Part shown: piece after piece, positions 1 to 64,000 of the stretch
How positions within the stretch are numbered: position 1 is the stretch's first letter
Layout of the letters: each line of letters begins with the position of its first letter
Source of the DNA: an uncultured SAR86 cluster bacterium
GTDB taxonomy: Bacteria > Pseudomonadota > Gammaproteobacteria > Magnimaribacterales > D2472
Assembly: GCA_902624425.1 (NCBI GenBank)
Contig: CACNXK010000005.1
Span: 1-64,000 of the forward strand
Direction of reading: 5' to 3'
Length of the DNA: 64,000 nt
Position numbers and translations under genes: made by a program
Notes under the pieces: model-generated
Databases searched by the model: none
Seen by the model: the letters and a program-made list of their open reading frames with translations, nothing else
Told to the model about the DNA's origin: nothing

Positions 1-1599
1 GACTGGAAACCAAATGTTGCTAGCATTATAGAATATGCTGCAGATATTTATCCCGAGTCCGAAGTTGTTAGTAAATTAGTAAGCGGACAAGTACACAGAA
101 CTAACTATAAAGAAGTATGCGTTAGATCTAGAAAGTTGGCTTCAAAGCTCGTCAAAGACGGTTACAAACAGGGTGATGTGATTGCTACATTGGCTCTCAA
201 TACATTTAGACATTTAGAGGCATATTATGGTGTTTCAGGGATGGGTGCAGTTGTTCATACTCTTAATTTTAGATTACATCCAGAGCAAGCTGTTTATATT
301 ATTAATCATGCTGAGGATAAAGTAATTTTTGTTGAAGCGCCATTTGTTCCAATCTTAGAAGCTCTTCAAGAAAATCTAAGCACAGTTGAGAAATATATCG
401 TCTTTTGTGATAAACATGAAATGCCTGAGAGTACTCTAAAAAACTGCATTTCATATGAGGAATATATTGAGGATGGTGATGAAAATTTTGTATGGCCAGA
501 TCTGCCTGACAATGCAGCTTGTGGTCTGTGTTATACATCTGGAACAACAGGGAATCCAAAGGGAGTTTTATATTCACATAAATCAACTATTCTTCACGCA
601 ATTTCTGCTGCTGGACCAAAAGCCTTAAAAATTGAAGGTGATGATTCAGTGCTTATGGTTGTTCCCATGTTTCATGTAATGGCTTGGGGTGTTCCATACT
701 ACGGTGCAATTTATGGACTTAAAATCGTAATGCCAGGAATGGCTATGGATGGTGAATCTTTGTATAAAATGTGTGAAGAAGAAAAAGTTACATTAGCTTT
801 TGGAGTCCCCACTGTATGGATGCAACTTCTAGGATATTGTAGAGAAAATAATGTTGTTCTTGAATCGATGAATAGTACTGTAATAGGAGGTTCAGCAGTG
901 ACAGTTGCAATGATTAAAGAGTTTGATCAGGTGCATGGAGTAACCGTTCTCCAAGGATGGGGCATGACAGAGATGAGCCCACTTGGCACAACAAATTTTC
1001 CAACTCCAGAGATGAATGAAATGTCTGATGATGAAAAATATGCAATCCAGGTTAAGGCTGGAAAACCTGTGTTTGGTGTAGAGATGAAAATTGTTGATTC
1101 TGATGGCAATACTTTACCAAATGATGGAAAAGCATCAGGAAGTTTATTAGTTAGAGGTCCGTGGATTATAAAAAAATATTTTAAAGCAGAAGAGGATGCA
1201 GTAGATAAAGATGGTTGGTTTGATACTGGCGATATATCCTCTATAGATCCTGATGGATATATGACTATTGTAGATAGAGAAAAAGATGTCATTAAGTCAG
1301 GCGGCGAGTGGATTAGTTCAATTGATGTTGAAAATGCTGTAGCTAGCCATCCAGATGTTATGCAAACAGCTGTGGTAGGCATACCTCATCCAAAATGGGA
1401 TGAAAGGCCACTTTTATTTGTTGTTTCAAACTCTGGTAATGAGATTGAAAGAGAGGAACTTGACGAATTAATGCTGCAAAAGTTCGAAAAGTGGCAACTA
1501 CCTGACCAAGTGGTATTCTTAAAGGAATTGCCAATAGGAGCAACAGGAAAGGTTAAAAAGATAGATTTAAGAGAAGAGTATAAAGAACATTACATGTAG
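1..1599 (+). CDS. Acyl-CoA synthetase / AMP-dependent ligase, 5'-truncated by the window edge (frame 1 is open from base 1)
   Basis: AMP-binding motif YTSGTTGNPKGV, GWGMTEMSP, DGWFDTGDIS, C-terminal GKVKKIDLR; reading frame open from base 1. Confidence 0.93.
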   Translation, partial: DWKPNVASIIEYAADIYPESEVVSKLVSGQVHRTNYKEVCVRSRKLASKLVKDGYKQGDVIATLALNTFRHLEAYYGVSGMGAVVHTLNFRLHPEQAVYIINHAEDKVIFVEAPFVPILEALQENLSTVEKYIVFCDKHEMPESTLKNCISYEEYIEDGDENFVWPDLPDNAACGLCYTSGTTGNPKGVLYSHKSTILHAISAAGPKALKIEGDDSVLMVVPMFHVMAWGVPYYGAIYGLKIVMPGMAMDGESLYKMCEEEKVTLAFGVPTVWMQLLGYCRENNVVLESMNSTVIGGSAVTVAMIKEFDQVHGVTVLQGWGMTEMSPLGTTNFPTPEMNEMSDDEKYAIQVKAGKPVFGVEMKIVDSDGNTLPNDGKASGSLLVRGPWIIKKYFKAEEDAVDKDGWFDTGDISSIDPDGYMTIVDREKDVIKSGGEWISSIDVENAVASHPDVMQTAVVGIPHPKWDERPLLFVVSNSGNEIEREELDELMLQKFEKWQLPDQVVFLKELPIGATGKVKKIDLREEYKEHYM

Positions 1600-1608
1600 G
1601 AGAAAATT

Positions 1609-2067
1609 ATGCCGATGACATTTGTAAAACCTGAGGAGTTAGATAGTTATGTCGGAAAGTCACTTGAGCCCAGTGAGTGGCTTACTATTGATCAAGAAAG
1701 AATAAATAATTTTGCTGATGCCACAAATGATCATCAATTTATTCATGTCGATCCAGAGCAAGCTGAGCCAATATTTGGTTCAACTATAGCTCATGGTTTT
1801 TTAACCCTCTCTCTTACATCGGGTATGGGAGAGGAAAATGCATTGGTTGTTGAGGGTTCAAAAATGAGTTTGAACTACGGACTTGATAAAATAAGATTCC
1901 TTGCTCCTGTTCCTGTGAATTCCAGAATAAGGATGCATTCTAAAATTGTAGATGTTAATGAAAAAAATCCAGGCCAGTTTCTTATAAAAAGTGAAGTAAC
2001 CATGGAGCTAGAAGGCTCTGAAAAGCCTGCATTTATTGCTGAACAGTTAGGGCTTTGGGTAACTTAG
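1609..2067 (+). CDS. MaoC-like (R)-specific enoyl-CoA hydratase
   Basis: NDHQFIHVDPEQA...STIAHGFLTLSL hot-dog/MaoC hydratase motif. Confidence 0.88.
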   Translation: MPMTFVKPEELDSYVGKSLEPSEWLTIDQERINNFADATNDHQFIHVDPEQAEPIFGSTIAHGFLTLSLTSGMGEENALVVEGSKMSLNYGLDKIRFLAPVPVNSRIRMHSKIVDVNEKNPGQFLIKSEVTMELEGSEKPAFIAEQLGLWVT

Positions 2068-2073
2068 GATCCT

Positions 2074-3501
2074 CTAACTAAGCAGTTTCTTCAAAATATC
2101 ATTTACACTTTTAGGATTTGCCTTTCCTTGAGTTTCTTTCATCACTTGACCAACAAAAAAACCAAATAGTTTATCCTTACCGCCTTTGAAGGCAGCAACT
2201 TGATCTGGGTTAGCTTCAAGGATTTTTTGGGCAACATCCTGAATAATTGATTCATCTTGAATCTGTACTAAGCCCTGATTTTTAATAATCTCATCGGCAT
2301 CTTTGCCAGAATCCCAAATATCAGCAAGAACAGTTTTGGCAATCTTTTTTGATATAGTTCCATCAGATATTCTCTTAAGCAAAGTATTAAAATTATCACT
2401 CGAAAGGTTAGATTCATTAATCTTTATATTATCTTTATTTAATAGAGAACCTATCTCTCCAACTAGAAGATTTGCTGCAAGCTTAGGATCACTTTCAGAA
2501 TCAACTGCAAGCTCAAAGAAAATTGAAAGCTCTCTTGATGAAGAAACTATTTGAGCCTCATTTTCGTCTATTTTAAGCTCTGAAATATATCTCTTTGATT
2601 TTTCATTAGGAAGTTCAGGGAAAGAATCTTTAATTTCATCCATTTCGTCATCAGAGATTATTACTGGAAGAAGGTCAGGATCAGGAAAATATCTATAATC
2701 ATTTGCAAATTCTTTTGATCTCATAGGCCTTGTTTCATCCTTAAGACTGTCATAAAGCCTTGTTTCTTGGATAACTTTATCGCCGTTTTCAAGAACTTTT
2801 ATTTGCCTTTTAATTTCAAAATTTATTGCTTTCTCGATGAACTTGAATGAATTAATATTTTTAATTTCAGTTCTTGTACCTAATTCTGAATCACCAACTT
2901 TTCTTATTGAAACATTTGCATCACATCTTAATGATCCCTGTGACATGTCTCCATCGCATACGTCCAGAAATGTAACAAGCTGATGTAGAGCCTTCATATA
3001 AGATACAGCTTCCTTTGCACTAGATATTTCAGGCTCAGAAACAATTTCAAGTAAGGGAGTTCCTGCTCTATTCAAGTCAATAACAGATTTATCAGGATAT
3101 GCATCGTGTATTGATTTACCTGCATCTTCTTCTAGATGAGCCCTTGTAATATTTATTGTTTTTATGTTCCCATCGACATTAATTTCGATTGATCCACCCT
3201 CAACAATAGGCTGAGTCATTTGAGTTATTTGATATCCTTTTGGAAGATCAGGATAAAAGTAATTTTTTCTATCAAAAGTAGACTCTTGATTTATATCCGC
3301 ATTAATCGCTAATCCAAATGTTATTGCCTTTTTAAACGCATCTTTATTTACAACAGGTAAAACTCCAGGTAAACCCAAATCAACTAAATCTACTTGAGTA
3401 TTGGGCTCTGAACCAAATTTTGTGGATGCACTCGAAAAAAGTTTTGTACTTGTCGAAAGTTGAGCATGAACTTCTAGACCAATTACTGTTTCCCAACTCA
3501 T
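2074..3501 (-). CDS. gatB: Asp-tRNA(Asn)/Glu-tRNA(Gln) amidotransferase subunit B
   Basis: [37 protein letters not shown] motifs; adjacent gatA and gatC. Confidence 0.98.
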
Positions 3502-4949
3502 GAGTTATCTCCAAAATCTGGATTTCTTATGTGCCAATCAGTATTTTTTTGATACTGATGAGCAAAATTTAATATTTCAGACTCCTCAAGATAATTACCA
3601 ATAAGCTGAAGACCTATTGGAAGATTCTTTGAAAAACCATGAGGTATGGACATTGCTGGAACACCAGCTAGATTTGAAGATATTGTAAATAAATCTTCAA
3701 GGTACATTTCAATCGGATCTTCCGTTTTTGATCCAATTTTAAAAGCAGAGCTTGGCGATGAAGGAGACATTATCACATCCACTTCACTAAAAGCTTTTAC
3801 AAAATCATTTTTAATCATTCTCCTAGATTGCTGAGCCTTCTTATAGTATGCATCATAGAAACCAGCAGATAATACATATGTTCCTATAAGAATTCTTCTT
3901 TTTACTTCATCACCAAAACCCTCAGATCTTGATTTTATATAAAGGTCCTCCAAGTCATTTACATTTTCAGCCCTATATCCATATTTAACCCCATCAAACC
4001 TAGATAGATTAGATGAACATTCAGCTGGTGCTACGACATAATAAGTTGGAACAGATAATTTTATATTTGGCATGGAAACTTCAACGAAATTAGCTCCCAA
4101 TGATTCAAATATTTTTTTTGATTGTTCAAAAGAATCTTGAACTTCTTTGCTAAGATTTGAAATATCAAATTCTTTAACAATACCAATCTTTTTACCTTTA
4201 AGATCATTATTAATATTTTCTAGATAGTTTTCTTTATCGTTGCTTAACGAAGTTGAATCTTTTTCATCATGACTGCAAATATGGTTCAGCAAAAGCGCAC
4301 AGTCCTCAGCATTTCTTGCAAAAGCACCTGCCTGATCAAGACTGGAAGCAAAAGCAATCATTCCCCACCTAGAAGCTCTGCCATATGTTGGTTTAATACC
4401 TGTTATTCCGCACAATGCTGCTGGCTGCCTTATAGATCCACCTGTATCAGTTCCAGTTGCTGCACAAACTAAACCTTCAGCAACTGCTGCTGCTGACCCA
4501 CCTGAACTTCCTCCTGGAACTCTTTCAAGATCCCATGGATTCTTCACTGCTCCAAAATAACTAGTCTCATTTGAAGACCCCATTGCAAACTCATCCATAT
4601 TTGTTTTGCCAACACATATGCTTCCAGCTTTTGAGAGATTTTCTACGACTGTGGCATTATATGGTGGTATAAAATTCTCCAAAATTCTAGAGCCGCATGT
4701 AGTTCTTAAATTTTTTGTACAAAATAAATCTTTTTGAGCAATTGGTAATCCCGCAAGGTCGCCTTCGCATTCTCCTTGATCAAACTCTTTCGCTTTAGTT
4801 AAGGCAACCTCTTCATTTAGCGTTATAAATGAATTTGTTTTGCTAGATGATATATTTTTGAAGGTTTCTTCTACCAATTCAAAAGAAGAAATATCTTTTT
4901 TTTCTAAAAGTTCTTTAAGCTCAGATAATGTTTTATATTTAATGCTCAT
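3498..4949 (-). CDS. gatA: Asp/Glu-tRNA amidotransferase subunit A
   Basis: Amidase signature [15 protein letters not shown]...[16 protein letters not shown]. Confidence 0.98.
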
Positions 4950-5227
4950 TCAACAACTTTGGGGACTATAAAATAATCTTGATCAGACTGAGGTGAGTTT
5001 TCAAGAAATACCTCTTTTCTATCCTTAGAATTCACAAAGTCTTTACGTTTTGGTGCTGTCTTCTCAAGCGGGTTAGCAAGCGGAGTTACATCGTCTGTAT
5101 TTATATCTTGAAGCTCATCAACAAAATTTATTATATTTTCAAGATCTTTAGTTATTTTGTCTTTTTTATCTTTATCCAGCTTTAGTCTTGCTAAATAAGA
5201 GATAGTTTCAACTGTTTTATTGTCCAT
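4946..5227 (-). CDS. gatC: Asp/Glu-tRNA amidotransferase subunit C
   Basis: Small ORF heading gat[12 protein letters not shown]...; FIVPKVVE C-terminus. Confidence 0.93.
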
Positions 5228-5247
5228 ATATAGGATATTATATTAAA

Positions 5248-5273
5248 GTTGCGAGATGTTAACCTAACGCAAC
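5248..5273. promoter_or_regulatory. Nested dyad-symmetric element GTTGCG-AGAT-GTTAAC-CTAA-CGCAAC in the gatC/mreB divergent intergenic region
   Basis: Outer arms (5248-5253/5268-5273) and inner GTTAAC (5258-5263) share the same centre. Confidence 0.4.
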
Positions 5274-5301
5274 ATAATTTTATATATTTTTGAGGTAATT
5301 T

Positions 5302-6351
5302 GTGGAATTTAATTTATTCAAAGCTGCAAGAGGCTTATTTTCTAACGATTTATCGATTGATCTTGGAACTGCTAACACCCTTATCTATACGAAAGATGTA
5401 GGTATTGTGCTCAATGAGCCCTCAGTCGTCGCAATAAGGGAATCTAGAGGTCAAAAAACAGTTGTTGCAGTTGGGGCTGAAGCTAAGAAAATGCTAGGAA
5501 GGACCCCTGGAAATATTACTGCAATAAGACCTTTAATGGATGGTGTTATTGCAGACTTCCAAGTAACTGAGAAAATGCTTCAGCATTTTATTGCTACTGT
5601 TCACGAGCAGAGGTTCATTAAACCCAGCCCAAGAATATTAGTTTGTGTACCATGTAGGTCTACTCAGGTTGAAAGAAGGGCTATAAGGGAATCTGTTCTT
5701 GGAGCAGGTGCTAGAGATGTAAAGCTAATCGAAGAACCAATGGCTGCTGCTATTGGTGCAGGACTTCCTGTTGAAGAAGCTAGCGGAAGTATGGTTATTG
5801 ATATCGGCGGCGGTACTTCAGAAATTGCAATACTTGCATTGAATGGTGTAGTTTACGCGGAGTCTGTAAAAATTGGTGGTGATAAGATGGATGAAGCAAT
5901 CGTTTCATACATAAGAAGAAATTATGGTTGTGTAATTGGAGAATCTACTGCTGAAAAAATAAAACAAACTATTGGATGCGCATCAGAAGATTCAGAAAAA
6001 CAAGAAATGATGGTTACAGGTAGAAATTTAGCTGAAGGCATACCAGAAACATTCAGTCTCTCAAGTGATCATGTATATGATGCAATGAAAGATCCTCTTA
6101 ATGGAATTGTTCGAGGGATTAGAGATGCCCTAGAGCTTTCACCACCTGAGCTTTCAGCTGATATTGCGGAAAGAGGGATTGTACTCACTGGAGGCGGAGC
6201 TCTATTAAGAGATTTAGATAGATTGATATCTTCTCAAACTGGAATACCAGTCATTATTGCTGAAGATCCTCTTACGTGTGTTGCTCGTGGTGGCGGCCAA
6301 GCATTAGAAATTATAGATAAATACAACATAGATCTATTATCAACTGAGTAG
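5302..6351 (+). CDS. mreB: Rod shape-determining actin homolog MreB (GTG start)
   Basis: [37 protein letters not shown]. Confidence 0.98.
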
Positions 6352-6352
6352 T

Positions 6353-7174
6353 ATGGCAAGATTGCCTGATAAATCATCAAGATTTATATTGATATCAGTA
6401 TTTGTTTTTTGCTCTTCTTTTTTGTTTCTAGATTTCAGATTTAATACTTTCAAACCAATAAAAGACTTTTATAACTCTAGTTCTATATTTATAAAAGTAT
6501 TTTCTAAGCAAGTTATCTTTTCACCTATATACAATTCAGTTTCAAGCATCGTAAATTCAAGAAATATCAAGGAAGAGAACGAAGAATTAAAAGCAGAATT
6601 AAATTATCAACTGATAAAGAATTACATAGTTTCTAACAAATCAATTGTAAACAGGAATATTTTCTTTGGTGAAGTTGATATTGAAAAAATAAACTCTGTA
6701 TTGATCCCTTCCAAAGTAGTGAGTTTCGATGTTAATCAATACTTTTGCTGTGACAAACATAGAATCTTTTTAAGGCCAGAAATAGATGATGATGTTAATT
6801 CGTTCAAGGTGCTTATCAATTCAGAGGGCATAATAGGTCAAACTATAAAAATTAATAAGAATTTATTCGAAGCTATTTTATTGAGCGACAAAGATCACAT
6901 TATTCCAATTCAGGACGAAAATAATTTTTATTGCGAAGCAAAAGGATTAGGAGTACCAAAAAAAATATTCTGTGATATTGATTTAACACTTGGGGTTAAT
7001 TCTTTTGAAGAAAATCAAAAGTTTCTTTCATCTGGGCTAGGAGGAATATTTCCTAAAGGAGTGGAAATCGGAAATATTTCTGAAATAAAAGAATTATCAG
7101 ATAGAGAAGTTAGACTCATAATAGAACTAAATGCAGATCCATTGTCATCAAACTTTTTTGGAGTTCTAAAATAA
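6353..7174 (+). CDS. mreC: Rod shape-determining protein MreC
   Basis: N-terminal TM, coiled coil, SEGIIGQ, position after mreB. Confidence 0.92.
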   Translation: MARLPDKSSRFILISVFVFCSSFLFLDFRFNTFKPIKDFYNSSSIFIKVFSKQVIFSPIYNSVSSIVNSRNIKEENEELKAELNYQLIKNYIVSNKSIVNRNIFFGEVDIEKINSVLIPSKVVSFDVNQYFCCDKHRIFLRPEIDDDVNSFKVLINSEGIIGQTIKINKNLFEAILLSDKDHIIPIQDENNFYCEAKGLGVPKKIFCDIDLTLGVNSFEENQKFLSSGLGGIFPKGVEIGNISEIKELSDREVRLIIELNADPLSSNFFGVLK

Positions 7175-7647
7175 TGAAATTATCTGAATTTGTCTATTTG
7201 ACAATCATTTTCATACTTTTCAGTACTATTGATCTAAAAGTTAATGCATTTTTATTTGATTATTTAATAATTTCTAACTTTACATACTTATTCCTTTGCT
7301 ATTTATCTTTTAGAAATCCACAAAAGATTAATTCCTTCTTCGGTGCCTATATTGGTTTTATGATAGATCTTCATCAAAATATATTTTTTGGACTGCATGC
7401 TTCCTTATTTACATTGACGATCCTTATTATTAACTATAACTATTTCAGGTTAAGAATGTTTTCAGCACTGCAAATTACAATTGCCTTTAGTTTTTTTGTT
7501 GGCTTTTTCGTTGGCTTTAAGAGTATTTTACTTGCCACAATGAATTTTCAGTATTTAGTGGTTTTTTTGAGTTTCTTTTTTGCATTCATTTCGTATCTTT
7601 TAATACCAAGCATAGGAAAATTTCTAATTCAAAAAACAAATATTTAA
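7174..7647 (+). CDS. mreD: Rod shape-determining protein MreD
   Basis: Hydrophobic 157-aa protein, position after mreC. Confidence 0.85.
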   Translation: MKLSEFVYLTIIFILFSTIDLKVNAFLFDYLIISNFTYLFLCYLSFRNPQKINSFFGAYIGFMIDLHQNIFFGLHASLFTLTILIINYNYFRLRMFSALQITIAFSFFVGFFVGFKSILLATMNFQYLVVFLSFFFAFISYLLIPSIGKFLIQKTNI

Positions 7648-7650
7648 AAG

Positions 7651-9612
7651 ATGAATAATTCACTGGCATTAAGAATATTATTAATTATATTCACACCTCT
7701 TTTGGCCATTACATTATCGTATTTCTTATTCCTTTCAAAGCCAGATGTTTTTTCTAAAATCTTTGAAAGATATCAATATCAAGATTACTCCTTTAGCTTC
7801 GATGAGATTTCTACTAATAAGAATCCCTTATATCCTGAAATAATTTTTAAATACGCATCCCTTCAGAGTGAAACTAAAAATATTAAAATCAATGAGATTA
7901 AGATTGGTTTAAATCTTTTAGGATATTTTTTTGATAGTTACCAAAGAATTAATTATTTAAAAATAAATGCATCCCAAATTTTAACTGAAGACTATACATC
8001 TCTTCTCCCCAAAAATTCAGAAGATTTAAAAAATACTCTGTCAGGTCTTATAAGTGAAGGAAAAATAGAAGAACTTTTTTTTGAGTATATTGATGGAACT
8101 GAAATAAGAATAAATAATGAACTTCTACTTTCTGATATAGCCCTCAATATTGGAGCTGAAAGAATCCTTAATGCAGATAAGGCTTATGTAACAGCTAATT
8201 CAGAAGAAGTTAAAATAATACTAGAGAAAGGTTCTTATGAGAGTCTTCCTTTTGAAAAGATCTCTGGATTATTTGATATAAATTTAGGGGAGTTGAAATA
8301 TATTTCCTATCATAACTCTATCAATGAATATGCCGAAGACATTCTTCCATTAGGCGTACTAAATTTTAAAAATGATATACAACTATTCACATCTGGTTTC
8401 GTTAACTTTAAGAATAATAAAAATAAAAACTTTGGTTTTATAAGCTTCCAAGATCTATCAGAAATTAAATATCTCGAGGACGGATTTAAAGTTAAAACTG
8501 ACATATATATAGAGGACTTCAGTAATGTTTTCTCTCAAAATTTCATTTCTTTTAATGATCTTTCAATGAATCTTTACTTGTCAGGAAATGAAATTCAAAA
8601 ATCATCCAGTATTAATTTCTTTACAGATTCTAAATCCGGTGTCGATCTCTCAGGATCTTTTAATGATGGAAATTTGCTATTAAATTTTAATAGTGAAAAT
8701 CTCAAAGGATCACTAGCAAGAGATAAATCAAGTTTTTTCAGAGTTGACCTTTATGATTCAAACATAGATTTTGATTTTGGGGAATCAGAGGAAGAAGCTT
8801 TCATACTGCCAAATTTAAAGTTTAGAGTTACTGGAAAGAATATAATTTTTAATGGAGCAAAATTTGACTCCATAGATTTTTATTACCTAAAAAACGGTGA
8901 AGTCCTGACGTTAAATAATATTAATATAGAAAGTGATTTTCTTAAGATTTCTGATTATGAAAATGAACCAGCATATTTTTCAATTAATACCACTCAAGAT
9001 TTCTATAAAATAAAAGGTTCTTATGAGTTTAATGATCTTAAGAACTCATTACAGCTTCAAAATTTCCCTCCTATTGATTATCTAAGATCAAATATAAATA
9101 TTCAGTGGAATAATCTCTTAGAATTAAGAAATATTGAAGGTAACCTAGATTTTCTTGCAAAAGATTTTCAAATTAATCAAGACAATCCTAACTCTGCTTT
9201 ACTAAATTTAGTTGGGTTATTAAATATTCAGTCTTTTTTTGACGGGTATGATGGCTCATCAACAGATGAATACATAAAGTTTAGAAGAGGAAGTGGGAGC
9301 ATTATTTTTTCAAAAAAATATGGAAGAATTGTTGATGAATTTTCATTTGAAGCTGATTTTGGCAGCATGGATTGGAATGGATTTATTATTAAAGATGATT
9401 CCGGTTTCTTTAAAGAACTAGACTTGGAGCTTTCATTGAGGCTAAATTTACAAGAAAATATTCCTTGGTATGCAGCTATTTTTGGAGGTATTGGAATGGC
9501 TGCAGGAACAGCTATTATCGGAAATGTTTTTGAGGAACAATTAGAGGAAATATCAACAATAGAATATAAAGTCAATGGAGCTCTAAATTCACCTGACCTT
9601 GATAGATTATAA
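7651..9612 (+). CDS. YhdP/AsmA-like envelope protein, shortened (653 aa)
   Basis: YhdP-type C-terminus (ALLNLVGLLNIQSF..., IPWYAAIFGGIGMAAGTAIIGNVFEEQLEEISTIEYKVNGALNSPDL); position downstream of mreD. Confidence 0.75.
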   Translation: MNNSLALRILLIIFTPLLAITLSYFLFLSKPDVFSKIFERYQYQDYSFSFDEISTNKNPLYPEIIFKYASLQSETKNIKINEIKIGLNLLGYFFDSYQRINYLKINASQILTEDYTSLLPKNSEDLKNTLSGLISEGKIEELFFEYIDGTEIRINNELLLSDIALNIGAERILNADKAYVTANSEEVKIILEKGSYESLPFEKISGLFDINLGELKYISYHNSINEYAEDILPLGVLNFKNDIQLFTSGFVNFKNNKNKNFGFISFQDLSEIKYLEDGFKVKTDIYIEDFSNVFSQNFISFNDLSMNLYLSGNEIQKSSSINFFTDSKSGVDLSGSFNDGNLLLNFNSENLKGSLARDKSSFFRVDLYDSNIDFDFGESEEEAFILPNLKFRVTGKNIIFNGAKFDSIDFYYLKNGEVLTLNNINIESDFLKISDYENEPAYFSINTTQDFYKIKGSYEFNDLKNSLQLQNFPPIDYLRSNINIQWNNLLELRNIEGNLDFLAKDFQINQDNPNSALLNLVGLLNIQSFFDGYDGSSTDEYIKFRRGSGSIIFSKKYGRIVDEFSFEADFGSMDWNGFIIKDDSGFFKELDLELSLRLNLQENIPWYAAIFGGIGMAAGTAIIGNVFEEQLEEISTIEYKVNGALNSPDLDRL

Positions 9613-10944
9613 AAGGAATATTGTTGCGAGCCCGAGGAATGAAACAAATCCTACGACATCAGTCACAGTAGTGACTATAACACTCCCAGCAATAGCAGGA
9701 TCCTGATTAAGTCTTCTTAAGATAATAGGTACAAATACTCCTGCAAAAACTGAGCTCAACAAATTAATTATCATTGCTGCAGCAATTAACAAAGCAAGAA
9801 GTAATTGATTAAACCAAAGATATGTAACTAAACTAATTATAAGAGATAAAACAATTCCGTTCAGTATTGATACTGCAAGCTCCCTTTTAAAAAGCCAACC
9901 AAGATTGGAGTTCGAGATTTGTTCTAAAGTAAGACCCCTTAAAACAATAGTTAAAGTTTGAGTCGCTGCAACTCCACCCATACTGGCAACTATCGGCATT
10001 AAAACTGCAAGATATACCACTTTTTCAATAGCATCCTGAAAAATATTTATGGCCAAAGCAGCAACAAATGCTGTAATAAGATTTAATCCTAACCAAATAA
10101 TTCTTCGTCTTGCGGCTCTCGCTGGAGGCGAAAAAGTATCCTCAGCAATACCAGCCATGCTCAAAAAATTTTGATCAGCATCTTCAATAATTACATCAAC
10201 TACATCATCGATTGTGATTCTCCCTATGAGCTCATTTTTATCATTAATAACTGCAGCAGAAATTAAATCATTTTGTTCAAAAAATCTTGATACTTCTTTA
10301 TCAGACTCATTTACCTTGAAAGAGTGTGGCTCGGTATCCATAACATCAGATACCTTAAGATTTGGATCAGAGGATATAATCTTAGAAACTTTAAGTTCAC
10401 CAATAAAATTATTATTTTTTGAAACAACAAATAACTTATCAGTATTTTTAGGAATGCTGCCAACTGATCTCAAATACTCAAGAACTAAATGGAGAGTTGA
10501 ATCTTTTTGAACGCTGATAATATCATTATTAAGTAAGCCACCAGCTGAATCTTCGGGATATTCCAAAACTATTTCAACTCTTTGTCTATCAATTTTAGAC
10601 ATCATTGATAAGAGCGAGCTTTTTCTTTGTTCAGGAAGGTTTTGAAGAATATCTACCATCTCATCAAGCTCAAGATTTTGAACTAAATCTAGCAATTCTT
10701 CGTTTGATATTTCGTGAAATAAATCTTGTTGTATCTCTTCACCAAGTTCACTTAAAACTTCGGCTTCATTTGATTTATCAATTATTGACCATATTACTTT
10801 TCGATGTTCTGAAGGAGTTGATTCTAAGCAATGAGCTATTTCATGTGAGTCCATTTTAGAGAGAATTTTTTGAACTTGTCCAAACTTATCCTCAGACTTT
10901 TCATTTAGAATTTCAAATATTCTTTCTTGATTGTTGGTTTCCAT
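9607..10944 (-). CDS. mgtE: Magnesium transporter MgtE
   Basis: MgtE N domain, CBS domains (YPEDSAGGLLNNDII), TM domain with GGVAATQTLTIVLRG. Confidence 0.96.
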   Translation of the reverse strand: METNNQERIFEILNEKSEDKFGQVQKILSKMDSHEIAHCLESTPSEHRKVIWSIIDKSNEAEVLSELGEEIQQDLFHEISNEELLDLVQNLELDEMVDILQNLPEQRKSSLLSMMSKIDRQRVEIVLEYPEDSAGGLLNNDIISVQKDSTLHLVLEYLRSVGSIPKNTDKLFVVSKNNNFIGELKVSKIISSDPNLKVSDVMDTEPHSFKVNESDKEVSRFFEQNDLISAAVINDKNELIGRITIDDVVDVIIEDADQNFLSMAGIAEDTFSPPARAARRRIIWLGLNLITAFVAALAINIFQDAIEKVVYLAVLMPIVASMGGVAATQTLTIVLRGLTLEQISNSNLGWLFKRELAVSILNGIVLSLIISLVTYLWFNQLLLALLIAAAMIINLLSSVFAGVFVPIILRRLNQDPAIAGSVIVTTVTDVVGFVSFLGLATIFLL

Positions 10945-11663
10945 TAATCAAAAACCCTACCAAAGTACTCCTCTTTAATTAAAGAACTATTGATCAGATA
11001 ATTTTTTTCGCCTTTATCAAGTATTCTTCCATCTTTTATAACTATGGAATAATCACAAATATCAATGGTTTCTCTCAGATTATGGTCAGTAATTAAGATG
11101 CTTATACCTTTCTCTGAGAGCCTCTGTAGTACATTCTTTATATCTTCAATAGCCAAAGGATCTATTCCAGCAAATGGCTCATCTAAAAGAATTAACTTAG
11201 GTTTTGAAGCCAGACATCTTGCAATTTCAACTTTTCGTCTTTGTCCGCCAGATAAAACATATCCTAATGAATCTTCAATATCCATCAAACCAAATTCTTT
11301 TAGAGTTTGTGTATAGAAACTTTTGAGTTCTTCACTGTCCAAGAAATTCTTCTCGGCAACACCTAAGATATTTGATTTTACTGAAAGATTTCTAAATACA
11401 GATGGCTCTTGTGGAAGATAGCTCATTCCAACTGCTGCTCTTGAATGAGGAGGCATCTTTGTTATCTCTTTATCTTGAAGAAAAACTTTTCCACTATCTA
11501 CTTTTATTAAGCCTAAAATTGAATAAAAGGTGGTTGTTTTTCCAGCCCCATTTGGACCCAAAAGCCCAACAATCTGACCTTTAGCTATATCAAATGAAAT
11601 ATCATCAATTATTAGATTGTTTTTAATTGATTTTGATAGATTTTTTACACTTAGAACACTCAT
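10944..11663 (-). CDS. lptB: LPS export ABC transporter ATP-binding protein
   Basis: Walker A GPNGAGKTT, LSGGQRRKVEIARCL, Walker B ILLDEPFAGIDP; adjacent lptA. Confidence 0.96.
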   Translation of the reverse strand: MSVLSVKNLSKSIKNNLIIDDISFDIAKGQIVGLLGPNGAGKTTTFYSILGLIKVDSGKVFLQDKEITKMPPHSRAAVGMSYLPQEPSVFRNLSVKSNILGVAEKNFLDSEELKSFYTQTLKEFGLMDIEDSLGYVLSGGQRRKVEIARCLASKPKLILLDEPFAGIDPLAIEDIKNVLQRLSEKGISILITDHNLRETIDICDYSIVIKDGRILDKGEKNYLINSSLIKEEYFGRVFD

Positions 11664-11664
11664 A

Positions 11665-12078
11665 TTAGTTAATTTGAAGCTCTCCCGAACTTATGTTGAA
11701 TTTTACAAATTCACCCTTTATTCTGGATGAATCGCTCTCTAGTAAAGCATTTCCAGAAATAGTAATTTCATCTTCATTAATGATTATGATATTTGAAAAA
11801 CCTTTAAAAGAATTTTCTTCACTTATTATTTTGAATTTAACTGGAGACCCTTTAATCTTTATTTGGTCCATACCTCTATCATACTCCGCAATTTCGCCAA
11901 ATATCTCATATGAATTAGATTTAAAAATTATGTTGTTTTTGAACTCGATTTTATTCTCTTTGATTTCTATAATGTCAGAATAAATATCTATTTTTTCAGA
12001 TATATCTAAGCTCATTTCAGCACTATAAACAAAGCCAGAAACAAAAATAATAAGGCATGAAAGAAATGTCTTTTGCAT
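11665..12078 (-). CDS. lptA: LPS transport periplasmic protein LptA
   Basis: Signal peptide, OstA-like beta repeats, position upstream of lptB. Confidence 0.85.
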   Translation of the reverse strand: MQKTFLSCLIIFVSGFVYSAEMSLDISEKIDIYSDIIEIKENKIEFKNNIIFKSNSYEIFGEIAEYDRGMDQIKIKGSPVKFKIISEENSFKGFSNIIIINEDEITISGNALLESDSSRIKGEFVKFNISSGELQIN

Positions 12079-12098
12079 AAAAATTTAAAAACTAACAA

Positions 12099-12731
12099 GT
12101 GTATAATAATGCAATGTGGCGCTTAAAAAGAAATTTATTACTCACATTCTTATTTTTATCATCCTCAATTAATGCAGACATTAATAAGAATCCTTTTGAA
12201 TTAATAGATGTTAAATCCCAAGAAATGGTTGTTGTTTTGACAAAAGAAAATGAATTATTCGTCACTAATCCAGAACTTTTCAAGGATAAGATAAAAAATA
12301 TTTTTGAACCACTAATAGATTTTAATAGAGTCAGTGCCAGCGTTATGGGTAAAAAGTATTATTTGAGTGCAACAAAAGAGGAAAGAGATCAATTTATTGA
12401 AGTTTTTAAAATCTCGCTACTTGATACTTATGCAGAAACACTTGCACAATGGGATGATGCTCAGATAATCACAGATTTCTCTTATGATGAGAAAAAAAAT
12501 AAGATAGTTAGCGTCAAACAAAACTTACTAACCACAAACAACATATATCCAATAATTTATAAGTTAAGAGAATATAAAAATGGCACCTACAAAATAGTGA
12601 ATATAATAATTAATGGAATTAATTTAGGGCAAACCTTTCATAATCAATTTCAAGCACTAGCATTTGAAAAAAATGAAAATATTGCTGAAATAATTTCTGA
12701 ATGGAAATCGGATGCTTTTATAGATGGATAA
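12099..12731 (+). CDS. mlaC: MlaC/Ttg2D-family phospholipid-binding protein
   Basis: Signal peptide; FDFNRVSASVMGKKYYLSATKEERDQFIEVFKISLLDTYAETL-like MlaC core. Confidence 0.88.
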   Translation: MYNNAMWRLKRNLLLTFLFLSSSINADINKNPFELIDVKSQEMVVVLTKENELFVTNPELFKDKIKNIFEPLIDFNRVSASVMGKKYYLSATKEERDQFIEVFKISLLDTYAETLAQWDDAQIITDFSYDEKKNKIVSVKQNLLTTNNIYPIIYKLREYKNGTYKIVNIIINGINLGQTFHNQFQALAFEKNENIAEIISEWKSDAFIDG

Positions 12732-12954
12732 TAACCAAATTAAAGAAATAATTGGATCTTATTTGGATGATATCACTGATATTTCTGTAAGTGGTCAGGA
12801 TTGCAATTTCTCAATTAGAATTATTTCTGAGGACTTTAATAGTATGAGCGCCTTGGAGAGGCATAAAAGAATCATGAAGTTGTTTTCAGAATTACTTCAA
12901 TCAGGTGAGCTGCATGCAATAAGTTTGGATTTAAAGGCACCAAGCGAGGTTTAG
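12724..12954 (+). CDS. ibaG: BolA family protein (IbaG-like)
   Basis: 76-aa BolA fold; FNSMSALERHKRIMKLF...LHAISLDLKAP; upstream of murA. Confidence 0.87.
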   Translation: MDNNQIKEIIGSYLDDITDISVSGQDCNFSIRIISEDFNSMSALERHKRIMKLFSELLQSGELHAISLDLKAPSEV

Positions 12955-14214
12955 TTGGAAAAATTATTAATAAAAGGTGGAAAAAGTCTTTCAGGAGAAA
13001 TCGACTGTTCAGGTGCTAAAAATGCTGCTTTACCTGTAATCGCTGCATCAATTCTCTCATCAGACGATATCACTCTTAAAAATCTACCTTACCTTCAGGA
13101 CATTACCACCATGTTTGAGCTTATTGGCTCGATGGGTGCAGATATTTCTCTTGATGAGAAGATGAACTTTAAACTAAACACCTCAAATCTATCAAACCTT
13201 GAGGCAAGATATGAACTTGTAAAAACTATGCGAGCATCTATCCTAGTTTTAGGATCAATGGTAGCAAAATATGGGTATGCAAAGATTGCATTGCCTGGAG
13301 GCTGCGCCATTGGTAGCCGTCCTGTAAATTATCATTTGAATGCGCTTGAAAAACTTGGAGCAGAGATATCACTTAAAAGCGGGTATATAGAAGCTAAAGC
13401 AAAAAAACTTATTGGAGCTGAAATAGAATTTGAAGGTGTAACCGTAACAGGAACAGAGAATTTGATGATGGCTGCCTCATTAGCTGAGGGAGTTACAATT
13501 CTTACAAATGTTGCCAAAGAACCTGAAATATCTGATCTCGCAGATTTTTTGAACTCAATGGGAGCTAAGATCTCAGGAGCGGGAACGGATGAAATAAGAA
13601 TTGAAGGAGTTGAAAAACTTAGCGGAACATCCTTCACGATTCCTGCGGACAGAATTGAAGCAGGAACATATCTTGTAGCAGCAGCTCTAACAAATGGAGA
13701 AATTACGATTAATAAAATAGACCCAAGTCGGATGGGCGCAATTATACAAACTCTTATGGAGGTAGGTGCTGTAATTGATTCAAATGAGAAATCTATTTCA
13801 TTGGATATGACAAAAAATAATATTAAGCCAGTAGACATAGTTACTGCTCCATTTCCTGGATTTCCCACAGATATGCAGGCGCAATTTACTGTCCTTAATT
13901 GCATGGGAAAAGGAGAATCTCATGTAAAAGAGACAATCTTTGAAAATAGATTTATGCATGTTCAAGAACTAAATAGAATGGGCACAGATATTACAATTAA
14001 TGGCACTACAGCAGTTATAAATGGAGTGAAATCTATTTCAGGTGCGCAAGTAATGGCAACTGATTTACGTGCATCAGCTAGCCTAATATTGGCTGGATTA
14101 GTCGCAAAGGGAGAAACTATAGTTGATAGAATCTATCACATTGATAGAGGTTATGAGAGGATTGAGGAGAAGCTATCTAATCTCGGTGCTGAAATAATGA
14201 GGCTTCCTAACTAG
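12955..14214 (+). CDS. murA: UDP-N-acetylglucosamine 1-carboxyvinyltransferase (TTG start)
   Basis: SGAKNAALPVIAAS, catalytic PGGCAIGSRPVNYHL, DRIEAGTYL. Confidence 0.98.
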   Translation: MEKLLIKGGKSLSGEIDCSGAKNAALPVIAASILSSDDITLKNLPYLQDITTMFELIGSMGADISLDEKMNFKLNTSNLSNLEARYELVKTMRASILVLGSMVAKYGYAKIALPGGCAIGSRPVNYHLNALEKLGAEISLKSGYIEAKAKKLIGAEIEFEGVTVTGTENLMMAASLAEGVTILTNVAKEPEISDLADFLNSMGAKISGAGTDEIRIEGVEKLSGTSFTIPADRIEAGTYLVAAALTNGEITINKIDPSRMGAIIQTLMEVGAVIDSNEKSISLDMTKNNIKPVDIVTAPFPGFPTDMQAQFTVLNCMGKGESHVKETIFENRFMHVQELNRMGTDITINGTTAVINGVKSISGAQVMATDLRASASLILAGLVAKGETIVDRIYHIDRGYERIEEKLSNLGAEIMRLPN

Positions 14215-15217
14215 AGGCAGTAGTTTTAACAAGAACCTCTTTATTGCTATCTTTGCCATATATTTCAAACAAGATCTCATCGCCTGGAAGAGTTAACTTA
14301 AGAGCATTTGTAAGATTGTTCCAGGTAGCCGGCAATTCATTTATTTTTAAAATAATATCACCTTCAGAAATAGCATTCATTTCAAGAGGATTTTTAAGAT
14401 TAGTCTTATTATCAATTTTAATAATACTCAAAGCGGGCATTAAATTATTATCTAAATTTAGTCTTATTTGCCTTACTTGGAAATCTCCTATCCACGAGTT
14501 CCTTACCTTTCCAAATTTAATAAGTTCAGAAGCAACTTGGATTACTTTCTCAGATGGAATTGCAAAACCAATACCTGAGTAGGTTCCTGTTTTAGAATAT
14601 ATACTAGAATTTATTCCAATTAAATTTCCTTTCTCATTCAGCAAAGCTCCCCCAGAATTCCCTGGATTTATAGCTGCATCGGTTTGAAGCAACTCAAGAT
14701 ATGGATTCCCATAATCTCTTCCAGTTGCACTAATAATGCCACTTGTAACCGTTTTACCAACCCCAAATGGATTACCAATTGCAAGAACTTCATCACCCAC
14801 TTTAATGTTATTTGATTCAGCTGATTCAATCGGGTTTAAATCTTCAAAGCCATTAATTTTTAATACAGCAATATCTGAATACTTATCAGCTCCTATCAAA
14901 ATTGCTTCTGTTAACTCTCCGTCGTTAAATTCAACAAAAACTGACGATGCATTATTTAAGATATGAGTATTTGTGACAATATGACCTTCTTTAGAAAATA
15001 TTACTCCAGAACCAACAGCATTTCTATTTCTATTAATTCCTCTATTACTAATAAAAATGTTAACTACTGAAGAAAGAGCTTTTTCAGCGGCAAATGATAA
15101 GTTTTCATCTGAACCTTTCTTATATCCAAACTCGAATGAAACTAAGGCAACAAATAAAGCAATTATTATGCCACTAATGATAAACTTGTAATTTCTCATT
15201 TTCCAAATATGTATCAA
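14207..15217 (-). CDS. DegS/HtrA-like trypsin-family serine protease with PDZ domain
   Basis: His (HIVTNTHIL), Asp (KYSDIAVLKI), Ser (INPGNSGGALLN); N-terminal TM. Confidence 0.93.
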   Translation of the reverse strand: MIHIWKMRNYKFIISGIIIALFVALVSFEFGYKKGSDENLSFAAEKALSSVVNIFISNRGINRNRNAVGSGVIFSKEGHIVTNTHILNNASSVFVEFNDGELTEAILIGADKYSDIAVLKINGFEDLNPIESAESNNIKVGDEVLAIGNPFGVGKTVTSGIISATGRDYGNPYLELLQTDAAINPGNSGGALLNEKGNLIGINSSIYSKTGTYSGIGFAIPSEKVIQVASELIKFGKVRNSWIGDFQVRQIRLNLDNNLMPALSIIKIDNKTNLKNPLEMNAISEGDIILKINELPATWNNLTNALKLTLPGDEILFEIYGKDSNKEVLVKTTASS

Positions 15218-16231
15218 TCTATTTTAAAGAAGTTTTTAAAAGATGACATTCATTTAAATGATGAACAGCAACAATTTCTTAAAGTTATTGAAAAAAATCT
15301 CCCAAGAAAACCTTCTTTCCTAAATTATTTTAGGAAACAGTTAAAAAATGGATGTTATGTCTATGGCGATGTTGGAAGGGGCAAAACAATGATTTTAAGC
15401 TCAATTTTTAATGAAATTACAAATAAAAAACTTTCTTATCATTACATAGAATTTATGAGATTTATTCATGGAGAGCTTGAGTTATTTAAAAATACAAAAG
15501 ACCCACTATTAAAGATTGCAAAAAAAATATCTTCTAATTACGAAGTAATATTTATTGATGAATTCCAAATTGAGGATGTCTCAGACGCAATGATAGTTGG
15601 AAAGCTTTTAAATTTATTGTCGAATATGAATGTATTTTTAATGCTTACATCTAATGCAGATATCGATAGCTTGTACAAAAATGGATTGCAACGCGATAAA
15701 TTCATAAAACAGATGCAACAACTTGGGAAAAACTTTATTCTTTATGAATTTACTGGAGATAAAGACTACAGATTAAGAAATATTGATTTAAATTCCTCTC
15801 AAAATATAAAAGAAACTAACGATGAGTTAATTTTTGAGTTCATAAAGAAAAATTTTAACTTTATTGGGGATCTAAAAAAAGAATTTTTAATAAATGATAG
15901 AAAATTCTCATGTAAAGGTTCGACTAAAGATTTCATTTGGCTTTCATATAAAGATTTTTTTAAACAAAATTTAGCAATCTCTGATTTTTTAGCTATATGT
16001 AAAAACTTTGAGTGGTTTTTCATTGATGATTTTGAACAATATGATGATTACGGTAAAGATGTAATTAGAAGATTTATTGGCTTTATAGACATTGCATATA
16101 TTGAAAAAGTTAAAATAAAGTTCTTCATTAACAATGAAGATATAAGAAACCTATATAAAGGTAAGGAACTTATTTTTTTATGGGATAGGACGCTGAGCAG
16201 ATTAGAAGAAATGCGATATATTAATAAATAA
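15209..16231 (+). CDS. zapE: AFG1-like ATPase ZapE
   Basis: GCYVYGDVGRGKTMI Walker A, IFIDEFQIEDVSDAMIVGKLL. Confidence 0.95.
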   Translation: MYQSILKKFLKDDIHLNDEQQQFLKVIEKNLPRKPSFLNYFRKQLKNGCYVYGDVGRGKTMILSSIFNEITNKKLSYHYIEFMRFIHGELELFKNTKDPLLKIAKKISSNYEVIFIDEFQIEDVSDAMIVGKLLNLLSNMNVFLMLTSNADIDSLYKNGLQRDKFIKQMQQLGKNFILYEFTGDKDYRLRNIDLNSSQNIKETNDELIFEFIKKNFNFIGDLKKEFLINDRKFSCKGSTKDFIWLSYKDFFKQNLAISDFLAICKNFEWFFIDDFEQYDDYGKDVIRRFIGFIDIAYIEKVKIKFFINNEDIRNLYKGKELIFLWDRTLSRLEEMRYINK

Positions 16232-16248
16232 ATAAATCATAAAAATTA

Positions 16249-16277
16249 TTGATTAAATAACGCTTAACCTTTAATAT
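16249..16277 (+). promoter_or_regulatory. Putative sigma70 promoter for rplM-rpsI (TTGATT -35, TAATAT -10)
   Basis: TTGATT 16249-16254, TAATAT 16272-16277, 17-bp spacer. Confidence 0.4.
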
Positions 16278-16296
16278 TCATCCACACAAAATTGAT

Positions 16297-16731
16297 ATGA
16301 AAACATTTAGTTTAAAAAATACCGAAGTTTCGAGAGATTGGGTTATTTTTGACGCCTCTGATAAGGTTCTAGGTCGTTTTGCAACGAAAATTGCTGACAA
16401 ATTAAGAGGAAAAGATAAACCTACTTTTACACCTCATGTTGATGGGGGTGATTTTGTAGTTGTAATTAATGCAGAAAAGTTAAAAGTTACTGGTAATAAA
16501 GCTGATCAAAAGAAATATTATAAGCATTCTTTGTACCCTGGAGGTTTAAAAGAAAAATCATATAAAGAGGTACTTGAAAATAATCCTGAGAGAATCATTG
16601 AAAATGCTGTGAAAGGAATGTTACCCAAAAATAAATTAGGTAAGTCAATGATAAAAAAATTAAAAGTTTATCGAGGAGCAGAGCATCCTCATCAATCACA
16701 GAATCCTAGTGAATGGAATCCTAAATTATGA
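16297..16731 (+). CDS. rplM: 50S ribosomal protein L13
   Basis: [34 protein letters not shown]...[11 protein letters not shown]. Confidence 0.98.
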
Positions 16732-17120
16732 GCACTGAAAGATTGTATGCAACAGGAAGAAGAAAAACATCTTCTGCAAGAATTTATCTGTCACAGGGGC
16801 AGGGAGCAATAAGAGTTAACAATAAAGAATTATCAGAATATTTTGGACGACAGGTTGCTCAAATGCTTGTTAAACAACCTTTGGAGCTTTGTAATCTAGT
16901 AGATAAAGTTGATATTGATGCAAAAGTTAAGGGCGGAGGTAGTTTTGGACAAGCCGGGGCGATAAGGCATGGTATATCTAGAGCCCTCTTACTATTTGAT
17001 GAGGAATTAAGGCCACAGCTCAAAAAAGCTGGCTTTCTGACTCGAGATTCAAGAAAAGTTGAGCGGAAAAAACCTGGTCTTAAGAAGGCAAGAAAAAGCT
17101 CACAATTTTCAAAAAGATAA
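16728..17120 (+). CDS. rpsI: 30S ribosomal protein S9
   Basis: [14 protein letters not shown]... [24 protein letters not shown]. Confidence 0.98.
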
Positions 17121-17136
17121 AGCAATTTTTTTCTCA

Positions 17137-17208
17137 ATATGTACTTCCATTATGTACATTTTTGTATTATATTGTGCGTACTTTATTAATATACATAAGG
17201 AAGTATAT
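17137..17208 (+). other. Imperfect inverted repeat / possible stem-loop in rpsI-petA intergenic region
   Basis: ATAT-(GT)-ACTTCC-(A)-TTATGTA (17137-17156) pairs with TACATAA-GGAAGT-ATAT (17192-17208). Confidence 0.4.
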
Positions 17209-17386
17209 GGGTACAAATATTGAGGATTTTATTGATTTTAAAGCCTTTTCTGGTCTTTTTTTTAGCATATACTCGTTATTTGTGGTTTCAAAAATTAATC
17301 CCATGGGTACTTATTCATTTATTCGTGGGTACAAATCAATTTTTCATCACAATTTCTACCAAATTAACCAATAAAAAGTAAAAATA

Positions 17387-18253
17387 ATGTCTGAAACTGC
17401 TGAAAAATATCTTACTCTTAGAGGTGCAAATAGCGATATCTATTTTTTTCAAAAAAGAGTTAGTGAAAGGGTTGCCAGTATTATTGGAACGAATTTTGTT
17501 AAAACCTCGTTAAAAACTAAGGTTCTAGATGAAGCAATATCAAGCAGAGATATGCTCATTAATGCTCTAAACGAGCTTGAAAACACAGATATTTCTGATA
17601 TTGGAGAACATTTTCTTAATGTCTTTGAAGATTTTGGTATTTCAGCAAAACCTTCAGATATAGATGATGAAATACCCTCTGATAGTGCTGATCAAGGCAG
17701 AAGAAAGGTGTTAATTGGTTTAACAGCAGGTTTTGCAGCGGCTGGTGTTGGTTTTGCAGCTACTCCCTTCATTACTGCCTGGAATCCCAGCGCAAGAGCT
17801 AAAGCAATTGGTTCAGCAGTTAAGGTTGATGTTTCAAAAATGATGATTGGACAACAAATACAGGTTTCTTGGAGAAAACAGCCAATTTTAATAATAAGAC
17901 ACTCTCAATCTGCTTTGTCAGGCTTAAGTGCAGTTACTTCTAAATTAGCAGACCCAAATTCTGATAATATTGATGAACCATATAAAAATATTAATTCTAC
18001 AAGATCTTTAAGTTCAGAATATTCAGTATTATCAGGTGTTTGCACCCATTTAGGTTGTTCGCCAAAATACTATCCAGAAGTAGAGCCAAAGCCCTGGGAT
18101 TCTACCTGGGCAGGTGGTTTTTTCTGTCCATGTCATGGGTCAATGTTTGATCTCGTTGGAAGAGTTTATAAGGGTGTTCCTGCCCCCACTAATTTAACAG
18201 TACCACCTCACTTTTTTGAGGGGAGTGTTTTAACAATCGGAGAAGAAGGATAA
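17387..18253 (+). CDS. petA: Ubiquinol-cytochrome c reductase Rieske Fe-S subunit with about 100-aa N-terminal extension
   Basis: Rieske motifs CTHLGCSP and CPCHGS; Tat-like GRRKVLIGLTAG begins near residue 104. Confidence 0.96.
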   Translation: MSETAEKYLTLRGANSDIYFFQKRVSERVASIIGTNFVKTSLKTKVLDEAISSRDMLINALNELENTDISDIGEHFLNVFEDFGISAKPSDIDDEIPSDSADQGRRKVLIGLTAGFAAAGVGFAATPFITAWNPSARAKAIGSAVKVDVSKMMIGQQIQVSWRKQPILIIRHSQSALSGLSAVTSKLADPNSDNIDEPYKNINSTRSLSSEYSVLSGVCTHLGCSPKYYPEVEPKPWDSTWAGGFFCPCHGSMFDLVGRVYKGVPAPTNLTVPPHFFEGSVLTIGEEG

Positions 18254-19461
18254 TGGTTACAAAGGTTTTAAATTGGATTAATTACAGATTACCAATTGTT
18301 AACACATTTGAAAGGCATCTTTCGAAGCATCCCGTACCAAAGAAAGTTAATTTCTGGTACTTATTTGGTGCTTTGGCCTCAATAGTCTTAATACTTCAAA
18401 TTGTGACTGGAATATGGTTAATGATGCCTTATTCCAACACTGAAGAAGGTGCATTCGCTTCAATTGAGTACATTATGAGAGATGTTGATTACGGTTGGAT
18501 TATTCGATATATGCATACTACGGGTGCATCTATGTTTTTTGCAATAGTTTATCTCCACATGTTCCGAGGCCTTCTTTATGGGTCTTATAAAAAACCAAAA
18601 GAGCTTGTTTGGATCTTTGGTATGACTATATACCTGGTGATGATGGCTGAAGGTTTTTTAGGATATGTTCTTCCTTATGGGCAAATGTCATATTGGGGAG
18701 CTCAAGTTATTATTTCCCTATTTGGTGCTATACCTTACATAGGTGAATCATTAGAAGTTTGGGTAAGAGGCGATTACTATATTTCTGGAATAACAATTTC
18801 AAGATTTTTTGCTCTTCATGTTGTTGCACTCCCACTTATTTTGATTGCTCTTGTTTTTCTTCATTTGGTTGCACTTCATGAGGTAGGAGCTGGAAATCCT
18901 GAAGGTGTCGATATTGAAGAGTTTATTGATGAGGATGGAGTTCCTCTGGATAGTGTTCCATTCTTTCCATATAAAGTTCTAAGCGCAATGCCGGCTATTG
19001 GAGTTTTTGGTCTGGTTTTCTGTATTATTATGTTTTTCTTTCCTGAAGGTGGCGGATATTTCTTAGAATTAGCTAATTTTGAGGAAGCAAATCCACTAGT
19101 AACACCAGAGCATATAGCGCCTGTTTGGTACTATGCACCTTATTACACAATGCTTAGAGCTATACCCGATCCTTTGGGAGGCCTAATAGTTATGGCTGCA
19201 GCAGTTGCAATTTTATTTGTTGTTCCGTGGCTCGATAGAAGCAATGTAGCTTCAATTAGGTATAAAGGTATTTTAAGTAAAATAGCTATAGTATTATTTG
19301 TCGTGAGTTTCATAACTCTTGGATATTTAGGTACTGTGACAGTCACTGAAACTGGAAAAATAATGTCAGTGATATGTACTGTAATGTATTTTTCCTTTTT
19401 CCTTTTGATGCCCATTTATACAAGTATTGAAAAAACCTATGAGGTACCAGAAAGATTGTGA
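18253..19461 (+). CDS. petB: Cytochrome b
   Basis: MTIYLVMMAEGFLGYVLPYGQMSYWGAQVI; cytochrome b helices and haem histidines. Confidence 0.98.
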   Translation: MVTKVLNWINYRLPIVNTFERHLSKHPVPKKVNFWYLFGALASIVLILQIVTGIWLMMPYSNTEEGAFASIEYIMRDVDYGWIIRYMHTTGASMFFAIVYLHMFRGLLYGSYKKPKELVWIFGMTIYLVMMAEGFLGYVLPYGQMSYWGAQVIISLFGAIPYIGESLEVWVRGDYYISGITISRFFALHVVALPLILIALVFLHLVALHEVGAGNPEGVDIEEFIDEDGVPLDSVPFFPYKVLSAMPAIGVFGLVFCIIMFFFPEGGGYFLELANFEEANPLVTPEHIAPVWYYAPYYTMLRAIPDPLGGLIVMAAAVAILFVVPWLDRSNVASIRYKGILSKIAIVLFVVSFITLGYLGTVTVTETGKIMSVICTVMYFSFFLLMPIYTSIEKTYEVPERL

Positions 19462-20249
19462 TTAAGACATTTCTTGTAATTAGTTTTGTATCTTTATTCT
19501 TCTCACCCTCTTTGAATTCAGCTGAGGGAGGACCTTGCAAAGACTACGGCCCTTGTGACCAATTTAAACCGGATCTAAACAATATGGCCTCTTTACAAAG
19601 AGGCGTTGGGACTTTTATGAAGTATTGCTATAGCTGTCATTCATTGAAATATTCTAGATGGGGCAGAGTTGCAAATGATCTTCAGATACCGGAGGATATT
19701 TTCTTTGAATACCTAGTTCCAGACAAGGATGCTGGCCCATATGATTTAATGGTCGCACCAATACATGAATTAGCAATTGATAATGCTCCTCCTGACCTAA
19801 CATTGGTAGCAAGGAAAAGAACTTCAAGCTGGGTATATACCTACTTAAGAGCTTTTTATGATGATACTTCTACAGCTTATGGATCTAATAATTTAGTTTA
19901 TCCTGGAGTAAATATGCCTAATATTTTGGCTCAAATTCAAGGTAGCCAAAAGCTTGGGTGTAAAGATGTGCCTGTATTGGCAAAAAATGGCGGCGAAAAA
20001 AGAGATGAATTTGGAAAAACTATTACCAAAGAAAAATGTGGTTATCTTAAGCATCAAGATGGCTCAGGTCTTCTAAATGTTGAAGAGTTTGACGAATTTA
20101 TATATGATCTCACAAATTTTTTGACTTATGTAGGTGAGCCAAGCAGGGCAGAAAGAGAAAGGATGGGAGTGTATGCGATAATATTCTTTATTATATTTAC
20201 ATTTCTTTCTGCGCTTCTCTACAGAGAATATCAAAAAGACTATCACTAG
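19458..20249 (+). CDS. petC: Cytochrome c1 (GTG start)
   Basis: CYSCHSLKYSRW haem motif, C-terminal TM anchor. Confidence 0.96.
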   Translation: MIKTFLVISFVSLFFSPSLNSAEGGPCKDYGPCDQFKPDLNNMASLQRGVGTFMKYCYSCHSLKYSRWGRVANDLQIPEDIFFEYLVPDKDAGPYDLMVAPIHELAIDNAPPDLTLVARKRTSSWVYTYLRAFYDDTSTAYGSNNLVYPGVNMPNILAQIQGSQKLGCKDVPVLAKNGGEKRDEFGKTITKEKCGYLKHQDGSGLLNVEEFDEFIYDLTNFLTYVGEPSRAERERMGVYAIIFFIIFTFLSALLYREYQKDYH

Positions 20250-20261
20250 GAGAATTTCAAT

Positions 20262-20873
20262 ATGATTTTATATTCAGAAAGAGACAATCATTATAGTCAC
20301 AGAGTAAGAATAGTTTTGGCCGAGAAAGACATTGCTTGTGAAATTAGAGAATTTGATATTGAAGAGGCACCTGATGACATATTGTCCGTCAGTCCTTATC
20401 ACAAACTACCAATTCTTATTGATAGAGACTTAGCTTTATATGACACATCTGTGATGATGGAATATCTTGACGAAAGATTTCCACACCCTCCATTACTACC
20501 TGTTTATCCAGTAGCAAGAGCAAATTGTAGAGAGCTCATGTTGAGGATAGATAGAGAGTGGTGCCCATTAGTCGATTCGATTATTTCTGGAAAACTAAGA
20601 AAAGCAAATGAGAAAAAGGCTAAAGAAGAGCTTATACAAGAACTTGCAACCATATCACCTATATTCAAGGAATTTCCATTTTTTATGAACGAGGATTTCA
20701 CTTTGGTAGATTGCTATCTTGCACCAATTATGTGGAGACTAACTTCAATGGGTATAAATCTTCCATATAATAAACAACTTAAACCTTTATTAGATTATCA
20801 AAATAAGATTTTTGAGAGACCTGGTTTTATTGACAGCCTAACAACAATTGAAAAGGATCTTAGAGCAGATTAA
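20262..20873 (+). CDS. sspA: Stringent starvation protein A (GST-fold)
   Basis: YSERDNHYSHRVRIVLAEKDI..., YDTSVMMEYLDERFPHPPLLPVYPVARA; position after petC. Confidence 0.93.
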   Translation: MILYSERDNHYSHRVRIVLAEKDIACEIREFDIEEAPDDILSVSPYHKLPILIDRDLALYDTSVMMEYLDERFPHPPLLPVYPVARANCRELMLRIDREWCPLVDSIISGKLRKANEKKAKEELIQELATISPIFKEFPFFMNEDFTLVDCYLAPIMWRLTSMGINLPYNKQLKPLLDYQNKIFERPGFIDSLTTIEKDLRAD

Positions 20874-21825
20874 ATCTTCCAAGATTATCAATTTTTACCA
20901 ATTGCATACTCATATCAGAGCAAGTATTTTGTGAATATCGAATATTTGCAAACTTACCTTCTATTATCTGAGAATTACCATTATTTTTTTGAATTGCAGA
21001 AATAATAATTAGATCTTGCAAAAACGATAGTTTTGATAATTCATCTAGATTGGTTGAATCATTTCTTATAAAAGAATTGGGAACTGTCAGAATGACATCA
21101 GAAAAGTCTAGCAGTTTCTTTCTATCCTCAATTTTAGTCACCGATTGAGAAGATGCATAGATTTCTTTATCAAGAATATAGTTAAACTTAAGTGAAGGAA
21201 CAAAATTCTTTGATTGATCATATTCAGCAATGATATAAATTCTCTCGAAATCTTTTCTTGGTCGAGGTACAAAGTTCAGATCTTCTTCCTGGATTAATCT
21301 ACTGATTAAATTAGATCTACTATAACTGCCTGATAACTCAAATACTTCTTTAACAAGATCATCATAATTGCTATCAAGCTTAAAAATCCTAACACCAGGA
21401 TAGTTCTTTTGAATGACTTCTGCTTGATAACTAAAATTTTCATTATAGAAAACAAAAACGCCTTCATTTCTTTGGAGTTCAAATAAATATTTCTTTGTAA
21501 TCTCCTCTAAATAAGTATTTGCTGTTTTACAAAAGTATTCAAATTTCTGATCAAGAAAATTGTTGGATATAAAGAGGGTTTCATTATCTATTTTATCAAC
21601 AAAACTAATTTTTATTCTTGAATCAAGGGAAACAATTGATTTAATGACAAGTTTTTTAACATTCTCATTAGCATTAATTTTTATTTCAACATTACCAATA
21701 TCACTAAGCAAATCATTAAGCTGATCTTCTTCTGATACATCAACTAATTGCGTTGAAGAGCAGCTAAGAAAAAATAAGCAAATACAGCTTATAATTAATA
21801 AATTGTTGAGATTTTTAGGTTTCAC
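20860..21825 (-). CDS. LpoA/LppC-family penicillin-binding protein activator lipoprotein, short (321 aa)
   Basis: Lipobox FFLSCSS; VFVFYNENFSYQAEVIQKNYPGVRIFKL; divergent from rsmI as in gammaproteobacteria. Confidence 0.72.
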   Translation of the reverse strand: MKPKNLNNLLIISCICLFFLSCSSTQLVDVSEEDQLNDLLSDIGNVEIKINANENVKKLVIKSIVSLDSRIKISFVDKIDNETLFISNNFLDQKFEYFCKTANTYLEEITKKYLFELQRNEGVFVFYNENFSYQAEVIQKNYPGVRIFKLDSNYDDLVKEVFELSGSYSRSNLISRLIQEEDLNFVPRPRKDFERIYIIAEYDQSKNFVPSLKFNYILDKEIYASSQSVTKIEDRKKLLDFSDVILTVPNSFIRNDSTNLDELSKLSFLQDLIIISAIQKNNGNSQIIEGKFANIRYSQNTCSDMSMQLVKIDNLGRFNLL

Positions 21826-21827
21826 TT

Positions 21828-22643
21828 ATGATTTATTTAGTTTGCACTCCAATAGGTAATTTAAATGATATTTCTCTAAGGTCAATAGAAATACTTAATA
21901 GCAGCGATCTCATATATGCTGAAGACACTAGAAGAGCAAAAAAAATTTTTGATAAGTTTAAAATTAAGAAGAAAAGCTTCTCTTTCAATGATCATAATGA
22001 GGGAGTTAAAACAAAACATATTATCCAGGAGGCAAAAGCAGGAAAAACAATATCTGTGATCTCGGATGCTGGCGCTCCACTCATATCTGATCCCGGACAC
22101 TTGCTAGTTTCTGAGTGCATTAGAGAAAATATTGAATTTTCTGTTATTCCAGGCCCATCTTCAGTTATAAATTCATTATTATTGTCAGGACTTAGGACAG
22201 ATAAGTTTATGTTTTTTGGATTTATTCCAAGGAAAGATTCTGAAAGAAAAAAACTTTTCAAGAAAAATTTAAGAAATGATTCAACAATGGTTTTTTTTGA
22301 GTCTCCTAAAAGACTAATCAAAACATTATCAGTAATGAAAGAGACTTTTTTACCATCTAGACAAGTTGTCATTTGTAGAGAAATGACAAAATTACATGAA
22401 GAAGTAATCAGGGGCTCAATTGCAGAAATTCTTAAAAAAGTTTCTACTCTGGGCATTAAGGGGGAGGTGTGTCTATTAGTTGAGGGAGAAAAAGATATTG
22501 ATAATTCTCAAGTAAATTTAAATGAAGACATAAAAAAAGTAGTATTGCAAAAGTTGTCACCTAGTGAAGCAGCAAAGCTTTTGAGTTTAATTACTAAACA
22601 AAATAAAAGAGAACTTTATAAGTGGCTTACTGAAAAAAGTTGA
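21828..22643 (+). CDS. rsmI: 16S rRNA (cytidine(1402)-2'-O)-methyltransferase
   Basis: VCTPIGNLNDISLRSIEIL, AEDTRRAKKI, SDAGAPLISDPGHLLV. Confidence 0.96.
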   Translation: MIYLVCTPIGNLNDISLRSIEILNSSDLIYAEDTRRAKKIFDKFKIKKKSFSFNDHNEGVKTKHIIQEAKAGKTISVISDAGAPLISDPGHLLVSECIRENIEFSVIPGPSSVINSLLLSGLRTDKFMFFGFIPRKDSERKKLFKKNLRNDSTMVFFESPKRLIKTLSVMKETFLPSRQVVICREMTKLHEEVIRGSIAEILKKVSTLGIKGEVCLLVEGEKDIDNSQVNLNEDIKKVVLQKLSPSEAAKLLSLITKQNKRELYKWLTEKS

Positions 22644-22673
22644 AGAAAAGTTTTTTTTACATAAAATGTAATC

Positions 22674-22994
22674 GAGTTGGTCGGATGATCGCTGGAAATC
22701 CAGAGGAAAGTCCGGACTTCGTGAGCAAAGCGCCAGGTAACTCCTGGGAGACGTGAGTCTACGGAAAGTGCAGCAGAAAATATACCGCCTTAGGGTAAGG
22801 GTGAAAAGGTAGGGTAAGAGCTTACCGCATAAATGGTAACATTTATGGCATTGCAAACCCCGCTTGAAGCAAGACCAAATAGAAGCTCAATAGGAATGCT
22901 CATCCTGAGCTTGGGTAGGTCGCTAGAGTATTATGGCAACATAATATCGAGATAGATGATCATCTTGAACAGAATCCGGCTTATAGACCAACTC
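22674..22994 (+). ncRNA. rnpB: RNase P RNA (type A)
   Basis: Conserved GAGGAAAGTCCGGACT, CAGGTAACTCCTGG, GGGTAAGGGTGAAAAGG, ACAGAATCCGGCTTA; ends pair GAGTTGGTC/GACCAACTC. Confidence 0.96.
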
Positions 22995-23007
22995 ATATCT
23001 TTATAAA

Positions 23008-23044
23008 AAAGTGTTATAAAGTGCGTTAAAAGTATTGTAAAGTG
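23008..23044 (+). promoter_or_regulatory. Tandem AAAGTG-type repeats (putative MraZ boxes)
   Basis: AAAGTG at 23008, 23018, 23039 and AAAGTA at 23029; 10-11 bp spacing, just upstream of mraZ. Confidence 0.65.
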
Positions 23045-23055
23045 TGTAAATACTT

Positions 23056-23061
23056 TATAAT
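23056..23061 (+). promoter_or_regulatory. Putative -10 element TATAAT upstream of mraZ
   Basis: Exact TATAAT 5 nt before the first candidate ATG at 23067. Confidence 0.45.
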
Positions 23062-23066
23062 ATGTA

Positions 23067-23537
23067 ATGATGTTTGGCTTTAATAACATTTCCATAGATA
23101 AAAAGAGCAGGTTTTCATTTCCTGCCAAATACAGAGATGCCTTTATTGATTCAAATGAAAGCCAGATAGTAATTACCAAAGACCCGCAATATCCAGCACT
23201 TAAAGTCTATCTAGGAACTGAATGGGTCTTAATTTCCGAAAAGTTATCTTCTTTACAAGGGCTAGATCCTGTAGTGAGAAATCTTCAATGGACAATTCTT
23301 GGTAATGCTAGTGTTTGTGACTTTGAACCCAAAGGAAGGATGCAAGTTTTAATTCCTTCTGACCTCAAAAGATATGCACAAATAGAGGATGCAAACAGAA
23401 TATGTTTGATTGGAATGGGTAATAAGTTTGAAATTTGGAATCAAGAAAATTGGGAGCAAAGACAGACTGGAGGAAGTCTTGCAACAGAGATCCTAGATAT
23501 AGTTCTTCCAGAATCAATTAAAGATATGAGCTTTTAG
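23067..23537 (+). CDS. mraZ: Transcriptional regulator MraZ
   Basis: SIDKKSRFSFPAKYRDAF and second SpoVT/AbrB-like repeat DFEPKGRMQVLIPSDLKRYA. Confidence 0.95.
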   Translation: MMFGFNNISIDKKSRFSFPAKYRDAFIDSNESQIVITKDPQYPALKVYLGTEWVLISEKLSSLQGLDPVVRNLQWTILGNASVCDFEPKGRMQVLIPSDLKRYAQIEDANRICLIGMGNKFEIWNQENWEQRQTGGSLATEILDIVLPESIKDMSF

Positions 23538-23547
23538 GGGAGATGAA

Positions 23548-24669
23548 ATGAATTGGGAAGTTGTAAATGATATCGATCAAGCAAAAATAAAAGTTATTGG
23601 GGTGGGTGGTGCCGGAGGCAATGCAGTGATCCACATGATGAATCACAAAATCCAAGGTGTTGAATTTATATGCGCTAATACAGATTCACAAGCCTTAGAG
23701 AATGCTAAGGGCGCCACTATTTTAAAACTTGGTGGTGGAATGACTAAAGGACTTGGGGCAGGAGCAAACCCCGAAGTTGGAAGGCAAGCTGCAGAAAGAG
23801 ATCGAGAGGCTATAGAACAACTTCTTCATGGTTCAGATATGATATTTATAACTGCTGGAATGGGTGGTGGAACTGGCACTGGAGCTGCTCCCGTAATTGC
23901 ATCAATAGCAAAAGAACTAGGTGCTCTAACTGTTGCGGTGGTAACAAAGCCATTTAAATTTGAAGGTAAGCCCAGAATGAGCTCTGCTGAGAAAGGTTTA
24001 GCTGCTTTAGTTGAAGAAGTTGACAGTCTGATAACGATTCCCAATCAGAAATTAATAGATGTTCTTGGAGCAAATACACCGATTCCAGAGGCTTTTGCAC
24101 AAGCAGATGATGTTTTAAAGGGAGCTGTTCAAGGTATTTCAGATATCATTATGAAACCAGGACTCATCAATGTTGACTATGCTGATGTCAAAACAGTTAT
24201 GTCAGAAAAAGGAATAGCAATGATGGGTACTGGAAGATCAAACACAAAAGATCGTGGAAGAGATGCAGCAGAGTTAGCTGTAGGAAGTGAGCTGCTTGAA
24301 GATATAAACCTTAAGGATGCTAGAGGCGTTCTTGTAAATATTTCTGCCAAAGATCCAACGATGGGAGATTTTACTGAGGTAAGTGAAGTTGTTGAGGAGT
24401 TTACTGCCGATGATGCAACATGCATCTATGGGCTCGTAATTGACCCTTCTCTTAAAGATGAGCTCATGGTTACAATTGTAGCAACTGGAGTTAACCAAAA
24501 ATCTCCAAAGCTGGCTATCGATAACAAGCCACGAGCATCTATCAAACTTTCACCTGTTGGATTAGATAAAGATCTTACAAATAAAGAAGTTCAACAAGTT
24601 GGTACATCGTCTGCAGAGGCAATTGATTTCCTCGATGTACCAACTTTTATGAGAAAGCAAGTAGACTAA
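23548..24669 (+). CDS. ftsZ: Cell division GTPase FtsZ
   Basis: IKVIGVGGAGGNAV, GMGGGTGTGAAPVIA, C-terminal peptide DFLDVPTFMRKQVD. Confidence 0.98.
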   Translation: MNWEVVNDIDQAKIKVIGVGGAGGNAVIHMMNHKIQGVEFICANTDSQALENAKGATILKLGGGMTKGLGAGANPEVGRQAAERDREAIEQLLHGSDMIFITAGMGGGTGTGAAPVIASIAKELGALTVAVVTKPFKFEGKPRMSSAEKGLAALVEEVDSLITIPNQKLIDVLGANTPIPEAFAQADDVLKGAVQGISDIIMKPGLINVDYADVKTVMSEKGIAMMGTGRSNTKDRGRDAAELAVGSELLEDINLKDARGVLVNISAKDPTMGDFTEVSEVVEEFTADDATCIYGLVIDPSLKDELMVTIVATGVNQKSPKLAIDNKPRASIKLSPVGLDKDLTNKEVQQVGTSSAEAIDFLDVPTFMRKQVD

Positions 24670-24672
24670 AAA

Positions 24673-25569
24673 ATGCTTCATTCTCCAGTATTGCTGGAAG
24701 AATCAATTGATTATTTAATCACAAATACTTCCGGAAAATATATTGATGCAACCTTTGGGCGAGGGGGGCATTCCAAAAAGATATTAGAATCTATTTCTAA
24801 AGATGGAAGGCTGCTTGCCATTGATAAAGATTTAGAAGCTATTAGATTTGCTCAGAAAAATTTTAAAGAAAAAAATTTTTCTATTAAACATGCAGGCTTT
24901 GAGAATTTAGATATGTTATGCCCTTCTGAAGAAGCTGATGGCATCTTATTTGATTTTGGGCTTTGCTCAACTCACTACGATGACTCATCAAGAGGCTTTA
25001 GTTTTAATGAAGCTGGACCACTTGATATGCGAATTGATACTACGCAATCAAAAAAACTAGAGGATTTATTTCAAGACATAGATGCTCAGACTCTTGCAAA
25101 TATTATTTTTAAATATGGAGAAGAGAAAGAAGCAAGAAAAATTTCAGGAGCAATTATTGATTCATATAAGAGAGGAAAAATTTTAAATACTCTAGATTTA
25201 GCTGAAATCATTAAAAAAACTAAAACGCAATCACCAAAAAAAATTCATCCTGCAACCAAAACTTTTCAGGCTTTGAGGATTTTTTTAAATGATGAAATTA
25301 ATAATTTAGAAATCGGACTTAGAAAATCAAAAGATTTGATAAAAACTGGTGGAAGAGTAGTTTGCATAAGCTTTCATTCCCTTGAGGATAGATCAGTAAA
25401 ACAAACATTTGCTCCAAAGAAGATTAGTTATCCAAAAGAAATACCTCTGAACAATAGAGTTATAAAAGATTTTAAAATAGTAGCAAAAAAAATTAGGCCA
25501 AGTATTGATGAGCTTCAAAGAAATAAAAGATCTAGAAGTGCAATTATGAGAGTTTTTGAGAAAATATAG
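24673..25569 (+). CDS. rsmH: 16S rRNA (cytosine(1402)-N4)-methyltransferase
   Basis: YIDATFGRGGHSKKIL, DGILFDFGLCSTHYD, FHSLEDRSVKQTF. Confidence 0.97.
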   Translation: MLHSPVLLEESIDYLITNTSGKYIDATFGRGGHSKKILESISKDGRLLAIDKDLEAIRFAQKNFKEKNFSIKHAGFENLDMLCPSEEADGILFDFGLCSTHYDDSSRGFSFNEAGPLDMRIDTTQSKKLEDLFQDIDAQTLANIIFKYGEEKEARKISGAIIDSYKRGKILNTLDLAEIIKKTKTQSPKKIHPATKTFQALRIFLNDEINNLEIGLRKSKDLIKTGGRVVCISFHSLEDRSVKQTFAPKKISYPKEIPLNNRVIKDFKIVAKKIRPSIDELQRNKRSRSAIMRVFEKI

Positions 25570-25829
25570 TGAAAAATTATTTCTTGCCAATAATTTTTTT
25601 TCAATTGGTAATAATTACATATTTATCTTTTATTCTTGTTGATGTCAGATGGGAAATTAGATCAAGCTTCAAGGTGCAAGAAGCGCTTGTTGCACAAAAT
25701 CAAGAATTAGAAAATCTCTATTACCAACTTTTAACAGAGGAATTCTTCCTTAACTCTCCCGCGAGGATTGAAAAAAAGGCTAAAGAGGATCTTGGGATGA
25801 TAAAAGTGAGGCCAAAGAAAGTGAAATGA
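25569..25829 (+). CDS. ftsL: Cell division protein FtsL (GTG start)
   Basis: Small bitopic protein between rsmH and ftsI, LNSPARIEKKAKEDLGMI. Confidence 0.85.
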   Translation: MKNYFLPIIFFQLVIITYLSFILVDVRWEIRSSFKVQEALVAQNQELENLYYQLLTEEFFLNSPARIEKKAKEDLGMIKVRPKKVK

Positions 25830-27439
25830 ATATTTACTATAAAAATTGGAGGCTTTTTTTAATTTTTTTATTTCTTTTCTTTTCAATATTATCAATCTTG
25901 GTGAGAATAATTTATGTTCAAGTTGAGCAAGGTAATTTTCTTCTTCAAAAAGGGAATAATCAGAACAGTTCAGAAAGGATTATAGAATTCAAGCGTGGAT
26001 CGATCTTTGATAAAAATGGCATTCCTTTGGCAATAAGTATCACAGGCTTTGATTTATTTGCATTGAGTGGTTTAAAGCAAGATGATTTTTTAAGAATCCA
26101 AAACATTATCAATCTTGAAGGCTTGAAATATGAAAACTTTGATAAAAAATCACTCATTAAGAAGTCATTATCTTTTGATGAGATGCGAAAGATTAGATCT
26201 CTTAAAATAGATAGATTGGAGCTTGAAAAAAATTATAAACGTCATTATCCCCTTGGAGAGCAAGTTGCTCCTTTAGTAGGATTTTCTGGAAAAGATGGAT
26301 ATGGTTTAGAGGGCCTGGAAAAAAGCTATAACGCAATCTTAACTGGAAAACCTCTCAGAGAAAAAGTTCTTAAAGATGGAGCTAGAAGCGCTATAGAAAG
26401 ACTAGAAATCTTAGAATTTGGTGAGAAATCAAAGGATATTTATCTTACGATAGACAGCAATATTCAATATATTGCATATAAGTATCTCGTTGAAGCAATA
26501 AAAAATAATGATGGCACCGCTGGGACAGTTATTATCCTAGATAATTCTGCAAAAGAAGTATTAGCACTTGCCAGCTATCCTTCTTATAACCCAAACAATC
26601 CTATGAGAAGCATAAAAAAGAATAGGGCATTTTTGGAAAGTTATGAGCCAGGATCAATTGTTAAGCCTCTAGCTCTAGCAGGAGCTATTGAAAATAATCT
26701 TATTGATATCGATACTGAGATGGAGCTACCAATTAAAATTGATATAGGTGGCAATATAATTAATGACAGAAAAAAGTATGGAAAACTAAAGGCATTTGAA
26801 GTTATCAAAGAATCAAGTCAAGTAGGTGCAACCCAAATTTCATTTCTCTTGGGAGCAGATAGATTGATTGAAAATTATAAAAAATTTGGGTTTTCAAAAC
26901 CCGTGAATATTAATTTTCCATCAACCTCATTCGGAGAAATTAATACAAGAGATGAAATTTCTGACATTGAGATAGCAACACTTGGTTATGGTTATGGATT
27001 AACTGCTACCCCATTTCAAATATCTCAAGCATATGCAATCTTTGCGAATCATGGCTTTTACTATGATTTCAGAATAATAAAAGATGATGAGTATCCAATA
27101 TTTTCTGAGCAAGTAATTAGCGAATCAACTGCCAAAAATATTTTATTTGCAATGACAGAAGTTGTTGAAAATGGAACAGGAATTCTAGCTAAGTCAGAAA
27201 ATTATGATGTTAGTGGTAAAACTGGAACAACAGAAAAGCTTAGAGATGGCAATTATAAAAGCTCATCATACACTGCTTCTTTTATTGGTATAGGTCCCAA
27301 TCCATCCAATAATTTAACAATATTTGTAAATATTGATGGTCTTGGATCTCAGAAATACTCAGGTGGATCTGTTGCAGCTCCGCTATTTAAAAATATTTCA
27401 AATGATGTTTTCGCTTATATGGGATATTTTAATAAATGA
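25826..27439 (+). CDS. ftsI: Peptidoglycan transpeptidase FtsI (PBP3)
   Basis: RGSIFDKNGIPLA, SxxK in YEPGSIVKPLALAGA, KTGTTEK. Confidence 0.97.
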   Translation: MNIYYKNWRLFLIFLFLFFSILSILVRIIYVQVEQGNFLLQKGNNQNSSERIIEFKRGSIFDKNGIPLAISITGFDLFALSGLKQDDFLRIQNIINLEGLKYENFDKKSLIKKSLSFDEMRKIRSLKIDRLELEKNYKRHYPLGEQVAPLVGFSGKDGYGLEGLEKSYNAILTGKPLREKVLKDGARSAIERLEILEFGEKSKDIYLTIDSNIQYIAYKYLVEAIKNNDGTAGTVIILDNSAKEVLALASYPSYNPNNPMRSIKKNRAFLESYEPGSIVKPLALAGAIENNLIDIDTEMELPIKIDIGGNIINDRKKYGKLKAFEVIKESSQVGATQISFLLGADRLIENYKKFGFSKPVNINFPSTSFGEINTRDEISDIEIATLGYGYGLTATPFQISQAYAIFANHGFYYDFRIIKDDEYPIFSEQVISESTAKNILFAMTEVVENGTGILAKSENYDVSGKTGTTEKLRDGNYKSSSYTASFIGIGPNPSNNLTIFVNIDGLGSQKYSGGSVAAPLFKNISNDVFAYMGYFNK

Positions 27440-28860
27440 AAACTTTAAGAGACTTAAATGTCAACCTCAATGAAGATATTCCCATATCAGGATTATCTTG
27501 CTCATCAAAATTAATTGAAAAAAACCACTGCTTTATCGCACTTCAAGGCTTGAAATCACATGGTCTAGATTTCATTGATGAAGCGATTGCTAATGGAGCA
27601 AGCTGCATCTTACATAACAAAAGCAATTATGATCAAAAGCAAAAGGTACCTTGTTTTTATATTAAAAATTTACATGAGAGACAAAAAGATATACTTCTCA
27701 ACTTTTACAACATTTGTGAAGAGAACTTAAAGTTTCTGATGTTCACTGGAACAAATGGAAAGACTTCAACAGCACATTTTACTTACCAAATTCTTCAAAG
27801 AGCAAATAAAGATGCAATTCTTGTAGGAACATTGGGAATTGAAAGCAGAACAAGTTTTCAAGAAACAAATACAACTACTCCTAACCTATTTGAGCTATTT
27901 GAATTTATTTCCAAAGAAACATATTTAAATGATCTCTATATTTGTATTGAAGCTTCTTCCCATGGTCTAGAGCAAAATAGATTGATTGGTTTGGGGGTGG
28001 AAACAAGAGCTATCCTAAATATTGAAAAAGATCATTTAGATTTCCATAAAAACATCGAAAGCTATGTTGCTTCAAAACTTAAGATTTTAAATTTTCCTTC
28101 ACAAAACAAAATTATTTTGAATGGAGATTGTGAGACCTCTTCTTCACTAATAAGTAATCAATTAAGAGATCATGATAAATGCATTATAAGTAACACAGAT
28201 AGAAGAGCGGATTACTTTTTTTCAATCGTAAAAATTGATAAATCAAGCAGTATGTTTAAATTAACAATTGATAGAGAATGCATAGATTTAAAAGTAAATT
28301 TTTTCCAAAAATATAATATCTATAACTTAATATTTGCAATAGCAGCCACAAACCAGATTGAAAAAAATACTTTTTTGAAAAAAGACATTATCGAATCACT
28401 TATTCTTCCAAAGGGAAGGGCAAAAATGATCACAAAGAAAAAGAAAAATATTTTAGTTGATTATGCTCATAATTTAGGTGGCATGAAAGCTGTTATTAAA
28501 TCGGTCTCAAATATTTATGAAAATTTAGTTATCGTTTATGGTTGTGGAGGAGAAAGAGATAATTCTGATAGAGAAAGGATGATGCAATTTGCTTCTAATA
28601 ATTCAAGAAAAGTTATATTTACTTCTGATAACAGCAAAAGTGAGAGTTTCCAGTCAATTTTGGATGATTCTAAAAAAGATCACGAGTATAGTAATTTAAT
28701 TGTTGAACCAGATAGGAAGCAGGCAATAAAACTTGGTTTGGAGTTAATTAAAGAAAATGAAATCTTATTAATTCTTGGAAAAGGACACGAAGAATTTCAA
28801 GAAATAAAAGGAACTAAAATACCTTTTAATGATCAAAAGGTAGTGGAGCAAATTTTATGA
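27436..28860 (+). CDS. murE: UDP-MurNAc-L-Ala-D-Glu:mDAP ligase
   Basis: P-loop FTGTNGKTSTAHF; VDYAHNLGGMKAVI; dcw position. Confidence 0.93.
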   Translation: MKTLRDLNVNLNEDIPISGLSCSSKLIEKNHCFIALQGLKSHGLDFIDEAIANGASCILHNKSNYDQKQKVPCFYIKNLHERQKDILLNFYNICEENLKFLMFTGTNGKTSTAHFTYQILQRANKDAILVGTLGIESRTSFQETNTTTPNLFELFEFISKETYLNDLYICIEASSHGLEQNRLIGLGVETRAILNIEKDHLDFHKNIESYVASKLKILNFPSQNKIILNGDCETSSSLISNQLRDHDKCIISNTDRRADYFFSIVKIDKSSSMFKLTIDRECIDLKVNFFQKYNIYNLIFAIAATNQIEKNTFLKKDIIESLILPKGRAKMITKKKKNILVDYAHNLGGMKAVIKSVSNIYENLVIVYGCGGERDNSDRERMMQFASNNSRKVIFTSDNSKSESFQSILDDSKKDHEYSNLIVEPDRKQAIKLGLELIKENEILLILGKGHEEFQEIKGTKIPFNDQKVVEQIL

Positions 28861-29441
28861 AATATTTTATATTTTTTCTGATATCTTTCTCAACATTCTC
28901 CTTTTCTGAGAAAAAAATTATCTGTGAGCTGGATGGATCATTTTCTGTAACCTATAGGGATATTTCAAAAACAGTTATATCGGAAGGCTTAGATTTTTTT
29001 AAGAACTTAGCAACTCAGACTCAACAATCTATTTTTCTTATTAACAAAGCAAAAACAAACTTTGATAAAGATGATTGGCAAAAAGAGTCTTTGCAAGTTG
29101 TTCAGTATTGGGAAATCGATGATAGTGATAATCTTCTTAAGCTTAATTATACTTTTGATCCATCACCAATTTGGATAAATCCAAAAGCTAACTGGAGCAA
29201 AAAGATTACAGAAAACGGAATTGAAGTAATATCATCAATGAGTTTGGGGGATGAGCATCCGCTATTTGAGAACTATACGGTTGAATATTATGGTATTTCG
29301 AATTCAATAAATTGGTATACAGGTAAAGGAAGAATTTTTGGTGATATTTGGCTTAAGAGTAAAGATGGTGGAAAAAATAAAAATCCTAAACTAGAAATCC
29401 TAGCAAAAGGCAATTGCTCAAGGAAAGAAAGAAAATTTTAA
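28857..29441 (+). CDS. Uncharacterised secreted protein encoded between murE and murF
   Basis: N-terminal signal peptide-like MKYFIFFLISFSTFSFS; no family recognised. Confidence 0.75.
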   Translation: MKYFIFFLISFSTFSFSEKKIICELDGSFSVTYRDISKTVISEGLDFFKNLATQTQQSIFLINKAKTNFDKDDWQKESLQVVQYWEIDDSDNLLKLNYTFDPSPIWINPKANWSKKITENGIEVISSMSLGDEHPLFENYTVEYYGISNSINWYTGKGRIFGDIWLKSKDGGKNKNPKLEILAKGNCSRKERKF

Positions 29442-30772
29442 TGAAATTTATTTCTAGCACAAATGACGTAAGAAATTATCTTGGCTTACAATCAAGAAAA
29501 AATATTAAGTTCAAAAATATTTCTATTGATACGAGAACCATAAAAAAAGACTCACTATTTATTGCTTTAAAAGGACCAAACTTTGATGGAAATAAATTTA
29601 TTGAAAAAGCATTTTCTCTCGGGGCGAAAGCCGTTTTATGTTCAGATAAATCTTATAAAAAAAGAACTAATGTTATCTATGTTTCAAGTGTAAGAAGTGC
29701 TCTTTTAAAAATTTCATCAAAAATTGCATCTAATTTTCAAGGTAAGAAGATATTAATAACAGGAAGTAATGGAAAAACATCTACAACAAGAATTATTTCA
29801 AGATCTCTTCCTAAATGCTCTTCAACTATAAAAAATTATAATAATGAGATTGGTCTTCCTGTAAGTCTAATGTCTGCAAATAAAGATAGTAAGTATATTG
29901 TTCTAGAGGCTGGAGCAGCCAAAAAAGGAGATATTGAATACCTTTCAAAAATAGTAAAACCTGATATTGGAATAATTACAAATATTGGAAATTCTCATTT
30001 AGAAAAACTTAAGAATGTTGAAGGTGTTTTCAAAGTAAAATCTGAGCTTATAAAGAATATCCGCAAAGGTGGCACCTTAATAGTCCCAAATGATAAAAAA
30101 TTTCTTCATAGATGGAAAAAAATGGCAAATGGAATAAAGGTACTCCCTGTTCCTGAAAAATTTATTGCAGCTAATGAAAAAATTTTAAGTGCTAAAAAGA
30201 TAATGACTTTTGATATTATTGAAAATATTGCGGACAAGAAAAAACCGAAAATCATACCTATTTCATCATCACTTTTGGGAAGACATAATATTCAAAATAT
30301 TTTGGTATGTTACACATGTTTAAATGATCTTAGAGAGAGCGCTTCTATGATGCATAAGTCCCTCAAAAATATGTCTAGCTCTATCTCTAGACAGCAAATC
30401 TTTTCGTGGAAAAATAAATCAATTTTGATCGATGATACTTATAATGCTAACCCAGAATCAGTTAAAAGAAGTTTAGATGTTTTATCAGAATTTTCAGGTA
30501 GAAAAATCTTTATTTTTGGCGATATGTTTGAGTTGGGTAGGTTTAGAAAAAAACACCATATTGACGTTGGCTTATATGCACATAAAGCTAAGATTGATAA
30601 GCTTATAACGTTTGGAGAGCTTTCAAAGCTAGCATCTAAAAGATTCCAAAAAAAATCCTATAATTTTAATGATGAAAACGAGCTAAAAGAATTTTTGGTT
30701 AATTTTATTAAAAAGAATGATATTGTTTTAATAAAAGGATCAAGAGGAATGAAGATGGAGAGATTTATATAA
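29441..30772 (+). CDS. murF: UDP-MurNAc-tripeptide:D-Ala-D-Ala ligase (ORF track start 29414; start at 29441 preferred)
   Basis: ISIDTRTIKKDSLFIALKG, ITGSNGKTSTTR, IDDTYNANPESVK. Confidence 0.95.
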   Translation: MKFISSTNDVRNYLGLQSRKNIKFKNISIDTRTIKKDSLFIALKGPNFDGNKFIEKAFSLGAKAVLCSDKSYKKRTNVIYVSSVRSALLKISSKIASNFQGKKILITGSNGKTSTTRIISRSLPKCSSTIKNYNNEIGLPVSLMSANKDSKYIVLEAGAAKKGDIEYLSKIVKPDIGIITNIGNSHLEKLKNVEGVFKVKSELIKNIRKGGTLIVPNDKKFLHRWKKMANGIKVLPVPEKFIAANEKILSAKKIMTFDIIENIADKKKPKIIPISSSLLGRHNIQNILVCYTCLNDLRESASMMHKSLKNMSSSISRQQIFSWKNKSILIDDTYNANPESVKRSLDVLSEFSGRKIFIFGDMFELGRFRKKHHIDVGLYAHKAKIDKLITFGELSKLASKRFQKKSYNFNDENELKEFLVNFIKKNDIVLIKGSRGMKMERFI

Positions 30773-31857
30773 TGTTTGAATACTTAGGAACCATTCTTGT
30801 TGATGTTGACCCTGGTTTTGATGTTCTAAGATATCTAACAGTCAGAACAATAGGAGGAACAGTTACAGCATTATTATTAACTATATTTTTGGGCCCAAAA
30901 TTGATTAACTGGCTTTCAAAAATGCAATTTAAACAATTTGGGGTTGAGAGAGGTCCTGATTCTCATAAAGAAAAGTCTGGCACTCCAACCATGGGCGGAC
31001 TTTTAATAATTTCTTCTTTACTTATATCCACATTATTGTGGACAGACTTAGGCAATAGATATGTTTGGGTATGCTTATTTATAACCTTAGGATTTACGGT
31101 CATAGGCTTTCTAGATGACTTTTATAAAATAAAACACAGAGACTCAAAGGGTTTATCAGGAAGGCTAAAACTTTTTACTCAAACTTTAGTTTCTGTTACC
31201 GCTGTTAGTTTTTTATACTTTACCGCTGAGGATTCAGCTGAAATATCATTAATACTTCTCTTTAATAAAGACTGGATATTTGAAATGAGCATGCTTGCAT
31301 TTATTTTGTTTGGCTCTTTTGTAATTGTTGGATCTTCAAATGCAGTAAATTTGACAGATGGTCTTGATGGCTTGGCAATATTGCCAACAATCTTAATAGC
31401 AGGTGGCCTTGGATTAATAGCTTATGCAATGGGTAACCAATTAATTGCAGAGTACTTGTTTATACCCCATTTAAAAATTGCTGGAGAGCTAATCGTATTT
31501 TGTGGAGCTCTCATTGGATCTGGTATAGGTTTCTTGTGGTATAACTCATACCCTGCAGAGGTTTTTATGGGCGATGTAGGATCACTTACTCTTGGTGCAA
31601 TTTTAGGAGTTCTTGCTGTAATTTTGAGACATGAAATAGTCTATGCAATTATGGCTGGAGTTTTTATAGCTGAAACCCTGAGTGTAATGATCCAAGTTAC
31701 ATCATACAGATTAAGACAAAAAAGAGTTTTTCTAATGGCACCTATTCATCATCACTTTGAACTCAAAGGATGGGCAGAACCAAAAATTATAGTCAGGTTT
31801 TGGATAATCACATTAGTTTTAATTTTAGTTGCACTTGCAACCCTTAAATTAAGGTAA
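30772..31857 (+). CDS. mraY: Phospho-MurNAc-pentapeptide transferase
   Basis: GTPTMGGLLI, NLTDGLDGLAI, MAPIHHHFELKGW. Confidence 0.98.
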   Translation: MFEYLGTILVDVDPGFDVLRYLTVRTIGGTVTALLLTIFLGPKLINWLSKMQFKQFGVERGPDSHKEKSGTPTMGGLLIISSLLISTLLWTDLGNRYVWVCLFITLGFTVIGFLDDFYKIKHRDSKGLSGRLKLFTQTLVSVTAVSFLYFTAEDSAEISLILLFNKDWIFEMSMLAFILFGSFVIVGSSNAVNLTDGLDGLAILPTILIAGGLGLIAYAMGNQLIAEYLFIPHLKIAGELIVFCGALIGSGIGFLWYNSYPAEVFMGDVGSLTLGAILGVLAVILRHEIVYAIMAGVFIAETLSVMIQVTSYRLRQKRVFLMAPIHHHFELKGWAEPKIIVRFWIITLVLILVALATLKLR

Positions 31858-31863
31858 CAGTTA

Positions 31864-32898
31864 ATGCCATCTTTAATATATGGTTACGGTGTAACTGGGA
31901 AGTCATTTGAGAAGTATCTTACTAATTCAGGTGAAGATTTTGATATATTTGACTCTTTATATAATGATTCGTCAAAAATTTATTCGAAAATTGAGAATAA
32001 ATTTTATAAAAATATTTATGTAACCCCATCAGCATCAAAAGAGAAGTTCAAATATCTTAAAAAATATTCGAATGTAATTACCGATATGGATATTTTTTTT
32101 GAGAAAGATAACTCCATAAAGATAGGCATAACAGGCACTAATAGAAAAAGCACTACCTGTTTTCACTTAATGCAGCTCCTAGAGGAAGATTATTCAGTGA
32201 ATCTTGTTGGAAATATTGGCAAGCCAGTTCTTGATGTTTTGAATAATGGTAAAAAGTTTTCAATTATTGAGCTTTCTAGTTTTCAGTTAGATAAGGTAGA
32301 AAGTATTGGCCTTGATTATGGGATTTTGCTTAATATAGAAAGTGATCATCTTGATTATCACGAGACTATAGAAGACTACACAAGATCAAAAAAAAGAATA
32401 TTAGAAGCCAATGAGAGCATCCAAAGTGATGATTTAAAAACAATATATAAATTCATCACTGGATCGACGCCACAAATAAAAGAATTAAAAGATCTTCCAT
32501 TTCGATTTGAAAAGATTAATCAAAATATCATTAATGACTCAAAATCTACTAACTTTCACTCACTAGAGTTTGCTTTAGTAAAAGCCAATGAAATGTTTGA
32601 TGACTATGCTTTGATATTGATGGGTTGCCCAAAAAAAGAAGGGCACAAAAAAATTAAGGTTTCTAATCCCGGACATGTATTTATATGTGGTGAACATAAA
32701 GAGGAGATATTCTCATGCGTTATGCATGAGAATAAGATTAAATGTAAAGATCTTAAATCAGCTCTAAAAGAAATCTCTAAAGCTAGGATTCAAAATGTCC
32801 TTTTTTCTCCAGGATATCCTAGTGGAGAAGACTATCTTAATTTTGAGGAAAGAGGCCTAGCATTCAACAAACTAATTGAGGAGAATTTTGGAATTTAA
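31864..32898 (+). CDS. murD: Divergent, shortened MurD (UDP-MurNAc-L-Ala:D-Glu ligase-like, 344 aa)
   Basis: ITGTNRKSTT, IELSSFQLDKVES, LLNIESDHLDYH, NDSKSTN, SPGYPSGEDYLNFEERG; dcw position between mraY and ftsW. Confidence 0.85.
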   Translation: MPSLIYGYGVTGKSFEKYLTNSGEDFDIFDSLYNDSSKIYSKIENKFYKNIYVTPSASKEKFKYLKKYSNVITDMDIFFEKDNSIKIGITGTNRKSTTCFHLMQLLEEDYSVNLVGNIGKPVLDVLNNGKKFSIIELSSFQLDKVESIGLDYGILLNIESDHLDYHETIEDYTRSKKRILEANESIQSDDLKTIYKFITGSTPQIKELKDLPFRFEKINQNIINDSKSTNFHSLEFALVKANEMFDDYALILMGCPKKEGHKKIKVSNPGHVFICGEHKEEIFSCVMHENKIKCKDLKSALKEISKARIQNVLFSPGYPSGEDYLNFEERGLAFNKLIEENFGI

Positions 32899-33994
32899 GA
32901 AAAATAATTTTTTGATTCTATTTACATTTGTAGTCTTGCTCATTTTTGGAGAAATCATGGTTCTATCTTCGAGCATGGTCAGAGCAGAATCAATTTATGA
33001 CAACCCTTTTTTCTTTGCTTCCAGACAAGCAATTTTTATCTCACTGGGCTTTGTAATTTTTTGTTTCTTTCTGCTAATCCCATCAGATTTATTAAAGAAA
33101 TTTGATTGGCTGCTATTAATTGGATCTTTTATTTTACTAATTGCACTTTTTTTCCCCGGAGTTGGTACTGAAGTTAATGGTAGCCTGAGATGGATAAGAT
33201 TTGGACCAATTAATATTCAGCCTTCGGAGGTTGCTAAATTTTGCATGCTTATTTATATTTCTGGATATTGCGTAAGAAGGTTGGAAGAAATATCTTCAAC
33301 ATCTGGTTTTGCCAGACCTCTATTTATTTTGACTCTTTTTGCTTCCCTTATATTAATTCAGCCTGATTATGGCACTACGGCCATACTCTGTCTGATTGTA
33401 ATGGCACTCCTTTTTTTTGCAGGGATATCTTTTTATCAATTTTTAATTTTGATAATACTTTTTACAATTCTTGGTGCAATAGCAATTTTTTTAGAACCTT
33501 ATAGACTGATAAGACTCTTAAGTTTTATTGATCCATTTGAAGATATTCAAGACAGTGGTTGGCAACTTGCTCAATCTTTAATAAGTTTAGGTCAGGGAGG
33601 CTGGATTGGCTTGGGACTAGGAAATAGTATTCAGAAGAATCTTTTTTTACCAGAAGCACATACAGATTTCATTTTTGCGATTCTTGTGGAGGAGCTAGGA
33701 ATTGTAGGAGGGCTTGCTTTGATTACATTATATATTTTCTTATTGATAGGTATTTTTAGGGTTTCTTTTGAGTCATTTAATAAAATTAGGCCTTTTCAGG
33801 GATACCTATGTTTTGGAATAGGGTTTTTAATATCACTTCAAGTAATCTTAAATATTGGAGTAAATATTGGACTACTACCAACCAAAGGATTAACTCTTCC
33901 ATTTATTAGCTATGGCGGTACAAGTTTACTTGTAATGATGAGTCTTATAGCTATAGTTGTAAGAATTAATAACGAAAATAAGTTCTATAAATGA
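32888..33994 (+). CDS. ftsW: SEDS family glycosyltransferase FtsW (TTG start inferred at 32888 behind GAGGAG)
   Basis: WIRFGPINIQPSEVAKF, AHTDFIFAILVEELG, LPFISYGGTSLL. Confidence 0.96.
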   Translation: MEFKKNNFLILFTFVVLLIFGEIMVLSSSMVRAESIYDNPFFFASRQAIFISLGFVIFCFFLLIPSDLLKKFDWLLLIGSFILLIALFFPGVGTEVNGSLRWIRFGPINIQPSEVAKFCMLIYISGYCVRRLEEISSTSGFARPLFILTLFASLILIQPDYGTTAILCLIVMALLFFAGISFYQFLILIILFTILGAIAIFLEPYRLIRLLSFIDPFEDIQDSGWQLAQSLISLGQGGWIGLGLGNSIQKNLFLPEAHTDFIFAILVEELGIVGGLALITLYIFLLIGIFRVSFESFNKIRPFQGYLCFGIGFLISLQVILNIGVNIGLLPTKGLTLPFISYGGTSLLVMMSLIAIVVRINNENKFYK

Positions 33995-35034
33995 AGAATA
34001 TAATTGTTTGTGCTGCAAAAACAGGTGGACATATTTTCCCTGCACTAAGCTTCTCAAAAAAAGCCTTACAAAAGAATAATAAAATCATATTTTTAGGAAC
34101 TAATACTGATCTTGAAAAAAAAATATTTTCAAAAAGTAAAAATATTGAATTTGTTAGATTTGATTTAGATGGCTTTAGAGGAAAAAGCATAAGTCAAAAA
34201 TTTATTTTCTTAATTAAGCTACCTCTAATTTTGTACAAAGTCATATCAATTATCATTTCAAGGAACATATCTTCAGTAGTTTGTTTTGGTGGATTCATAA
34301 CTGTTCCAGTTGGTTTAGCTAGCATCGTCACACTCAGAAACTTATATTTGCATGAGCAAAACTCAATAGTTGGATCCTCAAATAGAATCCTGTCCATCTT
34401 TGCTAAAAAGATTTTTACCGCCTTTCCAATAAGCGATGAAGAAAAATATTTTTTTATCGGAAACCCTGCGAATACTCAAAATAAAACTGGAGTTAAGTTT
34501 CAGCAAAATGATAATCTCAATATTCTTATAACTGGGGGAAGCCAGGGATCAGATTTCATCAATAAGAATATTCCTATCGCTATTAATGCATTAGAGATTA
34601 AACTGAATGTTATCCATCAGTGCGGACTAAATAAACTCCAAAATGTTTCAAAATATAGTGATGCAGTTAATGCATCAATTGAAGAATTCATAGATAACTT
34701 AGATGAATACATTGAATGGTGTGATTTTGTAATCTGTAGGTGTGGAGCTGGAACCCTTAGCGAGATTTCACATAAGAGAAGAGGAATGATTATGATTCCA
34801 TTGCCACAATCAATTGATAACCATCAATACTTTAATGCACTTTTTTATGAGAAAAATAATCAGGGCAGGGTCTTCCAGGAAAAAGAGCCACTTGAAGAAT
34901 TATCTAATCTTCTAGAAGATATAATCCATAAGAAGATTCATGCAGATTGGAAAAAGATAAATCCTCCAATTGATCACTCAAAGGCGGCCTCCATTATGTT
35001 TGATGAAATACAGAAAGATAATGCAGCAATTTAA
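33991..35034 (+). CDS. murG: UDP-GlcNAc--undecaprenyl-PP-MurNAc-pentapeptide transferase
   Basis: AAKTGGHIFPALSF, GGSQGSDFIN, CRCGAGTLSEI, HQYFNALF. Confidence 0.95.
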   Translation: MKNIIVCAAKTGGHIFPALSFSKKALQKNNKIIFLGTNTDLEKKIFSKSKNIEFVRFDLDGFRGKSISQKFIFLIKLPLILYKVISIIISRNISSVVCFGGFITVPVGLASIVTLRNLYLHEQNSIVGSSNRILSIFAKKIFTAFPISDEEKYFFIGNPANTQNKTGVKFQQNDNLNILITGGSQGSDFINKNIPIAINALEIKLNVIHQCGLNKLQNVSKYSDAVNASIEEFIDNLDEYIEWCDFVICRCGAGTLSEISHKRRGMIMIPLPQSIDNHQYFNALFYEKNNQGRVFQEKEPLEELSNLLEDIIHKKIHADWKKINPPIDHSKAASIMFDEIQKDNAAI

Positions 35035-36415
35035 AGGAATAAGAAATATTCATTTCATTGGTATTGGAGGATCTGGAATGATAGGAATTGCTACAATCCT
35101 TCATAAGAAAGGATTTACTATATCAGGTTCCGACATTCTTAAAACAAAGGAGCTTGATAAGCTGGCTATGTCAGGAGTGGCGATAAATTATTCTCACAAA
35201 AGCGAGAATGTTAATCACAAAGATTTAATTGTATTATCTTCTGCTATTGATTCAGCAAATGTAGAGGTTGTTTCTGCAAAAAAGAAAAATATTCCTATTG
35301 TCCCAAGAGCTGAGATGCTTAGTGGTATTTTAAGAGGTTATCAAGGAATAGCCGTTGCTGGGAGCCACGGTAAAACAACTACAACAAGTCTTATAGCTCA
35401 TATCTTCAATCAGGCTTTATTAAGTCCAACGTACGTTATAGGTGGGAAGATATTGAGCTCAGAAGGTAACTCACGTCTTGGTGATGGAAAATTCTTTATT
35501 TTTGAAGCAGATGAAAGTGATAAGTCATTTTTAAGCTTCTATCCAGATTCATCTGTAATAACCAATATAGATGATGATCACCTGGAGGCTTATAACGGTG
35601 ATATTGATAAATTGAAAGAAGCTTTCATAGATTTCACAGATAATATTCCTTTTTTTGGATATGTTGTTGCTAACGTTGATGATCTAAACACTAGGGAGAT
35701 ATTAAAAGAAATAAAAAGACGAGTAATTACATTCGGACAAAGCAAAAAAAGTGATATTGTAATAAGCGAAATAAAATATTTTTTTGATTATGTTGACTTT
35801 AAAGTCAGTATTAATGATACAAATAAAGATCATAAGTTAAGATTGTCACTTCAAGGTAAACACAATATTTATAATGCAGTAGCAGCAGTTGCAGTAGCCA
35901 TAGAGGAGGGCATAAGTATAAGGACAATTAGATCTGCATTAAAATCTTTTTCTGGAGTTGAAAGGAGGCTTGAAAGATTTAACTTAACAATAAAAAACAA
36001 AGAAGTTACTCACATAGATGATTATGGACATCATCCAAAAGAAATAGAACAAGTAATATTTTCATTAAGAAAACATTTCAAGAGAAAAAAAGTTCTTATG
36101 ATTTTTCAGCCGCACAGATATTCAAGAACAAAAATGCTTTTCAATGACTTCATATCCATATTGAGTATGGTTGATAAGCTAATTCTTCTACCAATTTATG
36201 CTGCAAGTGAGAAAGAAATAAAGGGCATAAGTTCAAATAAAATGATGCAAAAACTGAATGAATTAAATGGAAATGACTTTTGCAATTTAACAAATCATAA
36301 AAATGTCAATAGCATAATAGAGGAGCAAATTGATAAATATGACGTTGTGATTACACAGGGAGCAGGGAGTGTTTCTATGGTTTCAAAGGGCTTGATTGAA
36401 AAGTGGATGAGATGA
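35021..36415 (+). CDS. murC: UDP-MurNAc:L-Ala ligase (ORF track start 34970; start 35021 preferred)
   Basis: IHFIGIGGSGM, VAGSHGKTTTTSL, DDYGHHPKEI. Confidence 0.97.
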   Translation: MQQFKGIRNIHFIGIGGSGMIGIATILHKKGFTISGSDILKTKELDKLAMSGVAINYSHKSENVNHKDLIVLSSAIDSANVEVVSAKKKNIPIVPRAEMLSGILRGYQGIAVAGSHGKTTTTSLIAHIFNQALLSPTYVIGGKILSSEGNSRLGDGKFFIFEADESDKSFLSFYPDSSVITNIDDDHLEAYNGDIDKLKEAFIDFTDNIPFFGYVVANVDDLNTREILKEIKRRVITFGQSKKSDIVISEIKYFFDYVDFKVSINDTNKDHKLRLSLQGKHNIYNAVAAVAVAIEEGISIRTIRSALKSFSGVERRLERFNLTIKNKEVTHIDDYGHHPKEIEQVIFSLRKHFKRKKVLMIFQPHRYSRTKMLFNDFISILSMVDKLILLPIYAASEKEIKGISSNKMMQKLNELNGNDFCNLTNHKNVNSIIEEQIDKYDVVITQGAGSVSMVSKGLIEKWMR

Positions 36416-37311
36416 AAAATGTGTGCGTCCTTTATGGTGGTAAATCCTCAGAAAGAGATGTTTCACTTAAAAGTGGAAGATTTATTTTTGAATCCTTAAC
36501 CAAAATCGGATACGAAGCGACATTAATTGATTATGCAGACCTTAATGACATAACAAAACTAAAAGACTTTAGTTTAGTATTTATCGCATTGCATGGAGAA
36601 GAAGGTGAAAGTGGTATTCTCCAATCTCAAATGGAGGCTGAAGGAATAAATTATACTGGCTCAGATTTTGAAGCTTGCCGGAATAGTTGGGACAAAGAAA
36701 TTTGCAAAAACATACTAAATAAAAACAATTTGCCTACTCCTGATTTCTTAGTTTTTAAAACATTTCAGGAAATAATTGAATCTCAGCTAGAAATCGAAGA
36801 GCGATTTCATGATGGGGTATTCATAAAACCGTGTAAAGAAGGATCCAGCATAGACATTATAAAAGTTCCAAATCTATCAAAATTTAATTTTGAAGATGTA
36901 AAAGTAAATTTAATTAATGGAAACAGAAGATTCTTAGTTGAAAAATTTATTGAGGGTAGGGAATTTACTGTTGGTTTTTTAGATGGACATATCCTTGAAC
37001 CTCTAGAAATAATTACAAAAAGAGAATTCTATGACTATTCAGCTAAATATGATGATGATGATACACAAATAATAAGAGCCGATTTAGACAACAATGCTCT
37101 AGAAGATTTGAAAGATATAGCCAGAGATTGTTTTCATGTTTTTGAAATTTCTAAATGGGGAAGAGTTGACATTTTACAGGACAAGGAAGGGAATTTTTTT
37201 ATACTAGAGCTTAATACCGTTCCTGGCATGACGGACCATAGTCTTTTTCCATTCGCTGCCAGTTTGCAGGGATTTAGTTTCGAAGAGCTGGTAAATGAAA
37301 TCATTAAATAA
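36412..37311 (+). CDS. ddl: D-alanine--D-alanine ligase (ORF track start 36403; start 36412 preferred)
   Basis: VLYGGKSSERDVSLKSG, FIALHGEEGESGILQ, FILELNTVPGMTDHSLFP. Confidence 0.96.
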   Translation: MKNVCVLYGGKSSERDVSLKSGRFIFESLTKIGYEATLIDYADLNDITKLKDFSLVFIALHGEEGESGILQSQMEAEGINYTGSDFEACRNSWDKEICKNILNKNNLPTPDFLVFKTFQEIIESQLEIEERFHDGVFIKPCKEGSSIDIIKVPNLSKFNFEDVKVNLINGNRRFLVEKFIEGREFTVGFLDGHILEPLEIITKREFYDYSAKYDDDDTQIIRADLDNNALEDLKDIARDCFHVFEISKWGRVDILQDKEGNFFILELNTVPGMTDHSLFPFAASLQGFSFEELVNEIIK

Positions 37312-37924
37312 GAAATTAAAACACCTATTCATTTTTTTTACCTTATTTAATATTCCCTTGCATTCAGCAGAATTTGAAATTAATTTTATTAATGCTTTTG
37401 ATGAAAGTTCTATTTCCGAAGTCATCCAAGAATTGAAATATGAAAATAATATTAAAGATATAAAAATATTTTTAGATAAAAAAAAATGGATCGAAAGATA
37501 TGAAATCAAAAGAAATTTTTTTAAACCATCTTCAATAAATATCTTTTCACGAAAACCAATTTTTATATGGAACAACAATAGTTTTGTTGACAAAGAATTC
37601 GTTATCTTTCAAAAGAGTGAGAATTCGACATTTGACAGTATTCTTTCCATAAATTGCCCAAGATCGTTACTTGATGATATTTTTTATTTCGTTCAGAATC
37701 CTATTGAAATATCAGAAAACTCACTTGTTTCAATAGACTACAACTCAGTTGAGGGATGGGTATTTCAATATGAACAATTTCAAGCAAAACTGGGCAAAAA
37801 TTTGGATAATTATAAGTTTGAAAATCTATCAAAAACTATGGAATATTTGTACGCAAAAAGAAAAAATCCAAGTATAGTAGATTTAAGAAGTAATGCTGGC
37901 GTTGCCTTAAAATATGACAAATAA
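37295..37924 (+). CDS. ftsQ: FtsQ-like divisome protein (divergent)
   Basis: Position ddl-X-ftsA; weak POTRA/FtsQ pattern WIERYEIKRNFFKPSSINIFSRKPIFIWNN. Confidence 0.65.
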   Translation: MKSLNKKLKHLFIFFTLFNIPLHSAEFEINFINAFDESSISEVIQELKYENNIKDIKIFLDKKKWIERYEIKRNFFKPSSINIFSRKPIFIWNNNSFVDKEFVIFQKSENSTFDSILSINCPRSLLDDIFYFVQNPIEISENSLVSIDYNSVEGWVFQYEQFQAKLGKNLDNYKFENLSKTMEYLYAKRKNPSIVDLRSNAGVALKYDK

Positions 37925-39143
37925 TCATTCAAAGAACAAAGATCTTATAGTTGGCTTAGATATAGGTACTTCAAAAGTTGTTTGTTTAGTTGGAAGATAT
38001 GATTCATCAGAAAACTTAGAAGTACTCTCACTTGGAACTTATCCTTCAAGCGGCTTGAAAAAAGGTGTAGTTGTTAATATTGATGCTACAACAGATGCAA
38101 TTGAAAAAGCTGTTGAGCAAGCACAATCTTTAATAGATGAAAAGATAAAAAATATTTTTGTTGGTATAGCAGGAAATCATGTTAAAAGCCTTAATTCTGA
38201 GGGCGTGGTTGGAATAAAAGACAAAGAAGTAAAGCAATCTGATGTGGATGCAGTTATTGAATCTGCCAGAGCTGTAGCAGTTCCCTCAGATCAAACAATG
38301 CTACATGTCATACCTCAAGAATATACCATTGATGAACAGGATTCTATAAAAGAGCCTATTGGCATGACCGGTGTTAGGCTTAAATCAAGCGTTCATTTAG
38401 TTACATGTGCCTCAAATGCAATTTCAAATATTGAGAAATGTATTAGCTCATGTGATTTAAATGCAAATGCTTTTGTCCTTGAGCAACTTGCAAGCTCCTA
38501 TTCAATCCTTACTGAGGATGAAAAAGACTTAGGTGTTTGCATTGTTGACATTGGCGGTGGAACTACGGACATTGCGATTCTAAACTCGGGATCAATTATT
38601 TTTACAGGAGTCATACCAATTGCAGGCGATCAAGTAACAAGTGATATAGCAGTTGCGTTAAGAACACCTACTTCACAAGCTGAGGAGATAAAACAAACAT
38701 ATGGATGTGCAGTAGCGGAATTTACAAATGATGAGGATATGATTGAAGTTCAAGGAGTTGGTGGTAGACCTCCCAGAGAGTTAGCTAGAAGGTCATTGGC
38801 AGAAATTATTGAACCGAGGTATGTAGAGCTTTTTGAATTAATTAGAGCTGAAATAGAAAGGAATGGATTTGAGCACAAAATTCCTGCAGGTATTGTTCTA
38901 ACTGGCGGCACATCAAAAATGGAGGGAGTTGTTGAATTAGCGGAATCAATTTTCCAAACAAGCGTAAGATTAGGAATCCCCGAAAAATTTTCAGGCATGG
39001 AAAATGTTTTAAGGAATCCAATATATGCTACCTCTATTGGCTTATTAGCCTATGGTCACGATAGGATTAAAAATGGACTTGTATCAAATACTGGTGAAAG
39101 CTTTCTCAAAAAAGCTTGGAGCTGGCTTAAAAATAATTATTGA
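37914..39143 (+). CDS. ftsA: Cell division actin homolog FtsA
   Basis: VGLDIGTSKVVCLVG, CIVDIGGGTTDIAI, GIVLTGGTSKMEG. Confidence 0.97.
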   Translation: MTNNHSKNKDLIVGLDIGTSKVVCLVGRYDSSENLEVLSLGTYPSSGLKKGVVVNIDATTDAIEKAVEQAQSLIDEKIKNIFVGIAGNHVKSLNSEGVVGIKDKEVKQSDVDAVIESARAVAVPSDQTMLHVIPQEYTIDEQDSIKEPIGMTGVRLKSSVHLVTCASNAISNIEKCISSCDLNANAFVLEQLASSYSILTEDEKDLGVCIVDIGGGTTDIAILNSGSIIFTGVIPIAGDQVTSDIAVALRTPTSQAEEIKQTYGCAVAEFTNDEDMIEVQGVGGRPPRELARRSLAEIIEPRYVELFELIRAEIERNGFEHKIPAGIVLTGGTSKMEGVVELAESIFQTSVRLGIPEKFSGMENVLRNPIYATSIGLLAYGHDRIKNGLVSNTGESFLKKAWSWLKNNY

Positions 39144-39167
39144 TTACAAACAGAATTTATATATAAT
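39140..39167 (+). promoter_or_regulatory. Putative sigma70 promoter for rpsF-rpsR-rplI
   Basis: TTGATT 39140-39145, TATAAT 39162-39167, 16-bp spacer. Confidence 0.45.
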
Positions 39168-39220
39168 TCAACAACCTTGATTTAGTAAATAGTTATTAAA
39201 TCTTTAACCATAGGGTAAAA

Positions 39221-39745
39221 ATGCAAAATTACGAAATAGCTTTAATCATTAATCCAGATCTTTCTAAGGATATTGATAAGTTTTTTACTAGCTTTGAAAA
39301 ACTTTTAACTGAGAATAGTTTTACAATATCTAAGCTAGAAGATGTTGGAAGAAGAAAGCTTGCCTACTCAATAGACGATCATAACAAGGGACACTATCTT
39401 TTCTACTATGTTGAGGGTTCTCCTGAAAAAGTTTCTGAGATTGAAAATAAAATTAAATTTAACGATATGATCATTAGGCATTTATTTGTGAAGATTAATA
39501 ATGTTCCAGATTTTGTGTCTGATCTTAAAGAAGATAATAGAGATGAAGTAGATAAGACTAAAAAAGCAGAAAAGTCTAAAAAAGAAAATAATGATAATGA
39601 ATCAGATAAGCCTGAGAGCGAACCAAAAAAACAAGAGAGTAAACCAAAGGAAACAAGTAAGGAAGCAGATGAGGTTGTTGATACAAAGCAAGAAAATGAA
39701 GAAACCACTACTGATAAAGAGAAAAAGGAGAGTGTAGATGAGTAA
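39221..39745 (+). CDS. rpsF: 30S ribosomal protein S6 with long charged C-terminal tail
   Basis: [38 protein letters not shown]; followed by rpsR-rplI. Confidence 0.96.
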
Positions 39746-39929
39746 TCTTGATTCAAAATTTATAAATTACAAGAATATTGACTTACTCAAGAAATACATA
39801 ACTGAAACAGGAAAGATTGTTCCTGGGAGAGTTTCAGGCGTAACTTCTTCTCAGCAAAGAAAAATCACTAAAGCAATTAAGGTTGCAAGATATATGGCTT
39901 TATTGCCATATACTGATTCGCATAAATAA
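39738..39929 (+). CDS. rpsR: 30S ribosomal protein S18, N-terminally shortened (63 aa)
   Basis: [25 protein letters not shown]...[18 protein letters not shown]. Confidence 0.96.
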
Positions 39930-39931
39930 GT

Positions 39932-40378
39932 ATGAAAATTATATTATTAGATAAAATTATCCGACTTGGAGATATAGGTGACGTTGTTGATGTTAAGTCT
40001 GGATTTGCAAGAAATTACTTAATTCCTCAAAAGAAGGCAATGTTTGCAAATGAAGAAAATATAAAAATTGTTGAGGCAAAAAAAGCTGAACTAGCAGCTG
40101 AATCTGAAGATCTGAAAGTCCAAGCTCAAGCAGCTGCGGATGAAGTTTCAGGCAAAGAAATCATAATTAAAGTTGCGGTATCAGAAGAGGGTTCAATGTA
40201 TGGATCAATTGGAACACGAGAAATCGAAGAAGCTTGTCAGTTAGCAGAAGTTCAAATTGATAAAAGCAAAGTTCAACTTCCTGAGGGTCCAATTAAGGAA
40301 ATTGGTGAACATTCAGTAACAATATCCTTTCATCAAGAGGTTTCAACCGAAATCGTAGTAAAAGTAGAATCAGAGTAG
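39932..40378 (+). CDS. rplI: 50S ribosomal protein L9
   Basis: MKIILLDKIIRLGDIGDVVDVKSGFARNYLIPQKKA. Confidence 0.98.
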   Translation: MKIILLDKIIRLGDIGDVVDVKSGFARNYLIPQKKAMFANEENIKIVEAKKAELAAESEDLKVQAQAAADEVSGKEIIIKVAVSEEGSMYGSIGTREIEEACQLAEVQIDKSKVQLPEGPIKEIGEHSVTISFHQEVSTEIVVKVESE

Positions 40379-40416
40379 TTGTTTATTTTTGAATATGATG
40401 TAAAAATCATAAACCC

Positions 40417-41808
40417 ATGTCAGAAATAACTATGAATTTTAATGAGCAGGCTAGAGAGGCTGAAAAAGCTGTTCTTGGTGGATTGATGTTGGAGACTGAA
40501 AGGTTTGATTCAGTCATACTTAAGATTTCTGATCAAGATTTTCACGGCAAAGATCATCAATTAATTTTTGAGAGCATGGGCGAGCTTATAAATGAAAATA
40601 AGCCATTAGACCCTTTAACAGTATCTGAAAAACTTGATAGCAAAAATCTTCTAAATAAGATCGGTGGAAAAGATTATCTAATAGCACTAGCAACTGAGAC
40701 ACCAACAGCAGCAAATCTAGAGGCTTATGCAGAAATTATTCGTCAAAGGTCAGTGGCAAGACAACTCATGAAAGCGAATTCTGAAATTGCTGAGTTAATT
40801 AACAATCCTCAAGGAATGGATGGTTTCAGTCTTCTTGATGAAGCAGAAAGAAGAATATTTTCTTTAAATGAAGAAGCAAATAGATCTCAGTCTAGTATTC
40901 GATCAATGAAAGAGTTAATTCCTAAATCAATTGATACACTTCATCAATTAGCTGAAAGTGGCTCAAAACTTCTTGGAAGCTCAACAGGTTTTAGAGCGAT
41001 AGATAATAAATTGCAGGGTTTGCAAGATGGAGATTTAATAGTAGTTGCAGGTAGACCAAGCATGGGTAAAACTGCATTTGCGATGAATATTGCCGAAAAT
41101 GTTCTTGTGAATAATGATGAAAATACGGGAGCAGTTCTTGTATTCAGTCTTGAGATGCCAGCTGAATCACTAACAACTAGATTACTTTCTGGAATGTCTA
41201 AACTTGATCAGCAAGATGTGAGATCAGGAAAATTGGATAATAAACAAGTCACTCAAGTTGTAGAGCAAAGTAAGAGGTTGCGAGAGCTCCCTCTTTATAT
41301 AGACGACAGTTCTCTACTTTCACCAATGGAATTGAGGGCTCGAGCCAGAAGAATAAATAGACTAGAACCAAATGGACTATCATTAGTCGTTGTAGATTAT
41401 TTACAACTAATGCAGATTCCAGGCTCTTTAGAAAATCGTGTAAATCAGATTTCCGAAATTTCTAGGTCTTTAAAATCTTTAGCAAAGGAATTAAATGTTC
41501 CAGTACTTGCACTTTCTCAGCTTAATAGGGCTGTCGAACAAAGGACTGATAAAAGACCTATGATGGCAGATTTAAGAGATTCAGGTGCCATAGAGCAAGA
41601 TGCAGATGTAATTCTATTTATTTACAGAGATGAAGTTTATAACGAGGATTCTGATCAAGGTAATAAGGCTGAAATTATAATAGGCAAACAAAGAAATGGC
41701 CCAATAGGAAAAACATATCTAACTTTCTTGAAGCAATATGCAAGATTTGAAGACTTTGTTCCTGATGACCGTCTCCCCGAGGAGGGTCTTTACAGCAAAT
41801 TTGAATGA
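40417..41808 (+). CDS. dnaB: Replicative DNA helicase DnaB
   Basis: AEKAVLGGLML, GRPSMGKTAFAMNIA, VVVDYLQLM, DLRDSGAIEQDADVILFIYR. Confidence 0.98.
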   Translation: MSEITMNFNEQAREAEKAVLGGLMLETERFDSVILKISDQDFHGKDHQLIFESMGELINENKPLDPLTVSEKLDSKNLLNKIGGKDYLIALATETPTAANLEAYAEIIRQRSVARQLMKANSEIAELINNPQGMDGFSLLDEAERRIFSLNEEANRSQSSIRSMKELIPKSIDTLHQLAESGSKLLGSSTGFRAIDNKLQGLQDGDLIVVAGRPSMGKTAFAMNIAENVLVNNDENTGAVLVFSLEMPAESLTTRLLSGMSKLDQQDVRSGKLDNKQVTQVVEQSKRLRELPLYIDDSSLLSPMELRARARRINRLEPNGLSLVVVDYLQLMQIPGSLENRVNQISEISRSLKSLAKELNVPVLALSQLNRAVEQRTDKRPMMADLRDSGAIEQDADVILFIYRDEVYNEDSDQGNKAEIIIGKQRNGPIGKTYLTFLKQYARFEDFVPDDRLPEEGLYSKFE

Positions 41809-42857
41809 CAACTCATTCTGCAGAGCTAATTGTTGATAGCTCTAAAATTATTAGCAATATCTCCCATTTAAAATCCCTTCTGACCAGCGATTCAAAATTT
41901 ATGTTTATTGTTAAGAGTAATGCCTATGGACACAACTTAAAAGAGGTTGTAAATAATTTAGAAAACTATGTCGATGCATTTGGAGTAGTTAGAATGGATG
42001 AAGCCATTTTAGTCAGAGAAATTAGCAAGAAGCCTATTCTATTAATGCAGGGTATTTATACGGATCATGAAATAACAGCTGCAAGTGCAAATAATATACA
42101 AATAGTTATTCACAATATGAACCAATTCGAATTAATTGATAATAAGAAAAGTCAGCTTGGTCTTTGGATAAAAGTAAATACCGGTATGAATAGGCTTGGA
42201 TTATCAAAACAAGAATTAAAATATGTTTATGAAAAGGACTTTATAAAATCCGATTCAGTGCTAATGACACATATGGCATGTGCAGATAATCCAAACGACC
42301 CAATGAATCAAATACAAATAAAGAATTTTGAGGAAGCTTTTGATATAACTGAACGAAAATTGCAAAGGAGTATATGTAATAGTGCATGTCTTATAAATTT
42401 TCCAGAACTTTCATATGATTGGGTTAGATCAGGTATAGCAGCCTATGGTGGAGAGTTTAGAGACCTTAAACTTGAGACTGCTATGACTTTCAGAGCTCCA
42501 ATAATTAGTTTGAGGACTATAAAAGAAGGTGAGAGAGTAGGATACGGTGGCAGAAAAAAAGCAGAGAAAGATATGAAAATTGCTATAGTTTATGCAGGTT
42601 ATGCTGACGGCATTCCTCAAACAACAGTTGATGGGACAAAAGTAATGATAAATGATGAATATGCAAAGGTTTTTGGCAGAGTGAGCATGGACCTAGTATC
42701 AATCGATGTAACAAATATAAAAAAAGTCTCTGAAAATGATCTTGTTACTTTTTGGTCTGAACACTTACCAATAAATGAATTTTCAGATAAGAATGGATTG
42801 ATTTCATATGAGCTTATGACTAGAATCAGTAGCAGAGTAAATATAAAAGTTATTTAA
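41805..42857 (+). CDS. alr: Alanine racemase
   Basis: MFIVKSNAYGHNLKEVV PLP motif, LWIKVNTGMNRLG, VSMDLVSIDVTN. Confidence 0.95.
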   Translation: MTTHSAELIVDSSKIISNISHLKSLLTSDSKFMFIVKSNAYGHNLKEVVNNLENYVDAFGVVRMDEAILVREISKKPILLMQGIYTDHEITAASANNIQIVIHNMNQFELIDNKKSQLGLWIKVNTGMNRLGLSKQELKYVYEKDFIKSDSVLMTHMACADNPNDPMNQIQIKNFEEAFDITERKLQRSICNSACLINFPELSYDWVRSGIAAYGGEFRDLKLETAMTFRAPIISLRTIKEGERVGYGGRKKAEKDMKIAIVYAGYADGIPQTTVDGTKVMINDEYAKVFGRVSMDLVSIDVTNIKKVSENDLVTFWSEHLPINEFSDKNGLISYELMTRISSRVNIKVI

Positions 42858-43949
42858 ATGAAAATAAAATACCTAGATAAATCACCAAGAAAAGTAATCG
42901 ACTCCGATGATTTACCTGACTACATGTCAGAAAGTGATGTTACCGATGTTGTAGAAATCTTTAACACACCTCTTACTGGATCTTATAATTGGGATTACAC
43001 AATTCAAGATAACAGGATAAAGAAGCTTTACGAACTTGGTAAAGAGCTCAACTGGAATGCTAATATGGATATCAATTGGGATAGACCTTTAGTTCATTTA
43101 GACGAACCACCACCAATTTTTTGGGATGACTATGAGCCCTACACAAAACTTTCAGATAAAGAAAAGTTGAGATTCTTAAGACACAGGCAAGCTTGGAGTA
43201 TGAGTCAATTTTTGCATGGTGAGCAGGGTGCCTTACTTGTTGCATCACAGTTAACTAGTTGCGCACCAACGTATAATGCAAAGTTATATGCAGCATCTCA
43301 AACATTTGATGAAGCAAGGCATGTTGAGAGTTTTAATCGATATGTTCAGTCAAGAATGGAGCTTATGTACCCTATAGGTAATGCACTTAAATCAATTTTA
43401 GACAAAATCCTCACGGACCCAAGATGGGATCTTAAGTTTATTGGAATGCAATTAATTATCGAAGGACTTGCCTTAGCAGCCTTTAGGACCTCAAGAGATT
43501 TAACTCCTGATCCTGTTTTAAAGGATATGCTTGATTTAATAATTCGAGATGAAGCAAGACATGTCACCTTTGGCATTAATTATTTGGAGGAGTTTGTCAC
43601 AACTTTGTCTGATGAAGAAATTGAAGAAAGGGCTCAGTTTGCATATGAAGCATGTTACTTAAGTAAAGAAAGATTGGTTTCTATTGAGGTGTATGAGCAT
43701 TTTGGTTGGAATGTTGAGGATGCAAGACAATTTCAATTAAGCTCTGAAATCATGCAAACATTTCAGAAACTTCTTTTTCAAAGAGTTATGCCAAATTTAA
43801 AAAGAATTGGATTGTTGACTGATTCAATAAGACCGAAGTTTGAAAAACTTGGTATTCTTGAATATGAAGATGATGCAAGTGATGCAGATATTGATTGGGC
43901 TGATTTATCCAGACCGCTTTTTAAAGAAACTGCAGAGTTAGCTCCTTAA
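42858..43949 (+). CDS. Ferritin-like / di-iron carboxylate protein, substrate unknown
   Basis: LHGEQGALL, QTFDEARHVES, LIIEGLALAAF, IRDEARHVTFG: two E...ExxH iron-ligand pairs. Confidence 0.85.
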   Translation: MKIKYLDKSPRKVIDSDDLPDYMSESDVTDVVEIFNTPLTGSYNWDYTIQDNRIKKLYELGKELNWNANMDINWDRPLVHLDEPPPIFWDDYEPYTKLSDKEKLRFLRHRQAWSMSQFLHGEQGALLVASQLTSCAPTYNAKLYAASQTFDEARHVESFNRYVQSRMELMYPIGNALKSILDKILTDPRWDLKFIGMQLIIEGLALAAFRTSRDLTPDPVLKDMLDLIIRDEARHVTFGINYLEEFVTTLSDEEIEERAQFAYEACYLSKERLVSIEVYEHFGWNVEDARQFQLSSEIMQTFQKLLFQRVMPNLKRIGLLTDSIRPKFEKLGILEYEDDASDADIDWADLSRPLFKETAELAP

Positions 43950-44008
43950 GCATTTATATAATCTACAATATCTGTTATTCTGTTATCCCATCATGATTAT
44001 CTTTAATG

Positions 44009-45640
44009 ATGGCGAAAACTAAGTATATTTTTATTACCGGTGGAGTTGTCTCTTCTCTTGGTAAAGGTATAGCAGCTGCTTCAATTGGAGCTCTTTTAGA
44101 AGCTCGTGGTTTGAAGGTTTCCCTTTTAAAACTTGATCCATACATTAATGTTGATCCTGGAACTATGAGCCCATTCCAGCATGGTGAGGTATTTGTAACA
44201 AATGATGGAACAGAGACTGACCTAGATTTAGGACATTATGAGCGCTTTGTAAGATTTGAAGCATCAAAGAAAAATAATTTTACTGCAGGTAAGGTTTATG
44301 AATCTGTCATTAAAAATGAAAGAAAAGGAAAATATCTTGGTGGAACCGTTCAAGTTATTCCTCATATAACAGACGAAATTAAGAGAAGAATTAAAGCTGG
44401 CGCTGCTGGCAATGATATCGCTATAGTTGAAATAGGAGGAACAATTGGTGATATTGAGAGTCAACCATTTGTTGAGGCAATAAGACAAATGTCTTTAGAC
44501 TTGCCCTCAAAATCAACTTCATTTGTGCATCTAACATTAGTCCCATATATAAATGTATCAGGCGAACTTAAGACTAAGCCAACACAGCATTCGGTAAAAG
44601 AGCTCAGATCATTAGGTATAGGGCCTAACTGCCTGATTTGTAGATCTGAAACAGAATTACCTAAAGATGAAAAAAGAAAGATTGCATTATTTTGCTCAGT
44701 TGATATGCCAAATGTTATTTCAATGCATGATGTAGATACAGTATATTCTGTGCCCTTACTGCTCCATAAACAGAAAGTAGATGAAATAGTTTTAAAAGAC
44801 TTAGGGCTTAAAACTAAGACTCCAAAGCTTAATGATTGGAAGAAAGTTGTAAAAGCAAAACTAAATCCAAAAAAATCTGTTGAAGTTGCAATGGTTGGTA
44901 AATACACAGAATTGAAAGATTCCTACAAATCTCTTAATGAGGCACTTGAACATGCCGGAATCAAAAATAATGCTAGAGTAAATATCACTTTTGTCGAAGC
45001 AGAAAAATTAACAAAAAGAAATGTTAAAACTAAACTTAATTTTTCAGATGCAGTTTTAGTACCAGGTGGATTTGGGAATAGAGGGATTGAAGGCATGATT
45101 ATTGCCTGTGAATATGCAAGACTTCACAAAAAACCTTATTTTGGTATTTGTCTTGGAATGCAAATCGCTTTGATTGAGTTTGCAAGAAATATGTTAGGAC
45201 TAAAAGGAGCTAACAGTACAGAGTTTCATGCAAAAACAAGATATCCCGTGGTAGCGTTAATTACTGAATGGAAAGATCAAACAGGCAAAACTGAAAAAAG
45301 AACTGCTGATTCAGATTTAGGCGGAACAATGAGACTGGGTGGCCAAGACTGTATTTTAAAAAAGAACTCAAAAGTTTTCAAAATGTATAAAAAGAAAAAA
45401 ATAATTGAAAGGCATAGGCACAGATATGAAGTTAATCCAGAATTTAGAGAAGGATTTAATTCAAAAGGGATGCATATAGTTGGGACTTCTGTAGATAATA
45501 GACTTGTTGAGATGATTGAAATAAAAGATCATCCTTGGTTCCTTGGTTGTCAATTTCATCCAGAATTTACATCCAATCCAAGAGATGGTCATCCTATCTT
45601 TAATAGCTTTATTTCAAGTACAATAAAGATGAAAAAATGA
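44009..45640 (+). CDS. pyrG: CTP synthase (alternative start 44006)
   Basis: [26 protein letters not shown] domain [19 protein letters not shown]. Confidence 0.98.
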
Positions 45641-46476
45641 AAGTTATACCAATTAAAGATTTTCAAGTAGGAAACAATCAGAATTTAACCCTAATGGGCG
45701 GAATGAATGTCATTGAATCAGAAGAAACTGCTCTTTTAGTTGCTGAAAAATTTAAAGAAGTTACTGAAAAATTAAACATTAATTGGATTTTCAAAGCCTC
45801 ATTTGATAAGGCTAATAGAAGCTCAATTGAATCATTCAGAGGTCCTGGAATGTATGATGGTCTCAAAATTCTTGAGAAAATCTCTTCAACATTTGATGTT
45901 CCTGTCATCACAGATATACACGAACCAAGTCAAGCTGAACCCGTTAGTGAAGTTTGTGAGGTAATTCAGATTCCTGCATTCTTGTGCAGGCAAACAGATC
46001 TTGTTTCTGCAGCAGCAAAAACAAATTCAGCTATCCAGTTTAAGAAGCCACAATTTCTCTCAGCAGCTGAAATGAAAAATGTTGTAGAAAAATGTAAATC
46101 TGCAGGAAATGAAAAAGTAATTTTATGTGAAAGAGGAAATATCTTTGGGTATAACAATTTAGTGGTTGATTCACTTAATTTTCAAATAATGAAAGCATAT
46201 TCAGTTCCGGTGATGTTCGATGTCACCCATTCGCTGCAACTTCCGGGTGGACTTGGTAAATCTACTGATGGAAGAAGAGAGTTTCTTCTTCATATGGCAA
46301 AAGCAGGAATTTCTCAGAAGATTGCTGGTCTTTTTCTTGAGGCTCATCCTGATCCTAACCTTGCTAAGTGTGATGGTCCATGCGCTCTTAAACTTGATCA
46401 ACTTGAGCCATTTCTTCACCAGATAAAAGAATTAGACAATATTGTTAAGTCTCAAAAAGATTTAGATCTTAAATAA
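45637..46476 (+). CDS. kdsA: 3-deoxy-8-phosphooctulonate synthase
   Basis: [44 protein letters not shown]. Confidence 0.97.
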
Positions 46477-46477
46477 A

Positions 46478-47749
46478 ATGCCAAAAATTGATAATTTAAA
46501 AGCCATACAAGTCTTGGACTCAAGAGGGTTACCTACAATTTCGACCGAAGTGATGCTTGATGATGGAACTCGTGCAAATGCAATGGTTCCAAGTGGAGCT
46601 TCAACTGGTCAAAAAGAAGCTCTCGAGTTAAGAGATGGAGGAAATGCCTTTCATGGGAAAGGTGTAAAAAAAGCAATAAGAAATGTAAATGAAACAATGA
46701 AGAGTGCTTTAATAGGTAAAAATCCGCTTGATCAAGATCATATAGATCAAATCCTAATCGATTTAGATGATACAAACGACAAATCTAATCTCGGAGCTAA
46801 TGCAATTCTTTCAGTTTCAATTGCATCTGCAAAGGCATCATCAAAGTCAGAAAATTTGGATTTACATAATTACTTTAATATTTTAATGGGGAACAAAATG
46901 GGCAATTCAATTGATCAAGTTATCCCTATCCCCATGCTAAATATTCTAAATGGCGGAGAACATGCTGATAATAATGTTGATATTCAAGAGTTTATGGTCA
47001 TTCCAAAGGGTGCATCAAGTTTCTCACAAGCAATGCAGTGGTCTTCTGAAATCTATTGGAACCTGAAAGATATTCTTAAAAAAAAGGGACTATCAACTGC
47101 TGTTGGTGATGAAGGAGGTTTTGCACCAAATCTTAGTTCAAATAGAGAGGCTCTAGAGCTCATTTCCTTGGCTGTAGAAAAAACAAGCTTAAACATGGGA
47201 TCGGATATATTTATCTCTCTGGATTGTGCGGCTAGTGAATTTTTTAAAGATGGGATTTATCACCTTAAGGGAGAAGATAAAAAGCTATCAAACTCTGAAT
47301 TTGTTGAATATCTAAAAGTTTTAGTTCGAGATTTTCCAATAATCTCAATTGAGGATGGAATGGATGAGAATGATTTTGATGGATGGAAGATCCTTACCGA
47401 AGAAATAGGAAACGAATGTCAGCTTGTTGGCGACGATCTTTTTGTAACAAACCCAGAGATACTAAAAAAAGGTATTAAAAAAGAGATAGCAAATTCAGTT
47501 TTAATTAAATATAACCAAATAGGCACCATAACAGAAACTCTTGAAACCATTTCAATTGCTTTAAATAATAATTATAAAAATATTATTTCACATCGATCAG
47601 GAGAGACTGAAGATTCCTCTATTTCTGATTTAGCTGTTGGGACTGGAGTGGGTCAAATTAAAACTGGCGCTCCTTGTAGATCTGAAAGGGTTGCAAAATA
47701 TAATAGACTTTATTGGATTGATGAAAAAAATTCATTTCCTTATGGCTGA
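46478..47749 (+). CDS. eno: Enolase
   Basis: QVLDSRGLPTISTEV, VPSGASTGQKEALELRD, SHRSGETEDSSISDLAV. Confidence 0.98.
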   Translation: MPKIDNLKAIQVLDSRGLPTISTEVMLDDGTRANAMVPSGASTGQKEALELRDGGNAFHGKGVKKAIRNVNETMKSALIGKNPLDQDHIDQILIDLDDTNDKSNLGANAILSVSIASAKASSKSENLDLHNYFNILMGNKMGNSIDQVIPIPMLNILNGGEHADNNVDIQEFMVIPKGASSFSQAMQWSSEIYWNLKDILKKKGLSTAVGDEGGFAPNLSSNREALELISLAVEKTSLNMGSDIFISLDCAASEFFKDGIYHLKGEDKKLSNSEFVEYLKVLVRDFPIISIEDGMDENDFDGWKILTEEIGNECQLVGDDLFVTNPEILKKGIKKEIANSVLIKYNQIGTITETLETISIALNNNYKNIISHRSGETEDSSISDLAVGTGVGQIKTGAPCRSERVAKYNRLYWIDEKNSFPYG

Positions 47750-47751
47750 GT

Positions 47752-48048
47752 ATGAGATTAGCGCCTGCAATTATTTTTTTATTTCTTTTCTTAATCGCAA
47801 CTCTCTTGTACTCTCTTTTTTTTAGTGAAAGTGGTATTCAAGAGAGAGATTTAATTCTTAAGCGCAATAATGAGCTTTTGGAAGAGAATCAAAAATTAAT
47901 TGAAGAGAATAGAAAACTATCTCAAAGTATTAAAGAGGCTCAGGAAGAACCCAATATACATGTCGAAAATATTGCTCGTGAGAAATTTAATCTGACTTTT
48001 CCTGACGAGGAGTTCATAGTATTCGAAGAAGATGATGAAAATGAATAA
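47752..48048 (+). CDS. ftsB: Cell division protein FtsB
   Basis: Bitopic coiled-coil protein; VENIAREKFNLTFPDEEFIVF; position eno-ispD. Confidence 0.9.
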   Translation: MRLAPAIIFLFLFLIATLLYSLFFSESGIQERDLILKRNNELLEENQKLIEENRKLSQSIKEAQEEPNIHVENIAREKFNLTFPDEEFIVFEEDDENE

Positions 48049-49180
48049 AAAGCTTTTAGTTGTTATTCCTTGTGCCGGTAATGGGAGTAGATTCTCAACA
48101 AAGATAGAGAAACAGCATGCCAATATGGGAGGACTATCAGTAATTGAAAATACTTTGAATGTATTTAAGCTATTTGATGCTGCCTCAAAGATCGTTGTCG
48201 TTACCAAAAATCCAGAAAATTTCCAAAAAAGAATAAGTATTGAACTAGATGATAGATTTTCAGTTACCGAGGGAGGAGAATCTAGAGCTGAATCAGTTTT
48301 AAAAGGAATTCAAAGTGTTGATATTGATGAATATGATTATGTAATGACGCATGACGGAGTAAGACCATATATAAATGTTGAAACCCTAAAACATTTATAT
48401 GAATCAATCTTGCAATCAAGTTATGATTGCCTTTTTTATGGAATTAAGCCCAAAGATTCGATTAAAAAAGTTTCAGAAGAGGGCTGCCAAACTGTTAATA
48501 GAGAGAGTTTTATTTTAGTTCAAACGCCACAAATTTGTGAAGTGGAAAAACTAAAAAACGCCCTAGAAGAGCTTATCTCAAAAAATATTATACCCCTTGA
48601 TGAAAGCTCAGCGATGGAAGAGCATGGTTACAATGTAAGTTTTATCGAAGGATCGCAAGGAAACATAAAAATTACCTTCAAAGAAGACCTTAAAAATGAT
48701 GATTTCCTTATTGGAAATGGATTTGATTTACATAGATTTTGTAAAGGAGACGAAATTACTTTTGGCGGAGTAAAATTTCCATTTGAGTATGGTATTGAGG
48801 CAATATCAGATGGCGATGTAATATTGCACTCATTAGCTGATTCAATTTTAGGTGCATTATCTGAGGGCGATATTGGAACAGCTTTTCCAGAAAATGATCC
48901 TAAGAGTATAGATTTAGACAGCAAGGAAATAGTGAGCCATTGCCTATCTTTGATGAGTAGAAGAGGATATAGATTAAATAATTTAGATATTACCGTTATT
49001 TCAGAAATTCCAAAAATAAATCCAATTAGGAATCAAATTATTGATTCGTTATCTAATATATTTTCAATAGATCCAAAAAAAATTGGTTTAAAGGGCTCGA
49101 CTATGGAAAAACTAGGAACAATCGGCAAGGAGAAAGCTCTTGCTGTAATGACATCTGTAACATTAATGAAAAAAATATGA
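48032..49180 (+). CDS. ispDF: Bifunctional IspD-IspF fusion (MEP cytidylyltransferase / MECDP synthase)
   Basis: IspD: VIPCAGNGSRF, THDGVRPYIN; IspF: NGFDLHRF, SDGDVILHSLADSILGALSEGDIGTAFPE in one continuous ORF. Confidence 0.95.
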   Translation: MMKMNKKLLVVIPCAGNGSRFSTKIEKQHANMGGLSVIENTLNVFKLFDAASKIVVVTKNPENFQKRISIELDDRFSVTEGGESRAESVLKGIQSVDIDEYDYVMTHDGVRPYINVETLKHLYESILQSSYDCLFYGIKPKDSIKKVSEEGCQTVNRESFILVQTPQICEVEKLKNALEELISKNIIPLDESSAMEEHGYNVSFIEGSQGNIKITFKEDLKNDDFLIGNGFDLHRFCKGDEITFGGVKFPFEYGIEAISDGDVILHSLADSILGALSEGDIGTAFPENDPKSIDLDSKEIVSHCLSLMSRRGYRLNNLDITVISEIPKINPIRNQIIDSLSNIFSIDPKKIGLKGSTMEKLGTIGKEKALAVMTSVTLMKKI

Positions 49181-49929
49181 ATATTTTACTTACAAATGAT
49201 GACGGCTTTGATGCTGAGGGCATTAATGCAATTAGAAAATCTTTAGAAAAGAATCATAATGTTTTTGTAGTTGCGCCTGAAAAAAACTGCAGTGGTCTGA
49301 GCGCATCAATTTCTTATATGAAAGAAATTGAAATAAGAAAAGAATCTGAAAGACTTTATATTGTTAGCGGAACCCCAGCAGATTGTGCTTACATAGGCCT
49401 TCTAAACCTTTTAAATGATGAAATAGATTTACTTGTATCAGGAATAAATCTTGGTGCGAATATTGGTAATGATGTTTTGTATTCTGGAACAGTAGGCGCT
49501 GCTCTTGGAGGAAGGAAGCTCAAGCATCCTCCAATTGCAATTTCATCCTGCGAGTATAAACCTAAGTCCTTGGAATTTATAGCAAACAAATCATCTGAGA
49601 TTATTGAATTAGTGACTGCTTTCGATGCACAAGAAATCTCTAATAAGGTTGTTAATATAAACTTTCCAGATATCGAGGAAGCCTCATATAAAGGCATTAA
49701 AGTTGTTCCTATCGCAAAAAGAGACATACCTCCAACACCTGATAGAGTAAACGAAAGTTCAAATATTCAATCTTTTAGATATGCGGCCTCAGGAACTCCA
49801 ATTAAGGAGGATTTTATGACAGATGCAGAGGCTATAAGGCTTGGTTATGTATCCTTATCACTTTTAGATTATGAATTATTAGATCCAAACTTTAACATGT
49901 CTGAACTTGAGAACTTTATAAATGAATAA
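49177..49929 (+). CDS. surE: 5'/3'-nucleotidase SurE
   Basis: MNILLTNDDGFDAEGI, VSGINLGANIGNDVLYSGTVGAALGG. Confidence 0.98.
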   Translation: MNILLTNDDGFDAEGINAIRKSLEKNHNVFVVAPEKNCSGLSASISYMKEIEIRKESERLYIVSGTPADCAYIGLLNLLNDEIDLLVSGINLGANIGNDVLYSGTVGAALGGRKLKHPPIAISSCEYKPKSLEFIANKSSEIIELVTAFDAQEISNKVVNINFPDIEEASYKGIKVVPIAKRDIPPTPDRVNESSNIQSFRYAASGTPIKEDFMTDAEAIRLGYVSLSLLDYELLDPNFNMSELENFINE

Positions 49930-50587
49930 TCCAAAAGCGATTTATGAAAGACCGCTTGAAGAAATGATTGGAAAATTGCTTGATATGGGTATTAAAGACT
50001 TCAGTGTAATAGACGCAGTGAGAAGGGTACCTAGACATATTTTCATTGATGAAGCTTTAAGATCCAGAGCATATGAGAATATGTCATTACCCATTGGGTA
50101 TAAGCAAACTATTTCTCAACCATACATTGTTGCAAAGATGACAGAGCTTTTAGTAAGAAACTCAGAAAATAAAAATAAAAAATTAGGAAAAATTCTAGAA
50201 ATAGGATCCGGCTGCGGCTATCAATCCGCTATCCTTTCTTATTTTGCTGATGAGGTTCATTCAGTAGAGAGAATTAAGCAATTGGTTAATAAAGCAAGAG
50301 AAAACTTGTCAGAACTAAGAATTTATAATGTTCTAATTAAAAATAGAGATGGCTTTGATGGTTGGGATGAAGAAATTAAATATGATGGAATTTTATGTGC
50401 AGCTGCCCCACCAGAAGTTCCACAGAGACTTCTTTCTTTTTTAAAGGTTGGGTGTCCCTTAGTTCTTCCAGTTGGGGGGAGTAAATCTCAAAAATTAAAA
50501 TTAGTTACAAAAACACAAAAGGGTTTTGAAGAGGAAGAGTTTGAAAATGTTGCATTTGTTCCTATGCTGGGAGGAACATCAAAATGA
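49922..50587 (+). CDS. pcm: Protein-L-isoaspartate O-methyltransferase
   Basis: VPRHIFIDEALRSRAYENMSLPIGYKQTISQPYIVAKMTELL, LEIGSGCGYQSAIL. Confidence 0.97.
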   Translation: MNNPKAIYERPLEEMIGKLLDMGIKDFSVIDAVRRVPRHIFIDEALRSRAYENMSLPIGYKQTISQPYIVAKMTELLVRNSENKNKKLGKILEIGSGCGYQSAILSYFADEVHSVERIKQLVNKARENLSELRIYNVLIKNRDGFDGWDEEIKYDGILCAAAPPEVPQRLLSFLKVGCPLVLPVGGSKSQKLKLVTKTQKGFEEEEFENVAFVPMLGGTSK

Positions 50588-51270
50588 ATATGAGGCTGAG
50601 GTTTCTTATAGCAGGTTTTTGCATAGGTCTTGCAGAGTTACTACCTGGTATATCAGGTGCAACAGTAGCTCTAATATTTGGTATATACAAAAAGCTTATT
50701 GAATGTATTTCTAAACTAAAGGATTTAGACCTTCTTATTCCATTGATATTAGGCATGGCGGTTGGTGTTTTTGGATTTTCAAAAATAATCAATTTCCTAT
50801 TTTTAAATTACACAACTTTATTTGAGATATTTATAGGCATAATTATGGTTTTCTATGGCATGTATTTGTTTATGAGTAACATTCAAGGATCTAAAAAAAA
50901 TGACAAAATTCTTTTTTCTCTATTTTTTATTTTTTCAGTAGGTCTTGGTACCTTAATTGGCAGCTTGTCAGGATTTATGGTATCTGTAAATCCTTTCCTT
51001 CTAATGCTCTATGGATTTATTGCATTCTCTTTTCTTTTGATTCCAGGTATATCCGGAAGTGCTTTTCTGCTGGCAATTGGTATTTATCCCTTAATGATTG
51101 GATCACTAGCAGACCTTAATTTGTCTGTTCTTTTTCCATTTGCTGTAGGAATGCTTTTTTCCATATTAATAATGCCAACATTGATAAATAAACTTTTATC
51201 AAAATTTGATAAATACATTTTTATAGCATTTGCTGGCTTTATTTTTGGATCTGGTGCTTCGATATTTTAA
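50584..51270 (+). CDS. DUF368 family membrane protein (family reported as undecaprenyl-phosphate translocase)
   Basis: [21 protein letters not shown] and repeat [18 protein letters not shown]. Confidence 0.85.
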
Positions 51271-51875
51271 TCTTCAAGAGTTTTTAATTTTACATCTGTA
51301 AAATTATTACTTTGTAAAAATTCCATAATTTTCATTGCCCACTCATGGAATGCTTTACCTTGAACATTTAAATGAACGACTTCATCCTTTAACAAATTGT
51401 CGATTAGGGTATTCCTAAATATAGACTCATCAATATTTGATATATCTTTTATTTCTATTTTTATATTATTTATTTCAAGCTCCCCAGAAGAATATAAAAA
51501 GATCTCATTTGTTTTGACTCCAACATCATTAGCAATTTCAGCATTTGAAACATCTAGATTTAGGAAATGTTTTTTATCCTTAATGTCCTTAAATTCATCT
51601 GCTTCAGGAAGAGGTTGCTTGGCTTCCGAGATATTAGGATAAACATCCGCAAGCTTTGCATTGATTTCAATAAACTCTATTTGATCATCAGGCAATTCAT
51701 CATCTGCGAGGATTGCCTCAATGGGACATTCAGGCTCACATAAACCACAATCTATGCATTCATCTGGGTGAATTACCAGAAAATTTGGTCCTTCATAGAA
51801 GCAATCAACCGGACATACTTCTACACAATCAGTATATTTACATTTTATACAAGCTTCAGTTACTACAAACGCCAT
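51267..51875 (-). CDS. fdxA: FdxA-type 7Fe ferredoxin with about 95-aa C-terminal extension
   Basis: [46 protein letters not shown] continues well past the normal family length. Confidence 0.94.
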
Positions 51876-51965
51876 ATTGTTTATTAAAAAAAAAGATTCT
51901 ATATTAAATATTAAAAAAAAACATTATCAATTAGAGATTTATTGATTTCAAAGCAAATTTTGATA

Positions 51966-51985
51966 TACTGTACAAATATACAGTA
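51966..51985 (+). promoter_or_regulatory. LexA (SOS) box upstream of recA: TACTGTACAAATATACAGTA
   Basis: CTGT-N8-ACAG palindrome 51968-51983, 12 bp before the recA ATG. Confidence 0.85.
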
Positions 51986-51995
51986 GGAGTTAATT

Positions 51996-53000
51996 ATGGC
52001 AGAAGATAAATCAAAACAACTTAATGAGACCTTAAGCCAGATTGAAAAACAATTTGGAAAGGGAACTGTTATGAGGATGGGAGACAGAGAAGTTGTCGAT
52101 ATTCCATCTATTTCAACAGGATCTTTAGGGCTTGATATTGCTCTCGGAATTGGCGGAGTTCCTCAAGGGAGAGTCATTGAAATTTTTGGTCCTGAGTCAT
52201 CCGGTAAGACAACTCTTACTCTTCAAGTAATAGCGGAATGTCAAAAAGCAGGTGGAACTGCGGCTTTCATTGATGCAGAGCATGCGCTTGACCCTTTATA
52301 TGCAAAAAAACTTGGAGTAAATGTTGATGAGCTCCTATTGTCTCAGCCAGATACTGGCGAACAAGCTCTCGAAGTTGCTGATATGCTTGTAAAATCAAAT
52401 AGTGTTGATCTTTTGGTAGTAGATTCAGTTGCGGCTTTAACACCCAGAGCTGAGATTGAAGGTGAAATGGGTGATCATCATGTTGGACTCCAAGCTAGAC
52501 TAATGTCACAAGCTCTTAGAAAGATAACTGGAAATATCCAAAGATCTAATGCGACAGTAATCTTTATTAATCAAATAAGAATGAAAATAGGAGTTATGTT
52601 TGGGAATCCAGAGACAACTACTGGCGGTAATGCCCTAAAATTCTATTCTTCAGTTAGATTAGATATTAGAAGAATTGGCGCTGTAAAAGAGGGTGAAGAG
52701 GTTATCGGCAACGAAACGAGAGTAAAGGTAGTTAAAAATAAAGTTTCTCCACCATTTACAAAAGCAGAGTTTCAAATTCTTTATGGAAAGGGCATTAATG
52801 TAGAAGGGGAGATTATTGATTTTGGTCAAAAACTTGGTCTCATCGAAAAGGCTGGTTCATGGTATAGCTACAATGAAGAAAAGATTGGTCAGGGAAAAAC
52901 TAATGCAAGTAATTTCTTGAGAGAGAACAAGAAGATTCGAAATTCCCTTGTAAAGCAGATCAAAGCTGCGCATTTAAAATCAAAAGCAAAGAAAAAATAA
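51996..53000 (+). CDS. recA: Recombinase RecA
   Basis: [68 protein letters not shown]. Confidence 0.99.
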
Positions 53001-53020
53001 TTTAATATATTTGCCAGAAA

Positions 53021-53058
53021 AATGATTGAGTATTAGAATTTACTCAATCATTTTTTTT
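53021..53058 (+). terminator. Rho-independent terminator after recA
   Basis: Perfect 12-bp stem AATGATTGAGTA/TACTCAATCATT, 8-nt loop, run of T 53051-53058. Confidence 0.85.
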
Positions 53059-53067
53059 GGAGTTTTT

Positions 53068-54249
53068 ATGGCAGAGAAAGCATTTATTGTAGAAGCAGTT
53101 AGAACGGCTGGTGGAAAGAGAGACGGTAAACTAAGTTTATGGCATCCTGCAGATTTAGGGGCAAAAGTCTTAGATGAAATAGTATCGAGGCTTGATATGG
53201 ACCCTGAGCTTGTAGATGATGTAATTTTTGGTTGTGTTGATCAGGTTGGTGCTCAATCAGGAAATATTGCAAGAAATGCAGTTCTCTCTTCTTCTTTTCC
53301 TGAATCTGTTCCGGGCACTTCTGTTGATAGACAATGTGGATCTTCGCAACAAGCAATTCATTTTGCTATACAAGCAGTAATGTCTGGTACTCAGGATATC
53401 GTTATAGGCGGTGGTGTTGAGGTTATGTCAATGGTTCCTATCGGAGCAGCTGTTAAAGACGGTTTTGATGCAGGGCATGGTCTGCCCTTCGACTCAGAGG
53501 GAATGAAACAAAGATATCCTGGAATTTTCTTTTCGCAGTTTACTGGAGCTGAGCTTGTTGCAGACAAATGGAATCTTTCAAGGGAAGATCTTGATAAATT
53601 TGCATTAGAAAGTCATCAAAAAGCAGCAAATGCAACAGAGTCTAAATTTTTTGATCGTGAAATTCTTCCTGTTAAAGGCAAGAATGCTGAAGGCATTGAA
53701 GACATGGTAATCGCTGATGAAGGAATAAGATTTGATGCAAGTTTAGATAAATTGGCTGGCTTGAAGACTGTTACCGAAGGCGGTGTTATAACTGCTGGTA
53801 ATGCAAGCCAAATTACAGATGGGGCAGCTGCTGTTCTTGTATGTAATGAATCAGGTCTCAAGAAAATTCAAGCGAATCCAAGGGCAGAAATAGTATCAAT
53901 TTCTGTCGTAGGCGATGATCCAGTATTTATGCTCACTGGCCCAATTCCTGCGTCTAAAAAGGCCTTAGAAGCAGCAAACCTATCTATAGAAGATATTGAC
54001 CTTTATGAAGTAAATGAAGCTTTTGCTCCTGTGCCTCTTGCATGGGCAGCTGAGCTAAATGCAGATAAGGAAAAACTCAATGTTAATGGTGGTGCAATGG
54101 CTCTCGGTCATCCCTTAGGAGCTACGGGTGCAAAACTAATGACAACACTGCTTCACGAGATGGAGAGAAGGGAATCAGGGTATGGTCTTCAAGCAATTTG
54201 TGAAGGTGGTGGAACCGCTAATGCAACAATAATTAAAAGAGTAAGTTAA
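53068..54249 (+). CDS. Acetyl-CoA acetyltransferase / thiolase (ORF track start 53026; start 53068 preferred)
   Basis: AVRTAGGKRDG, SVDRQCGSSQQAI, NVNGGAMALGHPLGATGAKL, CEGGGTANA. Confidence 0.95.
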   Translation: MAEKAFIVEAVRTAGGKRDGKLSLWHPADLGAKVLDEIVSRLDMDPELVDDVIFGCVDQVGAQSGNIARNAVLSSSFPESVPGTSVDRQCGSSQQAIHFAIQAVMSGTQDIVIGGGVEVMSMVPIGAAVKDGFDAGHGLPFDSEGMKQRYPGIFFSQFTGAELVADKWNLSREDLDKFALESHQKAANATESKFFDREILPVKGKNAEGIEDMVIADEGIRFDASLDKLAGLKTVTEGGVITAGNASQITDGAAAVLVCNESGLKKIQANPRAEIVSISVVGDDPVFMLTGPIPASKKALEAANLSIEDIDLYEVNEAFAPVPLAWAAELNADKEKLNVNGGAMALGHPLGATGAKLMTTLLHEMERRESGYGLQAICEGGGTANATIIKRVS

Positions 54250-54281
54250 AGTAAGCTCAATAAGAAACTTTTCAAATTGCT

Positions 54282-55724
54282 ATGCAATTAGATATTAAGA
54301 ACTCTTATGCTCATGATCTTCCTGAATTATCAAAAGAGTGCCTTCCTTTTGGATTCCAAAAGTCTGAAATATTAATTAAAAACTATGAACTAGCTGAGGA
54401 GCTTGGTTTTAGTAAAGATTTTTTGGACTCTGAAAAATGCTTAAATATTTTTAGTGGAAATGGATTATTTGAAAACTCAACGCCAATTTCGCAGGCTTAC
54501 TCAGGGCATCAATTTGGACAGTTTAATCCAAATCTTGGTGACGGAAGAGCAATTCTGCTCGGCGAGATAGAAAATCTTGATATTCAATTAAAAGGCATAG
54601 GACAAACACCTTTTTCAAGACGAGGAGATGGGAAGTCTGCTCTCAGTCCTGTATTAAGAGAATACATTGTAAGTGAATTTATGCATTCAGCTGGAATCCC
54701 CTCAACTAGATCACTTCTAGCTTTAAAAACTAATGAAACTGTAATAAGGGAGACTGAGCAATCTGGCGGCATCCTTGCTCGAGTTGCTAAGAGTCATATA
54801 AGAATAGGTACCTTTGAGTTTGCAGCCATGCAGGGAATCGGAATTCTAAAAAAGTTGGCTGATTACTCCATTAGAAGGCATTATCCTGATTTAGAAAATA
54901 CTAATGAAAAATACCTGCAGTTTTTTGCTGAAGTATGCAAAAGTCAGACAAAATTGGTCTCTAAGTGGATGAATATTGGCTTTGTCCATGGAGTTATGAA
55001 CACAGATAATGTAACTATCTCTGGAGAAACAATTGACTATGGACCATGCGCCTTTATGGATAATTATGATCCAAAAACAGTCTTCAGTTCAATAGATGTT
55101 GCAGGAAGGTATTGTTATGCAAACCAACCCGCAATTCTTGTTTGGAATCTTTCTAAATTAGCTGAAACACTAATTCCTTTAATCGATGATGAAGAGCAAA
55201 AATCAATTGAAAAATTAACCGAAGTACTTCAGCAAATAATGCCATCTTATGAAAAATATTATTACTCAGCCATGGGTAAGAAGTTAGGCATTGATCCAAT
55301 TAGTCAAAATAACATAAACCTTGTAAAAAGTTATCTGCAAATATTAGAATCTAATTCGATTGATTTCACTCTTTCATTTAGAGATTTAGCAAAAGTTTTT
55401 AATAAAACTAAGAATATTGAGGACTCAGTTTTTGCAAATTTAGATGACTTCAAAAGGTGGCATGAGGACTGGAAGACCCAAATTATTTCAGAAAATACCA
55501 ATCTAAAAAATATTACAAGAAAAATGGATTTAACTAATCCATGCTATATCCCAAGGAATCATATTATCGAGAATGTTCTTGAAAATGCTGTAAATGGTGA
55601 TATGTCTCTAGCCAATGAGATTCTTGATCTATATAAGGATCCTTTTAGTGAAAATGATAACAATGAATTCTTCAAGAATCCTTCTAAAAAAAATGTGCCA
55701 TATGTGACATATTGCGGTACTTAA
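54282..55724 (+). CDS. selO: Protein adenylyltransferase SelO (YdiU/UPF0061)
   Basis: QAYSGHQFGQFNPNLGDGRAILLGEI, FSRRGDGKSAL, GVMNTDNVTISGETIDYGPCAFMD. Confidence 0.95.
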   Translation: MQLDIKNSYAHDLPELSKECLPFGFQKSEILIKNYELAEELGFSKDFLDSEKCLNIFSGNGLFENSTPISQAYSGHQFGQFNPNLGDGRAILLGEIENLDIQLKGIGQTPFSRRGDGKSALSPVLREYIVSEFMHSAGIPSTRSLLALKTNETVIRETEQSGGILARVAKSHIRIGTFEFAAMQGIGILKKLADYSIRRHYPDLENTNEKYLQFFAEVCKSQTKLVSKWMNIGFVHGVMNTDNVTISGETIDYGPCAFMDNYDPKTVFSSIDVAGRYCYANQPAILVWNLSKLAETLIPLIDDEEQKSIEKLTEVLQQIMPSYEKYYYSAMGKKLGIDPISQNNINLVKSYLQILESNSIDFTLSFRDLAKVFNKTKNIEDSVFANLDDFKRWHEDWKTQIISENTNLKNITRKMDLTNPCYIPRNHIIENVLENAVNGDMSLANEILDLYKDPFSENDNNEFFKNPSKKNVPYVTYCGT

Positions 55725-55734
55725 GAATATTAAC

Positions 55735-56256
55735 TTAGTCTTTTAATCTAAGCGATCCAGCAAAATCAAGTTTACCTATCTCAAGACCCTTAATTCTAAA
55801 CATGTCATACATTGTTGTAACGTGAAAATAGAAGTTAGGAAGAGAAAATGAAAGAATAAAGTTTTCTGCCGTGAAGGCCCATTCTATCTGCCCCATCCTA
55901 AACATTACTTCTCTTCCAGAAAAGGAGTCTATTTCTTCTTTAGATGTATGATTTAAGTTTTCTTTAGCATCTTCAAGCAGATCTATAAGATCATTAAAAC
56001 TTAAATCATCTGGCATTTTTGGAGGAGAAAATTCACCAGTCCTAAGAGCTTCTATAGCACCTACAGAATGATGAACGATACTGAAAACTTGAAAGGTTAA
56101 TGGCGCCATATCTTCTATTAACCTCATTTCAGCTAGATCGCTCAGATTTGTTCCATTATTTTTAAAATGCTCCTCAGCTTTTCTCATGATTGATAAAGAT
56201 GCAGGAAGAAGCTGCTTATAAGTTTTGAGGGATGCATCGCTAAGCAAAATACTCAT
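55735..56256 (-). CDS. DUF1993 family protein
   Basis: LPASLSIMRKAEEHF, NFILSFSLPNFYFHVTTMYDMFRIKGLEIGKLDFAG. Confidence 0.78.
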   Translation of the reverse strand: MSILLSDASLKTYKQLLPASLSIMRKAEEHFKNNGTNLSDLAEMRLIEDMAPLTFQVFSIVHHSVGAIEALRTGEFSPPKMPDDLSFNDLIDLLEDAKENLNHTSKEEIDSFSGREVMFRMGQIEWAFTAENFILSFSLPNFYFHVTTMYDMFRIKGLEIGKLDFAGSLRLKD

Positions 56257-56269
56257 AGTTTTCTCCTTA

Positions 56270-57535
56270 TTAAATTATTTCTTCTACTTTGCTTATAGTA
56301 GATATTATTTTTTTGCCATCTCTAAAGATTATTTCAACTTCATCATTCTCACTAAAATTTTTACCAAAAACAATTGATAGAGGAATACCCACAAGTTCAT
56401 TATCTTTAATTTTTTTTCCAAATCCGTCATTTCTATCGTCCAATATGACCTCGAATCCTTTTTGGCTGAGATCTTGGTAAAGTTTTTTAGATGATGCTTC
56501 AATATTTTTATCTTTATCAGCACCAATGGTAATTATGCTTAAATTAAAAGGAGAAATAGATTTTGGCCAAATAATTCCTTTTTCATCAAAATTTTGCTCT
56601 ATTGAAGCAGCGACTATCCTCGAAATGCCAACACCATAGCAACCCATGTGCATATTCTTGGCTGTGCCAGAATCATCTAATACGGTTGCATTCATATTTT
56701 CGCTATATAGTTTACCTAATTGAAAGATGTGACCTACTTCGATACCTTTCGTAATTTCAAGCAAACCATTTCCATCAGGTGATTTTTGACCTTCTAAAGA
56801 TTGCGCATCTTGATCATTTTCAAGCAATAGCTCAGCATTAACTGCAAAATCTGATGAATCAGATACCGCAAGAGTATCTTCACCATTTTCAGCAAGTACA
56901 TGAAATTCTTCAGACCTATCTCCACCAATTGCACCAGAGTCTGCTTTTACAATTTTAAAATTTAAACCAATTCTTTTTAGTATATTTGAGTATGCCTTTC
57001 TCATTATTTGGTAAGTATCTTCTAAGCATTCTTCAGAGAGATGAAAGCTGTAAGAATCTTTCATTAAAAACTCTCTACTTCTCATTACTCCATATCTTGG
57101 CCTTATTTCATCTCTAAATTTTGTTTGTATCTGGTATATATTTAGTGGTAATTCTCTATAGCTTTTAACATTATTTTTTATCAAATCAGTAATAACTTCT
57201 TCATGAGTTGGACCTAAACAAAAATCTCTATCATGTCGGTCCTTAAATCTTAGCAACTCAGGACCAAATTTATTCCATCTCTCTGACTCGTCCCATAAAT
57301 CTTTTGGCTGCACCATTGGCATAAGAACTTCGTGTGCTCCAGCATTGTTCATTTCCTCTCTGACAATATTTTCAACCTTATTTAATACCCTTAAACCAAG
57401 TGGAAGCCATGTATAAATTCCTGAGGCAGTTTTTCTAATCATGCCTGACTTGAGCATAAGACTATTGCTTATGACCTGTGAATCCTCAGCAGCGGTATCT
57501 TTAAGAGTAGGAATAAAATAGTTTGACCACAACAT
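56270..57535 (-). CDS. proS: Prolyl-tRNA synthetase, short type lacking the INS editing domain (421 aa)
   Basis: [72 protein letters not shown]. Confidence 0.96.
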
Positions 57536-57599
57536 ATCTTTTTATTTTTGCATATTAAAAATACTTATAGTTTATAATTTTATAGTTTTTTTTAGTTAT

Positions 57600-57881
57600 A
57601 TGCCCATTTATGAATACAAATGCTCAAATTGTGGGCATCAATTTGAAAAAATACAGAAATTTTCAGATCAACCACTAAAAAAATGTCCAAATTGTGACAA
57701 AAAGACTTTAAATAAGTTAATATCCAGCCCATCATTTAGGCTCAGTGGAAGTGGTTGGTATGAAACTGACTTTAAAACAGGTAATAAAAAGAACATACTA
57801 AATAAAGAAAAAGATAATAAAGATCTTGATGTCACTAAAAAAAAGAAGAAGAATAAAATAAAGGCAAGTAATGAGAACTGA
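57600..57881 (+). CDS. FmdB-family zinc ribbon protein
   Basis: MPIYEYKCSNCGHQFE...KCPNCDKKTLNKLISSPSFRL. Confidence 0.9.
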   Translation: MPIYEYKCSNCGHQFEKIQKFSDQPLKKCPNCDKKTLNKLISSPSFRLSGSGWYETDFKTGNKKNILNKEKDNKDLDVTKKKKKNKIKASNEN

Positions 57882-59634
57882 ATATTGTGGGAATGTGACC
57901 AAGGAACATTTAGGAAAAGATGTTTCAATATGTGGTTGGGTTCATCGGAGGAGAGATCATGGCGGTGTCATATTTCTTGATTTAAGAGATCTTGAAGGTA
58001 TTTGCCAAGCAGTCATAGATCCGTCAAATGAAGAGGCATTTTCCCTTGCAGATAAATGTCGTAGTGAATTTGTTATTAAGGTGAAAGGGAGTGTTAGAGA
58101 GCGACCTGAAGGCACTATTAACTCAAAAATGAAGACAGGAGAGATTGAAATTGAAGTCAGCGAAATTGAGGTATTAAATTCGGCTTCAACTCCTGCTTTT
58201 CCTCTTGACGATTATCAAGATGTTAATGAGGATGTTCGATTAAAAAATAGAATTATAGATTTAAGAAGACCTGAAATGAATAATAGGATTCTTAAGAGAT
58301 CTAAGATTGTATCTGCCATAAGAAACTTCTTAGAAACTAGAAACTTTAATGAAATAGAAACGCCTATACTCACAAGAGCAACTCCAGAAGGTGCAAGGGA
58401 TTATATTCTTCCTAGTCGAGTTCACCCCGGAAGTTTTTATGCTCTTCCTCAATCACCTCAACTTTTCAAACAAATGCTTATGATGGGTGGAATGGATAGA
58501 TACTATCAAGTTGCAAGGTGTTTTAGAGATGAAGATTTAAGAGCAGACAGGCAGCCAGAATTTACGCAAATTGATATAGAAGCATCATTTGTAGAAGAGA
58601 GAGATATTATTGAGCTTGGCTCAAGCTTGCTTAAAATTCTCCTAAAAGATTTTGCTGATCATGATATTGATACCATCGATGAACTTGATTATGCGGATGC
58701 TATTTTCAAATATGGCTCTGATAAACCTGATTTAAGAATTCCTCTTGAGTTATTAGAAATTTCTGATGAAGCTAAAAATGAGGAATTTAAAGTCTTTTCT
58801 GATCCTGCAAAAAATGATGGATCAAGAGTTGTTGCTTTAAAAGTAGAAGAAGGAAATAAACTCACAAGATCTCAAATAGATGACTACACGAATTTTGTCG
58901 GTAAATTGGGAGCTAAAGGACTTGCGTATATAAAAATAAATGATGTTGCTGACTTAGATAATGGATTGCAGTCTCCAATTATAAAGTTTCTTTCAAAAGA
59001 CTTTATATCTGCGCTTTTTACAAAATTAAATCCTAAAAATGATGATCTAATTTTCTTTGGTGCTGGCTCCTCCGATATAGTAAATCTAAGTATGAGTTCT
59101 TTAATTAAGAAACTTGGAAAAGACTTAGATTTATATCAAAGAGAATGGGCGCCATGTTGGATAACAAATTTTCCTATGTTTGAAAATGATGCGGGTGATT
59201 TAAAGGCTCTTCATCATCCATTCACACGACCCAAAGAAGAGTTAAAAGAGTTTAAAAATAATCCATCAAAATCTCAAGCGTATGCTTACGACTTAGTTTT
59301 AAATGGTTATGAAATTGGTGGTGGATCCTTGAGAGTTCATGATTCCAAGATGCAATCGGCAATTTTTGATGCTCTTAATATTTCAAGTGAAGAGGCAAAT
59401 TTAAAGTTTGGATTTCTGCTAGATGCGCTTAAAACCGGATGTCCACCTCATGGAGGTATAGCTTTGGGCCTTGACAGAATCGTGATGCTGCTTACTCAAA
59501 CTGAGAATATAAGAGATGTAATAGCCTTCCCAAAAACTCAAAGCGCATCATGTCTTTTAACAGATGCTCCAAATATAGTTGATGAATCTCAACTCAATGA
59601 ACTTCATATTAAAAAAGATCTTGATGAGGAGTAA
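57871..59634 (+). CDS. aspS: Aspartyl-tRNA synthetase
   Basis: GWVHRRRDHGGVIFLDLRD, FRDEDLRADRQPEFTQIDIE, GLDRIVMLL. Confidence 0.98.
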   Translation: MRTEYCGNVTKEHLGKDVSICGWVHRRRDHGGVIFLDLRDLEGICQAVIDPSNEEAFSLADKCRSEFVIKVKGSVRERPEGTINSKMKTGEIEIEVSEIEVLNSASTPAFPLDDYQDVNEDVRLKNRIIDLRRPEMNNRILKRSKIVSAIRNFLETRNFNEIETPILTRATPEGARDYILPSRVHPGSFYALPQSPQLFKQMLMMGGMDRYYQVARCFRDEDLRADRQPEFTQIDIEASFVEERDIIELGSSLLKILLKDFADHDIDTIDELDYADAIFKYGSDKPDLRIPLELLEISDEAKNEEFKVFSDPAKNDGSRVVALKVEEGNKLTRSQIDDYTNFVGKLGAKGLAYIKINDVADLDNGLQSPIIKFLSKDFISALFTKLNPKNDDLIFFGAGSSDIVNLSMSSLIKKLGKDLDLYQREWAPCWITNFPMFENDAGDLKALHHPFTRPKEELKEFKNNPSKSQAYAYDLVLNGYEIGGGSLRVHDSKMQSAIFDALNISSEEANLKFGFLLDALKTGCPPHGGIALGLDRIVMLLTQTENIRDVIAFPKTQSASCLLTDAPNIVDESQLNELHIKKDLDEE

Positions 59635-59637
59635 GTA

Positions 59638-60378
59638 ATGGCTGGTCATTCCAAATGGGCAAATATAAAACACCGAAAAGCAAGGCAGGATGCAAAAAGA
59701 GGAAAAATATATACTAAATTAATTCGTGAGCTAACCGTTGCTGCTAAGGCAGGTGGCGGTGATCCTAATGATAATCCAAGATTAAGATTAGCTTTAGATA
59801 AAGCTAATTCTGAAAACATGCCTAAAGATACAATTAATAGAGCAATAGAGCGAGGAGCTGGCACAGGAGAAGCTGGTAATTTAGAAGAAATAACATATGA
59901 GGGATATGGTCCCGGCGGTGTCGCCGTTTTGGTTGAAGCAATGACTGACAATAGAAATAGAACTGTCGCAGATGTGCGGCATGCGTTTACAAAATTTGGA
60001 GGAAATCTTGGTACAGATGGTTCAGTTAGTTATCTGTTTAATAAGATTGGCCTCGCAATTATTGAAAAAAGTCATGACGAAGATGAGATTATGGAAGTTT
60101 TATTAGACTTTGATGGCGAAGATTTGGAAGATACTGGTGAGAATTTTATAGCTACTGTCCCATTCCAAAACTTATCATCTTTTGTTGAAAAACTTAAGGA
60201 GAAGGGTATTGCCATTGAAAACGCAGAAGTCACCATGAAAGCAGATACTAGTGTACCTGTTGATCAAGATATGGGAGAAAAAGTTCTAAGAATTCTTGAT
60301 TTTTTAGATGAAGTTGATGATGTTCAAGAAGTTCATTCTAATGCTGAATTTCCAGATGATTTTAAGCCCTCGGAGTAG
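59638..60378 (+). CDS. yebC: YebC/PmpR-family (TACO1) regulator
   Basis: MAGHSKWANIKHRKARQDAKRGKIYTKLIREL. Confidence 0.98.
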   Translation: MAGHSKWANIKHRKARQDAKRGKIYTKLIRELTVAAKAGGGDPNDNPRLRLALDKANSENMPKDTINRAIERGAGTGEAGNLEEITYEGYGPGGVAVLVEAMTDNRNRTVADVRHAFTKFGGNLGTDGSVSYLFNKIGLAIIEKSHDEDEIMEVLLDFDGEDLEDTGENFIATVPFQNLSSFVEKLKEKGIAIENAEVTMKADTSVPVDQDMGEKVLRILDFLDEVDDVQEVHSNAEFPDDFKPSE

Positions 60379-60380
60379 AA

Positions 60381-60806
60381 ATGCCAGTTAATTCAAGAGC
60401 TAAAGGAGCTAATTTTGAGAGGGAGATTGGTAATCTTCTAGTTCAAGATTTAGGCCTAAAGAATCCCGTTAAAAGAATTCTTGAACAGACAAGGACAAAA
60501 GAGTTACCAGACCTGATGATGGGAAGATGGTGCATTGAATGCAAGAGGTATGGCGATGGTTCAGAGCCAAGTGAAGAATGGTGGAATCAAGTCCTCATTG
60601 CTTCTAGCAATGATGACCAAATACCAGCTTTGGTCTATAAATTTAATAGAAAACCATTAAAGGTAAGAATTCTTGCCTCGTGTATCAATAAAGATATCCA
60701 GAATAAAGACATAACAGTTGATCTTTCATGGCAAGACTTTATCTCAATTATTAAAGAATTATTTTCAGAGGATATCTATCTACATGAACAAAATACACAA
60801 GTGTAA
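60381..60806 (+). CDS. PDDEXK-nuclease-like protein (Hjc/phage resolvase-like), at the ruvC position
   Basis: RAKGANFEREIGNLL, LPDLMMGRWCIECKRY (PD-Xn-ExK), PALVYKFNRKPLKVRI. Confidence 0.75.
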   Translation: MPVNSRAKGANFEREIGNLLVQDLGLKNPVKRILEQTRTKELPDLMMGRWCIECKRYGDGSEPSEEWWNQVLIASSNDDQIPALVYKFNRKPLKVRILASCINKDIQNKDITVDLSWQDFISIIKELFSEDIYLHEQNTQV

Positions 60807-61200
60807 AGACCTCAATATTTTTGTATATGTCGAGGATACTGATTTTCAAGGAATTGTTTATCATGCCAATTATTTGAAATACTTTGAAAGAGCTCGCTCA
60901 AGTTGTCTTAGAGACCTTCATATTTCTCAAAGTCAGCAAATTAAAGAGGGCAAAGTTTTTATCATAAAGACAATAAAAATTGATTTTATTAATCCAGCAA
61001 AAATAGAGGATCGCTTATTCGTGACCTCAGAAATAGAATACTCATCTGATGTTCGCTTATTCTTTCACCAACAAATTAAAAGAATTGAAAGTGATGATAT
61101 TATATGTAGGGGCAAAGTTGAGGTATGTTTTTATGATCAACACAAAAACAAACCAGTTGCTTTCCCAGAAAATTTATTAGAAGTCTTTAAAAATGAATGA
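60784..61200 (+). CDS. ybgC: YbgC-type acyl-CoA thioesterase (ORF track start 60718; start 60784 preferred)
   Basis: VYVEDTDFQGIVYHANYLKYFERARSSCL; upstream of tolQ. Confidence 0.93.
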   Translation: MNKIHKCKDLNIFVYVEDTDFQGIVYHANYLKYFERARSSCLRDLHISQSQQIKEGKVFIIKTIKIDFINPAKIEDRLFVTSEIEYSSDVRLFFHQQIKRIESDDIICRGKVEVCFYDQHKNKPVAFPENLLEVFKNE

Positions 61201-61876
61201 AGTATCAGCTATAGAGTTATTTTTTCAAGCAGGAATAGTTGTTAAGTCAGTGATGATTATATTAATTTTAGCTTCAATCCTCTCTTGGATAATTATTTTT
61301 GAAAGATATATATTTTTTAGAAAAGCTAATGAAAACAGATTTATTTTTGAAGATAAATTTTGGTCGGGTACAGACCTTAATAATCTTTATGATGAACTAG
61401 AAGAACTGGATATAGACTTAATTGGATCAACAAGTGTATTTAAAAATTCTTTTAAGGAATTTAAAAGGATATCAAATAAAGGAAGTCTATCTGATATGGA
61501 CCTAGAGGGTTTAAATAGGTCAATGAGAGTCTCAATTGCTAGAGATGAAGAAGATATGAATAGAAATCTATCAATACTTGCAAATATTGGCTCTGTAAGT
61601 CCCTATGTTGGTTTGTTCGGAACTGTTTGGGGAATAATGGGCTCTTTTCAAGGCCTTTCAGATGCAACACAAGCTACTATAAATGCTGTTGCACCAGGAA
61701 TTTCTGAAGCTTTAATTGCAACTGCAATGGGTCTTTTTGCAGCTATTCCTGCTGTAATAGCCTTCAATAGATTTACATCAAAAGCAGATTCTTTTCTTCA
61801 AACAACCACAATTTTTGCTGAAGAGCTTGCAAGTATCTTCTACAGAGAATCAGTAAAGCAAAAAAATGATCTATAG
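61193..61876 (+). CDS. tolQ: Tol-Pal system protein TolQ
   Basis: LANIGSVSPYVGLFGTVWGIMGSFQGL...APGISEALIATAMGLFAAIPAV. Confidence 0.97.
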   Translation: MNEVSAIELFFQAGIVVKSVMIILILASILSWIIIFERYIFFRKANENRFIFEDKFWSGTDLNNLYDELEELDIDLIGSTSVFKNSFKEFKRISNKGSLSDMDLEGLNRSMRVSIARDEEDMNRNLSILANIGSVSPYVGLFGTVWGIMGSFQGLSDATQATINAVAPGISEALIATAMGLFAAIPAVIAFNRFTSKADSFLQTTTIFAEELASIFYRESVKQKNDL

Positions 61877-62288
61877 GTTAGGTCGCAGAAAAAAACTTCA
61901 TGCAGAAATAAATGTTGTTCCTTACATAGATGTAATGCTAGTGCTTTTAATCATATTTATGGTTCTTTCACCTTTGTTGATTCAAGGAATTGATGTAAAT
62001 CTTCCGAGAACAGATACAACAAAAATGACAATACAAAATGAACCGTTAGTTGTATCAATTGATCAGAATGGTAATTATTTTCTTAATCTTGGAGACGAAG
62101 AAATTGCAATTTCATTGAATGAATTAAAAGATAAAGCTTTTGTTATTTTTGATGCAAATCCAGAAATTGAAGTTGTTTTTAAAGGTGATGAGTCTGCCAA
62201 TTTTCAAAGCGTTGCTGCTGCAATGGCTGCAATACAAAGTGTTGGCATTTCTAAAATAGGGATTGTAACTTCTGGATATGATGACTAG
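61866..62288 (+). CDS. tolR: Tol-Pal system protein TolR
   Basis: AEINVVPYIDVMLVLLIIFMV, ExbD/TolR fold. Confidence 0.95.
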   Translation: MIYRLGRRKKLHAEINVVPYIDVMLVLLIIFMVLSPLLIQGIDVNLPRTDTTKMTIQNEPLVVSIDQNGNYFLNLGDEEIAISLNELKDKAFVIFDANPEIEVVFKGDESANFQSVAAAMAAIQSVGISKIGIVTSGYDD

Positions 62289-62901
62289 CACAAATATTTT
62301 AGTAGCATCATTTTATTCATTTTTAATTCATGCTGGGCTATTTTTAGGTTTCTTTGGCTATTTCGAACAAACTGGAAAATCAAACAAGATTCTCAGCTCA
62401 CCCTTAAGCGTGAAGATGGTAGTTGAGGAAAATAATACCAATACCCAAAAAAAGAATTACGTTAAAATGCAACCAGATATTTATAAGGAGCCAGTCACAG
62501 AATCATTAGAAACTATTCAGGATATTGTCCAAGAATCATCCTATAAAATATTTGAGTCTGGAATTGATTCTTTACTGAGTGAGGAGGGGCTAAGTGATGA
62601 GGCATATGATCCCGACATTTCAAGATTTTATAATTCGATAAAGGGTAAGATCGAGTCTGCTTGGATTAAACCTAGAAACATTCCTTCAAATTTATCATGC
62701 GACTTAAAAATTTTAACTAATCAACAAGGCAGAGTTATTGATTTAGTTTTATTGAAAAGTAGTGGAAATATAAGATTTGATAATTCTGCAATGCAAGCTG
62801 TCAGAAGAGTTGAAACTTTTTCTATATATAAAGAAATGGATAAAGATCTTTATGAAGAGACCTTTAAAAATATTATTTTTAGATTCAATCCAATTAAATG
62901 A
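62278..62901 (+). CDS. tolA: Short TolA-like protein (207 aa)
   Basis: N-terminal TM, C-terminal TolA/TonB-like domain SRFYNSIKGKIESAWIKP...VIDLVLLKSSGNIRFDNSAMQAVRR; position tolR-tolB. Confidence 0.82.
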   Translation: MMTSTNILVASFYSFLIHAGLFLGFFGYFEQTGKSNKILSSPLSVKMVVEENNTNTQKKNYVKMQPDIYKEPVTESLETIQDIVQESSYKIFESGIDSLLSEEGLSDEAYDPDISRFYNSIKGKIESAWIKPRNIPSNLSCDLKILTNQQGRVIDLVLLKSSGNIRFDNSAMQAVRRVETFSIYKEMDKDLYEETFKNIIFRFNPIK

Positions 62902-64000
62902 AGCTTTTAAAATTTATTTTGATAATGCCCTTTTTTTTAAGTGCAGAGCTTGTTATTGAAATTACACAAGGGTCTGACAACCCATATCGAATTGCCTTAA
63001 TCCCATTTCATGGCGGTGGGAGTGTTGCCGGAGAAGCAAATAATATTGTTAAAAACGATCTAGTTAGAACTGGAGAGTTCTATATTTTTGATGAAAAAAC
63101 ATTAATTTCATCTCCAGCCAATGAAAATGAAATAAACTTCAGTGATTGGAGATTAATTAATGCTGATTACTTGCTTCTTACATCCATTGAAAAGATTAAT
63201 TCAGGTATCGAGGCAAGATATGAGATATTTGATGTGCGAAAAAGATCAAAAATAAGAAGTTCAAAGGTTTATGGAGTAAGTAATAACGTAAGACAGCTTT
63301 CTCATTATATAAGTGATGGAATTTATGAAGCTATCACAGGAATTCAGGGTGTCGCATCAACAAAAATATTATATGTAAGCCAATCAAATGATCTCAATGC
63401 TCCCTATAAATTATTTGTTGCTGATGCCGATGGCAAAAATGAACAGCTTTTAGTAAAAAGTCCTGAGCCCATAATCTCACCTACATGGTCGCCTGACTCT
63501 AAAAAAGTAGCTTATGTTTCTTTTGAGACCGGAACGGCAAATGTATACATACAAGATATTTCAAGTGGAGATAGAAAATCAATCATTAAGAAAACATGCT
63601 CTACTTGTTCTACAAATGAGCAAATAAGCTCGCCATCATGGTCGCCTGATGGGAAGTATCTTTCATTAACTTTGTACCAAGATGGGAATGCAGAAATTTA
63701 TATATATAATCTACAAAATAAAAATCTTACAAGATTAACAAACCATTACTCTATAGATACAGAATCAAAATGGTCACCTGATGGACGCAAATTAATGTTT
63801 ACATCTGGTAGATCAGGATCACCCCAACTCTATGAATTAGATTTACGAAAGCTAAATAAAAAACCAAAAAGGTTAACCTTTGAAGGTAATTACAATGCAA
63901 AAGGGTCTTACCTACCCAGTGGAGATGGCATAGTATTTGTGCACCGATCGTCTGATAAATTTCAAATAGCAATAAAGTATTTTGAGGATAATTTTCTAAT
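62898..64000 (+). CDS. tolB: Tol-Pal beta-propeller protein TolB, 3'-truncated by window end (absent from the ORF track)
   Basis: Signal peptide MKLLKFILIMPFFLSAE; repeated WSPDSKK/WSPDGKY/WSPDGRK blades; frame open to base 64000. Confidence 0.93.
   Translation, partial: MKLLKFILIMPFFLSAELVIEITQGSDNPYRIALIPFHGGGSVAGEANNIVKNDLVRTGEFYIFDEKTLISSPANENEINFSDWRLINADYLLLTSIEKINSGIEARYEIFDVRKRSKIRSSKVYGVSNNVRQLSHYISDGIYEAITGIQGVASTKILYVSQSNDLNAPYKLFVADADGKNEQLLVKSPEPIISPTWSPDSKKVAYVSFETGTANVYIQDISSGDRKSIIKKTCSTCSTNEQISSPSWSPDGKYLSLTLYQDGNAEIYIYNLQNKNLTRLTNHYSIDTESKWSPDGRKLMFTSGRSGSPQLYELDLRKLNKKPKRLTFEGNYNAKGSYLPSGDGIVFVHRSSDKFQIAIKYFEDNFL

Follow-up and report, generated by a model that had tools for sequence, protein, structure and literature searches.

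MurD is an essential enzyme of cell-wall synthesis and an antibiotic target whose ATP site has been characterised by a small set of invariant residues. The locus examined here raises the question of whether a protein that lacks several of these residues, and is considerably smaller than E. coli MurD, can be a working ligase. The window, by which we refer to the whole 64,000-nucleotide stretch of DNA analysed, from an uncultured SAR86 gammaproteobacterium, encodes a short form of murD at 31864..32898 on the forward strand, with a product of 344 aa relative to 438 aa in E. coli. The gene is directly preceded by mraY (30772-31857) and overlapped at its 3' end by the start of ftsW (32876), in a dcw cluster comprising ftsI, murE, murF, mraY, murD, ftsW, murG, murC, ddl, an ftsQ-like gene and ftsA. 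We considered whether the missing segment might be encoded separately nearby, but these flanking genes leave no room for it. As the window derives from a metagenome-assembled genome (MAG) that is 78.5% complete, gene absences reported here rest on near-complete relatives.

Relative to E. coli MurD, the sequence of which served solely as a length yardstick, the window protein was found to be 66 residues shorter from the carbamylated Lys to the hinge Arg (38 versus 104), 21 shorter ahead of the P-loop in the N-terminal domain and five shorter past the hinge Arg, with the interval from the P-loop to the carbamylated Lys being nearly of full length (85 versus 87). A preliminary description of this DNA had put the loss from the central domain at about 70 residues, in agreement with this measurement, and had correctly recognised a shortening between the RILEAN and LPFRFE motifs, although its figures of approximately 37 versus 100 residues are replaced here by 27 versus 93; it made no mention of the N-terminal shortening. 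The trimmed stretch (residues 184-210; 32413..32493) lacks the HNxxN segment along with flanking elements, and both adenine-contacting Asn residues are gone, as had been stated of the SGQHNxxN motif. The P-loop, G91-T92-N93-R94-K95-S96-T97 (32134..32154) in place of the canonical GTNGKST, was likewise as originally read within GITGTNRKSTT, codon 94 being AGA (32143..32145) and placing an Arg at the position of the P-loop Gly (G114 in E. coli).

With the P-loop Gly set aside, nine of the 12 MurD invariants, reportedly those listed by Bouhss and colleagues (1999; cited in PMC1326233), were retained in the window protein (equivalents of D35, K115, E157, H183, Y194, K198, R302, D317 and R425), and three (N268, N271 and H301) were lost. 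The core MurD residues Lys95, Glu136 (E. coli E157; 32269..32271), His162 (H183; 32347..32349), Lys176 (K198, the carbamylated Lys of E. coli; 32389..32391), Arg214 and Asp225 were all present, as was Arg330 (R425; 32851..32853); retention of the P-loop Lys, Glu136, His162, Lys176 and Asn224-Lys227 had been claimed beforehand. Asp225-Ser226-Lys227 (32536..32544) corresponds to D317-S318-K319, and at Phe213-Arg214 (H301-R302; 32500..32505) the His has been lost and the hinge Arg kept, which accounts for the previously noted reading of LPFRFE for LPHRFE. The canonical enzyme (PDB 1UAG to 4UAG, 2JFG; TIGR01087) shares with the window protein its three domains, its catalytic core, and the C-terminal SPxxxS and FExRG motifs.

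Differences from E. coli MurD extended to the surroundings of D-Glu, where a rebuilt loop, Gly254-Cys-Pro256-Lys-Lys258-Glu259 (32623..32640), replaces GGDGK348, and Ser-Pro-Gly-Tyr-Pro-Ser (residues 315-320; 32806..32823) replaces SPACAS. The K348 loop, C413, A414 and L416 have all changed in the very clade from which the N271 equivalent disappeared, indicating that the acceptor site was altered too, whilst the equivalents of S415, T321 and D317-K319 are unchanged; Pro256, Lys258, Glu259 and Pro319 are invariant among the short forms of the window's family. At 14 positions reported to distinguish MurD from MurE (PMC1326233), the window protein was MurD-type at 10, with the K348 loop uncounted, and MurE-type only at H166; F213, Y318 and the K348 loop were the points of difference.

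An AlphaFold model of the window MurD, built with 32 relatives, had a mean pLDDT of 92.4 and a pTM of 0.81, and its 33 best matches in the PDB were all MurD entries, at approximately 20% identity and with TM-scores of up to 0.76 (by query length). Such a pTM and moderate TM-scores would be expected for three mobile domains. Beyond the helix bearing the carbamylated Lys, the model of a full-length SAR86 MurD (L138; pLDDT 89.4) contains a pair of strands and three helices: a short one, one of 22 residues that carries the Asn motif close to its start, and one that precedes the hinge. In the window model, only one strand and a nine-residue helix are left in this region. The N-terminal domain, too, appears to be missing one beta-alpha unit.

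The NCBIfam murD model (TIGR01087) matched the window protein in two pieces at 178.1 bits, under its cut-off of 211.95, and murD was the top NCBIfam family with a lead of more than 100 bits. Fold, core residues and genomic context all support membership of MurD, and the open reading frame is a real, unusually small MurD; since the curated cut-off, the adenine-contacting Asn pair and the P-loop Gly all fail, we refer to it as a variant of MurD. Annotators should be warned that the gene falls under the curated cut-off.

The distribution of the short form was surveyed across SAR86, the order Magnimaribacterales (PMC11582366), in 203 genomes of four families, 107 of them from the ten genera of the window's own family (f1). 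Seven of ten genomes in the window's genus carried a short MurD, the six others being 73-76% identical to that of the window. Within the family, short reading frames (approximately 342-368 codons) occurred in eight genera and long ones (414-449) in the remaining two, g6 and g10. Intact short MurD proteins (340-361 aa) were encoded at the dcw position in 78 f1 genomes and in 17 genomes of a sister family, f4, such that the length and motifs recurred in 94 genomes besides that of the window; the named carriers are SAR86 genomes, many of them from single cells, together with MAGs, from several studies. One family member harbours a short murD with three in-frame stops (G043:C1:606403-607419), reflecting either an assembly error or a real loss. 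In the other two families MurD measured 397-400 aa (f2) and 429-440 aa (f3), so that across the order the protein shrinks stepwise, through about 435, 400, 357 and 344 aa.

Among the best-scoring matches listed from a sample of 370 gammaproteobacterial genomes, no intact MurD outside the order was as short, two short frames (259 and 364) having probably been cut by contig ends. In a separate gammaproteobacterial family with genomes of 1.0-1.2 Mb (L247, L248 and L249), MurD was 374-414 aa in length, with a partly reduced HNxxN segment and one Asn kept, a case of partial convergence. Searches of the open-access literature found nothing relevant on a short MurD or on MurD in SAR86, and a paper on a SAR86 isolate makes no mention of peptidoglycan.

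The longer f2 and f3 proteins share with the window MurD their order, dcw position and similar sequence outside the trimmed parts, and they look like intermediates. The N271 equivalent and the P-loop Gly are kept in these proteins, N271 in 22 of 22 sequences as well as in four long f1 sequences, whereas the HNxxN segment is deleted, and N271 lost, in all 26 short MurD proteins aligned, in which this column is no longer alignable with certainty. The N268 equivalent had already been lost from nearly all f2 and f3 proteins, and the Asn residues thus disappeared stepwise, N268 before N271. As the order has kept these intermediates, the loss can be followed stage by stage.

In a MurD tree from which the trimmed columns were omitted, all short forms fell into one clade with full support, outside which lay the long MurD proteins of g6 and g10. 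Six neighbouring genes grouped f4 with f1 and placed g6, g10 and g4 together inside f1; the long proteins are encoded at the murD position (L059 and L062 in g6, L057 and L058 in g10) despite neighbour genes that belong inside the short-MurD family. Most of this pattern is explained by one deletion passed on by descent, and the data fit an origin of the short form once, in an ancestor common to f1 and f4, after which murD was replaced in g6 and g10. The long genes of these two genera reflect either in-place replacement or convergence, and independent losses may also have contributed to the distribution of the short form.

The P-loop substitution was less widespread than the trimming. Arg or Lys occupied the Gly site in genera g1, g5, g7, g8 and g9 (five of the eight short-MurD genera of the family), whilst Gly was kept in g2, g3, g4, g6 and g10 and in the other families, including f4. 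Among 80 named loci, the codon at this site was AGA in 33, AGG in 11, CGA in three, AAA in six, a Gly codon in 26 and unread in one, giving Arg or Lys in 53. The Gly, Arg and Lys states required two changes on the MurD tree, of which one was an exchange of Arg and Lys, and Gly persists in some short forms; the substitution is thus later than the trimming and was not needed for it.

These data bear on whether the window gene is an artefact or a relic. That it came from an incomplete MAG might suggest a misread AGA for GGA and a collapsed segment, a check for which had been proposed; yet the site is filled by three different Arg codons or a Lys codon in five genera, and proteins of equal length are encoded by independent single-cell genomes and MAGs, which excludes a read error at this codon and leaves sequencing or assembly error as a whole with a negligible probability. 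The preliminary description had also offered a decaying gene with its activity supplied elsewhere, and the low family score, missing segment and lost invariants are what such a pseudogene might display. Against this, 95 genomes have an intact frame, the subfamily has invariant residues of its own, and no second MurD was found in the genomes searched, near-complete relatives included, where the other Mur-type matches were MurC, MurE, MurF and Mpl; one extra Mur-type match considered as a second MurD turned out to be Mpl. Pairwise dN/dS values of murD within the window's genus ranged from 0.09 to 0.21, with dS relative to the window exceeding 1 and hence near saturation, and, by identity between genera, MurD was about as conserved as MurC and MurF and more so than MurE and MurG. 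The short murD is under purifying selection, and the proposal of decay is abandoned here as very improbable.

Two further readings accept a functional gene with a different reaction. In one, the enzyme would resemble the MurD2 of Xanthomonadales, adding L-Glu that a separate epimerase such as MurL inverts afterwards. SAR86 does resemble these organisms in that MurI was absent from the eight genomes searched, the D-Glu pocket of the short MurD is altered, and the A414 equivalent is Pro, as in MurD2 (PMC8788868). The residues that decide chirality in MurD2 are nevertheless missing: Glu197 is represented by Asp161 (the position of E. coli D182), and instead of Arg358 the K348 position holds Lys257 or Lys258, with no conserved Arg. 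MurL was also absent from all 16 SAR86 genomes searched, with a query taken from control genomes encoding both MurD2 and MurL (NF041275, 810 bits) and with detection in three of three positive controls. As to the supply of D-Glu, twelve SAR86 genomes had no Asp/Glu racemase (PF01177) above threshold, yielding sub-threshold partial matches only, but a class IV aminotransferase of 274 aa, nearest to D-amino-acid transaminases, is encoded directly after dacA in the window's genome (C4:13996-14643; L078:1408-2229) and in G052, in a family (PF01063) with two or three members per genome searched. D-amino-acid transaminases are known to supply D-Glu (PMC8788868), and with MurI absent this Dat-like protein is the probable source in SAR86, an assignment that is likely rather than firm as it scored 192 bits against a curated cut-off of 320 and 182 bits against one of 277. 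By analogy, a bifunctional DapF of the kind described in Chlamydia (PMC5885031) is possibly a further candidate. A MurD2-like L-Glu ligase is accordingly improbable; together, the conservation, selection, fold, codon variety, sole MurD and Dat-like gene make this reading, decay and sequencing error all unlikely. In the other reading, a ligase of MurD fold has moved to a different amino acid or acceptor, and D-Glu is ligated by an unrecognised enzyme. The changes at the K348 loop, C413, A414 and L416 equivalents throughout the short clade would be consistent with this, but the gene lies where murD is expected in a dcw cluster that is otherwise complete, its product is mostly MurD-type at the MurD-specific positions, and the MurE, MurF, Ddl and Mpl present would all expect a peptide containing D-Glu, so we regard a change of substrate as improbable.

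The short MurD is most probably a working D-Glu ligase with a rebuilt and more open nucleotide site, the product of streamlining, although the altered acceptor site and the low transaminase scores weigh against this reading. The earlier proposal of a minimal or altered-mechanism D-Glu ligase is thereby upheld at the sequence level, given the clade-wide conservation, purifying selection, MurD fold, catalytic core, absence of a second MurD and probable D-Glu source; from the sequence and model we infer activity, D-Glu as the substrate, the openness of the pocket, and roles for Arg94 and Lys258. The chemistry would be the usual one, in which a carboxyl is phosphorylated while Mg-ATP is bound through the P-loop Lys and Ser/Thr, Glu136, His162 and carbamylated Lys176, followed by attack of D-Glu, itself bound by Asp225-Ser226-Lys227, Thr229, Ser320 and probably also by Lys258, which is invariant. 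The nucleotide site has lost its second strand and its short helix, together with the helix preceding the hinge and the greater part of the HNxxN helix. Adenine binding by residues of the HNxxN segment has been stated for Mpl by analogy with MurC (PMC3060825), and adenine would therefore be bound without conserved Asn contacts in a pocket that is probably more open. In that part of the clade where it replaces the P-loop Gly, Arg or Lys may add a phosphate contact.

The preliminary description had considered these changes specific to MurD. The MurC, MurE and MurF of the window do have canonical P-loops, as it stated, and (H/Y)NxxN motifs besides, and specificity to MurD holds for the window and its family; it fails in the sister families, where MurF lacks the same segment. 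This loss was seen in five of five f4 genomes examined (L145, L152, L153, L165 and L166; MurF of 388-391 aa) and four of four f2 genomes (L146, L160, L161 and L162; 415-422 aa), with no case among the f1 and f3 genomes examined. The segment has hence been trimmed in two paralogous enzymes, although the short MurF, unlike the window MurD, has kept its P-loop Gly. In f4 MurF, His, Tyr or Phe replaces the Asn ahead of this Gly.

It is about an even proposition that SAR86 Mur ligases evolved more than once to bind ATP without the conserved adenine segment, in MurD here and in MurF in two sister families, with the charged P-loop residue of MurD partly replacing the segment and nucleotide specificity possibly relaxed. 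The corresponding loss in MurF, which arose in parallel, suggests a general rule for what portion of the Mur fold can be dispensed with. That a large and abundant marine clade dispenses with three invariants, and in part with the P-loop Gly, suggests that a portion of the MurD ATP site long held to be invariant can be lost, and the list of invariants is probably not a strict requirement.

The dcw cluster of the window had other features of note. A 194-aa open reading frame with a signal-like start (28857-29441) is inserted between murE and murF; 25 further SAR86 genomes had no relative of it in their dcw regions, and no Pfam family matched it above cut-off. The ftsQ position is occupied by a 209-aa open reading frame (37295-37924) that has no Pfam match and is conserved in relatives. 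The ftsZ gene (23548-24669), followed by a 298-aa open reading frame (24673-25569), is located upstream of ftsI and not after ftsA, and the cluster has thus been rearranged.
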